Source: Zeimonas sediminis (GTDB lineage: Bacteria; Pseudomonadota; Gammaproteobacteria; Burkholderiales; Burkholderiaceae_E). From it: a DNA stretch of 64,000 nt. A program made the translations under genes and the position numbers. Positions 1-64,000 of the stretch are shown here, in pieces. The DNA lies in contig NZ_JAMQYE010000001.1 of assembly GCF_023721795.1 (NCBI RefSeq), forward strand, positions 1,426,001 to 1,490,000, written 5' to 3'. The notes under the pieces were generated by a model. It saw only the letters and a program-made list of their open reading frames with translations. It did not search any database and had not been told where the DNA came from. How positions within the stretch are numbered: position 1 is the first letter of the stretch; each line of letters begins with the position of its first letter.

Positions 1-1808
<1,808 letters not shown>

Positions 1809-1900
1809 GGCGTGCTCGGAACTCGACAGGGTGGTTTTTCAGGGCAACCTGCAATTCTACCCATTGATGGCAAACCGAGGGCGCCATGACCCGATACAGG

Positions 1901-1927
1901 AAAAAAAGCGGGCGCCGACAGGCGCCC
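1901..1927 (-). terminator. Rho-independent terminator of the Gly/Gln-rich protein gene
   Basis: Read on the minus strand, the stem GGGCGCC (1921-1927) pairs through a four-base loop with GGCGCCC (1910-1916) and is followed by seven T (1907-1901). It lies 64 bases after the stop at 1991 and before the alaS start, so it should isolate alaS from upstream transcription. Confidence 0.85.
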
Positions 1928-1990
1928 GGAAGGGGGAGGAGAGGTTCCAGCGAATCGTCTGGGGGCGATTCCGCGGAAGAGAGGTTCCGG

Positions 1991-2464
1991 TCAGCGGCCG
2001 CGACCGCCGCCCATGCCGCCGCCCATGCCACCGCCGCCGCGCATGCCCTGGCCGCTGCCCATGCCGCCGCCGGAGCCGTCGCGCAGCCGTTCCTGCTGCT
2101 GTGCACGCTGGCGAATTCGCTCGCGCTCGCGGATCTGCTGCGGGTCGCCCTGGCGCATGCCCTGGCCGGCGCCGGGACCGGCGTTCGGGCCGGGGCCGAA
2201 CTGCTGTCCCGCCCCTTGGCCGGGACCGCGGCCGAACTGCTGGCCGGCGCCCTGCCCGGTGCCCTGCCCGAAGGCCTGGCCGGCGGCGGGCGTAGCGGGC
2301 GTCGCCCGGGTGGCGGAGCCGCTGCCCGGCTGAGCCGGCGTAGCGGGGGTGGCCGGCGTGGCCTGCGCCAGCCGCTCGACCGCCGCGGTGGACGGACCGC
2401 CCTGGGCCCAGCTGCTCATGGCAATGCCGGAAAGCAGGCCGGCGATCAGGATCTTGCTGCGCAT
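1991..2464 (-). CDS. Exported Gly/Gln-rich low-complexity protein, unknown function
   Basis: A 157-residue protein with a clear signal peptide (residues 1-21, ending SSWAQ). An Ala/Thr/Pro stretch (about 30-58) follows, then imperfect GQGxGQ/GPGQ repeats (about 60-105), a charged Arg/Glu/Gln segment rich in RERERIRQR (about 112-135) and a Gly/Met-rich tail ending GGGRGR. I chose the start at 2464 because AAAGGAG lies just upstream and the signal peptide begins there; the longer reading frame has no support. No domain is recognisable. The charged segment flanked by glycine-rich sequence could be a periplasmic or envelope-associated disordered protein. It is divergent from the CoA-transferase gene and ends in its own terminator. 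Confidence 0.75.
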   Translation of the reverse strand: MRSKILIAGLLSGIAMSSWAQGGPSTAAVERLAQATPATPATPAQPGSGSATRATPATPAAGQAFGQGTGQGAGQQFGRGPGQGAGQQFGPGPNAGPGAGQGMRQGDPQQIRERERIRQRAQQQERLRDGSGGGMGSGQGMRGGGGMGGGMGGGRGR

Positions 2465-2538
2465 CGAAATCTCCTTTCGAGAGGGGCGACCCGTTGTCGC
2501 CGCGATGCACCGATCATCCCGCCGGCAGGCCGGCTCAG

Positions 2539-2552
2539 GGGTTTCGAAACCC
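2539..2552. promoter_or_regulatory. Perfect 14-bp palindrome in a divergent promoter region
   Basis: GGGTTTCGAAACCC is self-complementary and sits in the 134-base gap between the divergent genes starting at 2464 (minus) and 2599 (plus). Position and symmetry fit an operator for a dimeric regulator. No regulator gene is adjacent, so which protein binds is unknown. Confidence 0.4.
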
Positions 2553-2598
2553 GGAATCCTGTAACTTTCCGTAATCGCCCTCCCCCGGTTACTGACGA

Positions 2599-3819
2599 AT
2601 GGCAAGAACTTCGCTCGAAGGCATCCGCGTCCTCGACCTCTCCCGTGTCCTCGCCGCGCCCTGGTGCGGCCAGAACCTGGCCGACCTGGGCGCCGACGTG
2701 ATCAAGGTCGAACGGCCGGGCGCCGGCGACGACACCCGCAGCTGGGGACCGCCCTTCCTGAAGGCGCGCGACGGCAGCGACACCGCGGACGCCGCCTACT
2801 ACCTGGCCGCCAACCGCAACAAGCGCTCGGTCGAGATCGACCTGTCCTGCGAGGCGGGCCAGCAGGCGGTGCGCGAGCTCGCCGCGGTCAGCGACGTCGT
2901 GCTGGAGAACTACAAGGTCGGACAGCTGAAGAAGTACGGGCTCGACTACGAGAGCCTGCGCAAGGTGAATCCGTCGCTGATCTACTGCTCGGTCACCGGC
3001 TTCGGCCAGACCGGGCCTTGGGCGCACCGCGCCGGTTACGACTTCATCATCCAGGCGCTGGGCGGGCTGATGTCGATCACCGGCGAGGCCGACGACCGGC
3101 CCGGCGGCGGCCCGCAGAAGGTCGGCGTGGCGGTCTCGGACCTGATGACCGGCATGTTCGCGACCCAGGCGGTGCTGGCCGCGCTGTTCCACCGCGAGCG
3201 CACCGGCGAGGGCCAGTACATCGACGTGGCGCTGCTCGACGTGCAGGTGGCGATGCTGGCCAACATGAACACCAACTACCTGGTCAGCGGGCAGCCGCCG
3301 AAGCGCTGGGGCAACGCGCATCCGAACATCGTCCCGTACCAGACCTTCAAGGCGGCCGACCAGTGGATCGTGGTGGCGGTCGGCAACGATGAGCAGTACC
3401 GGCGCTTCTGCGAGGCCGGCGGCCGCCCCGAGCTGCACCGCGACGAGCGCTTCGCCCGCAACGCCGACCGGGTGCGCAACCGCGCGATCCTGGTGCCGCT
3501 GCTCGAGCAGATGGTCGCCACGCGACCCGCCGAGCACTGGATCGCCGCGCTCGAGGCCGCCGGCGTGCCCTGCGGCCCGATCAACGACCTGCGCCAGGTG
3601 TTCGAGAACCCGCAGGTGCAGGCGCGCGGCCTGCGGGTGGACATCGAGCGCGAGGACGCGGGCCCGGTCAAGCTGGTCGGCAACCCGGTGAAGATGAGCG
3701 CAACGCCCCCGAGCCACCGGCTGCCCCCGCCGCGCCTGGGCGAGCATTCGGCCGAGGTGCTCGGCGCGCTGCTCGGCTACGACGACGCGGCGATCCGCGC
3801 CGCGGCCGGGCGCGGCTGA
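2599..3819 (+). CDS. CaiB/BaiF-family (class III) CoA-transferase
   Basis: A 406-residue family III CoA-transferase that moves CoA between carboxylic acids. The family features are visible: LSRVLAAPWCGQNLADLGADVIKVE at the N-terminus (CoA-binding half), the NRNKRS motif (about 72-77), and the conserved catalytic Asp in VSDLMTGMFA (Asp181). A GEGQYIDVALLD segment follows. The length matches the family. The donor and acceptor cannot be read from sequence; formyl-, succinyl-, glutaryl- and many other CoA-transferases share these motifs. It is 24 bases upstream of the sensor kinase gene on the same strand and could be co-transcribed with it. Confidence 0.9.
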   Translation: MARTSLEGIRVLDLSRVLAAPWCGQNLADLGADVIKVERPGAGDDTRSWGPPFLKARDGSDTADAAYYLAANRNKRSVEIDLSCEAGQQAVRELAAVSDVVLENYKVGQLKKYGLDYESLRKVNPSLIYCSVTGFGQTGPWAHRAGYDFIIQALGGLMSITGEADDRPGGGPQKVGVAVSDLMTGMFATQAVLAALFHRERTGEGQYIDVALLDVQVAMLANMNTNYLVSGQPPKRWGNAHPNIVPYQTFKAADQWIVVAVGNDEQYRRFCEAGGRPELHRDERFARNADRVRNRAILVPLLEQMVATRPAEHWIAALEAAGVPCGPINDLRQVFENPQVQARGLRVDIEREDAGPVKLVGNPVKMSATPPSHRLPPPRLGEHSAEVLGALLGYDDAAIRAAAGRG

Positions 3820-3843
3820 AGCGCCTGGGCGGCGCGCGAGCCG

Positions 3844-5916
3844 ATGAACAGCCCGATCGACGGTCGCACCAGGATCCTCGCCGCGGTCGCGGCGCTGATG
3901 GTCGCGGCGCTGATCGCGGCCGCGGTCGTGCTGTCGATCGAGTACGAGCGCAACGAGCGGCAGGAGGCGGTCCAGCTCGCCGCCGAGGGCGCGATCGTGT
4001 CGATCCGCTCGCACCTGGCCGAGACCGAGCAGCGGCTCGGCCTGCTCGCGGCCTCGCTGGCCGGCGGCGACGGTGCCGGGCGTTTCGATCGCCTGGCGCA
4101 TGAGCTGCTGGCCGGGGAGAGCGCGCTGCTCCGGATCGAATGGCGCGACGCGTCGGGAACGCTTTTGCACGGCGTCGCGGCGCCGTCGCCCCGCCCCAGG
4201 CTCGCCGACGCCGAGCGCGAGCGCCTCGGCTTCGAGGCCACGCTGGCGCTGCGCTCGGCGATCGAGTTCGACCGCCCGCTCTACTCCCGGTCGCACTTCG
4301 TGCGGCTCGGCGACCTCGGCGGCTTCGAGATCACCGAGCTGGCGATGCCGGTCGACGGCAGGCCGGCCGAGGCGGTGCTCGCGGTGTTCTCGATGCCGCT
4401 GCTGATCGACCGGGTGCTGCCCGCCGCGCTGCTTCGCTCGCACCAGGTGCAACTGACCGAGAACGACGGCACCTTCGTGGCGCGCTCGTCGATCCGCTTG
4501 CGCGGCGCCGGCGTCTACACCGCGTCGGTGCCGCTGGAGCGGCCCGGCATGTCGCTGCGCCTGCGGGTCGACAGCGCCCAGGGCTCGCCCAAGCTGATCC
4601 CCAACCTGCTGACCGCGATGCTGGTCGCGATGACGCTTGCGCTGGCGGCCAGCGGCACGATGCTCTGGCGCGACGGCCGCCTCCGGGCCCGCGCCGAGCG
4701 CGCGCTGCGCGACCAGCACGCGTTCCGCAAGGCGATGGAGGATTCGCTGTTCACCGGCCTGCGTGCGCGCGACCTGGACGGCCGCATCACCTACGTGAAT
4801 CCGGCCTTCTGCCGGATGACCGGCTACGAGGCCGACGAGCTGATCGGCCGCGCGCCGCCGATGCCCTACTGGGCGGCCGACCGCGCCGACGACGGCCGCC
4901 CGCGGCTCGAACGGGTGCGCGGCTCGGAAGCGATGCGCCTCGGCTACGAGACCGAGTTCGTGCGCCGCAACGGCGAGCGCTTCCCGGTGCTGATCTTCGA
5001 GGCGCCGCTGATCGACGAGCGCGGGCGCCAGACCGGCTGGATGGGCTCGATCCTCGACCTGAGCGAGCAGCGCCGCGTGGAGGCGATCAACCGGATGCAA
5101 CAGGAGAAGCTGCAGGCGAACGCCCGGATGGCGCTGCTGGGCGAGGTGGCCACTGCGCTGTCGCACGAACTGAACCAGCCGCTGGCGGCCATCGCCAGCT
5201 ACGCGAGCGCGTCCGACAACCTGCTGCGGGCCGATCCCGCACGGCAACGCCCGGGCGCGCTGCAGTCCGCGCTGGCGGGCATCCGCAGCCAGTCCGAGCG
5301 CGCCGGGCAGGTGATCCGAAGCGTGCAGTCCTTCATCCGCCGGCGGCACGTCGACCGCGAGCCTGTCCGTTTGGCCGATCTTCTCGCCGCGATCGAACCG
5401 CTGATCCAGCTGCAGGCCCGGCGCTCGCAATGCGGGGTGCGCTGGCACGCGGACCCCGAGGCGATCGTGCTCGGCGACCGGACGATGCTCGAGCAGGTGA
5501 TGCTTAACCTGACCCGAAACGCCTTCGATGCGATGGAGCAGGTCGGCGGGGCCCGGCCCGCGATCGAGATCGAGGCGCGCGTGGCGCGCGCCGCGCCGGG
5601 GAACGATGGCGCCTCCGGCGGCGACCCGGCCACCGTCGTCGTCGAGGTGAGCGACCGCGGCCCGGGGGTCGCCGCCGACATCGCGCCGCAGCTGTTCAGC
5701 GCCTTCGTCACGAGCAAGCCCGACGGGCTGGGCATCGGGCTGAGCCTGTGCCGCTCGGTGATCGAGGCGCACGGCGGGCAGCTTCGCTACCTGCCGCGCG
5801 AGGGCGGCGGCGCGACCTTCCGGTTCGCGCTGCCGCTGCTCGCCGCCGCGAGCGCGGCGACCGACCCGCGCCCTGCGCCCGACATTCGGCCGGCGCCGAC
5901 CGAGACCGCCGCATGA
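3844..5916 (+). CDS. Membrane sensor histidine kinase with PAS domain (DctS-like)
   Basis: A 690-residue sensor. TM1 is about residues 11-31, followed by an extracytoplasmic sensor region (about 32-252) and TM2 about 253-275. A PAS domain with YVNPAFCRMTGYEADELIG lies at about 295-410. The HisKA domain carries the phospho-accepting His441 in SHELNQPLAAI, and the ATPase domain has its N-box (MLNLTRNAFDAM, Asn559) and G-boxes (DRGPGV, GLGIGLSLC). All kinase residues are present. The stop overlaps the response-regulator start by ATGA, so the two are one unit. It resembles the DctS/DctR C4-dicarboxylate sensors. Placement directly upstream of a TctCBA transporter suggests it senses that transporter's substrate, which is an inference. 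Confidence 0.92.
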   Translation: MNSPIDGRTRILAAVAALMVAALIAAAVVLSIEYERNERQEAVQLAAEGAIVSIRSHLAETEQRLGLLAASLAGGDGAGRFDRLAHELLAGESALLRIEWRDASGTLLHGVAAPSPRPRLADAERERLGFEATLALRSAIEFDRPLYSRSHFVRLGDLGGFEITELAMPVDGRPAEAVLAVFSMPLLIDRVLPAALLRSHQVQLTENDGTFVARSSIRLRGAGVYTASVPLERPGMSLRLRVDSAQGSPKLIPNLLTAMLVAMTLALAASGTMLWRDGRLRARAERALRDQHAFRKAMEDSLFTGLRARDLDGRITYVNPAFCRMTGYEADELIGRAPPMPYWAADRADDGRPRLERVRGSEAMRLGYETEFVRRNGERFPVLIFEAPLIDERGRQTGWMGSILDLSEQRRVEAINRMQQEKLQANARMALLGEVATALSHELNQPLAAIASYASASDNLLRADPARQRPGALQSALAGIRSQSERAGQVIRSVQSFIRRRHVDREPVRLADLLAAIEPLIQLQARRSQCGVRWHADPEAIVLGDRTMLEQVMLNLTRNAFDAMEQVGGARPAIEIEARVARAAPGNDGASGGDPATVVVEVSDRGPGVAADIAPQLFSAFVTSKPDGLGIGLSLCRSVIEAHGGQLRYLPREGGGATFRFALPLLAAASAATDPRPAPDIRPAPTETAA

Positions 5917-6569
5917 GCCCGGCCGGATCCACGCCCGCCCCGCCGGCCGACGGGACGGTCTTCGTCGTCGAGGACGACGACGCGCTCGCCGACGCGCTGG
6001 TCTTCCTGCTCGCCTCGCGCGGCATCGCTGCCGAGCGCTTCGACGCCGCCGAGACCTTCCTGCGGCGGCTGCGCGCCGAGCCGGACTGGCCGCGCGGCCC
6101 GGCCTGCCTGCTGCTCGACGTGCGGATGCGCGGCCTGTCGGGCATCGAGCTCTTCGAGCGCCTGCGCCGCGAGCGTCCCGACCTGGCCGCCCCGGTCGTC
6201 TTCCTGACCGGCCACGGCGACATCCGGATGGCGGTCGACGCGCTCAAGGACGGCGCCTTCGACTTCTTCGAGAAGCCGTTCAGCGACAACCGGCTGGCCG
6301 ACCGGCTGATCGAGGCGCTGCGGGAATCCGAGCGGCGGATACGCGCGGCCGAGGGCTCGGCATCGGTCGAGGCGCGACTCGAGCGGCTCAGCGCGCGCGA
6401 GCGCGAGGTGATGGACCGGGTCCTCGAGGGCAAGCCGAACAAGCTGATCGCGCACGAGCTCGGCATCAGCATGCGTACCGTCGAGGTGCACCGCTCGAAC
6501 GTCTTCGCGAAGATGGAGGTCCGCAGCGCGGTCGAGCTCGCGCGCTTGCTGGCACCGGGCGGCGCCTGA
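5913..6569 (+). CDS. FixJ/DctR-type response regulator
   Basis: A 218-residue two-domain regulator. The receiver domain has the acidic pocket EDDD (20-23), phospho-acceptor Asp69 in LLLDVRMRGLSG, Thr99 and Lys121 in FFEKPF. A LuxR/FixJ helix-turn-helix follows (about 150-215; LSAREREVMDRVLEG...ELGISMRTVEVHRSNV). Starting at 5913 gives ATGA overlap with the kinase and a normal receiver N-terminus; an upstream in-frame extension is unsupported. It has no AAA+ domain, so it should act on sigma-70 promoters. The next gene downstream, 61 bases on, is the tctC-like binding protein, the likely target. Confidence 0.92.
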   Translation: MSPAGSTPAPPADGTVFVVEDDDALADALVFLLASRGIAAERFDAAETFLRRLRAEPDWPRGPACLLLDVRMRGLSGIELFERLRRERPDLAAPVVFLTGHGDIRMAVDALKDGAFDFFEKPFSDNRLADRLIEALRESERRIRAAEGSASVEARLERLSAREREVMDRVLEGKPNKLIAHELGISMRTVEVHRSNVFAKMEVRSAVELARLLAPGGA

Positions 6570-6630
6570 GCGCGCATGCGGCGGCCGGCGGTTATCATCC
6601 CCGGCGACCATCGAACGAGGAGAGAGAACG

Positions 6631-7683
6631 ATGTCCAACCAGATCGATCGTGCCCCGGTGCGGGCAGGACACCCGGTCCGGCGCGCGCTGTCCCGTGCGG
6701 TCGCGGCCGGCGCGCTGGGGCTGGCGCTGGCCGGCGCCGCGCCCTTCGCGGCCGCCCCGGCTGCCGCCCAGGAGTGGCCGACGAAGCCGATCCGCTTCGT
6801 GATCCCGTACCCGCCCGGCGGCCCGCTCGACCTGGTCGGCCGCGCGCTGGCCGAGGCGCTGCGCGAACCGCTGGGCCAGCCGGTCGTCGTCGAGAACCGG
6901 CCGGGCGCGGGCGGCAACCTGGGCGCGGACAACGTCGCCAAGTCGGCACCCGACGGCTACTCGATCGTGATGGGCGCCGTGGCGACCCACGCGATCAACC
7001 CCTACCTGTACGCGAAGATGCCCTACGACGCGAACCGCGACTTCGCGCCGATCACCCGCGTCGCGATGGTCCCGAACGTGCTGGTCATGAACCCGGACAC
7101 CGCGAAGGACCTGGGCATCGGCTCGGTGGCCGACCTGATCGCCTACGCGCGCAAGAACCCGGGCAAGCTGAACTACGCGTCGGGCGGCAACGGCAGCGCG
7201 GGCCACCTCGCGGGCGAGCTGCTGAAGGCGCAGGCGAAGGTCAGCATGGTGCACATCCCGTACCGGGGCGCCGCGCCCGCCCAGCTGGGCCTGCTCGCCG
7301 GCCAGACCGACCTGATGTTCGACAACCTGGCCTCGGCCGCGCCGCAGATCCGCGCCGGCAAGCTGAAGGCCTTCGCGGTCACCACCCCGCAGCGCTCCGG
7401 ATTCTTCGCCGAGCTGCCCACGGTGGCCGAGAGCGGCCTGCCGGGCTTCGACATCAGCACCTGGTTCGGCGTGTTCGCGCCGGCCGGCACGCCGCCGGCG
7501 ATCGTCGACAAGCTGAACGCGGCCTTCGGCAAGGCGCTGGGCTCGCCCGAGATCCGCGAGCGGCTCGCGAAGCTCGCCGCCGAGCCGGCGCCGATGAGCC
7601 CCGCCGATTTCGCGGCCTTCATCCGCGCCGAGCAGGCCAAGTACGAGAAGGTGGTCCGCGCCTCGGGCGCGCGGGTCGACTGA
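6631..7683 (+). CDS. tctC: Tripartite tricarboxylate transporter binding protein (Bug/TctC)
   Basis: A 350-residue periplasmic solute receptor with a long signal sequence cleaved after about residue 46 (APAAAQ-EWPTKPI). Family hallmarks are PIRFVIPYPPGGPLDLVGR, VVENRPGAGGNLGADNVAKSAPDGY and VHIPYRGAAPAQ. It delivers an organic acid to the TctA/TctB membrane pair encoded just downstream. An RBS (GAGGAGAGA) precedes the ATG. The gene is followed by a strong hairpin at 7703-7731, as often seen when the receptor is made in excess over the membrane subunits. The ligand is unknown; Bug proteins bind diverse carboxylates. Confidence 0.93.
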   Translation: MSNQIDRAPVRAGHPVRRALSRAVAAGALGLALAGAAPFAAAPAAAQEWPTKPIRFVIPYPPGGPLDLVGRALAEALREPLGQPVVVENRPGAGGNLGADNVAKSAPDGYSIVMGAVATHAINPYLYAKMPYDANRDFAPITRVAMVPNVLVMNPDTAKDLGIGSVADLIAYARKNPGKLNYASGGNGSAGHLAGELLKAQAKVSMVHIPYRGAAPAQLGLLAGQTDLMFDNLASAAPQIRAGKLKAFAVTTPQRSGFFAELPTVAESGLPGFDISTWFGVFAPAGTPPAIVDKLNAAFGKALGSPEIRERLAKLAAEPAPMSPADFAAFIRAEQAKYEKVVRASGARVD

Positions 7684-7702
7684 ACGAGAAGAAACGGCAC
7701 GC

Positions 7703-7731
7703 GGCGCGCCCGAACCACGAGAGGGCGCGCC
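7703..7731 (+). terminator. Hairpin between binding-protein and membrane-subunit genes
   Basis: GGCGCGCCC (7703-7711) and GGGCGCGCC (7723-7731) form a perfect 9-bp stem with an 11-base loop, 20 bases after the tctC stop. No T-run follows, so it is more likely a partial terminator or 3'-end mRNA stabiliser than a full stop. It would give more TctC than TctBA. Confidence 0.6.
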
Positions 7732-7896
7732 AGGCCTGGAAAGGGCCCGCCCGGCCGGTCATTGTGGATTTCCCGCATGGCCCGGTCCGGACGCGCCGAT
7801 TATGATCGCGGGTTACCGCGGTTCGGAACCAGGGCGGCAGACCGCTCCGCACGCCTGGCCGCCGCGATCGCATCGACGGGGAAGAGGAGGAAGTAC

Positions 7897-8358
7897 ATGC
7901 GTATCAGGAACCAGCAGGATTTCTGGGCCGGCGTGATGTTCACCGGCATCGGCGTCCTGTTCGCCGTGTTCTCGACGGCCTACGAGATCGGCACCGCCGC
8001 CCGGATGGGGCCCGGCTACTTCCCGCTGATGCTCGGCATCCTGCTCGCGATCCTGGGCCTGATCATCGCCTGGCGATCGACCTCGCCCTCCCACCCGGAG
8101 AGCCGCCTGGCCAAGACCGGCTGGCGAGAGATCCTGCTGATCCTCGGCGCGGTCGCGCTGTTCGGCGCCACGCTCTCCTGGCTGGGCATGGTCATCTCGA
8201 TCGTCCTGCTGATCTTCGTGGCCGCGATCGCCAGCCACGAGTTCTCGTGGAAGGAAACGGTCGTCTCGATCGTCGTGCTGCTGATCATGTCGGAACTCGT
8301 CTTCGTCAAGGGCCTGGAACTGCAGTTCCCGGTCTGGCCGAAGTTCCTGACCAACTGA
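7897..8358 (+). CDS. tctB: Tripartite tricarboxylate transporter small membrane subunit TctB
   Basis: A 153-residue protein with four hydrophobic segments (about residues 12-28, 40-58, 80-105 and 115-135) and the TctB signature AARMGPGYFPLMLGILLAILG. With TctA it forms the membrane part of the secondary, cation-coupled carboxylate carrier. I chose ATG 7897 because GAAGAGGAGGAAG lies immediately upstream and TctB proteins begin close to the first helix; the longer reading frame from 7762 adds a hydrophilic, unsupported N-terminus. Confidence 0.93.
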   Translation: MRIRNQQDFWAGVMFTGIGVLFAVFSTAYEIGTAARMGPGYFPLMLGILLAILGLIIAWRSTSPSHPESRLAKTGWREILLILGAVALFGATLSWLGMVISIVLLIFVAAIASHEFSWKETVVSIVVLLIMSELVFVKGLELQFPVWPKFLTN

Positions 8359-8373
8359 GCCCGGAGCCACCAA

Positions 8374-9885
8374 ATGGAATTGCTCGACAACCTCGCCCTG
8401 GGCTTCGGCACCGCGCTCTCGCTCGAGAACGTCTTCTACTGCTTCGTCGGCGTGCTGTTCGGCACGCTGATCGGCGTGCTCCCGGGCATCGGCCCGCTCG
8501 CGACCATCGCGATGCTGCTGCCGATCACCTACAAGATGTCGGATCCGACGACCGCGCTGATCATGCTCGCCGGCATCTACTACGGCGCGCAGTACGGCGG
8601 CTCGACCACGGCCATCCTGGTCAACCTGCCAGGCGAGACATCGTCGGTGGTGACCACGCTCGACGGCTACCAGATGGCCCGCAACGGCCGGCCTGGGCCG
8701 GCGCTGGCGATCGCGGCGATCGGTTCGTTCTTCGCCGGCACCGTCGCCACGATCATGATCGCGGCGGCGGCGCCTCCGATGTCCGAGATCGCCTTCAAGT
8801 TCGGCCCGGCCGAGTACTTCTCGCTGATGGTCATGGGCTTGATCGCGGCGGTCGTGCTGGCGCACGGCTCGGTCGTCAAGGCGCTGGGCATGGTCGTGTT
8901 CGGCCTGCTGCTCGGCATGATCGGCACCGACGTGAACTCCGGCGTCGCCCGCTTCTCCTTCGACATCCCCGAGCTGACCGACGGCCTGAACTTCACCGCG
9001 GTGGCGATGGGCATCTTCGGCTTCGGCGAGATCATCTCCAACCTGGAGCAGCGCGAGAACCGCGAGGTCTTCACCAAGAAGGTCGGCCGTTTGCTGCCCA
9101 GCATGGCGGAGTTCAAGGCGTCGATCGCCCCGATCATCCGCGGCACCGCGCTCGGCTCCTTCCTCGGCGTGCTGCCGGGCGGCGGCGCGGTGCTGTCCTC
9201 GTTCACCTCCTACGCGATCGAGAAGAAGCTGTCGAAGACGCCCGAGCGCTTCGGGAAGGGCGCGATCGAGGGCGTGGCCGGCCCCGAGGCCGCGAACAAC
9301 GCCGGCGCCCAGGCCTCGTTCATCCCGATGCTGACGCTGGGCATCCCGACCAACGCGGTCATGGCGCTGATGGTCGCGGGCATGATGATCCACAACATCC
9401 AGCCGGGCCCGCAGGTGATGACCAGCAACCCGACGCTGTTCTGGGGCCTGATCGCCTCGATGTGGATCGGCAACGCGATGCTGGTGGTGCTCAACCTGCC
9501 GCTGATCGGCATCTGGATCAAGCTGCTCACCGTGCCCTACCGGATCCTGTACCCGGCGATCCTGCTGTTCTGCTGCGTGGGCGTGTACTCGGTGAACAAC
9601 AACGTCTTCGACGTGTTCATCACGATCCCGTTCGCGATCCTCGGCTACGTGTTCCGCAAGTTCTCCTGCGAGCCGGCGCCGCTGCTGCTCGGCCTGGTGC
9701 TGGGCCAGCTGATGGAGGAGTACCTGCGGCGCGCGATGACGATCTCGCGCGGCGACTGGTCGATCTTCGTGACCCGGCCGCTGTCGCTCACGCTGCTGCT
9801 GATTGCCGCGGTGCTGCTGGTGATCGTGTTCCTGCCGGCGATCGCGAAGAAGCGCGACGAGGCCTTCGCCGAGGAAGCCGACTGA
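8374..9885 (+). CDS. tctA: Tripartite tricarboxylate transporter large permease TctA
   Basis: A 503-residue polytopic permease of about 12 membrane segments, the usual length. Both TctA signature regions are visible: GVLPGIGPLATIAMLLPITYK (about 32-52) and YGGSTTAILVNLPGE followed by DGYQMARNGRPGPAL. It starts 15 bases after tctB behind a GGAG ribosome site and is followed by two hairpins that close the operon. Together with tctC, tctB and the upstream two-component pair it makes a complete regulated uptake system. Confidence 0.95.
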   Translation: MELLDNLALGFGTALSLENVFYCFVGVLFGTLIGVLPGIGPLATIAMLLPITYKMSDPTTALIMLAGIYYGAQYGGSTTAILVNLPGETSSVVTTLDGYQMARNGRPGPALAIAAIGSFFAGTVATIMIAAAAPPMSEIAFKFGPAEYFSLMVMGLIAAVVLAHGSVVKALGMVVFGLLLGMIGTDVNSGVARFSFDIPELTDGLNFTAVAMGIFGFGEIISNLEQRENREVFTKKVGRLLPSMAEFKASIAPIIRGTALGSFLGVLPGGGAVLSSFTSYAIEKKLSKTPERFGKGAIEGVAGPEAANNAGAQASFIPMLTLGIPTNAVMALMVAGMMIHNIQPGPQVMTSNPTLFWGLIASMWIGNAMLVVLNLPLIGIWIKLLTVPYRILYPAILLFCCVGVYSVNNNVFDVFITIPFAILGYVFRKFSCEPAPLLLGLVLGQLMEEYLRRAMTISRGDWSIFVTRPLSLTLLLIAAVLLVIVFLPAIAKKRDEAFAEEAD

Positions 9886-9900
9886 GGCTTCGCCGCGCGA

Positions 9901-9925
9901 GCGGATCGGGAACTCCCCGATCCGC
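9901..9925. terminator. Perfect 10-bp hairpin after tctA
   Basis: GCGGATCGGG (9901-9910) and CCCGATCCGC (9916-9925) are perfectly complementary around a five-base loop, 15 bases after the tctA stop. There is no T-run of its own; it stands directly in front of a second, canonical terminator and may act with it or protect the 3' end. Confidence 0.6.
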
Positions 9926-9930
9926 GCACA

Positions 9931-9960
9931 GGAAAGGGCCCGGCAACGGGCCCTTTTCCG
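9931..9960 (+). terminator. Rho-independent terminator of the tctCBA operon
   Basis: The stem AAAGGGCCC (9933-9941) pairs with GGGCCCTTT (9948-9956) around a six-base loop and runs into TTTT. Because A and T runs flank both sides it could work weakly in reverse. It ends the tctCBA operon before the next binding-protein gene. Confidence 0.8.
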
Positions 9961-10126
9961 TTTCGGGACGCCGCTCCCGGGCGCGGCCGGGGCACCGCGT
10001 GAGCGCCGTGGCCTACCGGCGTTTGCTATCCTCGACGGTCTGGCATTTCCGGCTCGCCACGATCCGGAACGTCGGAGACCCGGCCCCGCACGCGGGCCGC
10101 ACCCACACCCCATCCTGCCTTCGAAC

Positions 10127-11098
10127 ATGAAGAAGCTTCTCGCCCTCGTCGCGGCCGCCGTGATGGCCGCTGCCGCCGTTCCCGCCCAAGCGCAGTCGTA
10201 TCCGTCGCGCGCGATCAAGCTGGTCATCCCCTTCCCGGCCGGCGGCGCCACCGACATCGTCGGCCGCACGATCGCGCAGAAGCTGTCGGTCGCGCTCGGG
10301 CAGAACGTGATCGTCGAGAACCGGCCCGGCGCCGGCGGCACGATCGGCGCCGACCAGGTCGCCAAGGCCGCGCCCGACGGCTACACGCTGCTGATGGCCA
10401 CCAGCTCGACCCACTCGATCGGCCCGCTGATCAACCCGAAGATTCCCTACGACCCGTTCAAGGACTTCGCGCCGCTGGCCCACGTGGCCAGCGCGCCGAG
10501 CGTGCTGGTGGTGGGCGGCAGCGCCCCGGTCAAGACCGCCGGCGAGCTGATCGACCTGCTGAAGAAGAACCCCGGCAAGTACAACTTCGGCTCGAGCGGC
10601 ATCGGCACCTACCCGCACCTGGCCGCCGAGATGTTCAAGTGGCGCGCCGGCAACCTGTTCGTGGTTCACATCCCCTACCGTGGCACCGGCCTGGTCATTC
10701 CCGACCTGGTCACCGGCCAGATCACCTTCCTGATGGACAGCATCGTGTCGGCGCAGACCCACATCAAGGACGGCCGGGTCAGGCCGCTGGCGGTCAGCGG
10801 CGCGGTCCGCTCGAAGTCGCTGCCCGACGTGCCGACCTTCAAGGAGATCGGCGTGACCGGCATGGAGATCTCCAACTGGTTCGGCATGTTCGCGCCCGCG
10901 GGCACCCCGGCCGAGATCGTCCAGCGGATAAATCGCGAGGTGAACGCGATCGTCCGCCAGCCCGACGTGGTCGAGCGCTTCGAGAAGGTCGGCGCCGAGC
11001 CGGCCGGCGGCACGGCCGAGCAATTCGGCGCGCTGTATCGCGCCGAGAGCGAGAACTGGAAGGCGGTGATCAAGCGCGCCAACATCAAGCTCGACTGA
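10127..11098 (+). CDS. Orphan Bug/TctC-family periplasmic binding protein
   Basis: A 323-residue receptor with a signal peptide (1-22, ending VPAQA-QS) and the family motifs AIKLVIPFPAGGATDIVGR, VENRPGAGGTIGADQVAKAAPDGY and VHIPYRGTG. No tctA/tctB follows it. Instead it heads a same-strand run with a HAD hydrolase, gamma-glutamyltransferase and dehydrogenase. As with most Bug proteins, it may borrow a TctAB pair encoded elsewhere or serve in sensing. The ligand cannot be predicted. Confidence 0.92.
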   Translation: MKKLLALVAAAVMAAAAVPAQAQSYPSRAIKLVIPFPAGGATDIVGRTIAQKLSVALGQNVIVENRPGAGGTIGADQVAKAAPDGYTLLMATSSTHSIGPLINPKIPYDPFKDFAPLAHVASAPSVLVVGGSAPVKTAGELIDLLKKNPGKYNFGSSGIGTYPHLAAEMFKWRAGNLFVVHIPYRGTGLVIPDLVTGQITFLMDSIVSAQTHIKDGRVRPLAVSGAVRSKSLPDVPTFKEIGVTGMEISNWFGMFAPAGTPAEIVQRINREVNAIVRQPDVVERFEKVGAEPAGGTAEQFGALYRAESENWKAVIKRANIKLD

Positions 11099-11157
11099 GC
11101 CGCACCACGGTTCTCCGCGCTTCCCGACCCGGCATCCCCGACGAAACCGAGGCCCGA

Positions 11158-11880
11158 ATGAGCGAATCGCCCCCGACGCATGCCGCACCGATGCCCAAGG
11201 TGCTGGCCTTCGACGTGTTCGGCACCGTCGTCGACTGGTACGGCTCGATCGTTCGCGAGGTGTCCGAGCGCAGGCTTCCGGTCGACCCGGGCCAGTTCGC
11301 GATCGCCTGGCGGGCCGGCTACCGGCCCGCGATGGCCCGGGTGCGAAGCGGAGAGCTGGGCTGGACGAAGATCGACGACCTGCACCGGATGATCCTCGAC
11401 GACATCCTGGTCAAGTTCGGGCTCGACGACATGCCCGAGGCCGACCGGCGCGACCTGAACCTCGCCTGGCACCGGCTGGATCCGTGGCCCGACGCGGTCG
11501 AGGGACTGCGCCGGCTGCGCACGAAGTTCACGATCTGCACGCTTTCCAACGGCAACCTGGGGCTGCTCGCCGACATGGCCAAGCGCGCCGGGCTGCCCTG
11601 GGACCTGATCCTGTCGGCCGAGGTGTTCCGGCACTACAAGCCCGACCCCGAGGCCTACCTGGGCGTGTGCGATGTCTTCGACGTCGGCCCGTCCGACATG
11701 ATGCTGGTGGCCGCCCACCAGGACGACCTGGCCGCGGCCCGCGCCTGCGGCTGCCGCGCCGCCTACGTGGAGCGGCGCCACGAGTTCGGCCCCACGCTGC
11801 CGAAGGACGTGAGCCCCGACCCGGCCAACGACTTCCACGCGACCGATTTCCTCGATCTCGCCCGGCAGCTCGGCTGCTGA
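11158..11880 (+). CDS. HAD-superfamily hydrolase, haloacid dehalogenase type II-like
   Basis: A 240-residue HAD enzyme. The nucleophile Asp19 lies in LAFDVFGTVVDW, followed by motif II TLSNGN and motif III Lys in HYKPDPEAY. The fold and length match the L-2-haloacid dehalogenase group. However, the last motif reads VAAHQDDLAAA, whereas characterised L-2-haloacid dehalogenases have Ser and Asn in the equivalent SSNxxD. So true dehalogenase activity is doubtful and another small-acid hydrolase is possible. ATG 11158 gives a short N-terminal extension; ATG 11191 is an alternative start. It is followed 20 bases later by the gamma-glutamyltransferase gene. Confidence 0.85.
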   Translation: MSESPPTHAAPMPKVLAFDVFGTVVDWYGSIVREVSERRLPVDPGQFAIAWRAGYRPAMARVRSGELGWTKIDDLHRMILDDILVKFGLDDMPEADRRDLNLAWHRLDPWPDAVEGLRRLRTKFTICTLSNGNLGLLADMAKRAGLPWDLILSAEVFRHYKPDPEAYLGVCDVFDVGPSDMMLVAAHQDDLAAARACGCRAAYVERRHEFGPTLPKDVSPDPANDFHATDFLDLARQLGC

Positions 11881-11900
11881 GCCCCAACAGGACACCCGCA

Positions 11901-13514
11901 ATGAGTTTCGCTTTCGACTGGTCGAAGAACTACCCCACCGTCCGCACGCCGGTCTTCGCGCGCAACATCGTGTCGACCTCGCAGCCGCTGGCCGCGCAGG
12001 CCGGCCTGCGCATGCTGCTGAAGGGCGGCAACGCGGTCGACGCCGCGATCGCCGCGGCCGCCGCGATCACGATCGTCGAGCCGGTCTCCTGCGGCCTGGG
12101 CAGCGACGCGTTCGCGATCGTCTGGGACGGCCAGCAGCTGCACGGCCTGAACGCCTCGGGCACCGCGCCGGCGGCCTGGGACCTCGACTACTTCAAGCGC
12201 AAGCACGGCGACAAGATGCCGGTGCGCGGCTGGGACACGGTCACGATTCCCGGCGTGATCGCCGGCTGGGCTGCGCTGCACGAGAAGTTCGGCAAGCTGC
12301 CCTTCGCCGACCTGATGGAGCCGGCGATCGAGCTCGCCGAGCGCGGCTACGGCGTCACCCCGATCGTGCAGCGCAAGTGGGCCGCGCAGGTGCCGATCCT
12401 GAAGGACCAGCCCGGCTTCGCCGAGGTGTTCATGCCGCATGGCCGGGCGCCGGCGATCGGCGAGCGCTTCGTGCTGAAGGGCGCGGCCGGCACGCTGCGC
12501 CGGATCGCCGAAACGAAGGGCCGCGACTACTACGAGGGCGAGACCGCCGAGAAGCTGGTGGCCTGGTCGAAGCAGCACGGCGGCGCGCTCACGCTGGACG
12601 ACCTGCGCGGCTACTCGGTCGACTGGTGCGGCACGATCTCCAAGGACTACCGCGGCTACACGCTGCACGAGATTCCGCCCAACGGCCAGGGCATCGCCGC
12701 GCTGATGGCGCTGGGCATGATGTCGCACTTCGACCTGCCCAGCATGGACCCGGATTCGGCCGAGTTCCGCCACCTGCAGATCGAAGCGATGAAGCTGGCC
12801 TTCGCCGACGTGTACCGCTGGGTCGGCGACATCCGCCACATGACCGAGGTCACGCCCGCTCACCTGCTCGACGACGGCTACCTGAAGCACCGCGCCTCGC
12901 TGATCTCGCGCGATCAGGCCACCGACTTCCGGCACGGCACGCCCCCCTCGGGCGGCACGATCTACCTGAGCGCCGCCGATGAAAGCGGCATGATGATCTC
13001 GTTCATCCAGTCCAACTACATGGGCTTCGGCTCCGGCGTGGTGGCGCCCGAGATCGGCGTGTCGCTGCAGAACCGCGGCCACGGCTTCGTGCTGGACCCG
13101 GCGCACCCGAACTGCGTGGCGCCGGGCAAGCGGCCGTTCCAGACGATCATCCCCGCCTTCCTGATGAAGGACGGCAAGCCGCAGATGAGCTTCGGCGTGA
13201 TGGGCGGCAACATGCAGCCGCAAGGCCACATGCAGACGCTGTCGCGCATCCTGGACGCGAAGCAGCATCCGCAGGCCGCCTGCGACGCGCCGCGCTGGAA
13301 GGTGCACAAGGGCCTCACCGTGGACATCGAGGACACGATGGAGCCCGAGGTGGTCGACGCGCTGCGCGCCCGCGGCCACTCGGTGCAGAAGGTCACCGAC
13401 CCGTACATGGACTTCGGCTCGGGCCAGTTCATCTGGCGCCTGACCGACGACATGGAAGACGGCTACGTGGCCGCCAGCGACAGCCGGCGCGACGGCGCGG
13501 CGGTCGGCTACTGA
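11901..13514 (+). CDS. Gamma-glutamyltransferase-family enzyme
   Basis: A 537-residue Ntn-hydrolase of the gamma-glutamyltranspeptidase family, which self-cleaves to expose a catalytic Thr. The N-terminal half has GLRMLLKGGNAVDAAIAAAA and CGLGSDAFAIVWD. The probable cleavage and catalytic residue is Thr353 in SGGTIYLSAADESG, followed by SFIQSNYMGFGSG. No signal peptide is visible, unlike the periplasmic E. coli GGT. It may therefore act in the cytoplasm on a gamma-glutamyl or related amide intermediate of the cluster. The N-terminus begins MSFAFDWSKNYPTVRTPVFA, typical of the cytosolic branch. Confidence 0.88.
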   Translation: MSFAFDWSKNYPTVRTPVFARNIVSTSQPLAAQAGLRMLLKGGNAVDAAIAAAAAITIVEPVSCGLGSDAFAIVWDGQQLHGLNASGTAPAAWDLDYFKRKHGDKMPVRGWDTVTIPGVIAGWAALHEKFGKLPFADLMEPAIELAERGYGVTPIVQRKWAAQVPILKDQPGFAEVFMPHGRAPAIGERFVLKGAAGTLRRIAETKGRDYYEGETAEKLVAWSKQHGGALTLDDLRGYSVDWCGTISKDYRGYTLHEIPPNGQGIAALMALGMMSHFDLPSMDPDSAEFRHLQIEAMKLAFADVYRWVGDIRHMTEVTPAHLLDDGYLKHRASLISRDQATDFRHGTPPSGGTIYLSAADESGMMISFIQSNYMGFGSGVVAPEIGVSLQNRGHGFVLDPAHPNCVAPGKRPFQTIIPAFLMKDGKPQMSFGVMGGNMQPQGHMQTLSRILDAKQHPQAACDAPRWKVHKGLTVDIEDTMEPEVVDALRARGHSVQKVTDPYMDFGSGQFIWRLTDDMEDGYVAASDSRRDGAAVGY

Positions 13515-13559
13515 GGCCCTGCCGCCCTGTCACAACGAACACGCGAAAAGGAGAACAGA

Positions 13560-14462
13560 ATGAACCAGCGCAGCTACGAGCCGGTCACCCCGCACAAGGT
13601 CGCCTTCCTCGGCCTGGGCGTGATGGGCTACCCGATGGCCGGCCACCTGAAGAAGGCCGGGCACGAGGTCACCGTCTACAACCGCACCTCGGCCAAGGCC
13701 GACCAGTGGGCCGCCGAGTACGGCGGCAAGTCGGCGCCCACGCCGCGGCAGGCCGCGCACGACGCCGACATCGTGTTCTGCTGCGTCGGCAACGACGACG
13801 ACCTTCGCTCGGTGGTGCTGGGCGAGCACGGCGCCTTCGCCGGCATGAAGGCCGGCGCGGTGTTCGTGGACCACACCACCGCCTCGGCCGAGGTGGCGCG
13901 CGAACTGTTCGAGGCCGCGAAGCACAAGGGCCTGGCCTTCGTCGACGCGCCGGTGTCCGGCGGCCAGGCCGGCGCGGTCAACGGCATGCTGACGGTCATG
14001 TGCGGCGGCGAGCAGGCCGACTTCGACCGGGTCAAGCCGGTCGGCATGGCCTACTCGCGCGCGTTCACGCTGGTGGGCGCGCCGGGCGCCGGGCAGCTGG
14101 CCAAGATGGTCAACCAGATCTGCATCGCCGGCCTGGTGCAGGGCCTGTCCGAGGGCATCAACTTCGGCCTGGCCGCCGGCCTGGACATGAAGCTGGTGCT
14201 CGACGTGATCAACAAGGGCGCGGCCGGCTCGTGGCAGATGGACAACCGCGGGACCACGATGGTCGACGACAAGTTCGACTTCGGCTTCGCGGTCGACTGG
14301 ATGCGCAAGGACCTCGGCATGTGCCTCGACGAAGCCAAGCGCAACGGCGCGCCGCTGCCCGCCACCGCGCTGATCGACCAGTTCTACGGCGACGTGCAGC
14401 GCATGGGCGGCGGCCGCTGGGACACCTCCAGCCTGATCAAGCGGCTGCGCAAGGCGAATTGA
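13560..14462 (+). CDS. 3-hydroxyisobutyrate dehydrogenase-family oxidoreductase
   Basis: A 300-residue NAD(P)-dependent beta-hydroxyacid dehydrogenase. The Rossmann motif GLGVMGYPMAGHL (about 15-27) and the substrate-binding signature DAPVSGGQAGA are intact, and the catalytic Lys lies in LAKMVNQICIAG. Related enzymes act on 3-hydroxyisobutyrate, tartronate semialdehyde or threonate. AAAAGGAG sits just upstream of the ATG. It is 45 bases after the gamma-glutamyltransferase gene and probably in the same operon. The substrate is not assignable from sequence. Confidence 0.88.
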   Translation: MNQRSYEPVTPHKVAFLGLGVMGYPMAGHLKKAGHEVTVYNRTSAKADQWAAEYGGKSAPTPRQAAHDADIVFCCVGNDDDLRSVVLGEHGAFAGMKAGAVFVDHTTASAEVARELFEAAKHKGLAFVDAPVSGGQAGAVNGMLTVMCGGEQADFDRVKPVGMAYSRAFTLVGAPGAGQLAKMVNQICIAGLVQGLSEGINFGLAAGLDMKLVLDVINKGAAGSWQMDNRGTTMVDDKFDFGFAVDWMRKDLGMCLDEAKRNGAPLPATALIDQFYGDVQRMGGGRWDTSSLIKRLRKAN

Positions 14463-14472
14463 TCGAGGGCCG

Positions 14473-15318
14473 ATGCGCCGCCGTTTCCTCCTCGCCTCGC
14501 TCGCAACCCTCGCCGCCTCGGCGGTCCTCGCGCCACAGATGGGTCTTCTCGCAGGAAAGCCCCCCACCGGCCTCGGCCCCGCCGACGGCCGGCTGGCGCC
14601 GGTGCGCGCCGATGCCTGGAACTCGGTCAGCAGCTTCGCGAGCACCGATTACCACCGGATCGCGCCGCTGGCCGCCGGGCCGGAGCCCGGCGTCGGCTTC
14701 GCCTTGCTGGAAGCGATCGTGGCCGCCGACCCGCTGGCGGTGATCGTCGAAAAGCGGCCCGGCTACCTGTACGCCGAGTTCCGGACCCGCTGGCTGGGCT
14801 TCGTCGACGACGTCGAATTCCTTCTCGACGAAGGGGCCGGCGTCATCCATGTACGATCGGCCTCCCGGCTCGGCCGCAAGGACTTCGGCGTGAATCGCCG
14901 GCGGATCGAGGAGATCCGCGCGAAACTCGAATCGGAACTGCGAAAACCAAAAGGAATCGACAGGATGAGCTATACCACCACCCCCTCGGGCCTGCAGTAC
15001 AGCGACACCGTGGTCGGCAGCGGCGACGAAGCCCGCGCCGGCGCCCGCGTCAGCGTCCACTACACCGGCTGGCTGTACGAGAACGGCCAGGCCGGCCGCA
15101 AGTTCGACTCGAGCAAGGATCGCGGCCAGCCCTTCGTGTTCCCGCTGGGCGCCGGCCACGTGATCCGCGGCTGGGACGAAGGCGTGCAGGGGATGAAAGT
15201 CGGCGGCACCCGGATGCTGGTGATCCCGGCCGACCTGGGCTATGGCGCGCGCGGGGCGGGCGGGGTGATTCCGCCGAACGCCACCTTGCTGTTCGAGGTG
15301 GAGTTGCTGGGCGTTTGA
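14473..15318 (+). CDS. DUF1499 - FKBP-type peptidyl-prolyl isomerase in one reading frame
   Basis: An uninterrupted frame of 281 residues. Residues 1-30 form a signal peptide or membrane anchor (MRRRFLLASLATLAASAVLA). Residues about 45-160 are a DUF1499 domain (VEKRPGYLYAEFRTRWLGF, FVDDVEF, SASRLGRKDFGVNRRRIE). Residues 165-281 are a complete single-domain FKBP (VHYTGWLYENG, KFDSSKDRGQPF, GWDEGVQGMKVGG, YGARGAGGVIPPNATL). In related bacteria these are, as far as I know, separate proteins. An internal ATG at 14965 has its own ribosome-binding site, so a free 117-residue FKBP is probably also made, or is the main product. Whether the fused protein exists is undecided. Confidence 0.8.
   Translation: MRRRFLLASLATLAASAVLAPQMGLLAGKPPTGLGPADGRLAPVRADAWNSVSSFASTDYHRIAPLAAGPEPGVGFALLEAIVAADPLAVIVEKRPGYLYAEFRTRWLGFVDDVEFLLDEGAGVIHVRSASRLGRKDFGVNRRRIEEIRAKLESELRKPKGIDRMSYTTTPSGLQYSDTVVGSGDEARAGARVSVHYTGWLYENGQAGRKFDSSKDRGQPFVFPLGAGHVIRGWDEGVQGMKVGGTRMLVIPADLGYGARGAGGVIPPNATLLFEVELLGV
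14951..14967 (+). promoter_or_regulatory. Internal ribosome-binding site and ATG for a stand-alone FKBP
   Basis: AAGGA (14951-14955) stands nine bases before an in-frame ATG (14965) that begins MSYTTTPSGLQY, the usual N-terminus and length (117 residues) of free bacterial FKBPs. It decides between a single fusion protein and two products from one frame. Confidence 0.6.
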
Positions 15319-15361
15319 TCGGGAGGGTGCTGCGCCTGCGAATCTGATCGCCCCCGACGGG

Positions 15362-15523
15362 CTACCAGGGCAGGACACCCACGCCGGCGAGACGCTCGAA
15401 GTCTCGCCGGCTGCGCGTGAGGACCGCGCAGCCGTAGCGCAAGGCCGTTGCCCCGATCATCGCATCGTGGGCTGCCACGGTCGCGCCCGCGGGCAGCGAT
15501 ACCACGAGTCTGGCCTGAACCCT
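15362..15523 (-). pseudogene. Remnant of a VapC-like PIN-domain toxin (C-terminal end only)
   Basis: Only the last ~50 residues of a PIN-domain protein are readable: LPAGATVAAHDAMIGATAL, then CAVLTRSRRDFERLAGVGVLPW. These match the family's third acidic residue region and its TRNxRDF...W ending. The N-terminal half with the first catalytic acidic residues is absent, and the upstream part of the frame does not resemble a PIN domain. No VapB-like antitoxin is present. It is best read as a decayed toxin-antitoxin remnant between the FKBP gene and glnS. Confidence 0.6.
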
Positions 15524-15572
15524 TCCACGCCAGGCCCGTACAATTCCCGCCTCGACCGCCCGATTCCGTCCA

Positions 15573-17360
<1,788 letters not shown>

Positions 17361-17400
17361 TCCCCCGCCGGCGCGCGGCGCGATCGCCGCCGCCGGCAGC

Positions 17401-18051
17401 CTAGCCTCCCCGCACCACCGCATCCCCAACGAACGGGTTGCCGGCGCGCTCGTCCCCGAAAGTCGACATCGGCCCGTGCCCCGGTACGAAGGACACGTCG
17501 TCTCCGAGCGGCCATAGCTTGGTGGTGATCGAGCGGATCAGCGTGGCGTGATCCCCGCGCGGGAAGTCGGTGCGGCCGATCGAGCCGTGGAACAGCACGT
17601 CGCCGACGATCGCGAGCTTCGCGGCCTCGTGGAAGAACACGACGTGCCCGGGCGTGTGGCCCGGGCAGTGGAAGACCTTCAGCGTCTGCGCGCCGAACCC
17701 GACCGTGTCGCCGTCCTCGAGCCAGCGATCCGGCGTGAAGGCGTCGAGCCGCGGCAGGCCGAAGCGCACGCCCTGCTCGGGCAACTGGTCGATCCAGAAC
17801 GCGTCCTCGCGCTGCGGGCCCTCGAGCGGCACGCCGTGGCGCTGCGCGAATTCGGCCGACTGGCCGCAGTGGTCGATGTGCCCGTGGGTGAGGAACACCT
17901 TCTCGAGCGTGGCGCCGGTGCCCTTCAGCGCTTCGTCGACCCGGTCGAGGTCGCCGCCCGGATCGAAGGCGGCGGCCCGGTTCGTCTGTTCGCAGACCAG
18001 CAGCGAGCAGTTCTGCATGAAGGGGGTGACGGGGACGATCAGGAGCTTCAT
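17401..18051 (-). CDS. Metallo-beta-lactamase-fold hydrolase (glyoxalase II-like, YcbL group)
   Basis: A 216-residue MBL-fold enzyme with the dinuclear metal motif THGHIDH (residues 55-61), HCPGHTPGH, GDVLFHGSIGRTDF and the final VPGHGPMS. This matches the short glyoxalase II-like group that hydrolyses thioesters such as S-lactoylglutathione. It begins MKLLIVPVTPFMQNCSLL. It is convergent with glnS and lies 47 bases downstream of the DUF2237 gene on the same strand. Confidence 0.88.
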   Translation of the reverse strand: MKLLIVPVTPFMQNCSLLVCEQTNRAAAFDPGGDLDRVDEALKGTGATLEKVFLTHGHIDHCGQSAEFAQRHGVPLEGPQREDAFWIDQLPEQGVRFGLPRLDAFTPDRWLEDGDTVGFGAQTLKVFHCPGHTPGHVVFFHEAAKLAIVGDVLFHGSIGRTDFPRGDHATLIRSITTKLWPLGDDVSFVPGHGPMSTFGDERAGNPFVGDAVVRGG

Positions 18052-18098
18052 TCGTGCGGGTCTGCCATACGTTCGGGACGGCGGTTCAGGACAGCGGT

Positions 18099-18497
18099 TC
18101 AGGACCGCGACGGCGATCCGGCGGCCGGCCAGGCGGCGGCCAGCAGCACTTCCTTCGGGATGATCTCGAGCGCCGCCTCGTGCGTGGCCTCGAGCACCAC
18201 CGGCGGCGCCACGCCCGCCTGGTGCGCCTCCAGCCAGCGCGCGGCGCACAGGCACCAGCGGTCGCCAGGCTTCAGGCCCCGGAAGCGCCACTCGGGCCGC
18301 GGCGTGGAGAGGTCGTTGCCGCGCGCCACCGAGAAGGCAAGGAAGTCGGCGGTGACCCGGGCGCAGACCACGTGCCGGCCGAGGTCGTCGGCGCCGGTTT
18401 CGCAGCAGCCGCTGCGGGTGAAGCCGGTCAGCGGATCGTAGGAGCAGGCCAGCAGTGGCCCGCCCAGCACGTTTCGTGCGGTCGAAGCAGGTTCCAT
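18099..18497 (-). CDS. DUF2237 family protein
   Basis: A 132-residue protein of a small, highly conserved family of unknown function. Family blocks are complete: NVLGGPLLACSYDPLTGF, RSGCCETGADDLGRHVVCA, FSVARGNDLSTPRPEW, LKPGDRWCLCAARW and PPVVLEATHEAAL. The conserved Cys residues (GCC, VCA, WCLCA) could bind metal or be redox-active. ATG 18497 is the start that fits the family; the frame extends further upstream without similarity. It is probably co-transcribed with the MBL hydrolase gene. Confidence 0.9.
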   Translation of the reverse strand: MEPASTARNVLGGPLLACSYDPLTGFTRSGCCETGADDLGRHVVCARVTADFLAFSVARGNDLSTPRPEWRFRGLKPGDRWCLCAARWLEAHQAGVAPPVVLEATHEAALEIIPKEVLLAAAWPAAGSPSRS

Positions 18498-18704
18498 CTC
18501 GATGTCTGGATGAAGGCGCACGCCGCCCGCAACCGGGCGGCACCACCGTTTCTTATACCACCGACGGGCCGCGCCATCGGAACCGTGACGAAGTTCCTGC
18601 CGGGGCCGAGCGCGCCCGCCGCAAGATGCTCGCCTGCCTACCACACAAAACAAGAAGCGGGGACGCGCGCCGACGAACGTGCGTCCCCTGCCGACAGCCG
18701 GTCG

Positions 18705-19172
18705 ATGAAAGTCCGCGTATACGCCATCTGGCGCGTCGTGCCCGTGCCATTCGTGATCCTCCCGCGCCTGCCGGGCCGCATCGCGGGCATCAGCCTGGGC
18801 ATGGTCGTGCTATTGCGCCGCGAGTACGGCGACGACTGGCCGACGGTCGTCCACGAGCTCGAGCACTGCCGGCAGTTCTGGCGCGGCGGCACCGTGCTGC
18901 ACCTGGTCCGTTATCTGGTCGATCCGCGCTACAGGTTGCGCTCGGAAGTGGGCGCCTACCGGGCGGAGCTGGCCGCCTGCCTGCCGTCCGAACGCAGGGG
19001 CCGCCTGTATGATTCCGCGCACGCCCTGGCGAACGGCTACGGTCTCGGCATCGACGCGAGGTCCTGCCGGCGGCTGCTGGACGCGGGTCACGCTTCCCCC
19101 GCTCCGGACCGCGCGCTGCCGGGCGCCGGATTCGCGGCCCGGCCCCGCCGCGCGGACACCCGACCACGATGA
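18705..19172 (+). CDS. Small protein with an HExxH motif, unknown function
   Basis: A 155-residue protein beginning MKVRVYAIWRVVPVPFVILP. It contains VVHELEHCRQFWRGG (about residues 46-60), whose HELEH fits the zinc-peptidase HExxH motif, next to a hydrophobic N-terminal stretch. No family can be named with confidence. The stop overlaps the ATG of the amidase gene (ATGA), so the two are translationally coupled. The last ~35 residues are Arg/Ala/Pro-rich and look disordered. Confidence 0.65.
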   Translation: MKVRVYAIWRVVPVPFVILPRLPGRIAGISLGMVVLLRREYGDDWPTVVHELEHCRQFWRGGTVLHLVRYLVDPRYRLRSEVGAYRAELAACLPSERRGRLYDSAHALANGYGLGIDARSCRRLLDAGHASPAPDRALPGAGFAARPRRADTRPR

Positions 19173-20602
19173 CCAAGCCCCTTCCCCCGGTCGCCGACCT
19201 GCTGCGCGACTTCCACTCCGGCGCACGCACGCCCGAGTCGCTCGCGCGCGAGTGCTTCGCCGCGATCGACCGCCTCGACGCCGACATCAATGCGCTGCCC
19301 ACCCGCGTGGACCGCGACACGGTGCTCGCGGCCGCCGAGCGCGCCGGCAAGGCGATCCGCGCAGGCGATGCGGTCGGCGCGCTGGCCGGCCTGCCCTACG
19401 CGGCCAAGGACATGCACCGCACCGCCGGCATCCGCACCACCTTCGGCTCGCCGATCTTCGCCGACCACGTGCCCGACCGGAACGACGCGGTCGTGCAGCG
19501 GGTGCTCGACGCCGGCGCGATCCTGATCGCCAAGTCGAACACGCCCGAGTTCGCGGCCGGCGGGCAGACCTTCAACCCGGTGTTCGGACGCACCGCCAAT
19601 CCGCACGACACGACGCGCACTTCCGGCGGCTCCTCCGGCGGCGGCGCCGCGGCAGTCGCCACCGGCATGACCGTGGTGGCCGACGGCTCGGACCTCGGCG
19701 CCAGCCTGCGCAACCCGGCAGCCTTCTGCGGCGTGGTCGGCCTGCGGCCCTCGTCGGTGTCGAACCCGGCGCTGCTGCCCGACGCGAACGGCTTCAACAC
19801 GATGAACACGGTCGGCACGATGGCCCCGCGGGTCGCCGACCTTCGCTGGAACAACCGCGCGATCCACGCGCCGATGGCCGCGCGCCCGATTGCCGCCTGG
19901 CTGGACGCGATCGAACAGGAAGCCGCGGCCCGCCGGCACGCCGCCGGCCAGCGCCCGCTGCGCCTGGCCTTCACGATCGACGCCGGCGGCGCGATGCCGG
20001 TGGCCGCGCCGGTGCGCCGGGCGCTCGAGCGCGCGATCGAGCGGCTGCGCGAGCATGCGCGCGCCGGCCGCGTCGAGCTGGTCGAGGCCTTCCCCGACAT
20101 GTCGGATGCCGACGACTGCTTCCAGGTGCTGCGCGCGCAGTACTTCGTGGAGAACCTCGGCGAGCTGTACCGCAGCGACCGCGCCCGGATGAAGGACACG
20201 GTCGCCTGGAACGTCGAGCAGGGGCTGGCGCTGACGCCCGAGCGGCTCGCAGCGGCGGCGGCGACCCGCAGCCGGATCTTCGCGCGCATCGCGGCGTTCC
20301 TGGGCGGCTTCGACGCCTGGCTGCTGCCGACCGTGCAGGTGCTGCCCTTCTCGCACGAGATCCCGTTCCCGACCGAGATCGACGGCGTGCCGCTGGCGAC
20401 CTACATCGACTGGGTCAAGAGCTGCTACTGGATCACGGTGAGCGGCCATCCGGGCCTGTCGATCCCGGCCGGCTTCGAGGCCGACCCGGCCGACCCGGCG
20501 AAGACGCCGCTGCCGGTCGGGCTGCAGCTGGTCGGCCACTACGGGCGCGACGAGGCGCTGCTGGACGTGGGCGAGCGGATCGAGGCGCTGCTGGCGGGCT
20601 GA
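19169..20602 (+). CDS. Amidase-signature-family hydrolase
   Basis: A 477-residue amidase-signature enzyme. The Ser-cisSer-Lys triad is visible: Lys80 in PYAAKDM, Ser155 in TSGGSSGGGAAAVATG, and the nucleophile Ser179 in GSDLGASLRNPAAFCG. Such enzymes hydrolyse diverse amides. The GatA subunit of glutamyl-tRNA amidotransferase is related, but no gatB/gatC is nearby, so a stand-alone amidase is more likely. The substrate is unknown. It starts inside the stop codon of the HExxH gene. Confidence 0.9.
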   Translation: MTKPLPPVADLLRDFHSGARTPESLARECFAAIDRLDADINALPTRVDRDTVLAAAERAGKAIRAGDAVGALAGLPYAAKDMHRTAGIRTTFGSPIFADHVPDRNDAVVQRVLDAGAILIAKSNTPEFAAGGQTFNPVFGRTANPHDTTRTSGGSSGGGAAAVATGMTVVADGSDLGASLRNPAAFCGVVGLRPSSVSNPALLPDANGFNTMNTVGTMAPRVADLRWNNRAIHAPMAARPIAAWLDAIEQEAAARRHAAGQRPLRLAFTIDAGGAMPVAAPVRRALERAIERLREHARAGRVELVEAFPDMSDADDCFQVLRAQYFVENLGELYRSDRARMKDTVAWNVEQGLALTPERLAAAAATRSRIFARIAAFLGGFDAWLLPTVQVLPFSHEIPFPTEIDGVPLATYIDWVKSCYWITVSGHPGLSIPAGFEADPADPAKTPLPVGLQLVGHYGRDEALLDVGERIEALLAG

Positions 20603-20651
20603 TCGCTTCGCCGGCGAGAGCCGGCACGGATGCGGCGCTCGCCGCGGCCAA

Positions 20652-20681
20652 GGCTGCGGCTGCGGCTGCGGCTGCGGCTGC
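20652..20681. repeat. (GGCTGC)5 hexanucleotide tandem repeat
   Basis: Five perfect copies of GGCTGC lie between the convergent amidase and TPM genes, beginning two bases past the TPM stop codon at 20684-20686. A six-base unit cannot shift a reading frame, but copy number could vary by slippage. Confidence 0.95.
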
Positions 20682-20683
20682 GA

Positions 20684-21193
20684 TCAGAGGATCGCCGGCC
20701 GGTTCGGCAACTCGTTCGAGTCGGCTTCGGGCGACAACAGCGGGAAGGCCTCGGCCAGCATCCCGTTGAGCGCCCCGATCGCGTCGAGCAGGCCCTGCTC
20801 CGGGCCGCCGGCGCGCAGCGCCTCGCCGAGTCGCTCGCAGACCTGCCGCATCGCGGCCGGGCCGAGCGCCGCGGCGGCGCTGCGGTCGGCGACGATCTCG
20901 ATCGCATGGTCGGCGACCAGCAGGTAGAGCAGCAGGCCGTTGTTGGCCTCGGTGTCCCACACCCGAAGCTCCGAGAAGACCTCGAGCGCGCGCTCGCGCG
21001 GCAAGGTGCCGCGCGCGACCCGATGCCAGGGCAGCGAGGCCTCGATCGCGATCCGGATCTCGGCGGCGTGGCCACGCTCGCCGTCGGCCACCGCCTGCTC
21101 GATCCGGCGCAGCGCGTCGTCGGGGAACAGCCTGCGCACCGCGCGAGAATCGCAGGCGAGATGGGCCCAGACGCGGGACAGGCCGGTCCTCAT
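20684..21193 (-). CDS. TPM-domain protein (second of a pair)
   Basis: A 169-residue protein with a compact TPM (TLP18.3/Psb32/MOLO-1) domain: RRIEQAVADGERGHAAEIRIAIE, LRVWDTEANNGLLLYLLVADHAIEIVADR. No signal peptide or membrane segment is seen, unlike the longer TPM protein encoded just upstream. It lies 58 bases downstream of that gene and is very likely co-transcribed with it and lemA. The domain family is poorly characterised biochemically. Confidence 0.85.
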   Translation of the reverse strand: MRTGLSRVWAHLACDSRAVRRLFPDDALRRIEQAVADGERGHAAEIRIAIEASLPWHRVARGTLPRERALEVFSELRVWDTEANNGLLLYLLVADHAIEIVADRSAAAALGPAAMRQVCERLGEALRAGGPEQGLLDAIGALNGMLAEAFPLLSPEADSNELPNRPAIL

Positions 21194-21251
21194 CGCACTC
21201 GCCCTGCCGCTGCGGGCGCGCCATTCGGCGCGAGCGCGGGTTCGACCGCCA

Positions 21252-22208
21252 TCACCATCCCCCGGACGCGCCGCCGCCGCCGAAGCCGCCGCCCCCGCCG
21301 CGGAAGCCGCCGCCCCCGCGAAGGCCTCCCCCGCCGCGCCCCGGAAACCCGCCGCCAAATCCCCCCGGGAGTCCACCGGGCCCGGAGCGCCAGGTGTGCG
21401 CCCCCACCCGCCCCATGCCACCGCCACCGCGGATCGCCAGCAGCACGAAGAACAGCAGCAGCCCGGCCACCACCGCCAGCGGCAGGCCGGCGCCAAACAC
21501 CCAGGCGCTCGCGCCGCCGAACAGGCCGCCCGCCGACGAGCCGAGCACCCTGCCCAGCCACTGCCGCAGGATCAGCCCCGCGAAGAACGCGAACAGCAGC
21601 ACCGCGACCCAGTCGGTGCCGCCCTCCTCCAGGGGCTGGCCGCGCGCCGGCGCCGGCAACGGCTCGCCCTCGATCAGTCGCATCAGCGCGTCGATGCCGG
21701 CCTCGATGCCGCCGGCGTAATCGCCCTGCCTGAAGCGCGGCACGATCAGGTTCTCGATCACCTGTTTCGCGCGGGCATCCGGGATCGCGCCCTCGAGACC
21801 GTAACCGACCTCGATCCGCAGCCGGCGGTCTTCCTTCGCGACCACCAGCAGCACGCCGTCGTCGACCCGCTGCCCGTCGACGCGGCCGCGGCCGATCTTC
21901 CAGGCCTCGGCCACCCGGATCGAGTAGTCCTCGATCGCCTCGGGCGCGGTGCCGCGCACGACCAGCACCGCGATCTGGCTGCCCTTGCGCTGCTCGAAGG
22001 CCTCGAGCCGCGACTCGAGGCGCGAGCGCGCAGCCGCATCGAGCGTGCCGGTCAGGTCCGTCACGCGCGCCTGCAGCGGCGGCACCGGCTGAAGGCCGGC
22101 CTGCGCCGCGGCGATCGGCACGAGGATCGCAAGCAAGGCCGCGACGATCGCCGCCGCGGCCACGGACATCGCGAGGACGAATGCGTGTCGGAACGGCAAG
22201 CGGTTCAT
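21252..22208 (-). CDS. Exported TPM-domain membrane protein, YgcG family
   Basis: A 318-residue envelope protein. An N-terminal signal or anchor (about 8-38) is followed by a TPM domain (about 45-180; VTDLTGTLDAAARSRLESRL, QIAVLVVRG, RVDDGVLLVVAKEDRRLRIEVGYGLEGAIPD). Hydrophobic segments follow at about 205-260, then a glycine-rich C-terminal tail (GGGGFRGGGGGFGGGGASGGW). This architecture is typical of proteins encoded beside LemA. ATG 22208 was chosen over upstream GTG codons. Its role is probably in envelope maintenance, which is an inference from the LemA link. Confidence 0.9.
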   Translation of the reverse strand: MNRLPFRHAFVLAMSVAAAAIVAALLAILVPIAAAQAGLQPVPPLQARVTDLTGTLDAAARSRLESRLEAFEQRKGSQIAVLVVRGTAPEAIEDYSIRVAEAWKIGRGRVDGQRVDDGVLLVVAKEDRRLRIEVGYGLEGAIPDARAKQVIENLIVPRFRQGDYAGGIEAGIDALMRLIEGEPLPAPARGQPLEEGGTDWVAVLLFAFFAGLILRQWLGRVLGSSAGGLFGGASAWVFGAGLPLAVVAGLLLFFVLLAIRGGGGMGRVGAHTWRSGPGGLPGGFGGGFPGRGGGGLRGGGGFRGGGGGFGGGGASGGW

Positions 22209-22280
22209 CACCACCCGAAGGAAGCCATCACGAGGTGGAGGGAGCCAGCGACCCGAGGGAAGCCCACGACCTGCCGGCGC

Positions 22281-22886
22281 TCACTTCGCCCCGGCCGGCG
22301 CCCCGCGCCCGAAGTCCACCGTCGGCGGCTTCGAGATCTCGCGCTCGTTCTCGACCGAGAACTGCGGCTTCGTGCCGTAGCCGAAGACCATCGCGGTCAG
22401 GTTCACCGGGAATTGCCGAACCAGGACGTTGTACTGCTGCACCGAGTCGATGTAGCGCCTGCGCGCGACCGTGATCCGGTTCTCGGTGCCCTCGAGCTGC
22501 GCCTGCAAGTCGCGGAAGTTGGCGTCGGACTTGAGCTGCGGATAGTTCTCGGCCACCACCAGCAGCCGCGACAGCGCGCTGCCCATGTCGCGCTGCGCCG
22601 CCTCGAACTGCTGCAGCGAGGCCGGGTCCGACGGGTCGACCCGCACCTGCCCGACCCGCGACCGCGCCTCGGTGACCGCGATCAGCACCTCGCGCTCCTG
22701 CTCGGCGAAGCCCTTGACCGTGTTCACCAGGTTCGGGATCAGGTCGGCGCGGCGCTGGTACTGGTTCAGCACCTCGGACCAGGCCGATTTGGTGGCCTCG
22801 TCGGCCTGCTGTATCGAGTTGTAGCCGCAGCCGCCCAGCGCGATCGCGGCGAGCAAGGCGGACAGCAATCTGGCGATTCGTTTCAT
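22281..22886 (-). CDS. lemA: LemA-family lipoprotein
   Basis: A 201-residue LemA protein. The N-terminus is a lipoprotein signal with lipobox LGGC (Cys20). The family core follows: LNQYQRRADLIPNLVNTVKGF, EAQRDMGSALSRLLVVAENYP, LKSDANFRDLQAQLEGTENRI and ARRRYIDSVQQYNVLVRQFP. LemA with one or two TPM proteins downstream is a widespread gene order. The product is predicted to be anchored in the envelope and largely helical. Confidence 0.95.
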   Translation of the reverse strand: MKRIARLLSALLAAIALGGCGYNSIQQADEATKSAWSEVLNQYQRRADLIPNLVNTVKGFAEQEREVLIAVTEARSRVGQVRVDPSDPASLQQFEAAQRDMGSALSRLLVVAENYPQLKSDANFRDLQAQLEGTENRITVARRRYIDSVQQYNVLVRQFPVNLTAMVFGYGTKPQFSVENEREISKPPTVDFGRGAPAGAK

Positions 22887-22968
22887 GAGGAGGCTCCGGT
22901 TTTGCGCCCAGTCTAGCCCAGCGGGCTTGCAGTAACATGGGCGCCGACCCATTCACGATCGAGCCCCA

Positions 22969-23967
22969 ATGAGCACCGACCTGTCGCGCCGCCGCGCGCT
23001 CGCCGGGCTGGCCGCTTCGGCCGCCCTGCCTGCATCCCTCGTTTCCGCACCCGCGCTGGCCCAGGCCTGGCCGAGCAAGCCGATCCGCATGGTCGTGCCC
23101 ACGCCGCCCGGCAGCTCGGTGGACGTGGCCGCGCGCCTGGTCGCCGAGCGGCTGCGCGAGAAGCTGGGCGGCGCCACGGTGCTGGTCGAGAACAAGCCCG
23201 GCGCGGGCGGCACGATCGCCGCGGCCGACGTGGCCCGCTCCGCCCCCGACGGCCACAGCCTGTTCGTCGGCTTCAACGGGCCGCTGGCCACCGCCGAGCA
23301 CGTGTTCCCCAAGCTGCCGTACAAGCCGCTGGAGGCCTTCGCGCCGGTGATCGCCACCGTGTCGCAGCCGCACGTGCTGGTGGTCAACGCCAACGATCCG
23401 GCGAAGACGCTCGGCGAGTTCGTCGCGCGGGTCAAGGCCGCGCCCGGCAAGGCCAACTACGCGTCGGTCGGCAACGCCAGCGCATCGCACCTGACGATGG
23501 AGCTGTTCAAGAGCGCGGCAGGCCTGTACATCGTCCACATCCCGTACAACGGCGGCCCGGCGGCCACGCAGGGCCTGATCGCCGGCGACGTCGACGCGCT
23601 GTTCACCGCCTACGTGAACGTGCAGGGCCCGGTCGCGGCCGGCCGGCTGCGGGTGCTCGCGCTCGCCGAGAAGCAGCGCTCGCCGCGCATCCCGCAGGTG
23701 CCCACCTTCGCCGAGCTGGGCCTGCCGCAGGTCGACGCGCCGCTGTGGAACGCGATCGTGGCGCCGGCCGGCACGCCGGCCGACATCGTGGGCCGGCTCA
23801 ACCAGGCGATCGACACGGTGCTGGCCGAGCCGGCGATCCGCGACAAGCTCGCCGGCGGCGGCATGGAAGTCATCGGCGGCAAGCCCGAGGTGCTGGCCCG
23901 GATGATGCGCGACGAATCGGCGAAGTGGCTGCCGGTGACGCGGCGACTCGGAATCAAGCCGGACTGA
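22969..23967 (+). CDS. Orphan Bug/TctC-family binding protein with a Tat-like signal
   Basis: A 332-residue receptor with the hallmarks PIRMVVPTPPGSSVDVAAR, VENKPGAGGTIAAADVARSAPDG and VHIPYNGGPAATQG. Its signal peptide begins LSRRRALAGLAASAALP, which fits a twin-arginine export signal, unlike the two other binding proteins in the window. It stands alone, divergent from lemA and convergent with msrA (three bases between stops). No transporter subunits are nearby. The ligand is unknown. Confidence 0.92.
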   Translation: MSTDLSRRRALAGLAASAALPASLVSAPALAQAWPSKPIRMVVPTPPGSSVDVAARLVAERLREKLGGATVLVENKPGAGGTIAAADVARSAPDGHSLFVGFNGPLATAEHVFPKLPYKPLEAFAPVIATVSQPHVLVVNANDPAKTLGEFVARVKAAPGKANYASVGNASASHLTMELFKSAAGLYIVHIPYNGGPAATQGLIAGDVDALFTAYVNVQGPVAAGRLRVLALAEKQRSPRIPQVPTFAELGLPQVDAPLWNAIVAPAGTPADIVGRLNQAIDTVLAEPAIRDKLAGGGMEVIGGKPEVLARMMRDESAKWLPVTRRLGIKPD

Positions 23968-23970
23968 GGC

Positions 23971-24510
23971 TCATCGCTTCTTCAGCCGGCTGGCGAAGCC
24001 GCGACGGAACTTCGCGACCTTCGGCGCGACCACCGCCATGCAGTAGCCCTGGTACGGGTTGCGCTCGAAGAAGCGCTGGTGATAGGCCTCGGCCGGGTAC
24101 CAGGTGCCGGGCGACTCGATCGTGGTCACGATCGGCGAGCCGAACACACGGTCGGCCTCCAGCTTCGCGATGAAGGCCTCGGCCTGCGCGCGCTGCTCGT
24201 CGTCCAACGGGAACACCGCCGACCGGTACTGCGTGCCCACGTCGTTGCCCTGCCGGTTCAGGGTGGTCGGATCGTGCGTGCCGAAGAAGATCGCCAGGAT
24301 CTCCTGGTAGCCGATCCGGTCGGCGTCGAACTCGACGCGAACCGCTTCGGCGTGGCCGGTGCGCCCGCCGCAGACCTCCTCGTAGCTCGGGTCCGAGGTC
24401 TGGCCGCCGCAGTAGCCCGACTCGACCGACAGCACCCCCTCCACTTCGAGGAAAACCGCCTCGGTGCACCAGAAGCACCCTCCTGCCAGGATCGCGACCT
24501 GCCGGTTCAT
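23971..24510 (-). CDS. msrA: Peptide-methionine (S)-S-oxide reductase
   Basis: A 179-residue MsrA that repairs oxidised methionine using thioredoxin. The active-site motif GCFWCTEA holds catalytic Cys12. [25 protein letters not shown] and [28 protein letters not shown] are the expected conserved blocks. Its ATG overlaps the stop of the DUF1992 gene, so both are one transcript. Confidence 0.97.
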
Positions 24511-24887
24511 TTCGTCTCCTTGTCGAAGCGCTCGAGCAGCGCGCGCCGGTACTCGAGGCCGGCGCCGGTGGTCAGCGCGGCGCCGCGCGCCTCGAGCGCC
24601 ATCGCCAGCGCCACGATCTTCCGGCCGGCGCGACGGGACTCGGGCGAATCGTCGGCGCCATCGACCGCAATGCGCAGCATCGAATCCAGGTCGCGCAGCG
24701 CCTCGACCTCGGGCGGCACGAAACCGGCGTTCTTCAGGATCCGATAGGCGACCCGGAGCTCCTCGGGCACCATCCGGTCGTCGTCGAGATCGAGCGGCCG
24801 GCCCGCGCCGGGCAGGTCGTCAAAGGCGCCCTGGCGGCGCGCTTCGTCGATGCGCTGCTCGATCAGCTCGTTGAATGCGGCGAACAT
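24507..24887 (-). CDS. DUF1992 (DnaJ homologue subfamily C member 28-like) protein
   Basis: A 126-residue protein with the DUF1992 core: [55 protein letters not shown]. The function is not established. It overlaps msrA by four bases downstream and is divergent from the kynureninase gene, 35 bases away. Confidence 0.9.
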
Positions 24888-24922
24888 TCGGCAAACTTAG
24901 CAGAAGCGGAGTCCGTTCGACG

Positions 24923-26260
24923 ATGACCACGACCAGCCCCTGGGCCCTTTCCGGCCTGCCCGCGTCCCGCGCCGAGTGCGAGGCGCTCGACGCAGCCGAT
25001 CCGCTCGCCCCGCTGCGCGCGCGCTTCGCGCTGCCGCCCGGCACGATCTACCTCGACGGCAACTCGCTGGGGCCCCTGCCCGCCGACACCGCCGCCCGCG
25101 TGAACGACGCGATCGAGCGCCAGTGGGGCCGCGACCTGATCCGCAGCTGGAACAGCGCCGGCTGGGTCGACCTGCCGGTGCGGCTGGGCGCCAGGCTCGC
25201 GCCGCTGATCGGCGCGCAGGCCGACGAGGTGGCGGTCGCCGACTCGACCTCGGTCAACCTGTTCAAGCTGTTGTCGGCCGCGCTGCGGATGCGGGCAGGC
25301 CGCAGGCTGATCCTGTCCGAGCGCGGCAATTTCCCGACCGACCTGTACATCGCGCAGGGGCTGATCGAGCAACTCGGCGAGCGGCCGGGCGGCGGGCGCT
25401 TCCGGCTCGAGCTGGTCGAGCGCGGCGAGCTGCCGCAAGCGCTGGCGCAGGCGCGCGAGCGCCACGAAGCCGGCAAGGGCGAGCTGGCGGTGGCGATGCT
25501 CACGCAGGTCGACTACCGCACCGGCTCGATGCTCGACATGGCGCGCGTCACCGCCGGCATCCATGCCGCCGGCGGCCTGGCGCTGTGGGACCTCGCCCAT
25601 TCGGCCGGCGCCTTCCCGGTGCGCCTGAACCAGGCCGGCGCCGACCTGGCGGTGGGCTGCGGCTACAAGTACCTGAACGGCGGGCCCGGCGCGCCGGCCT
25701 TCCTGTACGTGGCCAGGCGGCTGCAGGCAGGCTTCGCCCAGCCGCTGTCGGGCTGGATGGGCCACGCGGCGCCCTTCGCCTTCGAAACCGGCTACCGGCC
25801 GGCCGACGGCGTGGCGCGCTTCCTGTGCGGCACGCCGCCGGTGCTGTCGATGGTCGCCCTGGAAGCCGGCATCGACACGCTGCTGGCCGCCGAGCCCTTC
25901 GGCGGGCTCGCCGCGATCCGCGCGAAGTCGCTCGCGCTGACCCGGCTGTTCGCGCAGCGGGCGCTCGCGCTGTGCGAGCGGCACGGCCTGCGCTGCGTCA
26001 CGCCGGTCGACGACGCCGCCCGCGGCAGCCAGGCGAGCTTCAAGCTGCCCGACGGCGACATGGCCTACGCGGTGGTGCAGGCGCTGATCGCGCGCGGCGT
26101 GATCGGCGACTTCCGGTCGCCCGACATCCTGCGCTTCGGCTTCGCGCCGATGTACCTGCGCCACGTCGACGCCTGGGACGCCGCCGAGGCGCTGGGCGAG
26201 GTCCTCGCGTCGCGCGAATGGGACCGCGCCGAATTCCGGACCCGCGCGGCCGTGACCTGA
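24923..26260 (+). CDS. kynU: Kynureninase-family PLP enzyme
   Basis: A 445-residue PLP enzyme that cleaves L-kynurenine to anthranilate and alanine in tryptophan degradation. Visible hallmarks are TIYLDGNSLGPLP near the N-terminus, the SERGNFPTDLYI block, DLAHSAGAFP, and the PLP lysine Lys249 in GCGYKYLNGGPGAP. The length and motifs match KynU. The partner genes kynA and kynB are not in this window, so it is a detached member of the pathway. ATG 24923 was chosen over a 16-residue upstream extension that overlaps the divergent gene's 5' end. Confidence 0.92.
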   Translation: MTTTSPWALSGLPASRAECEALDAADPLAPLRARFALPPGTIYLDGNSLGPLPADTAARVNDAIERQWGRDLIRSWNSAGWVDLPVRLGARLAPLIGAQADEVAVADSTSVNLFKLLSAALRMRAGRRLILSERGNFPTDLYIAQGLIEQLGERPGGGRFRLELVERGELPQALAQARERHEAGKGELAVAMLTQVDYRTGSMLDMARVTAGIHAAGGLALWDLAHSAGAFPVRLNQAGADLAVGCGYKYLNGGPGAPAFLYVARRLQAGFAQPLSGWMGHAAPFAFETGYRPADGVARFLCGTPPVLSMVALEAGIDTLLAAEPFGGLAAIRAKSLALTRLFAQRALALCERHGLRCVTPVDDAARGSQASFKLPDGDMAYAVVQALIARGVIGDFRSPDILRFGFAPMYLRHVDAWDAAEALGEVLASREWDRAEFRTRAAVT

Positions 26261-26344
26261 ACGGAGCGGACCGACGGCAGGGCCTAGAATGGCCGGCGGC
26301 GTCGATCTCGAGGTCGCCGACCGCAATACGGACCAGGGGAGAGC

Positions 26345-27121
26345 GTGGACACATCGATGAACGGAAAGCGCGTGCTGGTGACCGCCGGCGCGCAGGGCAT
26401 CGGCCTGGCGATCGCCGAGACCTTCGTCACGGCCGGCGCCACGGTGCACGTGTGCGACGTGGACGCGCCGGCGCTCGAGGCCGCAACGAAGAAGCTGCCG
26501 GGCATCACCGCGTCGCTGACCGACGTGGCCGACGAGGCGCAGGTCGAGGCGATGTTCGCGGACCTGCGCCAGCGCTGGGGCACGCTCGACGTGCTGGTCA
26601 ACAATGCCGGCATCGCGGGCCCCACCGCGGCGGTCGAGGACACCTCGCTGGCCGACTGGAACCGCACGCTGGCGGTGAACCTGACCGGCATGTTCCTGTG
26701 CACGCGCGCCGCGGTGCCGATGCTCAAGAAGGCCGGCGGCGGCTCGATCGTGAACCTGTCCTCGGTCGCGGGCCGGCTCGGCTTCCCGCTGCGCACGCCC
26801 TATTCCGCGACCAAGTTCGGCGTGATCGGCCTGACCGAGACCTGGGCGATGGAGCTCGGCCCGTCGAAGATCCGCGTCAACGCGATCCTGCCCGGCGCCG
26901 TGTCGGGCGACCGGATCGAGCGGGTCATCTCGGCCAAGGCGGGGGCGCTGGGCATCGACGTTCAGGAGATGCGCGAGCGGGTGGTGTCCAAGGTGTCGCT
27001 GCGGACCATGGTCAGCCCCTACGACATCGCCAACCAGATCCTTTTCGTCTGCTCGCCCGCCGGGCAGGTCATCAGCGGACAGAGCCTGTCTGTCTGCGGC
27101 AACGTGGAGCATCTCGGATGA
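26345..27121 (+). CDS. SDR-family NAD(P)-dependent oxidoreductase
   Basis: A 258-residue classical SDR: cofactor motif TAGAQGIGLAIAE, NNAG, active-site Ser in NLSSVAG and YSATK. AGGGGAG lies directly before GTG 26345 (three bases) and about fifteen before ATG 26357. Neither spacing is ideal, so the start is uncertain by four residues. The stop overlaps the next ATG (ATGA). With the dehydrogenase and BKACE genes that follow it forms a beta-oxo/hydroxy-acid degradation unit whose substrate is unknown. Confidence 0.9.
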   Translation: MDTSMNGKRVLVTAGAQGIGLAIAETFVTAGATVHVCDVDAPALEAATKKLPGITASLTDVADEAQVEAMFADLRQRWGTLDVLVNNAGIAGPTAAVEDTSLADWNRTLAVNLTGMFLCTRAAVPMLKKAGGGSIVNLSSVAGRLGFPLRTPYSATKFGVIGLTETWAMELGPSKIRVNAILPGAVSGDRIERVISAKAGALGIDVQEMRERVVSKVSLRTMVSPYDIANQILFVCSPAGQVISGQSLSVCGNVEHLG

Positions 27122-28056
27122 GCAAGGAAACCGTCGCGATCGTCGGCGCCGGCCTGATCGGCCGCGCCTGGGCGATCGTGTTCGCCCGCAGTGGCTTCCA
27201 GGTCAGGCTGCACGACCAGGTGCCGGCCGCGCTGGACAACTGCCTCGGCATCATCGGCGAGCGGCTGCAGGACCTGGCCGAGTTCGGCCTGATCTCCGAC
27301 ACGCCCGACACGATCCTCGCGCGCATCCGGCCCTCGGCCTCGCTGGCCGAGGCGGTCGACGGCGTGGTGCTGGTGCAGGAGAACGTGGCCGAGAAACTCG
27401 AGGTCAAGCGCGAGGTCTTCGCCGAGCTCGACCGGCTTGCGCCGCCCGACGCGGTGCTGGCCAGCTCGACCTCGTGGCTGCCCGCCTCCAGCTTCAGCGA
27501 GCATGTGCCGGGCCGCGCGCGCTGCCTGGTCGGGCATCCGGTGAACCCGCCCTACCTGGTGCCGCTGGTCGAGATCGCGCCGGCGCCGTGGACCTCGCCG
27601 CAAACCGTGGCCCGCGCCCGCGACATCTATGCCCGGGCCGGCCAGACGCCGGTCACGCTGAAGAAGGAGATCACCGGCTTCCTGCTCAACCGGGTGCAGA
27701 GCGCGGTCCTCAGCGAAGTCTTCGCGCTGTACCGCGACGGCTACGCCGACGCCGAGGACCTCGACCGGGTGCTGAAGGACGGGCTGGCGCTGCGCTGGTC
27801 CTTCATGGGCCCGTTCGAGACGATCGACCTGAACGCGCCCGGCGGGCTGGTCGACTACGCCGCGCGCTTCGGCCCGACCTACCGGGATGTCGCGGCGAAT
27901 GCCGTCGCCTTCGACTGGGACGAGGCCACGGTGGCGGCCGCCGACGCCGAGCGTCGCAGCCAGCTCCCGCTGGAAGACATCGAGAAGCGCTCCGCCTGGC
28001 GCGACCGCCGGCTGATGGCGCTGCTCGCGCACAAGCGCGGGCAACCCGAATCCTGA
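27118..28056 (+). CDS. 3-hydroxyacyl-CoA dehydrogenase-family enzyme, lambda-crystallin/L-gulonate 3-dehydrogenase-like
   Basis: A 312-residue NAD-dependent L-3-hydroxyacid dehydrogenase. The Rossmann motif VGAGLIGRAWA (9-19) is followed by SSTSWLPAS and the catalytic His140 in GHPVNPPYLVPLVE. KEITGFLLNRVQ and the C-terminal SFMGPFETIDLNAPGG follow. These blocks resemble mammalian lambda-crystallin (L-gulonate 3-dehydrogenase) more than fatty-acid HADH or carnitine dehydrogenase. It would oxidise a 3-hydroxy acid to the 3-keto acid, which is the substrate class of the BKACE enzyme encoded next. It is translationally coupled to the SDR gene. Confidence 0.88.
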   Translation: MSKETVAIVGAGLIGRAWAIVFARSGFQVRLHDQVPAALDNCLGIIGERLQDLAEFGLISDTPDTILARIRPSASLAEAVDGVVLVQENVAEKLEVKREVFAELDRLAPPDAVLASSTSWLPASSFSEHVPGRARCLVGHPVNPPYLVPLVEIAPAPWTSPQTVARARDIYARAGQTPVTLKKEITGFLLNRVQSAVLSEVFALYRDGYADAEDLDRVLKDGLALRWSFMGPFETIDLNAPGGLVDYAARFGPTYRDVAANAVAFDWDEATVAAADAERRSQLPLEDIEKRSAWRDRRLMALLAHKRGQPES

Positions 28057-28069
28057 CCCTTTCCCTATC

Positions 28070-28102
28070 GTGCCGGTGCCGCGCCTTCGGGCGCGCCGGC
28101 AC
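28070..28102 (+). promoter_or_regulatory. Long hairpin with UUCG tetraloop upstream of the BKACE gene
   Basis: GTGCCGG (28070-28076) pairs with CCGGCAC (28096-28102). After a three-base bulge, CGCGCC (28080-28085) pairs with GGCGCG (28090-28095) around TTCG. The C(UUCG)G loop is exceptionally stable. There is no T-run, so a processing, stabilising or partial-termination role is more likely than a full terminator. Confidence 0.6.
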
Positions 28103-28129
28103 CGACACCAACGATCAGAGAGATTCACC

Positions 28130-29059
28130 ATGGCCAAGCAGAAAGTCATCATCACCTGCGCCGTCACCGGCGCGATCCACACGCCGTCGATGTCGCCCTA
28201 CCTGCCGGTGACCGCCGACGAGATCGCCGACGCGGCGATCGGCGCTGCCGAGGCCGGCGCCGCGATCGTCCACCTGCACGCGCGCAAGCCCGAGGACGGC
28301 AGCCCCTCGCAGGACCCGGAGCTGTTCCGCGCCTTCCTGCCGAAGATCAAGGCGGCGTCGGACGTCGTCATCAACCTGACCACCGGCGGCGCGCCGACGA
28401 TGCTGGTCGAGGAGCGCCTGCAGCCGGCGCTGCAGCTCAAGCCCGAGGTCGCTTCGCTGAACATGGGCTCGATGAACTTCGGCCTGTACGAGATGCTGAG
28501 CCGCTACAAGGACTTCAAGTACGAGTGGGAGCGCCCGTACCTGGCGGGCTCGGACGACCGGATCTTCCGCAACACCTTCAAGGACATCGCCTACATCCTC
28601 GAGTCGTGCAGCGACAACGGCACCCGCTTCGAGATCGAGTGCTACGACATCGGCCACCTGTACACCGCCGCGCACTTCTTCGACCGCGGCCTTATCAAGG
28701 CGCCCTTCTTCATCCAGTCGGTGTTCGGGCTGCGCGGCGGCATCGGCTCGCACATCGAGGACGTGATGCAGATGAAGCGCACCGCCGACCGCCTCTTCGG
28801 CAACGACTACCTGTGGTCGGTGCTCGGCGCGGGGCGCTCGCAGATCCCGATCGCCACGGTGTCGGCCGCGATCGGCGGCAACGTGCGGGTGGGCCTCGAA
28901 GACTCGCTGTGGGACGGCCCCGGCAACCTCGCGAAGACCAACGCCGACCAGGTCCGGCGTATCCGCACCGTGATCGAGGCGCTGTCGCTCGAGGTGGCCA
29001 CGCCCGACGAGGCGCGCGCGATGCTTCAGCTCAAGGGCAAGGGCAACGTGGGCTTCTGA
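28130..29059 (+). CDS. Beta-keto acid cleavage enzyme (BKACE family)
   Basis: A 309-residue zinc-dependent enzyme of the Kce/BKACE family, which splits a 3-keto acid with acetyl-CoA to give acetoacetate and a new acyl-CoA. Zinc ligands His48 and His50 lie in IVHLHARKPEDG. VINLTTGG, SLNMGSMNFG, FEIECYDIGHLY and SVFGLRGGIG are family blocks. Substrates in the family range from 3-keto-5-aminohexanoate to dehydrocarnitine. The upstream dehydrogenase would supply the keto acid. Which acid is used cannot be read from sequence. Confidence 0.92.
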   Translation: MAKQKVIITCAVTGAIHTPSMSPYLPVTADEIADAAIGAAEAGAAIVHLHARKPEDGSPSQDPELFRAFLPKIKAASDVVINLTTGGAPTMLVEERLQPALQLKPEVASLNMGSMNFGLYEMLSRYKDFKYEWERPYLAGSDDRIFRNTFKDIAYILESCSDNGTRFEIECYDIGHLYTAAHFFDRGLIKAPFFIQSVFGLRGGIGSHIEDVMQMKRTADRLFGNDYLWSVLGAGRSQIPIATVSAAIGGNVRVGLEDSLWDGPGNLAKTNADQVRRIRTVIEALSLEVATPDEARAMLQLKGKGNVGF

Positions 29060-29063
29060 TCGA

Positions 29064-29109
29064 CGGGGGCCCGCGCTCGGCCGGGGCGGATCTCTCCGTC
29101 GGGCCCCCG
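29064..29109. terminator. Perfect 10-bp hairpin in a convergent gap
   Basis: CGGGGGCCCG (29064-29073) and CGGGCCCCCG (29100-29109) are exact complements with a 26-base loop. They fill the 51-base space between the convergent BKACE and LysR genes. There is no T-run on either side; the position fits a bidirectional termination or 3'-protection hairpin. Confidence 0.5.
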
Positions 29110-29110
29110 C

Positions 29111-30013
29111 TCACCCGGCCCCGGCGGCGTCGACCAGCCAGTCCCTGAATCGCGCCAGCGCCGGGTTGCCCGCCTTGCGCTCGGGCATCACCAGGTGGTA
29201 CGAGCGCCCGCCGTGCAGCGGCCGGTCGCAGGGCACGATCAGCTCGCCGCGCGCGAGCTCGCCCTCGATCAGCATCGCCGGCATCAGCGCGGCGCCCATG
29301 CCGCGGGCGGCCGCCACCGCGAGCATCGAGAACAGGTCGAAGCGCGGCCCGTCCAGGTCTCGCGCGCCTTCCACGCCCTGCGCCTCGAACCACTGCCGCC
29401 ACGCGTAGGGCCGCGTGGACTGCTGCAGCAGGGGCAGCCCGGCCACTTGCGCCGGCGTCAGCCGACGGCGCGGCGCGATCAGCGCCGGCGCGCAGACCGG
29501 CACCACGATCTCGGCCATCAGCGCCACCGCCACGGTGCCGGGCCAGTTCGCCAGGTCGGCCGGGGTGCCCGCGTAGATCGCGGCGTCGAAGTCGGTGTCG
29601 GCGAACAGGAAGGGCCGGGTGCTGGTCTCCATGTTCACCACGATGTCCGGATGCCGGACCCGGAAGTCCTGCAGCCTGGGCAGCAGCCAGCGGCTGGCGA
29701 AGGTCGGCACGACCGCCAGGTCGATCGTGCCCGAGGCCTCGCCGCGACCGATCACCGCCAGCGCGTCGCGCTCGACCGCGTCGAGCCGCCGGGCCACGCG
29801 GCGGCTGTAGTTGAGCCCGGCCTCGGTCAGCACGATGCCGTGCCGCGAGCGCCGGAACAGCTTCACCCCGAGGAAGTCCTCGAGTCCGGCCACCTGCCGA
29901 TAGACCGCGCTCTGGGTCAGCGCGAGCTCGTGCGCGGCCTTGGTGAAACTCTCGTGCCGCGCCGCGGCCTCGAAGCAGACGAGCGCCTGCGTGCTGGGCA
30001 GTTTCCTTCTCAT
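29111..30013 (-). CDS. gcdR: LysR-family regulator, GcvA/GcdR-like, divergent from gcdH
   Basis: A 300-residue LTTR. The N-terminal winged HTH is typical (ESFTKAAHELALTQSAVYRQV, about 17-37), followed by an effector domain with PTFASRWLLPRLQDF, a block characteristic of the GcvA/GcdR group. ATG 30013 gives the canonical N-terminus KLPSTQALVCFEAAARH. It is divergent from glutaryl-CoA dehydrogenase across 151 bases that contain a 9-bp inverted repeat. The arrangement matches GcdR of pseudomonads, which activates gcdH in response to glutarate; this assignment is by position and family. Confidence 0.88.
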   Translation of the reverse strand: MRRKLPSTQALVCFEAAARHESFTKAAHELALTQSAVYRQVAGLEDFLGVKLFRRSRHGIVLTEAGLNYSRRVARRLDAVERDALAVIGRGEASGTIDLAVVPTFASRWLLPRLQDFRVRHPDIVVNMETSTRPFLFADTDFDAAIYAGTPADLANWPGTVAVALMAEIVVPVCAPALIAPRRRLTPAQVAGLPLLQQSTRPYAWRQWFEAQGVEGARDLDGPRFDLFSMLAVAAARGMGAALMPAMLIEGELARGELIVPCDRPLHGGRSYHLVMPERKAGNPALARFRDWLVDAAGAG

Positions 30014-30066
30014 GTCGCTCCTCGGCAGGTCGCGCGTTCGTCGTGGGCCACGCACCCCGGGGCCTT

Positions 30067-30093
30067 CGAGTCATGAGTTTATTGCATGACTCG
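30067..30093. promoter_or_regulatory. LysR-type operator in the gcdR-gcdH divergent region
   Basis: CGAGTCATG (30067-30075) and CATGACTCG (30085-30093) form a perfect 9-bp inverted repeat with a nine-base AT-rich spacer. Its centre is about 65 bases upstream of the predicted gcdH transcription start, the usual position of an LTTR recognition site. Confidence 0.7.
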
Positions 30094-30108
30094 CTTCGGA
30101 ATCCGCGT

Positions 30109-30138
30109 TTGTCCGGGGATTCGCCCGCGCGTTAACAT
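30109..30138 (+). promoter_or_regulatory. Predicted sigma-70 promoter of gcdH
   Basis: TTGTCC (30109-30114), an 18-base spacer and TAACAT (30133-30138) form a plausible promoter. An AGGAGA ribosome site follows shortly before the gcdH ATG at 30165. The LTTR palindrome lies just upstream. Confidence 0.5.
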
Positions 30139-30164
30139 CGTGGGCTGCACATCAGGAGAAGACG

Positions 30165-31379
30165 ATGAACGCCCCCGACACCCAAGCCCGCGTCAAGGCC
30201 TCGTTCAAGTGGGACGACCCGCTGCTGCTCGACGCGCAGCTGACCGAAGACGAGCGGATGGTGCGCGACGCCGCCGCCTCCTACTGCCAGGACAAGCTGC
30301 TCCCGCGCGTGCTCGAGGCCTTCCGCAACGAGAAGACCGACGCCGAGATCTTCCGCGAGATGGGCGCGCTGGGCCTGCTCGGGCCCACGATCCCCGAGCA
30401 GTACGGCGGCCCTGGGCTCAACTACGTCAGCTACGGCCTGATCGCCCGCGAGGTCGAGCGGGTCGACTCCGGCTATCGCTCGATGATGAGCGTGCAGAGC
30501 TCGCTGGTCATGGTGCCGATCTACGAGTTCGGCTCCGAGGCGCAGAAGCAGAAATACCTGCCGAAGCTCGCCACCGGCGAGTGGATCGGCTGCTTCGGCC
30601 TGACCGAGCCCAACCACGGCTCCGACCCGGGCAGCATGGAGACCCGCGCGAAGAAGGTGCAGGGCGGCTACGAGCTCACCGGCAGCAAGATGTGGATCAG
30701 CAATTCGCCGATCGCCGACGTGTTCGTGGTCTGGGCCAAGTGCGTGGGCGGCGACTTCGACGGCCGGATCAAGGGCTTCATCCTCGAGAAGGGCATGAAG
30801 GGCCTGTCGGCGCCGAAGATCCTCGGCAAGGTCGGCCTGCGCGCGTCGATCACCGGCGAGATCGTGATGGACGGCGTTTTCGTGTCCGAAGACCACCTGA
30901 TGCCCGGCGTCGAGGGCCTGAAGGGTCCGTTCACCTGCCTGAACAGCGCCCGCTACGGCATCGCCTGGGGTGCGCTCGGCGCCGCCGAGGATTGCTGGCA
31001 TCGCGCCCGCCAGTACGTGCTCGATCGCAAGCAGTTCGGCCGTCCGCTTGCCGCCAACCAGCTGATCCAGAAGAAGCTGGCCGACATGCAGACCGAGATC
31101 ACGCTGGGCCTGCAGGGCTGCCTGCGACTGGGCCGCATGAAGGACGAGGGCACGGCCGCGGTCGAGATCACCTCGATCATGAAGCGCAACTCCTGCGGCA
31201 AGGCGCTCGACATCGCCCGGATGGCGCGCGACATGATGGGCGGCAACGGCATCTCCGACGAGTTCGGCGTGGCCCGCCATCTGGTCAACCTCGAGGTGGT
31301 CAACACCTACGAGGGCACGCACGACATCCACGCGCTGATCCTCGGCCGCGCGCAGACCGGCATCCAGGCCTTTTCCTGA
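30165..31379 (+). CDS. gcdH: Glutaryl-CoA dehydrogenase
   Basis: A 404-residue FAD enzyme of the acyl-CoA dehydrogenase family that oxidatively decarboxylates glutaryl-CoA to crotonyl-CoA in lysine, tryptophan and glutarate degradation. GCDH-type features include [17 protein letters not shown] at the N-terminus, [20 protein letters not shown], and the catalytic base Glu383 in [17 protein letters not shown]. The divergent LysR gene supports the assignment over other acyl-CoA dehydrogenases. It links functionally to the kynureninase encoded nearby, since both belong to tryptophan/lysine breakdown routes in some bacteria. Confidence 0.95.
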
Positions 31380-31395
31380 CCGCCGGCGGCCGGGC

Positions 31396-32865
31396 TTGAG
31401 CGATCGCGCAGCCGTCGCGCACTCGCCGCTCACCCAGGAAGAGGTCACCCGGGTCGTTCTCGGCCTGCTGCTGGCCATCTTCCTGGCGGCGATCGACCAG
31501 ACGATCGTCGCGGTCGCGCTCGTGTCGATCGCCCGCGACCTGGGCGGCTTCGACCTGGTGCCCTGGGTGGTGTCGGGCTACCTGGTCGCATCCACCGTTT
31601 CCACGCCGATCTACGGCAAGCTGTCCGACCTGTACGGCCGGCGGCCGCTGCTGTCGGCGGCGATCGCGATCTACATGGGCGCTGCGCTGCTCTGCGCGCT
31701 CGCCCAGTCGATGCCGCAGCTGGTCGCGTTCCGCATCCTGCAGGGCCTGGGCGGCGGTGGCCTGATCGCGCTGGCGCAAGCCACCGTGGCCGACGTGGCC
31801 CCGGGCCCCGAGCGAGGCCGCTACCAGGGCTACCTGTCGGGCGTGTTCGCGGTGGCGGCGGTGGCCGGCCCGGTGCTCGGCGGCTACCTGACTCACTACA
31901 TCTCGTGGCGGGCGATCTTCTGGATCGCGCTGCCGCTGGCGATCGCCGCCTTCCTGATCACGCGCCGGGCGATGCTGCGGCTGACCGCGCGCGGCGAGCG
32001 CCGGCCGATCGACTGGCTCGGCGCCGCGCTGCTGGCCGCCGGCCTCACCTCGCTGATGGTCGCGCTGACCCGGATCGGCCAGGGGCACGGCTGGACCGCG
32101 CCGTCGACGCTGCTGCTGGCCGGCACGTCGGTGCTGTCGCTGCTCGCCTGCGCGTGGCGCGAGCGGGTCGCGCCCGAACCCATCCTGCCGCCCGAACTGT
32201 TCACGAACCGCATCGTCGTGGTCTGCTGCGCGATCCTCGGGCTGATCTTCTTCCTGCTGGTCGGCAACTCGGTGCTGCTGCCGATCTGGATGCAGTCGCT
32301 GGGCGGCGCGAGCACGAACGAGGTGGCCCTGCGGATGCTGCCGCTCACGCTGGGCATCCCCGCCGGCGCCTTCGTGTCGGGGCGGATCCTGATGCGGATC
32401 GCCCGTTCCCGGCCTCTGGTGCTGGCGGGCACCGCCACCACGGTGGCGGCCGCGGCGCTGCTGCTGTTCGTGCCGGTGGAGTCGCCGCTCGCGGCAGGTG
32501 CCGCGATGGGGCTGATGGGCGTGGGCATCGGGCTGCCGCTGCCGGCGTCGATCGTGGCGGTGCAATCGGCGGTCGCGCCCCGCCAGATCGGCATCGCCAC
32601 CGCGATGAGCGCGCTGTTCCGCACGCTGGGCGGCGCGATCGGCATCGCGATCCTGACCTCGGTCCTGTTCGCGCAGGTGCGCGCCACCCGCGGCATCGCC
32701 CCCGGCCAGGCCACCGGGCCGCTGACCGACGTGCCGGCCGAAATCCTCCAGGCCGGCTTCCAGGGCGCCTTCGCGGTCGGCGTGGCGGTTGCGATCCTGG
32801 CGCTGGCGGTGGCGTTCGCGCTGCCGGCGCGCTCGCTGCGCGAGCTCGGGCAGCCGGAGCGCTGA
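31396..32865 (+). CDS. DHA2-family (EmrB/QacA-type) MFS efflux transporter
   Basis: A 489-residue major-facilitator transporter with about 14 hydrophobic segments, the DHA2 layout. Motif A appears as GKLSDLYGRRPLL (about 75-87), and motif C-like glycine-rich sequence SGVFAVAAVAGPVLGGYL lies near 150. The N-terminal helix carries AAIDQTIVAVAL, the D1-type motif of this family. The start codon is TTG (31396), 16 bases after the gcdH stop. Proton-driven drug or metabolite export is the likely role. Its stop is one base from the stop of the convergent asparaginase gene. Confidence 0.9.
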   Translation: MSDRAAVAHSPLTQEEVTRVVLGLLLAIFLAAIDQTIVAVALVSIARDLGGFDLVPWVVSGYLVASTVSTPIYGKLSDLYGRRPLLSAAIAIYMGAALLCALAQSMPQLVAFRILQGLGGGGLIALAQATVADVAPGPERGRYQGYLSGVFAVAAVAGPVLGGYLTHYISWRAIFWIALPLAIAAFLITRRAMLRLTARGERRPIDWLGAALLAAGLTSLMVALTRIGQGHGWTAPSTLLLAGTSVLSLLACAWRERVAPEPILPPELFTNRIVVVCCAILGLIFFLLVGNSVLLPIWMQSLGGASTNEVALRMLPLTLGIPAGAFVSGRILMRIARSRPLVLAGTATTVAAAALLLFVPVESPLAAGAAMGLMGVGIGLPLPASIVAVQSAVAPRQIGIATAMSALFRTLGGAIGIAILTSVLFAQVRATRGIAPGQATGPLTDVPAEILQAGFQGAFAVGVAVAILALAVAFALPARSLRELGQPER

Positions 32866-32866
32866 C

Positions 32867-33865
32867 TCAGCCGACCCGTTCGCCGAACGCGTCCGCGAGG
32901 GCCTCGCCGGCCAGGCCGGCCCGCAGCAGCAGCATCAGCAGGATCCGCGCCTTCAGGCTGCCGAGCGCGCCGCCCGGGATCAGCCCGCGCCCGAGCAGGT
33001 CGATCTCCGAACCCGGATAGCCGTAGGTCTTCGTGAAGGCAGGACCGGCGTGCGCGCGGCTGGCCAGCACGACCGGCATCGCCGCGGCCAGCGCATCGAA
33101 CAGCGGCGCCACCGACTCCGGCACGTGGCCGGCGCCCATGCCCTCGACGACCGCTGCGCGGTAACCCAGCGCGGGCAGCGACTTCAGCAGCCGGCCGTCG
33201 TCGCCGAGCGCCATCCGCACCAGCGCGACCGGCGGCTGGTCGCGCTCGCGCCAGTCGTCGGGCAGCCCCACGGGCGCGGTGCGCGGCGGCCGCGCGAAGA
33301 CCGATAGCCGCCCTTCCGCCACCAGCCCGATCGGTCCGGCCAGCGGCGAGGCGAAGGCCGAGGGCAGCGCGGTGTGCGCCTTGCGCACGTAGCGCGCGGC
33401 GTGCACCTGGTCGTTCAGCACGACCAGCGCGCCGAGCCCCGCGGCGGAAGGCGACGCGGCCGCGATCGTCGAGGCCATCAGGTTGGCCGGCCCGTCGGCG
33501 CCGGGCGCCGCGGCGCCGCGCATCGCGCCGGTGACCACGACCGGCTTGTCGCCACCCACCAGCAGGTCGAACAGCCAGGCTGTCTCCTCGATCGTGTCGG
33601 TGCCCTGGATCACGACGGCGCCGTCGACGTCCTTCGCGAGGCGCTCGCGCAGCATCGCTGCCAGCTCGATCAGGCCGTCGACCGGCAGCGAGGCGCTGGC
33701 CACGCGCATCGGCGAGGCCGCCTCCAGTTCGGCCACCGCCTCGATGCCCGGCACCGAGCGGATCAGGTCGGTCGCGGTGAGCGTCGGCACGATGCCGCCC
33801 GGACCGCCCGGGGTCATCGTGATCGTCCCGCCCAGGGACACCATCAGGACTTTCGGCAAGGCCAT
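32867..33865 (-). CDS. L-asparaginase/glutaminase-family enzyme
   Basis: A 332-residue type I/II asparaginase. Both catalytic Thr motifs are present: Thr14 in SLGGTITMTPGG and Thr89-Asp90 in VVIQGTDTIEET. TGAMRGAAAPGADGPANL and the Lys in YVRKAHT follow. No signal peptide is seen, so it is probably cytoplasmic. The C-terminal third (GSLKARILLMLLLRAGL) matches the family's small domain. It hydrolyses L-asparagine or a related amide to the acid and ammonia. Confidence 0.9.
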   Translation of the reverse strand: MALPKVLMVSLGGTITMTPGGPGGIVPTLTATDLIRSVPGIEAVAELEAASPMRVASASLPVDGLIELAAMLRERLAKDVDGAVVIQGTDTIEETAWLFDLLVGGDKPVVVTGAMRGAAAPGADGPANLMASTIAAASPSAAGLGALVVLNDQVHAARYVRKAHTALPSAFASPLAGPIGLVAEGRLSVFARPPRTAPVGLPDDWRERDQPPVALVRMALGDDGRLLKSLPALGYRAAVVEGMGAGHVPESVAPLFDALAAAMPVVLASRAHAGPAFTKTYGYPGSEIDLLGRGLIPGGALGSLKARILLMLLLRAGLAGEALADAFGERVG

Positions 33866-33932
33866 CTCGGCTCCGTCATTCGTAGTGTCCGGGCCTGCAG
33901 CGTCGGCGGCGGCGCGCCCGGTGGGTGCGTCG

Positions 33933-34859
33933 TCAATAACCCCGCGCCCGGTCGACCCGCCGCGGGATCGGCTCGCCGCGCTGCATCGCCCGGTAGGCCT
34001 CGACGAACTGCGCGGCGACCGTCTCGAGCCGGGTCTGCCCGGCGATGTGCGGGGTGATCGAGATGCCGTCGACCGACCACAGCGGGTCGTCGGGCTTCAT
34101 CGGTTCGTTGCGCTGCACGTCGAGCGCGGCGCCGGCCAGGTGCCCGGCGCGCACCGCCTCGATCAGGTCGGGCTCGACGACGTGCTCGCCGCGCGCCACG
34201 TTGATGAAGTAGGCGCCGCGCGGCAGCCTGGCGAGCAGCTTCGCGTTCACGATGCCGGCGGTGTCGCCGGTCAGCGGCAGCGCGCAGACCAGGATCTCGG
34301 ATTCCCCGAGGAAGGCGTCGAGCTCGTCGGCGCCGAAGGTCGGGAACGGCAGATCCGGGCGCCTGCGGGTGCTCCAGCCGCGCGGCTCGAAGCCGAGCGC
34401 GGCCAGCGTGCGGGCGATCGCGGTTCCGACCTCGCCCACGCCCAGGATGCCCACCCGGTGGGTGGCCACCTTCGGCGGATGCCGCGTCCAGTCGCGCCCG
34501 GCCTGCTGGCGGCGGTAGCGCTCGAAGCCGCGGGCGTGCCACAGCGCCATCGTGGCCACGTGCTGCGCGATGCCCAGGTTGACCAGCGGGTCGACGATGC
34601 GGGTCACCGCCACATGCCCGGGCAGGTCCGGCGTCATCAGCTTCTCGACGCCGGCGGCGTTCGCGCAGACCAGCTTCAGCTTCGGCAGCGAGGCGGCGAA
34701 GCCCTCGCGGATGCGCCAGCCGAGGATCGCGTCGATCTCGGCCGGATCGGCATCCTCGCGCCGTTCGATGCAACGGATGTCGGGAGCGATCTCGCGGATC
34801 TTCTTCGCCACCGCCTCGGGCGGCGTGGGCTTGGTCAGCAGCAGGACGGCCATCGGCAA
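33933..34859 (-). CDS. 2-hydroxyacid dehydrogenase, GhrA-like (glyoxylate/hydroxypyruvate reductase)
   Basis: A 308-residue D-isomer-specific 2-hydroxyacid dehydrogenase. The NAD(P) motif GILGVGEVGTAIA is followed by the catalytic Arg in NVARGEHVVE, Glu in ALDVQRNEPM and His in TPHIAGQT. It resembles GhrA, which reduces glyoxylate and hydroxypyruvate. It stands divergent from the threonate gene set and could recycle hydroxypyruvate-type intermediates. An in-frame ATG at 34853 is an equally possible start. Confidence 0.88.
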   Translation of the reverse strand: MPMAVLLLTKPTPPEAVAKKIREIAPDIRCIERREDADPAEIDAILGWRIREGFAASLPKLKLVCANAAGVEKLMTPDLPGHVAVTRIVDPLVNLGIAQHVATMALWHARGFERYRRQQAGRDWTRHPPKVATHRVGILGVGEVGTAIARTLAALGFEPRGWSTRRRPDLPFPTFGADELDAFLGESEILVCALPLTGDTAGIVNAKLLARLPRGAYFINVARGEHVVEPDLIEAVRAGHLAGAALDVQRNEPMKPDDPLWSVDGISITPHIAGQTRLETVAAQFVEAYRAMQRGEPIPRRVDRARGY

Positions 34860-34950
34860 GCGGGGGTTCCGGTCGTATCGGTGCGATCATAGCGGCTTGC
34901 CGCGCGCCGCTTCGGCGCGCCTTCCGAAAAAGAACGTGACTGGAGTCGGC

Positions 34951-35862
34951 ATGAAGGTATCGAAGATCGGCGTCGTGGGGCTCGGCGCCATGGGAATCGG
35001 CGTGGCCCGTTCGCTGCTGCGCAAGGGCTTCGAGGTGCACGCCTGCGACGTGCGACCGCAGGTGCTCGAGGCGATCGCCGCCGAAGGCGCCCACGCGCAC
35101 GCCACGCCCGCCTCGCTGGCCGCCCGCGTCGACGCGCTGATCGTGCTGGTGGTCAACGCCGATCAGACCGAGACCGTGCTCTTCGGCGAGAACGGCGCCG
35201 CCGGCGCGCTGAAGCCCGGCGGCATCGTGATGGCCTCGAGCACCGTGCCGCCGCACTACGCCGAGGAGCTCGGCGCGCGGCTCGCCAAGGCCGGCTTCGC
35301 GATGCTCGACGCCCCGGTGTCGGGCGGCGCGGCGCGGGCTGCCTCGGGCGAGATGACCGTGATGGCCTCCGGCGCGCCCGAGGCATTCGACGCGATGAGC
35401 GAAGTGCTCGACGCGGTCGCGGCCAAGGTCTACCGGCTGGGCGACGCGCCCGGCATGGGCTCGAAGGTCAAGATGATCAACCAGCTGCTGGCCGGCGTGC
35501 ACATCGCGGCGGCCACCGAGGCGATGGCGCTGGGCATCCGCGCCGGCATCGACCCCGACACACTGTACGAGGTGATCTCGAACAGCGCCGGCAACAGCTG
35601 GATGTTCAGCAACCGGGTGCCGCACATCCTGGCCGGCGACTACACGCCGCTGTCGGCGGTCAACATCTTCGTGAAGGACCTCGGCATCGTGCTCGACTCC
35701 GCGCGCAAGATGACCTTCCCGCTGCCGCTGACCTCGTCGGCGCTGCAGATGTTCATCGCGACCAGTGCCTCAGGCCTGGGCGGCGAAGACGACTCGGCCG
35801 TCATCAAGATGTTCCAGCGGCTCACCGGCATCGACCTGCCGGAACCGAAGAAGGAAGGCTGA
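34951..35862 (+). CDS. ltnD: L-threonate / D-erythronate dehydrogenase-like enzyme
   Basis: A 303-residue beta-hydroxyacid dehydrogenase with Rossmann motif VGLGAMGIGVARSL, signature DAPVSGGAARAASGEM, and catalytic Lys in GMGSKVKMINQLLAG. The immediate downstream otnK and otnC genes identify it as the LtnD/DenD step, which oxidises a four-carbon sugar acid at C2. LtnD (L-threonate) and DenD (D-erythronate) cannot be separated by eye. The start at 34951 gives the normal N-terminus MKVSKIGVVGLG. Confidence 0.88.
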   Translation: MKVSKIGVVGLGAMGIGVARSLLRKGFEVHACDVRPQVLEAIAAEGAHAHATPASLAARVDALIVLVVNADQTETVLFGENGAAGALKPGGIVMASSTVPPHYAEELGARLAKAGFAMLDAPVSGGAARAASGEMTVMASGAPEAFDAMSEVLDAVAAKVYRLGDAPGMGSKVKMINQLLAGVHIAAATEAMALGIRAGIDPDTLYEVISNSAGNSWMFSNRVPHILAGDYTPLSAVNIFVKDLGIVLDSARKMTFPLPLTSSALQMFIATSASGLGGEDDSAVIKMFQRLTGIDLPEPKKEG

Positions 35863-35908
35863 GCCTCCGCAGGCCGCGAATCGACACACGACACGACGAG
35901 ATCCCACC

Positions 35909-37174
35909 ATGCTCCTGGGCTGCATCGCCGACGATTTCACCGGCGCCACCGACCTGGCCAACAACCTGGTGCGCGCCGGCATGCGCACCGTGCAGACGAT
36001 CGGCGTGCCCGACGCGTCGCTGTCGATCGACGCCGACGCGGTCGTCGTTGCGCTGAAGTCGCGCACGATCGAGCCGGCCGACGCGGTCGCGCAATCGCTG
36101 GCCGCGCTCGCCTGGTTGCGCGAGGCCGGCTGCCGCCAGTTCTACTTCAAGTACTGCTCGACCTTCGATTCCACCGACCGCGGCAACATCGGCCCGGTGG
36201 CCGACGCCCTGATGGACGCGCTCGGCACCGACTTCACGATCGCATGCCCGGCCTTCCCGGCCGCAGGCCGCACGATCTTCCGCGGTCACCTGTTCGTCGG
36301 CGACCTGCTGCTGTCCGACTCGGGAATGCGCGACCATCCGCTGACGCCGATGACCGATGCGAACCTGGTCCGGGTGCTGCAGCGCCAGAGCGCGAAGAAG
36401 GTCGGCCTGCTGCGCTACGACACGCTGGCCACCGGGGTCGATGCGACCCGCGCGGCGATCGACGCGCTGCGCGCCGACGGTGTGGGCATCGCGATCGTCG
36501 ACGCGACCAGCGACGCCGACCTGATGACGATGGGCGAGGCCTTCGCCGACCTGCCGCTGGTGACCGCCGGCTCGGGCGTGGCGATCGGGCTGCCGCAGAA
36601 CTTCCGCCGCGCCGGGCTGCTGCCGGCGGTGCCGGTCGCGCCCGAGCTGCCGCGCGTCCCGGGCCCCGCGCTGGTGCTGTCCGGAAGCTGCTCGCAGGCC
36701 ACCCTCGCGCAGGTCTCCGACTGGAGCGCCACGCGACCCGCCTACCGCGTCGACCCGATGCGGGTGGCGCGCGGCGAGGCGGTGGCCGCCGAGGCCGCGG
36801 CGTTCGCGCGCGACGCGCAGGCCCGCGGCGAGACCGCTCTGGTCTACGCCAGCGCCTCGCCCGACGAGGTGCGCGCGGTCCAGCAGCAACTCGGCCGCGA
36901 CGAGGCCGGCGCGATGATCGAGCGCACGCTGGCCGAGGTCGCGCGAGCGATGCGCGAGTCCGGCACCCGCCGCTTCGTCGTCGCCGGCGGCGAGACCTCC
37001 GGCGCGGTGGTCCAGGCGCTGGACGTGCGGGCGCTGCGCATCGGCCCGCAGATCGACCCGGGCGTGCCCTGGACCGAGACGGTCGAGAACGAGCCCGTCG
37101 CGCTCACGCTGAAGTCGGGCAACTTCGGCGCGCTCGACTTCTTCGGCAAGGCGCTGGCGCTTCTGGATGCGTGA
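35909..37174 (+). CDS. otnK: 3-oxo-tetronate kinase (four-carbon acid sugar kinase family)
   Basis: A 421-residue DUF1537-family kinase that phosphorylates 3-oxo-tetronate at O-4. The N-terminal domain has GCIADDFTGATDLANNLVRAG and the FKYCSTFDSTDRGNIGPV block. The C-terminal nucleotide domain has VLSGSCSQATLAQV, VAGGETSGAVV, and TLKSGNFGALDFF at the end. The length is standard. It follows ltnD by 46 bases and precedes otnC by eight, in the pathway order. Confidence 0.93.
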   Translation: MLLGCIADDFTGATDLANNLVRAGMRTVQTIGVPDASLSIDADAVVVALKSRTIEPADAVAQSLAALAWLREAGCRQFYFKYCSTFDSTDRGNIGPVADALMDALGTDFTIACPAFPAAGRTIFRGHLFVGDLLLSDSGMRDHPLTPMTDANLVRVLQRQSAKKVGLLRYDTLATGVDATRAAIDALRADGVGIAIVDATSDADLMTMGEAFADLPLVTAGSGVAIGLPQNFRRAGLLPAVPVAPELPRVPGPALVLSGSCSQATLAQVSDWSATRPAYRVDPMRVARGEAVAAEAAAFARDAQARGETALVYASASPDEVRAVQQQLGRDEAGAMIERTLAEVARAMRESGTRRFVVAGGETSGAVVQALDVRALRIGPQIDPGVPWTETVENEPVALTLKSGNFGALDFFGKALALLDA

Positions 37175-37182
37175 GGCATGAC

Positions 37183-37824
37183 ATGAGCACGGAAGAGTCG
37201 CGCCTGCGCGAAGACCTCTGCAAGCTCGGCCGCTCGATGTTCTCGCGCGGCCTCACCCACGGCTCGACCGGCAACCTCAGCGTGCGGCTGCCCGACGGCG
37301 GCTACCTGATGACGCCCACCGGCTCGAACCTCGGCGAGCTCGACCCGGCAAGGCTCTCGAAGCTCGACGCGCAGGGCAGGCACCTGGACGGCGACAAGCC
37401 GACCAAGGAGAGCTTCCTGCACATCGCGATGTACGAGGAGCGCGAGCGCAACGCGGCGGTCGTGCACCTGCATTCCACGTACTCGACCGCGGTGTCGGTT
37501 CTCGCGGACGTTGATCCCGACGACGTGCTGCCGCCGCTCACCGCCTACTACGTGATGCGGATCGGCACGCTGCCGCTGGTGCCGTACTACGCGCCCGGCG
37601 ACATGAACCTGGCGCAGGCGGTGCGCCGCTTCGCCGGCAGGCACCACGCGGTGCTTCTGGCCAACCACGGCCCGGTGGTGGCCGGCAGCAGCCTGTCGGC
37701 CGCGGCCGACGCGATCGAGGAGCTGGAGGCCACCGCGAAGCTGCACCTCACGCTGCACGGGCGGGCCTGCCGCTGCCTGACGCCCGAGCAGGTGGCGGAG
37801 CTGAAGGCGAAGTTTCAGGCGTAG
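37183..37824 (+). CDS. otnC: 3-oxo-tetronate 4-phosphate decarboxylase (class II aldolase family)
   Basis: A 213-residue class II aldolase-type protein with GLTHGSTGNLSVR, zinc-binding HLHSTYST (His in HLH) and ANHGPVVAG. It converts 3-oxo-tetronate 4-phosphate to dihydroxyacetone phosphate and CO2, completing threonate or erythronate use. ATG 37183 follows the otnK stop by eight bases. Its 3' end overlaps the convergent MaoC gene by ten bases. Confidence 0.92.
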   Translation: MSTEESRLREDLCKLGRSMFSRGLTHGSTGNLSVRLPDGGYLMTPTGSNLGELDPARLSKLDAQGRHLDGDKPTKESFLHIAMYEERERNAAVVHLHSTYSTAVSVLADVDPDDVLPPLTAYYVMRIGTLPLVPYYAPGDMNLAQAVRRFAGRHHAVLLANHGPVVAGSSLSAAADAIEELEATAKLHLTLHGRACRCLTPEQVAELKAKFQA

Positions 37825-38270
37825 CGCCGCGAGATCGCCTCGGCCACGCAGACCGGCTTGTCCGAGCCCTTGCGCTCGATCGTCACCTCGGTGGTCATCT
37901 GCACGCCGCCGTCGGGCAGCGGGTCGTAGCCCTTCAGCACGATCCGCGCGCGCAGCTCGCTGCCCACCGGCACCGGCGACGTGAATCTCACCCGGTTCAG
38001 GCCGTAGTTGACGCCCATCTTCACGTCGCGGATGTCGACCGACGACTCGAGGAACAGCGGCAGCATCGACAGCGTCAGGAAGCCGTGCGCGATCGTCGCG
38101 CCGAACGGCCCCTTGGCGGCACGATCCGGGTCGACGTGGATCCACTGGTGATCGCCCGTGGCCTCGGCGAACCTGTCGATCCGCTCCTGCGTGATCGGGA
38201 CCCAATCGCTGGTGGTCAGCTCCTGGCCGACGAGTCCCTTCAGGTCGGCCAGCCGTTCGAACACTCTCAT
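37815..38270 (-). CDS. MaoC-family (R)-specific enoyl-CoA hydratase-like protein
   Basis: A 151-residue single hot-dog domain. The hydratase motif is complete: DHQWIHVDPDRAAKGPFG followed by ATIAHGFLTLSML, with the catalytic Asp/His. YGLNRVRFTSPVPVGSELR and the final EAISRRYA are typical of the PhaJ/MaoC group. It likely hydrates a 2-enoyl-CoA. It is upstream of nothing on its strand except the otnC overlap, and lies 15 bases downstream of upp's start side, so upp may follow a separate promoter. Confidence 0.88.
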   Translation of the reverse strand: MRVFERLADLKGLVGQELTTSDWVPITQERIDRFAEATGDHQWIHVDPDRAAKGPFGATIAHGFLTLSMLPLFLESSVDIRDVKMGVNYGLNRVRFTSPVPVGSELRARIVLKGYDPLPDGGVQMTTEVTIERKGSDKPVCVAEAISRRYA

Positions 38271-38285
38271 CCTCTCCCCCTCTGG

Positions 38286-38936
38286 TCAGTGCTTGGTCCC
38301 GAAGATCCGGTCGCCGGCGTCGCCCAGCCCCGGCACGATGTAGGCCTTCTCGTTCAGCTGGCGGTCGAGCGCGGCCACATAGACCGGCACCTGCGGATGC
38401 GCGTCGTGGAAGACCTGCACGCCCTCGGGCGCGGCCACCAGCGCCAGGTATCGTATCGACTCCGGCGCGACGCCCCGATCGATCAGCATCCGCACCGCGT
38501 GCACCGCCGAGTAGCCGGTCGCCAGCATCGGGTCGCAGACGATGAACAGCCGGCCCTCGGGCTCGGGCAGCCTCACGTAGTACTCGACCGGGCGGTTGTC
38601 CTCGCCGCGGTACAGGCCGATGTGACCCTCGCGCGCCGACGGGATCAGCTCGAGCAGCCCGTCGGCCATGCCCAGGCCGGCGCGCAGCACCGGCACGATC
38701 GCGACTTTCTTTCCGGCGATCACCGGCGCATCCATCGGCTCGAGCGGCGTGTCGATCGCGCGGGTGGTCAGCGGCAGGTCGCGGGTGATCTCGTAGCCCA
38801 TCAGCAGCGTGATCTCGCGCAGCAGCTCGCGAAAGGTGCGCGTGGACGTGGCGCGGTCGCGCATGTGCGACAGCTTGTGCTGGATCAGCGGGTGGTCGAT
38901 GATGAACAAGTTCGGGAAGCGGGGATCCTGGCGCAT
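38286..38936 (-). CDS. upp: Uracil phosphoribosyltransferase
   Basis: A 216-residue enzyme making UMP from uracil and PRPP in pyrimidine salvage. Hallmarks are [12 protein letters not shown] near the N-terminus, [20 protein letters not shown], and the PRPP loop [13 protein letters not shown]. The uracil-binding end [19 protein letters not shown] is complete. ATG 38936 matches the family start. The MaoC gene begins 15 bases downstream of its stop on the same strand, so the two may share a transcript. Confidence 0.97.
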
Positions 38937-39152
38937 CGCGTCGTGGCTCGAAAGCTGGCAAGACGGGGTTCGACGCCCGGCCCGCCGGATCGAACGCCCC
39001 GCGCCCGACCGCGTCGCCGCGGCATCGGGGCCGACGTTACCACGATGCGCTCGCCGCCCGGTTCCGGACCCCGGGGGTTTGCGCTCGCCTGCGCCTGCCG
39101 GTCTAATCCCGGCTACCCGCAGTTCCACGCATCGATCACGAGGAGAACACGA

Positions 39153-39914
39153 ATGGACGACATCAAGGGCAAGGTCGCGCTGGTCACCGGCGGCTCCACC
39201 GGCATCGGCGCCGCGGTCGCGCGCGAGTTCGGCCGCCTAGGCGCGAAGGTCGGCGTGCACTACAACAGCAGCCGCGACGCCGCCGAGAAAGTGGCCGAGG
39301 AGATCCGCGCGGCCGGCAGCGAGGCCTTCACCGTGAAGGCCGACGGCCTGGACAGCGCGCAGATGAAGGCGGCGGTCGAGGCCACGGTTGCGAAGTTCGG
39401 CCGCATCGACGTGCTGGTCAACAACGCCGGCGCGCTGGTCAAGCGCGTGCCGGTCGAGTCCACCGACGACGCCTTCTTCGACGAGGTCATGCACCTGAAC
39501 GGCCGCTCCGCCTGGATGGCCACCGCGGCCGCGGTGCCGCACATGCGCAAGCAGGGCGGCGGCAACGTGATCTTCGTGACCTCGGTGGCGGCGCGCCACG
39601 GCGGCGGGCCGGGCGCGGTGCTCTACGCCGCCTCCAAGGGATTCGTCAGCACCGCGACCCGCGGCCTGGCCAAGGAGCTCGCGAAGGACAACATCCGCGT
39701 CAACGCGGTGGCCCCCGGTGTCATCACCACGCCCTTCCACGAGAAGTTCAGCACGCCGCAGCAGCTCGAGGGCTTCAAGGCCACGATCCCGATGGGCCGG
39801 CTGGGCAGCGCCGACGAGTGCGTGGGGGCCTTCGTGTTCCTGGCGTCGGACCGGTTGTCGGGGTACGTGACGGGGCAGATCCTGGAGGTCAATGGCGGGC
39901 AGTACATGCCCTGA
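39153..39914 (+). CDS. SDR-family oxidoreductase
   Basis: A 253-residue classical [26 protein letters not shown], Ser in [17 protein letters not shown], and the C-terminal [31 protein letters not shown] provides a ribosome site before ATG 39153. It may act on a sugar or hydroxyacid, but the substrate is unknown. It is a single gene; fifteen bases after its stop the first inverted-repeat element begins. Confidence 0.9.
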
Positions 39915-39929
39915 CTCCCGGTCGACGTT

Positions 39930-40140
39930 GGGCGAGGGCCGGGTGCCTTGCGCGGGCGCGGGGACGCTGTCGCCTTCGGCGAAACGCTTGGTCGCGCGGA
40001 CGTTCAGCCCCGTCGCGGAACGCAACTCGCCCGCCTGCGGCGGGCTCAGACAGCGTTCCGCTCGCGCTTCGCGCGCCGGGTCTTCACTGCGCTCCCGCGC
40101 CAGCGTCCACGCGCCCGCGCAAGGCACCCAGCCCTCGCCC
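39930..40140 (+). repeat. Large inverted-repeat element, copy A
   Basis: The arms 39930-39969 and 40101-40140 match as inverted repeats at 38 of 40 positions. Inside are a small hairpin TCGCC-TTC-GGCGA and a perfect 9-bp stem (GCGGAACGC 40015-40023 with GCGTTCCGC 40053-40061) enclosing another hairpin (GCCCGCC-TGC-GGCGGGC). A further hairpin CGCGC-TTC-GCGCG follows. Copies B and C share the intervening core (for example AACGCTTGGTCGCGCGGACG) but have unrelated arm sequences. It begins 15 bases after the SDR stop and has the same orientation as that gene. Small reading frames across it are palindrome artefacts. Confidence 0.92.
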
Positions 40141-40335
40141 TTGGCGGCGTCGCCATCGCTTGTCGGCCACTGGCTGTCGGCTCTGGCCACTTTCGTCTGG
40201 ACGACCCGATCTGCTGCCCGCTCATGCGGCCCGACTGACCGGCGTCTGCATCGCCATTCGCGAGCGCGGCTACACTTGACCCGAACGGCGGGGCGCGGAC
40301 CTCGCATCTCCTCCTGATCGAGACGAGGACGACCG
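40141..40335. other. Non-coding remainder upstream of the universal stress gene
   Basis: About 195 bases between element A and the stress-protein start. I see no gene, repeat or strong terminator here. It should carry the promoter of the downstream gene, but no convincing -35/-10 pair stands out in this GC-rich sequence. Confidence 0.6.
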
Positions 40336-41685
40336 ATGCGGATCACTTGCGGGACCGATTTCAGCGAGCGCGGCCATCAGGCGGCTGAAGTGGCGGCTTT
40401 GCTTGCGGCGCGCTCCGGGGGGCGGCTAGAGCTGGTGCACGCGCTGGACACGCGCGGGGCGGTGCTGGGGGCGGCGCACGTGCTGGAGACGCTGGAAACG
40501 GCGGCGCGGGAGCGGCTCGACTTCGAGGCGGGCCGGCTGCGCGCGCTGGGCGCCACGGTGGACACCGCGATGCCCGACGGCTGGCCCGACGAGGCGCTGC
40601 TCGGCGAGGCCGACCGGCACGACTCGGCGATGATCGTGCTCGCCGCCACCGGCTCGCGCGACGGCGCGGGCGTCAGCGTGGGCAAGACCTGCGAGCGCAC
40701 GCTGTCGCGCGCGAAGCGGCCGATGATGGTGGTGCGCGACGCCGCACCGCTCACCGCCTGGCTGCGCGGCGAGCGGCCGCTGCACATCCTGGTCGCCTTC
40801 GATTTCTCGCCGCAGGCCGCGTCGGCGCTGGCCTTCGCGGCCCGGCTCGCGCGCATCGGGGCCTGCCGCATCGTGGCCGCCTTCGCCGACGACCCGCGGC
40901 GCGAGGCGCGGCGCATGGGCCTCGCCGGTTCGCCCGACGAGGCGCAAGGCCTGCTGCAGCAGGCGCTGGCCGATCACGTGGCGCAGCTCGAGCCCGAGCT
41001 GCCGGCCGACGTGGTCGTGTCGCCGCACCTCGGCGACCCGGCCGCGCGGCTCGCGCACCTGGCCGAGCGCGAGAACGCCGACCTGGTCGTCGCGGGTACC
41101 CACCAGCGCGGCCCCTTGCAGCGCCTGTTCGCCGGCTCGGTCTCGCTGCAGTTGCTGCGCGACTCGGCCACCAACCTGATCATCGTGCCGACGGCCGAGG
41201 CCGAGGCGGCCGCGCCGGCGGCCGCTCCGCACGAGGTCAGGCGAGTACTGGCCGCCACCGACCTGTCCCCGAACGGCAACCGCGCGATCGCCCAGGCTCT
41301 GGCAATCGCGCCGGCCGGCGCCGAGGTCCGGATCGTCCACGTGATGAGCCCCAACCAGATGCTCGAGGGCGCCTACGGCCGGCCGTCCTACAAGGAATTC
41401 GAGGCCGAGCACGCGGCCGAGCGCGCGAACCGGCAGCAGGCGCTGGAGGCGCTTCTGCCGCGCGGCGCGAAGGCCGGCCAGCGCACGATCGTGTGCGAGG
41501 TCGTCGAGCACGATCTCCCCGCCCGCGCGATCGCCGAGCAGGCCGAGCACTACGACGTCGACCTGGTGTGCGTCGGCACGCTGGGCCGCACCGGCCTGTC
41601 GGCCGCGCTGCTCGGCTCGACCGCGCAGGAAGTGCTCAGGCACCTGCGCCGGCCCCTGCTGCTGGTGCCGCCCGCCGAACGCTGA
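40336..41685 (+). CDS. Universal stress protein with three tandem Usp domains
   Basis: A 449-residue protein of three successive Usp folds: about 1-135 (ITCGTDFSERGHQAAEVA), about 148-290 (ILVAFDFSPQAASALAFAARL) and about 303-449 (VLAATDLSPNGNRAIAQAL). Domains 2 and 3 keep the ATP-binding pattern (GTHQRGPLQRLFAGSV and GTLGRTGLSAALLGST). Domain 1 has a changed version (ATGSRDGAGVSVGKT). Single and double Usp proteins are common; three in one chain are less so. It is probably a cytoplasmic stress or adenine-nucleotide sensor. Confidence 0.88.
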   Translation: MRITCGTDFSERGHQAAEVAALLAARSGGRLELVHALDTRGAVLGAAHVLETLETAARERLDFEAGRLRALGATVDTAMPDGWPDEALLGEADRHDSAMIVLAATGSRDGAGVSVGKTCERTLSRAKRPMMVVRDAAPLTAWLRGERPLHILVAFDFSPQAASALAFAARLARIGACRIVAAFADDPRREARRMGLAGSPDEAQGLLQQALADHVAQLEPELPADVVVSPHLGDPAARLAHLAERENADLVVAGTHQRGPLQRLFAGSVSLQLLRDSATNLIIVPTAEAEAAAPAAAPHEVRRVLAATDLSPNGNRAIAQALAIAPAGAEVRIVHVMSPNQMLEGAYGRPSYKEFEAEHAAERANRQQALEALLPRGAKAGQRTIVCEVVEHDLPARAIAEQAEHYDVDLVCVGTLGRTGLSAALLGSTAQEVLRHLRRPLLLVPPAER

Positions 41686-41719
41686 GGCCCGGGGAACGCT
41701 GAGGCCCGGCGCCGCCGGG

Positions 41720-42709
41720 TCAGTCGCGCGCGGGCGCGCCGACCGCGGCGCGGCGCAGGCGATCGGCGACCGCCGCCCAGTCGCCGCCATCGGGCGGGCG
41801 CTCGATCAGGATCCGGTCGAAGCCCGCCCTGTCGAGCCGTCGCAGCGTGTCGTAGAGCGCGCGCGCGTAGGCCTCCGACCCCGCCTCCGCAGGCTCCCAC
41901 GCCGCTTCGCCGCGACCCGGGCGGCTGCGCGACCACACGACCGCCCTGATTCCGCGCGCGGCGAGCTCGCCCAGCCGGGCGGCGATCACCCCGGCCGGCA
42001 CCAGTTCCAGCGGCGTGCGCGGCGCGTAGTGCGCCTCGAGCGTCCCGGAGGCGCGCGGCGCGGCGGCGTCGGCCGCGCCCAGCGGCACACCGAGCACCGC
42101 CTCGATCCGGGCGGCGTCGAGCCCGCCTGGGCGCAGCAGCACCGGCCGGCCCCGCGACAGGTCGACGATCGTCGACTCGACCCCGACCCCGCAGGCGCCG
42201 CCGTCGAGCACCAGCGGCGCCTCATCGCCGAGATCGTCGATCACGTGAGAGGCGCGGGTCGGGCTGACGCGGCCGAAGCGGTTCGCAGAGGGCGCGGCAA
42301 CGCCGCTCCCGCCGAGCCGCTCGAAGGCCGCCAGCAGCGCCCGCGCGACCGGGTGCGAAGGCGAGCGCAGGCCGATCGTGGCCTGGCCGCCGCAGGCCCA
42401 GCCCGGCGCTTCGGCCTGACGCTCCAGGATCAGCGTCAGCGGCCCCGGCCAGAAGGCCTCGGCAAGCCGCTGCGCGGCGTCGTTCCAGCGCGCCCACTTG
42501 CGGGCCTGTTCGGCGCCGCTCACGTGCACGATGAGCGGGTGGTCGGCCGGCCTGCCCTTCAGCCGGTAGATCGCGGCCACCGCTTCCGCCGAGGCCGCGT
42601 CGCCGCCCAGCCCGTAGACGGTCTCGGTCGGGAAGGCCACCAGGCGACCGGCCGCCAGTTCCGCCGCGGCCGCCTCGATCGCGGCCTCGTCGGCAGGCCG
42701 GGGGTTCAT
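41720..42709 (-). CDS. L-threonylcarbamoyladenylate synthase, Sua5 type
   Basis: A 329-residue protein that makes threonylcarbamoyl-AMP for the t6A modification of ANN-decoding tRNAs. The YrdC domain has [39 protein letters not shown] and [30 protein letters not shown] and [17 protein letters not shown] lead into the C-terminal Sua5 domain. Its ATG overlaps the purK stop, so it is the last gene of the pur operon here. Confidence 0.93.
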
Positions 42710-43911
42710 CTCGCCGCGCCGACCGCCTGCGCGACCTGCCCTGCCACGTGGATCGCGTGGGCCAGCGTGTCGGCCACCACGGTCACGTGGCCCATCTTGC
42801 GGCCGGCCCGCGCCTCGGCCTTGCCGTACAGGTGCAGCCTGGCTTCCGGATGCGCGAGCACCTCGGCCCACGGCGGCTCGCCGCCGGCGGCGACCCAGCA
42901 GTCGCCGAGCAGGTTCACCATGACCGCCTGCTGGTGCTGGCGGGTCGAGCCGAGCGGCAGGCCGGCCATGGCGCGGGCCTGCTGCTCGAACTGGCTGGTG
43001 ACGCATGCGTCGATCGTGTAGTGGCCCGAGTTGTGCGGCCTCGGCGCCATCTCGTTGACCAGCAGCGAGCCGTCGGCCAGCACGAAGAACTCCACGCACA
43101 GCACGCCGACGTAGTCGAGCGCCTCGGCGATCCTGCGGGTGGCCGCCTCGGCCCGCGCTGCGACGTCCTGCGAGATTCGCGCCGGCACCGTGGACGTGGC
43201 GAGGATGCCGCCCACGTGCACGTTCTCGGACACCGGGTAGGCGACCGCCTTGCCGTCGAAGCCGCGGGCCACGATGACCGAGACCTCCAGGTCGAGCGCG
43301 AGCCGCTTCTCGAGCACGCAGGGCACGCCGCCGAAGGACTCGAAGGCGGCCAGCGCCTCGTCGACCGAGGCCACGGTGGCCTGGCCCTTGCCGTCGTAGC
43401 CCAGGCGGGCCGCCTTCAGGATGCCCGGGAACAGCGAGGGGTCGACCGCCCGCAGCTCGTCGGCGGAGCGGACCGGCGCGTAGGGGGCGGTGTCGATGCC
43501 GCAGTCGCGCACGAAGGCCTTCTCGACGATCCGGTCCTGCGCGACCGCGACCGCCGAGCCGGCCGGGCTGACCACGCAGCGCTGCGCGAGAAAGTCGAGC
43601 GCCTTCGCGGGCACGTTCTCGAACTCGGTGGTGACCGCGCCGCACAGCCGGCCGAGTTCGTCGAGCGCGGCCTCGTCCAGGTAGTCGGCGCGCAGGTGGC
43701 GATCGGCGACGCTGCCGGCCGGGCTGTCGGCGGCCGGGTCGAGCACGCAGACCTTGTAGCCGAGGCTCTGCGCCGCCATGCAGAACATGCGGCCGAGCTG
43801 GCCACCGCCGAGCATCCCGAGCCACGAACCGGGCGGCAGCGGCGGAACCGGGACCCTGCGGGCGCCGGCCGGCCTTTGCTCCCCGGCCATCGTCTGTTCG
43901 CCTGCCATCAT
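42706..43911 (-). CDS. purK: 5-(carboxyamino)imidazole ribonucleotide synthase
   Basis: A 401-residue ATP-grasp enzyme converting AIR, bicarbonate and ATP to N5-CAIR in purine synthesis. [21 protein letters not shown] opens the preATP-grasp domain. [27 protein letters not shown] and [18 protein letters not shown] are conserved PurK blocks. A Pro/Arg-rich N-terminal extension of about 28 residues precedes the core. Four-base overlaps join it to purE upstream and sua5 downstream. Confidence 0.96.
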
Positions 43912-44402
43912 TCGCTCGCCGGCAGCGTCATCGCGCGGGCGGCGCCGGTCTGCTTCGCGCGGAAGGCCTCGAGCCGCTCGGCGAGCGCCGCATCGGTGCC
44001 GGCCAGCATCGCCACCGCGAACAGGCCCGCGTTGGCCGCGCCGGCCTCGCCGATCGCGAAGGTGGCCACCGGGATGCCTCGCGGCATCTGCACGATCGAC
44101 AGCAGCGAGTCCTCGCCGCGCAGGTACTTCGAGGGCACCGGCACGCCGAGCACCGGCACGGTCGTCTTGGCGGCGATCATGCCGGGCAGGTGGGCCGCGC
44201 CGCCGGCGCCGGCGACGATCGCGCGCAGGCCGCGCGAGCGGGCCTGCTCGGCGTAGGCGAACATGTCGTCGGGCATCCGGTGGGCCGACACCACGCGCGC
44301 CTCGTGCGGCACGCCGAACTCCCTGAGCACCGCGACCGCGTGCTGCATCACTTCCCAGTCGCTGCTCGAGCCCATCACCACGCCAACCAGCGGAGCATCC
44401 AT
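43908..44402 (-). CDS. purE: N5-carboxyaminoimidazole ribonucleotide mutase
   Basis: A 164-residue class I PurE that converts N5-CAIR to CAIR. The substrate motif [38 protein letters not shown] and [22 protein letters not shown] are complete. It works directly after PurK, with which it overlaps by ATGA. The purC stop lies one base upstream of its start region, so purC-purE-purK-sua5 form one operon. Confidence 0.97.
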
Positions 44403-44403
44403 C

Positions 44404-45303
44404 TCAGTCTTCCAGTTCGATGCCGGTGAGCCTGCGCAGCGCCTCGCGATACTTGGCGGCGGTGCGCGCGATCACTTCGGCGGGCAGCGAAGGCGGCGGC
44501 GGGCGCTTGTTCCAGCCGGGCACGGTTTCCAGCCAGTCGCGCACGAACTGCTTGTCGAAGGACGGCGGCGAGATGCCGGGCCGCCATTCGTCTGCCGGCC
44601 AGAAACGCGAGGAATCGGCGGTCAGCACCTCGTCCATCAGGTGCAGCGTGCCCTGCTCGTCGAGCCCGAACTCGAACTTTGTGTCGGCGATGATGATCCC
44701 GCGGGTGGCCGCGTATTCCGATGCGCGGCGGTAGAGCTCCAGGCTGATCGAACGGATCCGCTCGGCGAGCTCGCCGCCGATGCGCGCGCGCATGTCGTCG
44801 AAGCCGATGTTCTCGTCGTGCTCGCCCAGCTCGGCCTTGGCCGCCGGCGTGAAGATCGGCTCGGGCAGCCGGTCGGCCATCTGCAGCCCCGGCGGCAGCG
44901 CGATGCCGCACACCGAGCCGGTGGCCTGGTAGTCTTTCCAGCCCGAGCCGATCAGGTAGCCGCGCACCACCGCCTCGACCAGGATCGGCTTGAGGCGCTT
45001 GACCACCATCGACCGGTCGCGCACCTGCTCGCGCTCGTCGGGCGCGACCACCGACTCGGGGTCGACCCCGGTCAGGTGATTGGGCACCACGTCGGCCAGC
45101 TTCTCGAACCAGAACAGCGCCATCCGGTTCAGCACCCGGCCCTTGTCGGGGATCGGCTCCGACATGATCACGTCGAAGGCCGACAGCCGATCGGTGGTGA
45201 CGATCAGCAGGCGGTCGGCGCCGACCGCGTAGTTGTCGCGGACCTTGCCGCGCGAGAGCAGCGGCAGCGAATGAAGCGAGGACTGGTGGACGACGGCCGC
45301 CAT
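44404..45303 (-). CDS. purC: Phosphoribosylaminoimidazole-succinocarboxamide synthase
   Basis: A 299-residue SAICAR synthetase joining CAIR and aspartate, the step after Pur[67 protein letters not shown] and [14 protein letters not shown] are diagnostic. The length fits the long betaproteobacterial and eukaryote-like form. It begins the purCEK-sua5 operon; in many Burkholderiales fba stands directly upstream, but here about 6 kb of other genes intervene. Confidence 0.97.
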
Positions 45304-45413
45304 CGGTACGGCTCCGGCAAAAACCGCTATTTTGCCTGATCGCCCCCGCGAGTCGCTCGCGGCCGCGCCCCGTCGGCCTGCACGCCGGGCCAGGCCCGGT
45401 CAGCCGTGGCGAG

Positions 45414-46190
45414 TCATCCGAGACTCTTCAGCCAGCCCAGGCCTTCGCTGGTGCCGGCGCGCGGCCGGTACTCGCAGCCGATCCAGCCCTCGAAGCCGAG
45501 TTCGTCGATCAGACGGAACAGATAGGGGAAGTTGAGCTCGCCGAGGTCCGGTTCGTGTCGCTCGGGCACGCCGGCGATCTGGAAGTGCCCGACCCCGGGC
45601 AGGTACTTGCGGATCTTCATCGCAAGGTCGCCCTCGACGATCTGGCAGTGATACAGGTCCATCTGGACCTTCAGGTTCGGCTCGCCGACCTCGGCGATCA
45701 CCGCGTGCGCGTCGGCCTGCGTGTTCAGCAGGAAACCCGGGATGTCGCGGGTGTTGATCGGCTCGATCAGGCCGGTCAGTCCGTGGGCGGCCAGCCGTTT
45801 CGCGGCGCGGCGCAGGTTCGCGACGTAGGTCGCGCGCTGCTCGGCCCGCCGCGATTCGTCCGCGAGCAGGCCGGCCATCAGGTGGATGCGCGGGCAGTCG
45901 AGCGCCAGCGCGTACTCGATCGCCTTGTCCAGCCCCTCGTCGAACTCGCGCTCGCGGCCCGGCAGGCTGGCCACGCCTTTCTCCCCCGCCGCCCAGTCGC
46001 CGGGCGGCGCGTTGAACAGCACCTGCTTCAGCCCGGCGCCGCGCAGCACGGCCGCGACCTCGGACGCCGGATGGTCGTAGGGAAACAGGAACTCGACCGC
46101 CTCGAAGCCGTCCTTCGCCGCCGCCTCGAAGCGGTGCAGGAAGGCGACCTCGTTGTACATCATCGAGAGATTGGCTGCGAAACGCGGCAT
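45414..46190 (-). CDS. Hydroxypyruvate isomerase / 2-oxo-tetronate isomerase-like (Hyi/OtnI)
   Basis: A 258-residue TIM-barrel isomerase. [20 protein letters not shown] opens the Hyi family, with catalytic acidic residues in [13 protein letters not shown] and [13 protein letters not shown] and the metal-ligand region MDLYHCQI. Hyi converts hydroxypyruvate to tartronate semialdehyde; its close relative OtnI isomerises 2-oxo-tetronate in threonate degradation. The otn genes lie about 8 kb away and a GhrA-like reductase at 33.9 kb, so OtnI is a real alternative. ATG 46190 fits the family start. Confidence 0.87.
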
Positions 46191-46371
46191 GACGGCTCCG
46201 GGAACGTGGGTCTGTTGCCGCAATCTTAGGGCCAAAACGGCGCGAGCCCGCCTGTCGGCCCGGCCAAGCGGCTGCAGTTCGAAACCCGACATCGCACATC
46301 CGGCTTTGCGGACCGCTGGCGGGCGCCGCGCGATGATCCGCGGTCGACGCCCTGCGATCCAGGAAAGTCCC

Positions 46372-47676
46372 ATGACGATGCCCGTTTCCCCTCGCGCGGC
46401 GGCCCCCGCCCCGTCGCGAACCCTGTCACGCGCGCTTGCCCGAGTCCTGGCCGCCGCTTGCGCGGCCGCGTCGGTCGGCGTCGCCGCGCAGCCGGCGATG
46501 CCGCTCGCCGACATGCACCTGCACTACAGCCACGACGCGGTGGCCACCGTGCCGGCCGACGACGTGATCGGGCTGATGCGCCAGGCCGGCCTGCGCCGCG
46601 CGCTGGTGTCGAGCTCCGACGACACCGGCACCCAGAAGCTGCTGGAACTCGCGCCCGACATCGTCGTGCCCAGCCTGCGCCCCTACCGCTCGCGCGGCGA
46701 GATCGGCACCTGGTTCCGCGACCCCACCGTGATCGACTATCTCGAGCAGCGGCTGGCCCGCCATCGCTACGCGGCGATCGGCGAGTTCCACCTGTACGGC
46801 GCCGACGCCGACCTGCCGGTACCGACCGCGATGGTCGCGCTGGCCCGACGCCACGGCCTGATCCTGCACGCCCACTCCGACGCCGACGCGGTGCGGCGGC
46901 TGTTCCGCCAGTGGCCCGAGGCGCGGATCCTCTGGGCCCACGCCGGCTTCGACTCGCCCGAGAACGTCCGCGCGATGCTGCGCGAACATCCGAAGCTGTG
47001 GGCGGACCTCGCCTTCCGCACCGACCACGCTTCGGGCGAGCGCATCGACCCGGCCTGGCGCGAGGCATTCCTCGAGTTCCCCGGGCGGTTCATGGTCGGC
47101 ACCGACACCTTCACGCCGGAGCGGCTCTTCTACATCCCGCAGCACGCCGCATGGACACGGGGCTGGCTCGCGACGCTGCCGGCCGACGTGGCCGAGCGGA
47201 TCGCCTGGCGCAATGCCGAGGGCCTGCTCGCCGATGCCTGGCCTGCCCGCGCGGCGTCGGCCTCGCCTTCCCGCGAGCCCGCGCCGCCTGCCGGCGAGCC
47301 CGCATCGCTTGCCGGCGGTGCGACGCCTCCTTCCTGCGCGCAGGCCGACGACGACGTGCGAAGCTTGCCGGGCAAGGCCTCGCGGCTGGTGTACCGGACC
47401 GAGCCCGCAGCGATCGTGCTGGGCCAACCCTTCCGCCTGCTGGCCCGGCTTTGCCCGAACGGCGCCACGCCGGGCGTCGAGGCTCGCCTGAACGTCGACG
47501 CCACGATGCCCGAGCACCGACACGGCATGAACTACGCGCCCAGGCTCGCGCAGCGCGCGAACGGCCTGGTCGCCGACGGCCTGCTGTTCCACATGGCGGG
47601 CCGCTGGCAGCTGGTGGTGGAGGCCCGGCACGGCGATGTCGTCGAGCGCTTCACCGACGACATCGTGCTTCGCTGA
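46372..47676 (+). CDS. Exported amidohydrolase with a C-terminal YtkA-like domain
   Basis: A 434-residue protein. Residues 1-40 are a signal peptide (ending [10 protein letters not shown]). Residues about 45-290 are an amidohydrolase barrel with the metal motif DMHLH (His49, His51), further His in GEFHLYG and LHAHSD, and Asp245 in VGTDTFTPE. After an Ala/Pro linker (about 290-325), residues about 335-434 resemble YtkA/FixH-type beta-sandwich domains ([15 protein letters not shown]...FTDDIVLR). I know of no characterised protein with this pairing. It is five bases upstream of a di-heme peroxidase gene and probably works with it in the periplasm. Confidence 0.8.
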
Positions 47677-47681
47677 ACCGC

Positions 47682-48908
47682 ATGCGCAAGTGCCGCGCGA
47701 TGCTGCGAGGAATCGCGCCGCTGCTCGTCGCGCTCGCGCCGCTCGTCCCGGTTAACGAGCACGCCGCCGGCGGCATAGCGGCCGGCTTCACCGAGGCCGA
47801 GATCGCCACGATCCTGTCGCACGGCCCCTGGCCGCCCGCGCCGCGCCGCGACCCGACAAACCGGCTGTCGGGCGACCCGGATGCGATCGCGCTCGGTCGC
47901 GAGCTGTTCTTCGACCCGGGCCTGTCGCGCGACGGCCGGATCTCGTGCGCGAGCTGCCACGACCCCGCGAAGGGCTTCACCGACGGCCTGCCGCGCGCGA
48001 TCGGCCTCGAGCGCCACGACCGGAACACCCAGGGCCTGCACGACCTGGCCCTGCAGCGCTGGTTCGGCTGGGACGGCGGCGCCGACAGCCTGTGGTCCGC
48101 GTCGATCCGGCCGATCCTCTCGCCGCTGGAGATGGGGGCGGACGCGGCCACCGTGGCGGCGCGGCTTCGCGAGCGCCTTGGCGCGGCCGAGCGCCTCGCC
48201 GAGCGCCTCGCCGACCGCCAGGCCGGGCGAGAGGCTGCGGCCACGGACGAGGCCCTGCTGGTCGACGCCGGCAAGGCGATCGCCGCCTGGCTGGAAACGC
48301 TGGTCTCCCCGCGCAGCCCGTTCGACGAGTTCCGCGATGCGCTGGCCCGCGGCGACGAGGCGACGATGCGAACCTACCCGGCGCCCGCCCTTCGCGGGCT
48401 GAAGCTCTTCGTCGGCCGCGGCAACTGCTCGGTGTGCCACGCCGGCCCCGCCTTCACCAACGGCGAGTTCCACGACATCGGTCGCCCTTTCCTCGTCGAG
48501 CGCGGCCGCGTCGATCCGGGCCGCCACGCCGGCATCCGGCGCCTGCAGGCCGATCCGTACCGGCTCACCGGTCGCTGGAACGACCAGCCGCCCGCCGAAG
48601 GCCCGGCCGACGCGTCGCTGCGGACCCGCACCGTGGTCCTGCAGCACCGCAACTGGGGCGAGTGGAAGACGCCGGGGCTGCGCGGCCTGCGCGCCACCGC
48701 GCCGTACACGCACGACGGCAGCCTGGCCACGCTGCGCGACGTCGTCGGGCATTATTCGGAGCTGAACCTCGACCGTCTGCACGCCGACGGCGAGGCCTTG
48801 CTGCGGCCGCTGAAGCTGAGCGACGAAGAGATCGACGACCTCGTCGCTTTCCTCGAATCGCTCGATGCGCGGCGCAGCGAGACACCCAGAGGAGACGCAC
48901 GGAAATGA
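47682..48908 (+). CDS. Di-heme cytochrome c peroxidase / MauG-family protein
   Basis: A 408-residue periplasmic protein with two heme c sites, CASCH (89-93) and CSVCH (249-253). Conserved blocks include ALGRELFFDPGLSRDG, LHDLALQRWFGWDGGADSLW, SPLEMG, and the C-terminal TPGLRGLRATAPYTHDGSL. A hydrophobic N-terminus (about 8-24) serves as a signal. The family includes peroxide-reducing enzymes and MauG-like enzymes that oxidise residues of a partner protein. The neighbouring exported amidohydrolase could be such a partner, which is speculative. The stop overlaps the next ATG. Confidence 0.9.
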   Translation: MRKCRAMLRGIAPLLVALAPLVPVNEHAAGGIAAGFTEAEIATILSHGPWPPAPRRDPTNRLSGDPDAIALGRELFFDPGLSRDGRISCASCHDPAKGFTDGLPRAIGLERHDRNTQGLHDLALQRWFGWDGGADSLWSASIRPILSPLEMGADAATVAARLRERLGAAERLAERLADRQAGREAAATDEALLVDAGKAIAAWLETLVSPRSPFDEFRDALARGDEATMRTYPAPALRGLKLFVGRGNCSVCHAGPAFTNGEFHDIGRPFLVERGRVDPGRHAGIRRLQADPYRLTGRWNDQPPAEGPADASLRTRTVVLQHRNWGEWKTPGLRGLRATAPYTHDGSLATLRDVVGHYSELNLDRLHADGEALLRPLKLSDEEIDDLVAFLESLDARRSETPRGDARK

Positions 48909-49231
48909 TCAGCGAACTCGTCAGCTTCGCGCTGCCCGCCGGCATGACCCGCGAAGAGGTCGTCGAGGGCATGCGCGAGGTCGCGCCGAACTGGCGGCGC
49001 AACCCCGACCTGATCCGCAAGACCTTCCTGTACGATCCGGACGCCGGCCAGACCGGCGCGCTGTACCTCTGGCCGAACCGCGAAGCGGCCGAGCGCGCCC
49101 ACGACGAAGCCTGGCGCGCCCGCATCCGCGCGAAGTACGGCAGCGAGCCCACGATCCGTTACTTCGAGACGCCGCTGGTCGTCGACAACGCGCTGGGAGC
49201 GATCATCGACGTGGCGGCGCCGGGCGGCTGA
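48905..49231 (+). CDS. Small YdhR-like (putative monooxygenase-fold) protein
   Basis: A 108-residue protein with a dimeric alpha-beta barrel look: ELVSFALPAGMTREEVVEGM, WRRNPDLIRKTFLYD, GALYLWPNREAAERAHDEAW and YGSEPTIRYFETPLVVDN. The fold resembles the YdhR/antibiotic monooxygenase-like group. No catalytic residues can be named. It is translationally coupled (ATGA) to the di-heme gene, so its role is probably tied to that operon. Inverted-repeat element B starts 13 bases after its stop. Confidence 0.75.
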   Translation: MISELVSFALPAGMTREEVVEGMREVAPNWRRNPDLIRKTFLYDPDAGQTGALYLWPNREAAERAHDEAWRARIRAKYGSEPTIRYFETPLVVDNALGAIIDVAAPGG

Positions 49232-49243
49232 GGTTGCGCGGGC

Positions 49244-49454
49244 GAGCGGAGGACCGTGCCTGCTGCGTGGGGCCGGTGGCGCTGTCCGCTTCGCGGAAAC
49301 GCTTGGTCGCGCGGACGCTCAGCCCCGTCGTGCCCCCAAACTCGCTCCCTCCGGTCGCTCGGACATGGGGGCACTCGCGCTTCGCGCGCCGGGTCTTCGC
49401 TGCGCTCCCGCGCCAGCGCCAAAGGCCCCACGCAGCAGGCACGGCCCTCCGCTC
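49244..49454 (+). repeat. Large inverted-repeat element, copy B
   Basis: The arms 49244-49284 and 49414-49454 match as inverted repeats at 38 of 41 positions. The core is nearly identical to copy A, but the outer arms are unrelated in sequence. The inner hairpin reads TCCGC-TTC-GCGGA, and the inner 9-bp stem is GTGCCCCCA (49330-49338) with TGGGGGCAC (49366-49374), again perfectly paired. Six of the nine base pairs differ from copy A and all six are compensated. Orientation is the same as the upstream gene. Confidence 0.92.
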
Positions 49455-49657
49455 TCTCGGAGAACGAACTTGCATGCGTTGTCGTTCGGAGCCCCGCCCG
49501 CCAATATGCTCGGCGATCCGCCATGGGCCCGCGAGGATCGCTCGCCGGTCTTCGGTCACGTCGGCGAAGCCGATCCGGTCGTTCGGCAACCCGCTCGTGA
49601 CGGACAGCCCCGACCAGTCGGCCCGCATCGCCCGAGGGCCGTGCTACTCCGTCGAGA
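49455..49657. other. Unassigned spacer between elements B and C
   Basis: About 200 bases with no recognisable gene, terminator or repeat. Short open frames cross it on both strands but none has a ribosome site or a family resemblance. It could be a remnant of whatever separated the two elements. Confidence 0.5.
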
Positions 49658-49777
49658 GGCCGGGGGCGGTGCGGTCTTGCGGGGCCTTTGGCGCTGGCGC
49701 GGGAGCGTCCGCGCGACCAAGCGTTTCCGCGAAGCGGACAGCGCCACCGGCCCCGCAAGACCGCACCGCCCCCGGCC
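49658..49777 (-). repeat. Large inverted-repeat element, copy C (reversed, shortened)
   Basis: The arms 49658-49696 and 49739-49777 match as inverted repeats at 37 of 39 positions. Read on the minus strand the inside is the same as copy B (TCCGCTTCGCGGA, then AACGCTTGGTCGCGCGGACG), but then it jumps straight to CCCGCGCCAGCG. The inner variable stem, about 85-90 bases, is missing. The junction is at GCTC, a short direct repeat present on both sides in copy B. It ends 52 bases from the stop of the leftward M20 gene and has that gene's orientation. Confidence 0.9.
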
Positions 49778-49828
49778 CGCCCCCGAGCGCAGCACTGCCT
49801 CCGGCCCGCTCGACCGGGACGCGACGGC

Positions 49829-51334
49829 TCAGCGAACCGCCGTCAGCAGCGAAGCCACCGCAACGGTGAGCTTCTTCGCGTACCCGATGTGCAGGAACTC
49901 GTCCGGCCCATGCGCGTTGCTCTGCGGGCCGAGCACGCCGGTGACGACGAACTGGGCCTTCGGGAAGCGCTCGCCGAGCATGGCCATGAACGGGATCGTG
50001 CCGCCCTCGCCGATCCAGGCCACCGGGCGGCCGAAGGCGTGCCGAGACGCGTCCTCGAGCGCGCGGGCGAGCCAGGGCGCGGTGGGCGCGGCGCTCCAGC
50101 CGCTCGCCGCGTGGTCGGGCTCGAAGCGCACGACTGCGCCGTAGGGCGGGTCGCTTTCGAGCGAACGCTTCATGGCCGCCGTCGCAAGCTCGGCGTCGAC
50201 GGTCGGCGGCAGGCGCATGCTGAGCTTGAGCGTGGTTCGGGGCCGCAGCACGTTGCCGGCGTCGCGCGGCAGCGGCAGGTCGGCCGCGCCGGTGACGGAC
50301 AGCGCCGGCCGCCAGGTGCGGTTCAGCAGTCCCTCGACCGGATCGGTGGTCGTCGGCTGCGCCTGCAGGTGGCCGGGCGCGGCATGCGCCGCCGCCTGGG
50401 CGCGCAGCCTGGCCGCAGCGTCGAGTCCTTCCACCTTCGGCTGCGGCAGGTGCTCGCAGGAGGCCCACGGGAATTGCTGCCAGACCGCGTCGCCCAGGAT
50501 CGCGCCGGCCTGGCGCGCCTGCTCGAGCCGCTCGGCCGGAATCTCGGCGTGCAGCTCGGGCAGCAGCACCCGGCCGGTTGCCGGATCGTCGAGGCGCGAC
50601 AGAAGCTGGCGGGCGATCCGGAAGCTCGACGGCACCAGGCCGCTGGCAGCGCCGGAATGAACGCCGTGGCGCAGGATCTCGACGGTCAGCGTGCCGCCGG
50701 CCAGCCCGCGCAGCGAGCTCGTCACCCACAGCTGCTCGTAGTTGCCGCAGCCCGAGTCGAGCGCGCAGACCAGCTGCACGTCACCGAAGCGCGGCGCCAG
50801 CGCCTCGAGGTAGGCCGGAAGGTCGGGGCTGCCCGATTCTTCCGAAGTCTCGATCAGGCCGACGCAGCGCGGCCGCGCGATGCCCTTGGCGTCGAGCCCC
50901 TGCAGCACCGACAGCGCCGCGTAGACCGCGTAGCCGTCGTCGGCCGCGCCGCGGCCGTAGAGCCGGCCGTTCTCGATGACCGGCACGTAGGGGCCGAAGC
51001 CCTCGCGCCAACCCGCCATCTCCGGCTGCTTGTCGAGGTGGCCGTAGAACAGCACGGTGCGCTCGTTGCCGAGCCCACCGGTGGCCGGCGCGTCGAACAG
51101 CAGGCAGGGCGTGCGGCCCGGCAGCTCGACGACCTCGAGCGTGAGCCCGGCGATGCCCAGACCCCCGGCCCAGCGGCGGGCCTCGTCGAGCACCGCGCCG
51201 AGCTCGCCGCGCGCCGCCCAGCCGGCATCGAACATCGGCGACTTGGCCGGCACCCGCACGTAGTCGACCAGGCGCGGCACCAGGTCGTCGTCCCAGCGCG
51301 TATCGAGCAGCGCGCGAATGTCGGCCAGGTCCAT
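49829..51334 (-). CDS. M20-family metallopeptidase
   Basis: A 501-residue M20 zinc peptidase or dipeptidase. Metal and catalytic residues are visible: His-Asp in VLFYGHLDKQPE, GRGAADDGYAVY, the Glu pair in ETSEESGSPDLP, Asp in CALDSGCGNYEQ, and the late His in NAHGPDEFLHIGY. A dimerisation domain lies between. No signal peptide is seen. It probably trims dipeptides or N-acyl amino acids in the cytoplasm. It ends eight bases after the fba stop on the same strand order, i.e. fba is transcribed just downstream. Confidence 0.9.
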   Translation of the reverse strand: MDLADIRALLDTRWDDDLVPRLVDYVRVPAKSPMFDAGWAARGELGAVLDEARRWAGGLGIAGLTLEVVELPGRTPCLLFDAPATGGLGNERTVLFYGHLDKQPEMAGWREGFGPYVPVIENGRLYGRGAADDGYAVYAALSVLQGLDAKGIARPRCVGLIETSEESGSPDLPAYLEALAPRFGDVQLVCALDSGCGNYEQLWVTSSLRGLAGGTLTVEILRHGVHSGAASGLVPSSFRIARQLLSRLDDPATGRVLLPELHAEIPAERLEQARQAGAILGDAVWQQFPWASCEHLPQPKVEGLDAAARLRAQAAAHAAPGHLQAQPTTTDPVEGLLNRTWRPALSVTGAADLPLPRDAGNVLRPRTTLKLSMRLPPTVDAELATAAMKRSLESDPPYGAVVRFEPDHAASGWSAAPTAPWLARALEDASRHAFGRPVAWIGEGGTIPFMAMLGERFPKAQFVVTGVLGPQSNAHGPDEFLHIGYAKKLTVAVASLLTAVR

Positions 51335-51342
51335 TGCCGTTC

Positions 51343-52407
51343 TCAGGCCACGACCTGGGCCAGTTCGCCCTTCGCGTAGCGCTGGACCATCGCCGACAGA
51401 GGCACTGCCTGGATCTTGCCGCCCTGCCCCTCGCAGCCGAACTCGCGGTAGCGGGCCAGGCAGATCGCCCTGGCGGCCTCGCGGGCGGGCTTCAGGTACT
51501 CGCGCGGGTCGAACTTCGACGGGTTCTCGGCCATGAAGCGGCGGATCGCGGCGGTCATCGCCAGCCGGATGTCGGTGTCGATGTTGATCTTGCGAACGCC
51601 GTACTTGATCGCTTCCTGGATCTCCTCGACCGGCACGCCGTAGGTCTCCTTCATGTCGCCGCCGTACTTGCGGATCTCGGCCAGCAGGTCCTGCGGGACC
51701 GACGACGAGCCGTGCATGACCAGGTGCGTGTTCGGGATGCGCCGGTTGATCTCCTTGATGCGGTCGATGGCCAGGATGTCGCCGGTCGGCTTGCGGGTGA
51801 ACTTGTAGGCGCCGTGGCTGGTGCCGATCGCGATGGCGAGCGCGTCGACCTGGGTCTGGCGCACGAAGTCGGCCGCCTGCTCCGGGTCGGTCAGCAGCTG
51901 CTCGCGGGTCATCGTGCCCTCGGCGCCGTGGCCGTCTTCCTTGTCGCCCTTCATCGTCTCGAGCGAGCCGAGGCAGCCGAGCTCGCCCTCGACGGTCACG
52001 CCGACCTTGTGCGCCATGTCCACGACCTTGCGGGTCACGTCGACGTTGTACTCGTAGCTGGCGATCGTCTTGCCGTCTTCCTGCAGCGATCCGTCCATCA
52101 TCACCGACGAGAAGCCGAGGTCGATCGCGCCCTGGCAGACCGCAGGCGACTGGCCGTGGTCCTGGTGCATGACGACCGGCACCTTCGGATAGGACTCGAC
52201 CGCGGCCTGGATCAGGTGCTTGAGGAAGTCCTCGCCGGCGTACTTCCGGGCGCCGGCCGAGGCCTGCATGATCACCGGCGCGTCGACCTCGCTGGCGGCC
52301 GACATGATCGCCTGGACCTGCTCCAGGTTGTTGACGTTGAAGGCGGGAATCCCGTAGCCGTTCTCGGCCGCGTGATCCAGCAGCTGGCGCATGGAAACGA
52401 GGGGCAT
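51343..52407 (-). CDS. fba: Fructose-bisphosphate aldolase, class II
   Basis: A 354-residue zinc aldolase of glycolysis, gluconeogenesis and the Calvin cycle, cleaving fructose 1,6-bisphosphate. [26 protein letters not shown] opens the protein. Zinc ligands and active-site residues lie in [36 protein letters not shown] and [12 protein letters not shown]. The length is exactly that of the betaproteobacterial type. The gene lies upstream of the M20 gene on the same strand (8 bases). A GATAAT-like -10 occurs at 52501-52506 on the minus strand, giving a leader of about 90 bases; no clear -35 accompanies it. Confidence 0.97.
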
Positions 52408-52620
52408 CTGTTCAGACCTCCGGATTGGAAACTGGGCGAAGCGCCCCCGCCGCCCTCGAAGCCTGGCCGCGAGCCGGCGGGGACAATCCGCAAACCTCCA
52501 ATTATCGCCCAGCCGGCGAGGCCGGCCAGGAATTGCTCCACGCCTGCGGGGGCGGAAACGGGGCCGCGATCGCGGGCGGCAGCCGGGGAGACGGCGCATC
52601 CGCGGTGGGGCCCGCACCGG

Positions 52621-53694
52621 TCAGCCCGCCAGCCCCCGGACCGAATCCCTGACGACCAGCCTGACCGGAACCTCGACCCGCCGCGCCGCCGGCGCGCCGT
52701 CGGCGATCTGCTCGAGCAGCATCGCGACCGTGGCCTCGACCATCGGGCCGGCGGCCTGCTCGATCGTTGTCAGGCGATAGGAATCCCAGGCGGCCTGCGG
52801 CGCGTCGTCGAAGCCGATCACCGAGACGTCCTCGGGCACCCGCAGGCCGAGCTCGTGGCGCAGCGTGTCCATCACCGCGATCGCCATGTGGTCGTTCGCG
52901 ACGAAGACCGCGTCCGGCGGCGCGCCGGACGCGAACAGCCGGCGCGCGGCACGGCGCGCACCGTCGAAGCTGTAGTTGCCCGCCGCGCGCCGGTAGCGCC
53001 GGATCCCGAGCCGCGCGAGCTCCTCGCGAAAGCCGGCTTCGCGGTCGCGGCTGGTCGAGGTGTTCTCCAGCCCGGCCACGAAGGCCGGACGGCGATGCCC
53101 CGTCCCGACCAGCGCGCGCGCCGCGATCCGGCCGCCTTCGCGATTGTCGGACGCGACCGAGCTGACCTCGCCCACGGTCGCGATCCGGTTGAACAGCACG
53201 ACAGGCACGCCGGCGCGCTGGCAGTCGCGCGCGAGCGCCGACGAGAGCGTCGCGCTGACCAGCACGATCCCGTCGACCTGGTACTGCATCAGTTGCAGGA
53301 GAAGCGCGTCGGCCGCCTCGGTGTCGCTGGTGAAGAGCAGCAGGTGGTAGCCGTCGCGCTGCAGGCGCTGCGACATCAGCTCGACGATCGCCGGGTAGAA
53401 GGGGTTCTCGAGATAGGAGACGACCATCGCCACGATCCGCGAGCGCCGCGTGATCAGCGTGCGGGCGATCGCGTTGGGCCGGTAGCCGAGCCTGCCAGCC
53501 GCGTCGAACACCCGCTCGCGGGTGGCCTCGGCGACGCTGGCGCCCGGCGTGAAGGCGCGGCTGACCGCCGACTGGCTGACACCGGCCAGGCGGGCCACGT
53601 CGAGCGAAGTGACCGCCTCCCTGCCCCTGCCCGGCGCGCCTTCGACGGCCCGCCCGCCCGTCCGCTTCGCGGCCCTTCCGCCAGCCGACGCCAT
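52621..53694 (-). CDS. LacI-family transcriptional regulator
   Basis: A 357-residue LacI-type repressor. A basic N-terminal extension (1-27) precedes the HTH and hinge region: VTSLDVARLAGVSQSAVSRAFTP (28-50) and GYRPNAIARTL. The effector domain is of periplasmic-binding-protein type (VVSYLENPFYPAIVELM, VFVANDHMAIAVMD, SVIGFDDAPQAAW). It is the last gene of the HisD-like/SDR unit, 11 bases after the SDR. Two LacI-type operator palindromes lie upstream of the first gene, so self-regulation of the operon is likely. Confidence 0.93.
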   Translation of the reverse strand: MASAGGRAAKRTGGRAVEGAPGRGREAVTSLDVARLAGVSQSAVSRAFTPGASVAEATRERVFDAAGRLGYRPNAIARTLITRRSRIVAMVVSYLENPFYPAIVELMSQRLQRDGYHLLLFTSDTEAADALLLQLMQYQVDGIVLVSATLSSALARDCQRAGVPVVLFNRIATVGEVSSVASDNREGGRIAARALVGTGHRRPAFVAGLENTSTSRDREAGFREELARLGIRRYRRAAGNYSFDGARRAARRLFASGAPPDAVFVANDHMAIAVMDTLRHELGLRVPEDVSVIGFDDAPQAAWDSYRLTTIEQAAGPMVEATVAMLLEQIADGAPAARRVEVPVRLVVRDSVRGLAG

Positions 53695-53705
53695 GTCCTC
53701 GCGAC

Positions 53706-54503
53706 TCAGGCGGCGGTCCAGCCGCCGTCGACCATCAGCGCCGATCCGGTGACCATCGCCGAGGCGTCGCTGGCCAGGAAAACGACCGCGCCCATCACGT
53801 CCTCGAGCTTTCCGAAGCGGCCGAGCGCGATCCTGGGCGCCGCGTACTCGACGAATGCCGGATCGGCGAACATCGGCCGGGTCATCTCGGTCTCGATGAA
53901 GGTCGGGCACAGCGAGTTCACCCTGATGCCGGCCGGGCCCAGTTCCCAGGCTAGCGCCTTGGTGAAGCCCTCGATCGCGTGCTTGCTCGCGCAGTACACG
54001 GTGCGCTTCATGCCGCCCACGTGCCCCATCTGCGAGGAAACGTTGATCAGGCTGCCCGGCCGGCCGGTCGGCAGCAGCGCCCTCGCCCACTCTCGCGCCA
54101 CGCGGTAGGCCGCCTTGACGTTCAGGTCGACGATCGCATCGAGGTCCTCGTCGCTCGTGTCGGTCATCAGCCGGGGCCGGTTCGTGCCGGCGTTGTTCAC
54201 CAGGATCCCGAAGGGCGCCGACTCCGCGAAGGCCCGCGCCACCGCGGCCGAGTCGGTCACGTCGAGGACCATGGTCCCGGCACGGCCGCCGCGGGCGCGG
54301 ATCGCTTCGGCCAGCGCCTCGAGCTCCGGCCGGGTGCGCGCGGCCAGCGTGACCTCGGCGCCGGCGTCGGCGAGCGCGACCGCCGCCGCCAGGCCGATCC
54401 CCCGGCCGGCGCCGGTGACGATCGCGCGGCGGCCGTCGAGCCGGAACGACGGTGTCGCGGGCAGTGCCATCGGTGCGGCGACCGGCTTCGCCGTGGTGTT
54501 CAT
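53706..54503 (-). CDS. SDR-family oxidoreductase in the HisD-like operon
   Basis: A 265-residue classical SDR: VTGAGRGIGLAAAVALAD, NNAGTNRPRL, Ser in NVSSQMGHVGG, YCASKHAIEG, and GSALMVDGGWTAA at the end. The resemblance is to sugar-acid or polyol dehydrogenases such as gluconate 5-dehydrogenase. It lies 16 bases downstream of the HisD-like dehydrogenase and just upstream of the LacI gene. It probably acts on the same polyol or hydroxyacid series. Confidence 0.9.
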   Translation of the reverse strand: MNTTAKPVAAPMALPATPSFRLDGRRAIVTGAGRGIGLAAAVALADAGAEVTLAARTRPELEALAEAIRARGGRAGTMVLDVTDSAAVARAFAESAPFGILVNNAGTNRPRLMTDTSDEDLDAIVDLNVKAAYRVAREWARALLPTGRPGSLINVSSQMGHVGGMKRTVYCASKHAIEGFTKALAWELGPAGIRVNSLCPTFIETEMTRPMFADPAFVEYAAPRIALGRFGKLEDVMGAVVFLASDASAMVTGSALMVDGGWTAA

Positions 54504-54519
54504 CGGGCGCTTCCCGCGA

Positions 54520-55842
54520 TCAGTCGAGCGCCGGCACCGGCCGGTACCAGGGCACCTCGGGCCGGTCGCCGTAGCGGCGCACGCGCAGGTTCGCCTGCTC
54601 GCCGTGCCCGGCGAAGTTCTCCATGTGGCACAGGCGCGAGCAGTACTCGCCGACCAGCGCAGACGCGGCGTCGCTGGTCACGCGCTGGTAGGTGCAGGTC
54701 TTCAGGAACTTGCCGACCCACAGCCCGCCGGTGTAGCGAGCGTTGCGCTTCGTGGGCAGCGTGTGGTTGGTGCCGATGACCTTGTCGCCGAAGCTGACGT
54801 TGGTGCGCGGCCCGAGGAACAGCGCGCCGTAGTTGGTCATGTTCTGCAGGAAGAAGTCCGGATCGCGGGTCATCACCTGCACATGCTCGAAGGCGAGCTC
54901 GTCGGCCTTGGCGAGCAGCTCCTCGCGCGTGTCGCAGACGATCACCTCTCCGTACTCGGCCCAGGACACCCGCGCGATGCCGGCGGTCGGCAGCACGCCG
55001 AGCTGCCGCTCGACCTCGGCGATCGTGTCGCGCGCGAGCTGCTCGCTGTCGGTGAGCAGGATCGCGGGAGATGTCGGCCCGTGCTCGGCCTGCCCCAGCA
55101 GGTCGACCGCGCACATCTCTGCGTCGACCGAGTCGTCGGCGATCACCAGCGTCTCGGTCGGCCCGGCGAACAGGTCGATGCCCACGCGGCCGAACAGCTG
55201 GCGCTTGGCCTCGGCGACGAACATGTTGCCCGGACCCACCAGCATGTCCACCGGCGCGATCGACCCGGTGCCGATCGCCATCGCCGCGACCGCCTGAACG
55301 CCGCCCAGCGCGAGGATCTCGTCGGCGCCGGCGAAGTGCATCGCGGCCACGATCGCCGGATGCGGCTCGCCCTGGAAGGGCGGCGCGGTCGACACGATGC
55401 GCTTCACGCCCGCGACCTTCGCGGTCAGCACGCTCATGTGCGCCGACGCGATCATCGGGTACTTGCCGCCCGGCACGTAGCAGCCCACCGCGTTGACCGG
55501 GATGTGCCTGTGGCCGAGCACCACGCCGGGCATCGTCTCGACCTCGACGTCCTTCATCGAGTCGCGCTGGATCTGCGCGAAGTTGCGGATCTGCTTCTGC
55601 GCGAAGCGGATGTCCTCGATCTCGCGCGGCGACAGGCGGCCGATCGCCTGCTCGATCTGCGCCTGCGACAGGCGGAAGTCGGCCGGGTCCCATTCGTCGA
55701 ACTTCTTCGAGTACTCGCGCACCGCCTCGTCGCCGCGCTTCTCGATGTCCGCGATGATCGCCTCGACCGTCGCGCGGACCTTCGCGTCGGCTTCGGAAAC
55801 GGCCGCGGCATCCTTGCCGCGCTTCAGGTATCGGATCGCCAT
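54520..55842 (-). CDS. HisD-like dehydrogenase (sulfopropanediol/polyol dehydrogenase type)
   Basis: A 440-residue histidinol dehydrogenase-family NAD enzyme outside any his operon. [40 protein letters not shown] and [13 protein letters not shown] are family blocks. Likely zinc and catalytic residues are conserved: Gln and His in [11 protein letters not shown], Glu-His in AFEHVQV, Asp in [15 protein letters not shown], and the final His in [10 protein letters not shown]. This branch includes HpsN, which oxidises 2,3-dihydroxypropane-1-sulfonate. The SDR and LacI neighbours also point to polyol or sulfonate catabolism rather than histidine synthesis. Confidence 0.88.
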
Positions 55843-55874
55843 GCTCGTGTGCTCCGGGAAATTCTGGAAGGGCG

Positions 55875-55890
55875 TTGCATACGCATGCAA
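55875..55890. promoter_or_regulatory. LacI-type operator 1 of the HisD-like operon
   Basis: TTGCATACGCATGCAA is a 16-base near-palindrome with central CG, matching in 6 of 7 arm positions. It lies 33 bases upstream of the HisD-like start at 55842, overlapping where the promoter or start of transcription should be. Confidence 0.6.
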
Positions 55891-55920
55891 GACGCGGATG
55901 CTATCGGTCTCGCCGCTGCC

Positions 55921-55936
55921 GTGCAAGCGTATGCAC
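55921..55936. promoter_or_regulatory. LacI-type operator 2 of the HisD-like operon
   Basis: GTGCAAGCGTATGCAC is a second 16-base site with central CG, sharing the TGCA...TGCA arms of operator 1. The two centres are 46 bases apart, enough for looping or cooperative binding by the LacI protein encoded in the operon. Confidence 0.55.
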
Positions 55937-55980
55937 GCCGCAGCCGCGAAGAGGCCGGACGCGCCGGCCCCTTCGGCGCC

Positions 55981-56739
55981 TCAGTCGATCTTGACCGAGA
56001 TCCCTGCCGCCAGCAGCGCGTCGCCCTTCTCGAGGCCGGTGCCGGGGTCGCTGTTGTAGCGGTAGCCGAGCGTCACGGTCAGGCTGAGGGTCTTGCTCAT
56101 CGCCACCGCCAGCCCGGCGTCGAAATTCGCGCGGAACTCGCCGCTCTCGGCCAGGTTCGGGTAGACGACGAAGCGCTGCTTGAACGACGTGGTGTCGGTC
56201 AGCTTGTGCGTGGATTCCTCGCCCAGCAGCAGCTCGGCCCGGCCGTAACTGGTGCGCAGCTCGTCGGCGACCACGGTGGGCTCGACGTAGCTGTCGTGCG
56301 AGTAGCCGACGCCCGCGAAGGCGTCCCAGCGGGTCGGCTCGGTCTTGATCAGGTGATAGCCGATGCCGGCGCCGACCGACAGCCGCCGCGACAGGTTCGC
56401 GGGCCGGTCGCGCAGGTACTCGCCGGTGCCGAAACCGAACCACTTCTCGGTCAGGTTGTGGTCGTAGCGCAGCCCCGCCCCGAGCATGTTGTCGGTGGTC
56501 TCGCCCTCGCTGCGGCCGTACAGCGCCCGCGCATAGACCTGCCACTTGTCCTGGCTGGTGGCACGCACGCCCTCGGCACTGACGTTGAGCCGGGTGGCGT
56601 CGCTGTTTCCCGAAGAGGCGGTGCCGGAGGCCCCGAGCGCGTAGCGCCACTTGCCGTCTTCCTTGACGGTCGCCTGGCCGTATGCCGCGTTGCTGGCGAG
56701 CAGCGCGATTGCCGCGGCGGCGAGAATGCCTTGCTTCAT
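55981..56739 (-). CDS. DUF481-family outer-membrane beta-barrel protein
   Basis: A 252-residue protein with a signal peptide (1-21, LLASNAAYG-Q). It is followed by a pattern of alternating strands: WRYALGASGTASSGNSDATRLN, VYARALYGRSEGETTDNMLGAG, FGFGTGEYLRDRPANLSRRL and TLGYRYNSDPGTGLEKGDALLAAGISVKID. This matches the DUF481 (YdiY-like) family of salt-induced outer-membrane proteins. Its function is unknown. It lies between the pyk end and the HisD-like operon, and its stop is about 45 bases from operator 2. Confidence 0.88.
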   Translation of the reverse strand: MKQGILAAAAIALLASNAAYGQATVKEDGKWRYALGASGTASSGNSDATRLNVSAEGVRATSQDKWQVYARALYGRSEGETTDNMLGAGLRYDHNLTEKWFGFGTGEYLRDRPANLSRRLSVGAGIGYHLIKTEPTRWDAFAGVGYSHDSYVEPTVVADELRTSYGRAELLLGEESTHKLTDTTSFKQRFVVYPNLAESGEFRANFDAGLAVAMSKTLSLTVTLGYRYNSDPGTGLEKGDALLAAGISVKID

Positions 56740-56877
56740 GCGGTTCTCCCAAAGGTGTCGGTGCGATCCGGACGCACGTCCGGCGCCGGAACGGGGCTTT
56801 CCCGTCACGGCGCTCCACCGATGGTAGCGGCCGCAGGGGACCGCAAGCCCCGCGGCCCGGTCGGGCATTGCGCCCGG

Positions 56878-58317
56878 TCAGGCGTGCTCGCCGACCCGGA
56901 CGATCTTCAGCGTGTTGGTGCCGCCCGCCTTGCCGATCGGCTCGCCGATCGTCAGCACGATCAGGTCGCCCTTCTCGACGATGCCGGCATCGACGAGGCG
57001 CTGCTCGGCCTCGAGCAGCAGCGCCTCGCGCTCCTGGGCGTGGTGGTTCATCAGCAGCGGATGGACCTCGCGGTACAGGCACATCCGGCGCCGGCTCGCC
57101 TCGGACGGCGTCAGCGCATAGATCGGCACGCCGGAATCGAGGCGCGACATCCAGAGCGCGGTCGACCCGGACTCGGTCAGCGCGACCACCGCCTTGACCT
57201 TCATGTGGTGGGCGACGAACAGCGCGCTCATCGCGATCGACTGGTCGATCCGGGTGAAGGTGCGGTGCAGGAACCCGGTTTCGAAGGAGACCACGTCGGC
57301 CCGGTCGGCCTCGACGCAGACGCGGGCCATCGCCTGGATCGTCTCGACCGGGTACTTGCCGGCCGCGGTCTCGGCCGACAGCATCACCGCGTCGGTGCCG
57401 TCGAGCACCGCGTTGGCGACGTCCGACACCTCGGCCCGGGTGGGGACCGGCGCCTCGATCATCGACTCCATCATCTGGGTGGCGGTGATCGTTACCCGGT
57501 TCAGGTCGCGGGCCATCCGGATCATCCGCTTCTGCAGCGCCGGGACCGCCGCGTCGCCGACCTCGACTGCCAGGTCGCCGCGCGCGACCATGATGCCGTC
57601 GGAGGCCTTCAGGATCTCCTCTAGGTTGCCGATCGCCTCGTAGCGCTCGATCTTGGCGATCATCAGCGCCTTGCCGCCGGCGGCGCGCACCAGCTCTCGG
57701 GCCATGTACATGTCGGCCGCGTTCTTCGGGAAGGACACCGCGATGAAGTCGGCCTTGAAGGCCACCGCCGTCTTGATGTCCTCCATGTCCTTGGAGGTGA
57801 GCGCCGGCGCGGACAGGCCGCCGCCCTGGCGATTGATCCCCTTGCGGTTGGACAGGGTGCCGCCCTGCGTGACCGTGCACTCGATCGTGCGCGAGCCGAC
57901 CCGGTCGACCCGCATCATCATCCGGCCGTCGTTGAGCAACAGCGTGTCGCCGGGCTTCACGTCGTTGACCAGCTCGGGGTAGTCGAGGCCGACCTTCTGC
58001 TGGTCGCCGACCTGGCAGTCGATGTCGAAGGTGAAGCGGTCGCCGTCGGCCAGCTCGACCTTGCCGTCGGCGAACTTGCCGACCCGGATCTTCGGCCCCT
58101 GCAGGTCGGCCAGCACGCCGACGCTGCGGCCGATCCGGTCGGCCGTCTCGCGCACCAGGCCGACGACCCGCGTGTGCTCCTCGGCGCTGCCGTGCGAGAA
58201 GTTCACCCGGACCACGTCGACGCCGGCCCGGAACATCTGCTCCAGGATCTTCGCGTCGCTGGAAGCCGGGCCGAGGGTTGCGACGATCTTCGTGGCGCGT
58301 GGCGCGGGGGTGAACAT
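56878..58317 (-). CDS. pyk: Pyruvate kinase
   Basis: A 479-residue enzyme making pyruvate and ATP from phosphoenolpyruvate. TKIVATLGPASSDAKILEQM opens the barrel, with NFSHGS, VLADLQGPKIRVG, the catalytic Lys in MIAKIERYEAI, GIMVARGDLAVEVG and ATQMMESMI. The C-terminal allosteric domain includes LTESGSTALWMSR. The length is standard. It follows pgk on the same strand with 83 bases between, including a perfect hairpin at 58343-58367. Confidence 0.97.
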   Translation of the reverse strand: MFTPAPRATKIVATLGPASSDAKILEQMFRAGVDVVRVNFSHGSAEEHTRVVGLVRETADRIGRSVGVLADLQGPKIRVGKFADGKVELADGDRFTFDIDCQVGDQQKVGLDYPELVNDVKPGDTLLLNDGRMMMRVDRVGSRTIECTVTQGGTLSNRKGINRQGGGLSAPALTSKDMEDIKTAVAFKADFIAVSFPKNAADMYMARELVRAAGGKALMIAKIERYEAIGNLEEILKASDGIMVARGDLAVEVGDAAVPALQKRMIRMARDLNRVTITATQMMESMIEAPVPTRAEVSDVANAVLDGTDAVMLSAETAAGKYPVETIQAMARVCVEADRADVVSFETGFLHRTFTRIDQSIAMSALFVAHHMKVKAVVALTESGSTALWMSRLDSGVPIYALTPSEASRRRMCLYREVHPLLMNHHAQEREALLLEAEQRLVDAGIVEKGDLIVLTIGEPIGKAGGTNTLKIVRVGEHA

Positions 58318-58342
58318 GGAAGCGCAGCCTTGTCTTTTCGTG

Positions 58343-58367
58343 GGATGAGCGGGTTTTCCGCTCATCC
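58343..58367. terminator. Perfect 10-bp hairpin between pgk and pyk
   Basis: GGATGAGCGG (58343-58352) and CCGCTCATCC (58358-58367) are exact complements around a GTTTT loop. It lies 34 bases after the pgk stop and 26 bases before the pyk ATG, without a T-run. It could be an intercistronic processing or stability element that sets different levels of pgk and pyk mRNA. Confidence 0.55.
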
Positions 58368-58400
58368 TACCCGAGACCGACCGTGCTGCGCAGGGAGCCC

Positions 58401-59579
58401 TCAGGCCCGCTCGGCGAGCGCCGCGACCGCCGGGAGCTCGCGGCCTTCCAGGAACTCCAGGAAGGCGCCGCCGCCGGTCGAGATGTAGCCGACCCGGTCG
58501 GCGATCCCGAACTTCGCGATCGCCGCCAGCGTGTCGCCGCCGCCGGCGATCGAGAAGGCGGGCGAATCGGCGATCGCACGCGCGACCGCCTCGGTGCCCT
58601 TCGCGAAGGCGTCGAACTCGAACACGCCGACCGGGCCGTTCCAGACGATCGTGCCGGCCTGCATCAGCCGCTCGCCGAGAATGGCCGCGGTCTTCGGCCC
58701 GATGTCGAGGATCAGGTCGTCGTCGGCCACGTCGGTCGCGGCCTTGACGCTCGCCTCGGCCTGCGCCGAGAACTCCTTCGCGCACACGACGTCGACCGGG
58801 ACCGGCACCTGGGCGCCGCGCGCGGCCATCAGGTCGATGATCGCCTTCGCCTCGCCGGCCAGCTCGCGCTCGGCCAGCGACTTGCCGATCGGAAGGCCCG
58901 CGGCCAGCATGAAGGTGTTGGCGATGCCGCCGCCCACGATCAGCTGGTCGACCTTGTCGGCCAGCGACTTCAGGATCGTGAGCTTGGTCGACACCTTGGA
59001 CCCCGCCACGATCGCCGCCAGCGGCCGCTTCGGCTCGTGCAGCGCCCGGCCGAGCGCGTCGAGCTCGGCGGCCAGCAAGGGGCCGGCGCAGGCGATCGGC
59101 GCGAACCTCGCGATGCCGTGGGTCGTGGCCTCGGCGCGATGCGCGGTGCCGAAGGCGTCGTTCACGTAGACGTCGCACAGCGCGGCCATCTTGCGCGCGA
59201 GCGCCTCGTCGTTCTTCTTCTCGCCCTTGTTGACGCGGCAGTTCTCGAGCAGCACGACCTCGCCCGGCGAAAGCGGGAAGCCGCCGCCGACCCAGTCGCG
59301 CACCAGCCTCACCTGCCGGCCCAGCAACTCGCCGAGCCGGGCCGCGACCGGTGCGAGCGAATCCTCGGGCCTGAGCTCGCCCTCGGTGGGACGGCCCAGG
59401 TGCGAGGTGACCATGACCGCCGCCCCGGCGTCGAGGCAGTGGCGGATCGCCGGCACCGAAGCGCGGATCCGGGTGTCGTCGGTGATCGCGCCCGCGTCGT
59501 CCTGGGGGACGTTCAGGTCGGCGCGGATGAAGACCCGCTTGCCCTTCAGGTCCTGGTCTTCGAGTCGCTTGAATCGCAT
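58401..59579 (-). CDS. pgk: Phosphoglycerate kinase
   Basis: A 392-residue glycolytic and Calvin-cycle kinase. [30 protein letters not shown] and [15 protein letters not shown] line the 3-phosphoglycerate site. [36 protein letters not shown] and GGGDTLAAI line the nucleotide site. All standard motifs are present. It lies eight bases after a small unknown gene that is itself coupled to gap. Confidence 0.97.
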
Positions 59580-59587
59580 CGCATCTC

Positions 59588-59929
59588 TCACAGTTCGTGC
59601 AGGCGCTGCTCGAGCTCGAGCCGCTCGCCCTCGTCGATCAGCGCGAGCGGATTGCAGCCGTCGCGGCCCAGCCATTCGACGAATCCGGCCTCGCGTCCGT
59701 CGGCGAGCCGCATCCGCGCGACGTGGTCGAGGCTGGCGCTGTCCACGAAGAAGACGATCTCCGCGTCGCCGGCCAGCACCAGCCACTCGCCGACCGCGAC
59801 GGTCACGAACGGCCGGCCGCCGGCAGCCAACCGCAGGGGCCTGGCCCCCTCGACCAGCTCGCGCAGGACGGCGGCCGCCTGGGCCGCCGGCAGATGGGCC
59901 GCGGGAGCGGCCCCGGCGCCCGTGCTCAC
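59588..59929 (-). CDS. 113-residue protein of unknown function between gap and pgk
   Basis: A small frame starting at GTG 59929, which overlaps the gap TGA stop (GTGA), and ending eight bases before the pgk ATG. The N-terminal ~35 residues are Ala-rich ([17 protein letters not shown]). The rest looks structured: [43 protein letters not shown] and [18 protein letters not shown] recognise no family. Tight coupling to gap and pgk suggests it is real and expressed with the glycolytic genes. Confidence 0.7.
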
Positions 59930-60936
59930 TTCGCGTTGACCAGCGCCACCGTCGTGTCGAGCATCCGGTTCGAGAAGCCCCACTCGTTGTCGTACCAGCT
60001 GCTGACCTTCACGAGGCGGCCCGACACCTTGGTGAGCGTGGCGTCGTAGGTGCTCGACGCGGGGTTGTGGTTGTAGTCCACCGACACCAGCGGCGCGTCG
60101 CTGTAGGCCAGCACGCCCTTCATCGGACCTTCGGCGGCCTCCTTGAGGATGGTGTTGATCTCCTCGACCGTGGTGTCGCGGGCGGCCACGAAGGACAGGT
60201 CGACGATCGACACGTTGATCGTCGGCACGCGCATCGCGTAGCCGTCGAGCTTGCCGTTGAGCTCGGGCAGCACCAGGCCGACCGCGGCGGCCGCGCCGGT
60301 CTTGGTCGGGATCATCGACATCGTGGCCGAGCGCGCGCGGCGCAGGTCCTCGTGGTAGACGTCGGTGAGGACCTGGTCGTTCGTGTAGGCGTGGATCGTG
60401 GTCATCAGGCCGTTCAGCACGCCGATGCGGTCGTGCAGCGGCTTGACCAGCGGCGCCAGGCAGTTGGTCGTGCAGGACGCGTTGGAGATCACCGTGTCCG
60501 AGGCCTTCAGCACGCCGTGGTTCACGCCGTAGACGATGGTCGCGTCGACGTCCTTGCCGCCGGGCGCCGAGATGATCACCTTCTTCGCGCCGCCCTTCAG
60601 GTGCGCCGACGCCTTCTCCTTGCTGGTGAAGAAGCCGGTGCACTCGAGCACCACGTCGACGCCCAGTTCGCCCCAGGGCAGGTCGGCCGGGTTGCGGTTC
60701 GACAGCACGCGGATCCGGTCGCCGTTGACGACGATCGAGTCGCCGTCGACCGAGACGGTGCCGGGGAAGCGGCCGTGCGCGGTGTCGTACTGGGTCAGGT
60801 GGGCGTTGATCTTCGCGTCGCCCAGGTCGTTGATCGCGACGATCTCGATCGGGTGCTTCTTTCCGCCTTCGTAGTGGGCGCGCAGGATGTTCCGGCCGAT
60901 GCGGCCGTAGCCGTTGATCGCAACACGAATGGTCAT
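59926..60936 (-). CDS. gap: Glyceraldehyde-3-phosphate dehydrogenase
   Basis: A 336-residue enzyme with [17 protein letters not shown] for NAD binding and the catalytic Cys155 in [26 protein letters not shown] precedes it, and [17 protein letters not shown] and [12 protein letters not shown] lie at the C-terminal side. It oxidises glyceraldehyde 3-phosphate in glycolysis or runs backward in the Calvin cycle. It follows tkt by 48 bases on the same strand. The gap-pgk-pyk order is that of a betaproteobacterial glycolytic cluster. Confidence 0.97.
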
Positions 60937-60984
60937 GGCAGTCTTCCTAGGGTATTGAACGAACTTGTGTCGGCGGCCGGGCCT

Positions 60985-63066
60985 TCAGCGCCGGTCTGCC
61001 GAGCGCCGGCGCAGCACCTCGCGGACGGTGTCGGCGACGTTCTCGGGCGTGAAGCCGAAGTGCTTGTACAGCAGGCCGGCCGGGGCCGACTCGCCGAAGG
61101 CGTCGAGGCCGACGACCGCGTCGCAGCGGTACTTCCACCAGAAGTCGCTGACGCCGGCCTCGACCGCCACGCGCGGCAGCCCTTCCGGCAGCACCACGCT
61201 CTTCCAGGCCGCCTCCTGCCTGTCGAAGACCGTGGTGGACGGCATCGACACGATGCGCACCGCGATGCCGTCGGCGGCCAGCAGATCGCGGGCCGCGAGC
61301 GCCAGCCCGACCTCGGATCCGGTGGCGATGATCACCGCCGCAGCCTCCTCCGCGTCGCGCAGCACGTAGCCGCCGCGGTGGATCGCATCGACCTGCCGCT
61401 CGGAGCGGGTGACGAAGGGAACGGCCTGCCGCGAAAACAGCAGCGAGGTCGGACCGTGGCTGCGCGAGATCGCCTCGGCCCAGGCCACGATGCTCTCGAC
61501 CGGATCGCAGGGGCGCCAGACGTCCATGTTCGGGATCAGGCGCAGCGACGACGCATGCTCGACCGGCTGATGGGTCGGGCCGTCCTCGCCGAGCCCGATC
61601 GAATCGTGCGTGTACACGAACACCACGCGCTGCTTCATCAGCGCGGCCATCCGCAGCGCGTTGCGCGCGTAGTCGGAGAAGGTGAGGAAGGTCCCGCCGT
61701 ACGGGATGAAGCCGCCGTGCAGCGCCATGCCGTTCAGGATGCCGCTCATGCCGAACTCGCGGACCCCGAAGTTGATGTGCCGGCCGGCGTCGAAGGACTC
61801 GTCCGCGCGCAGCGCGCCGGCGCCCTTGAAGTCGGTGAGGTTGCTGCCGGTCAGGTCGGCCGAACCGCCGACCAGCTCGGGCATGGCCGGCCCGAAGTGG
61901 TTCAGCGCGTTCTGCGAGGCCTTGCGGGTGGCGATCGCCTCGCCCCTGGCGAGCGCCTCGTCCAGTGCCGCCTCGAGCGCGTCGTCGAAGCTGGCCGGAA
62001 GGTCGCCGCGCATGCGGCGCTCGAACTCGGCAGCCTCGGCCGGGTGCCGGGCCGCGTAGGCCTCGAACAGCTTGCGCCAGTCTTCCTCGCGCGCGGCCCC
62101 GGCCTCGCGGGCGTCCCAGGCCCTGTAAATGTCCGCCGGCACTTCGAACGGCGCGTACGGCCAGCCGATCGCCTCGCGGGTCGCGGCGATCTCGTCCTTG
62201 CCGAGCGGCTCGCCGTGCGCCTTCGCGGTGTCCACCCGGTTCGGCGAGCCCATGCCGATGTGAGTGCGGCACTGGATCAGCGTGGGCGCGAACACGCCGT
62301 CGCGGCCCCTGGCGCCCCACTCGCGGGCCATCGCGATCGCGGCGTCGAGCGCCTCGACGTCATGGCCGTCGACGTCGGGGATCACGTGCCAGCCGTAGGC
62401 CTGGAAGCGGCGCACCGTGTCGTCGGAGAACCAGTGGCGCACCTGGCCGTCGATCGAGATGCCGTTGTCGTCGTACAGCACGACCAGCTTCGAGAGCTTC
62501 CAGGTGCCGGCAAGCGAGCAGACCTCGTGCGAGATGCCTTCCATCAGGCAGCCGTCGCCGGCGAACACCCAGGTGAAGTGGTCCACGACCGGGAAACCGT
62601 CGCGGTTGAAACGGGCCGCGAGGATCTTCTCCGACAGCGCCATGCCCACGGCGTTGGACAGGCCCTGGCCCAGCGGCCCGGTGGTGGTCTCGACGCCGGG
62701 CGTGGCGCCGACCTCGGGATGGCCCGGCGTCTTCGAGTGCAGCTGGCGGAAGTTGCGCAGTTCGTCGATCGGCAGCGCGTAGCCGGTCAGGTGCAGCAGC
62801 GAATACAGCAGCATCGAGCCGTGGCCGTTCGACAGCACGAAACGGTCGCGGTCGGCCCAGCCCGGGTTGGCCGGATTGTGCTTCAGGTGGCGCGCCCACA
62901 GCGCGACGGCGATCTCCGCCATGCCCATCGGCATGCCCGGATGGCCGGAGTTCGCCTGCTGGACCGCGTCCATCGACAGCGCCCGGATCGCGTTGGCCAT
63001 CGCCGTCGAGGGAACCCCTTGCGGAGGCTTGCGGTTGGACTGGTCTGCGCGTTCGGAGTTCGCCAT
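60985..63066 (-). CDS. tkt: Transketolase
   Basis: A 693-residue thiamine-diphosphate enzyme of the pentose phosphate and Calvin cycles. [25 protein letters not shown] opens the core. The TPP motif [29 protein letters not shown], and the Pyr-domain blocks [13 protein letters not shown] and [17 protein letters not shown] are complete. ATG 63066 is preceded by GAGGAACGAGG and gives the normal N-terminus; a longer upstream frame is unsupported. tkt is divergent from the speD-speE fusion gene. Confidence 0.97.
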
Positions 63067-63164
63067 GCCTCGTTCCTCGATCGGGAGACGGATTCGCGCT
63101 CGCCGAGGCCGGCAGGGCGCGCGAATTAAACCCGCGATTCTACCAAACGGGTGCAGGGCCGGCC

Positions 63165-63193
63165 TTCGTGACCGCGAATGCATTTGTTATAAT
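63165..63193 (+). promoter_or_regulatory. Predicted promoter of the SpeD-SpeE fusion gene
   Basis: A perfect TATAAT (63188-63193), rare in this GC-rich DNA, is preceded 17 bases upstream by TTCGTG (63165-63170), a weak -35. Transcription would start near 63200 and leave a leader of about 118 bases before the ATG at 63318. The leader begins with a T-rich stretch and GGGGCCC. Confidence 0.55.
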
Positions 63194-63317
63194 TCAAGGT
63201 TTTTTGGGGCCCGAAAAGCTCAGAGCCTTCCGGGGGCCCACCACCTTTCCATTGGTCCGGCATATCGCCATGGCAGCGGCGAGCGGGCTAGGAAACCAGG
63301 ACGGGGTTGGTCGAAAA

Positions 63318-64000
63318 ATGCAGGGACTGCATCTGACCGCCGATCTGTACGGATGCCAGTGCGAGGCGTCCCTGCTGGTCGACGCGGAAAAGCTGGCCGG
63401 GCTGTGCCGGCAATCGGTCGAGAACGCGGGCCTCACGCTCGTCGACGAAAAATACTTCACCTTTCCCGAGTGGCAGGGCCAACCCGGCGGCGTCACCGGC
63501 GCCGCGCTGCTCGCCGAGTCGCACCTCGCCCTGCACACCTGGCCGGAGCGCGGGGGCGTCACGCTCGACGTCTACGTCTGCAACTTCTCGACCGACAATT
63601 CGCACAAGGCCGAGCGGCTGCTCGACGACCTGATCGTCGCGTTCGCGCCGCGCCAGCAGGGCACGAACCGCATCCTGCGCGGCTCGCGCGACCCCGAGAC
63701 CCGCTCCGACGAGCTGCTGCTCGAGTGGCTCAACGAGGACTCCGCCTACGGCTTCCGCGCGACGCGCAGGCTGGAAACGATCAAGACGCAGTACCAGCTG
63801 CTCGAGGTCTTCGACACGCCGCAGTGGGGCAAGCTGTTCCGCCTCGACGGCTGCTACATGACCTCCGAGCGCGACGAGTTCTACTACCACGAGCCGATCG
63901 TCCACGCGGCCGCGATCGCGCATCCGGCGCCGCGCTCGGCGCTGGTGATCGGCGGCGGCGACGGCGGCTCCAGCGAAGAGCTTCTCAAGCACCCGACGAT
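63318..64000 (+). CDS. SpeD-SpeE fusion: S-adenosylmethionine decarboxylase + spermidine synthase (5' part, cut by window edge)
   Basis: About 227 codons are visible before the window ends. Residues 1-~125 are a complete bacterial AdoMet decarboxylase proenzyme: GLHLTADLYGC, FTFPEWQGQPGGVTG, and the self-cleavage site at Ser68 in LLAESHLALHTWPERGGVTLDVY. From about residue 165, IKTQYQLLEVFDTPQWGKLFRLDGCYMTSERDEFYYHEPIVHAA and LVIGGGDGGSSEELL are the start of an aminopropyltransferase (spermidine synthase) domain. One chain would thus both make decarboxylated AdoMet and use it. An in-frame ATG at 63270 would add 16 residues and has no ribosome site. Confidence 0.9.
   Translation, partial: MQGLHLTADLYGCQCEASLLVDAEKLAGLCRQSVENAGLTLVDEKYFTFPEWQGQPGGVTGAALLAESHLALHTWPERGGVTLDVYVCNFSTDNSHKAERLLDDLIVAFAPRQQGTNRILRGSRDPETRSDELLLEWLNEDSAYGFRATRRLETIKTQYQLLEVFDTPQWGKLFRLDGCYMTSERDEFYYHEPIVHAAAIAHPAPRSALVIGGGDGGSSEELLKHPT

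Follow-up and report, generated by a model that had tools for sequence, protein, structure and literature searches.

An exported amidohydrolase, a YtkA-type copper-chaperone-like domain and a MauG-like di-heme enzyme form a conserved operon unit in Zeimonas sediminis and its relatives

MauG-like di-heme enzymes form a large family, yet only a handful of their protein targets have been identified. In MopE, the copper site is made up of two His residues and a kynurenine made from Trp, and the neighbouring protein SACCP is MauG-like (PMC3423442, PMC3621798). The methanethiol oxidase operon mtoX-SCO1/senC-mauG combines an exported enzyme, a copper chaperone and a MauG-like protein; copper-chaperone-MauG fusions occur in some genomes, and a maturation role has been proposed for SCO1 and MauG (PMC5739008). 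In Burkholderia, BthA, a MauG-like, Tyr-ligated di-heme enzyme, is encoded beside phosA, a putative exported metallohydrolase, and oxidation of the partner has been proposed (PMC6405878). With regard to copper handling, YtkA proteins help in copper-site assembly (PMC13344008), and CrdA, which has no His, binds copper, with a Met-rich motif as the proposed site (PMC9182242). Here, we describe a gene set that many soil and water bacteria carry in a constant order: it encodes an exported hydrolase, a two-heme enzyme and, between them, a small protein of the copper-chaperone type. A literature search for YtkA together with MauG, or for MauG together with an amidohydrolase, returned nothing relevant.

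The window analysed is a 64,000-nucleotide stretch of the Z. sediminis genome, and all gene and motif positions given below refer to its forward (+) strand. P0001 (46372-47676, 434 aa) is an exported fusion of an amidohydrolase and a YtkA domain, P0002 (47682-48908, 408 aa) is an exported MauG-like di-heme protein and P0003 (48905-49231, 108 aa) is a YdhR-like protein without a signal peptide, the gene of which overlaps that of P0002. The coordinates, reading frames and spacing (+5 bases for P0001/P0002 and -4 for P0002/P0003) reported in a first-pass annotation are exact, and its description of P0001, as a protein with a signal peptide, intact amidohydrolase metal ligands and a YtkA-like domain, agrees with what follows.

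The N-terminal stretch of P0001 resembles a signal peptide and is followed by an Amidohydro_2-type TIM barrel (residues ~43-290), a low-confidence linker (294-314) and a C-terminal YtkA/CrdA-like beta-sandwich (~320-434). P0001 itself had no match at E ≤ 1 in Pfam and NCBIfam, and its YtkA domain had none to PF13115 at 0.01; the assignment comes from relatives and structure. In the relatives' alignment, Amidohydro_2 was matched by 58/120 and YtkA by 54/120 sequences, the latter in A1 at E ≤ 0.1 with a best value of 4.1e-8. The AlphaFold2 model (pLDDT 89) reproduced barrel, low-confidence linker and sandwich, and in Foldseek the barrel matched the amidohydrolases 3cjp/3irs and the sandwich the copper-binding CrdA structures 9ll2/9ll4. 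The metal ligands are complete, comprising the HxH motif (H49, H51; 46516..46524), E138, H166/H168, H190 and D245, and vary little or not at all among 92 MauG-associated and 17 unassociated hydrolases. With the barrel, these ligands and the Pfam matches of its relatives, P0001 belongs to the amidohydrolase superfamily of the PF04909 type.

A scan of 84,980 species genomes for P0001 yielded 80 related loci, and hydrolase, YtkA and MauG-like parts were adjacent in 80/80, in constant order and strand, with flanking genes that vary between clades; as the scan patterns include YtkA motifs, this set favours relatives that have both parts. Less biased was a search with P0001 in a sample of 300 genomes from the order, in which every hydrolase of at least ~54% identity had an adjoining MauG-like gene, and distant hydrolases (~33-48% identity) had neither YtkA nor MauG in the fetched stretch. 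The conserved unit of P0001 and P0002 is therefore real and far beyond chance, since all 80 loci keep it while their flanks vary. The co-occurrence search that the first-pass annotation had suggested thus returned the unit throughout the relatives and not in this genome only, and it also corrected the composition of the system, which had been taken to include all three genes. P0003 was discarded as a component because it is absent from 78/80 related loci, being present in L034 and L035 only, the closest relatives of the window; its retention is confined to the genus. Its match to YdhR (PF08803; 25.2 bits, E 1.6e-5) lies under the Pfam gathering score of 27.1. Behind another YtkA-MauG pair, L184:7403-7720 encodes a small protein that may be of the GYD type, a situation that recalls the YdhR-like gene behind P0002. 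Just 3' of P0003, at 49249-49449, lies a GC-rich dispersed intergenic repeat, found also at 39934-40136 of the window; it has 15 matches in the same genome, several of them as inverted pairs ~400 bases apart.

Separate genes encode the hydrolase and YtkA in the majority of relatives; in the clade of the window they are fused (12 loci, duplicates included). A 4-base (ATGA) overlap is present at 55/73 hydrolase-YtkA junctions and at 47/78 YtkA-MauG junctions. In two genomes YtkA and MauG form a single open frame with one signal peptide (L047:4091-5572 and L058:2815-4272). Natural fusions are thus found at both junctions, and this supports a physical association of all three parts.

Within the unit, YtkA and MauG form the core, to which the hydrolase is attached as one of two or more exported proteins, since the pair is found without the hydrolase, a Kelch protein substitutes for it in one genus, and the hydrolase also exists alone. 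When 398 genomes of the phylum were searched with a YtkA-family profile (A3), members appeared in other orders and classes; apart from L182, each one fetched lay immediately upstream of a MauG-like gene, and the hydrolase profile matched nothing there. At L172, L173, L180 and L191, all from a single genus of the order that includes Z. sediminis, the place of the hydrolase before YtkA-MauG is taken by an exported Kelch-repeat protein. The YtkA motif at the Kelch-YtkA-MauG loci L172, L173, L179, L180, L181 and L191 reads MPSHGHG or MPAHGHG. Lone members of the hydrolase family in other genomes (L114-L133) are exported and have the same metal ligands, with no adjoining MauG.

The YtkA domain carries a loop (47506..47535) with M379, H382, H384, M386 and Y388, in which the two Met and two His are invariant in 91 sequences, and a further motif, HMAGRW (47590..47607), whose H407, M408 and W412 are invariant in 91/91. 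From this invariant Met/His set, the loop is predicted to be a copper site and the domain to bind copper. The loop motif, MPxHxHG, also follows the presence of a MauG neighbour. Pfam YtkA was searched in 299 genomes and 30 loci were fetched; in this sample the motif occurred in 9/9 YtkA proteins adjoining a MauG-like gene and in 0/21 not adjoining one, many of the latter carrying DMAPDGM or other Met-rich forms instead. The corresponding value (9/30, p = 7e-8) is not a true probability because the genomes are related, and the motif-positive loci are not independent since 7/9 belong to one family (f91). Both kinds of YtkA are encoded in one genome, G417 (L188 and L303). A YtkA relative with neither MauG nor hydrolase nearby (L182, 5517-5945) has lost the motif and is possibly a natural remnant.

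It was also considered that the genes share a transcript through chance, or because a convenient block was transferred, and have no common function. The clade-dependent flanks would be expected from a mobile block as well; however, order and strand are constant in the 80 loci, two different natural fusions exist, the coupling of motif and MauG extends to loci without the hydrolase, and the motif is lost in L182, which has no MauG in its vicinity. This explanation is already contradicted by the observations and we regard it as extremely improbable.

P0002 matches CCP_MauG (PF03150, 1.3e-35) and has two CxxCH heme motifs, CASCH (C89-H93; 47946..47960) and CSVCH (C249-H253; 48426..48440), conserved in 91/92 and 90/92 sequences, respectively. 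Y358 (48753..48755) aligns with the MauG heme-ligand Tyr, so that the two hemes and the Tyr ligand of the six-coordinate heme expected of MauG are all present; the residue is Tyr in 87/87 sequences that have a residue at this position and Met in the aligned peroxidase 3o5c. Where MauG has Trp199, ahead of the second heme motif, the P0002 family has Gly or Ala. W130, found in 76/92 sequences, aligns with the inter-heme Trp of MauG and is flanked by W127 (92/92) and W138 (91/92) in the stretch RWFGWDGGADSLW (48057..48095). The flanking pair, W127 and W138, marks the whole YtkA-type clade; MauG, MbnH, peroxidases and the own-genome paralog lack it.

A tree built from 106 sequences placed P0002 with its relatives in one clade (support 1.0) that joined YtkA-paired di-heme proteins of other classes (0.959) and then MauG with the own-genome paralog (0.881), separate from MbnH and peroxidases. 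The tree is without MtoX-associated MauG, as the 14 SBP56 neighbourhoods fetched provided no MauG-like protein for it. The paralog (L192, G000:C1:2905522) is a second MauG-like di-heme protein and groups with true MauG (0.989). The assignment of P0002 to the two-heme MauG family, made earlier from the sequence, is upheld by this grouping and by the Tyr ligand, and a firm clustering with plain cytochrome c peroxidases, which would have spoken against it, was not seen. Three closer identities were rejected. A plain cytochrome c peroxidase is excluded by the placement with MauG and by Tyr in place of the Met ligand. A MauG ortholog (TIGR03791) is excluded by a score of 168.6 bits against a curated cut-off of 443.85; the neighbours of P0002 and its relatives are hydrolase and YtkA, with no mau operon. 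An MbnH ortholog (TIGR04039) is excluded by 144 bits against a cut-off of 362.85, and the neighbouring P0001, with no NCBIfam match at E ≤ 1, is not recognised as MbnP. A small-protein-then-MbnH arrangement was observed at L226.

The enzyme may modify no protein at all. As a peroxidase or copper oxidase it would then pass electrons to or from copper-loaded YtkA, for instance by oxidising Cu(I) or by clearing peroxide formed at that site, and the small substrate of the hydrolase would have no connection with this. Peroxidase activity is known for BthA, a relative of MauG that also has the Tyr ligand (PMC6405878). Glu150, a residue common to peroxidases and MauG, is conserved in 92/92 sequences, and the clade-specific W127 and W138 could form an electron path. 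On the other hand, Tyr replaces the Met ligand of plain peroxidases, the tree places the clade with MauG, and a strict operon and fusion linkage to one protein partner is, to our knowledge, not typical of general peroxidases. We consider this explanation rather unlikely.

Another possibility is that the hydrolase is the substrate, as the first-pass annotation had proposed when it named the hydrolase as substrate or partner of the di-heme enzyme. YtkA would bring copper, and the enzyme would oxidise Tyr254 and/or Trp261, which lie shortly after the ligand D245, to give a protein-derived or metal cofactor. The more general part of that proposal, in which an exported partner is co-transcribed with a MauG-like enzyme, is well supported because the genes are neighbours in 80/80 loci and P0002 groups with MauG and not with peroxidases. 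For the hydrolase in particular, the MauG-associated sequences form a single clade (1.0), and within the stretch Y254 to W261 (YIPQHAAW; 47131..47154) lie the sole aromatic positions specific to them: Y254 is present in 87/92 and is not among the common residues of the 17 unassociated hydrolases, and W261 is present in 82/92. This stretch is a candidate modification or contact site. Hydrolase and YtkA are fused in the window's clade, and the mtoX-SCO1/senC-mauG operon with its SCO1-MauG fusions (PMC5739008) follows the same logic. Nevertheless, the remaining conserved Trp and Tyr of the hydrolase, nearly all of them, are common to relatives without an adjoining MauG, and those relatives, exported and with the same ligands, stand alone. 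YtkA-MauG pairs occur without a hydrolase in other classes, with a Kelch protein instead in one genus, and YtkA-MauG fusions exist. The hydrolase as substrate is accordingly the weaker part of the proposal, doubtful though deserving of serious consideration.

The copper protein, and not the hydrolase alone, looks like the partner of the heme enzyme. The explanation we prefer, tentatively and with a probability of about 0.4, is that the di-heme enzyme oxidises the copper site of the YtkA domain, or a position next to it, and that copper-YtkA then serves a third exported protein. Three periplasmic activities would cooperate: an enzyme of the amidohydrolase fold, a copper-binding YtkA/CrdA-type domain with two loop His, and a MauG-type di-heme enzyme. 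Activated by H2O2 or oxygen, the di-heme enzyme would oxidise its constant partner YtkA at or beside the site formed by His382/His384 with Met379, Met386, His407 and Met408. The beneficiary of the copper-YtkA domain would then be the hydrolase here and, in another genus, the Kelch propeller; precedents for such an oxidation of YtkA would be MopE-SACCP and MbnP-MbnH. In favour of this explanation are the gene linkage and the fusions, the pairs that lack the hydrolase, the coupling of MPxHxHG to a MauG neighbour, the CrdA-like fold, the MauG grouping with the Tyr ligand and the two-His site of MopE. We infer the metal to be copper, and likewise that a residue is oxidised; the candidates in YtkA are the conserved aromatics Trp412 and Tyr388. 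Thus YtkA is favoured as the constant partner, and the sequence data do not pinpoint the oxidised residue. Several points count against this explanation: the pair alone does not explain the role of the hydrolase, MauG-like genes of the clade occur without an adjoining YtkA at five loci (L174-L178; two of these genomes also carry the full operon elsewhere), and W412 is not specific because several YtkA proteins without MauG also have Trp there. For L058, where YtkA and MauG are naturally fused, the MauG portion of the AlphaFold2 model was of low quality, and the model hence gives no docking geometry for the contact between the two.

In a broader form, the unit may represent a general periplasmic module for copper-site maturation. 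A MauG-type enzyme with a Trp127-Trp130-Trp138 path would convert a Trp or Tyr by the two-His loop of YtkA, so that an unrelated fold would acquire a site like that of MopE; once matured, the chaperone would load or activate exchangeable clients, such as the amidohydrolase or the Kelch propeller, that can be fused to it. In this full extent we judge the proposal unlikely.

The unit offers a compact and widely conserved case for the study of MauG-like enzymes: the partner is named (two-His YtkA), each junction is fused in some genomes, the pairing can be predicted from a motif, and there are Trp residues specific to the clade. The literature searched makes no connection between this chaperone fold and protein-oxidising enzymes; the unit brings copper chaperones and such enzymes together.

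Compared with the described systems, the unit resembles MbnP-MbnH (TIGR04052/TIGR04039), MopE-SACCP and CorA-CorB in that an exported metal-binding protein is encoded beside a MauG-like di-heme enzyme. It differs from them in that the partner is a YtkA/CrdA-fold domain, in a protein without an NCBIfam match, and in that an amidohydrolase is added; P0002 also falls outside MbnH by score and position in the tree. With MauG of methylamine dehydrogenase (TIGR03791), P0002 shares the two CxxCH motifs, the Tyr ligand, the inter-heme Trp equivalent and the tree grouping, whereas its score is far below the cut-off, its neighbours are not mau genes and it has the extra W127 and W138. The relationship to CtaK/YtkA and CrdA lies in the same fold and in copper handling outside the cytoplasm; CrdA is Met-rich without His, in contrast to the MPxHxHG of MauG-paired YtkA. 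BthA-phosA likewise places a Tyr-ligated MauG-like enzyme next to a putative exported hydrolase, but the neighbour of BthA is purple-acid-phosphatase-like and no YtkA domain is mentioned there. The mtoX-SCO1/senC-mauG operon likewise has an exported enzyme, a copper-chaperone protein and a MauG-like protein in one operon, with YtkA here in place of SCO1 and the amidohydrolase in place of the SBP56 protein. The unit is thus a conserved and apparently undescribed variant of a known theme, that of a MauG-like enzyme with an exported copper protein.
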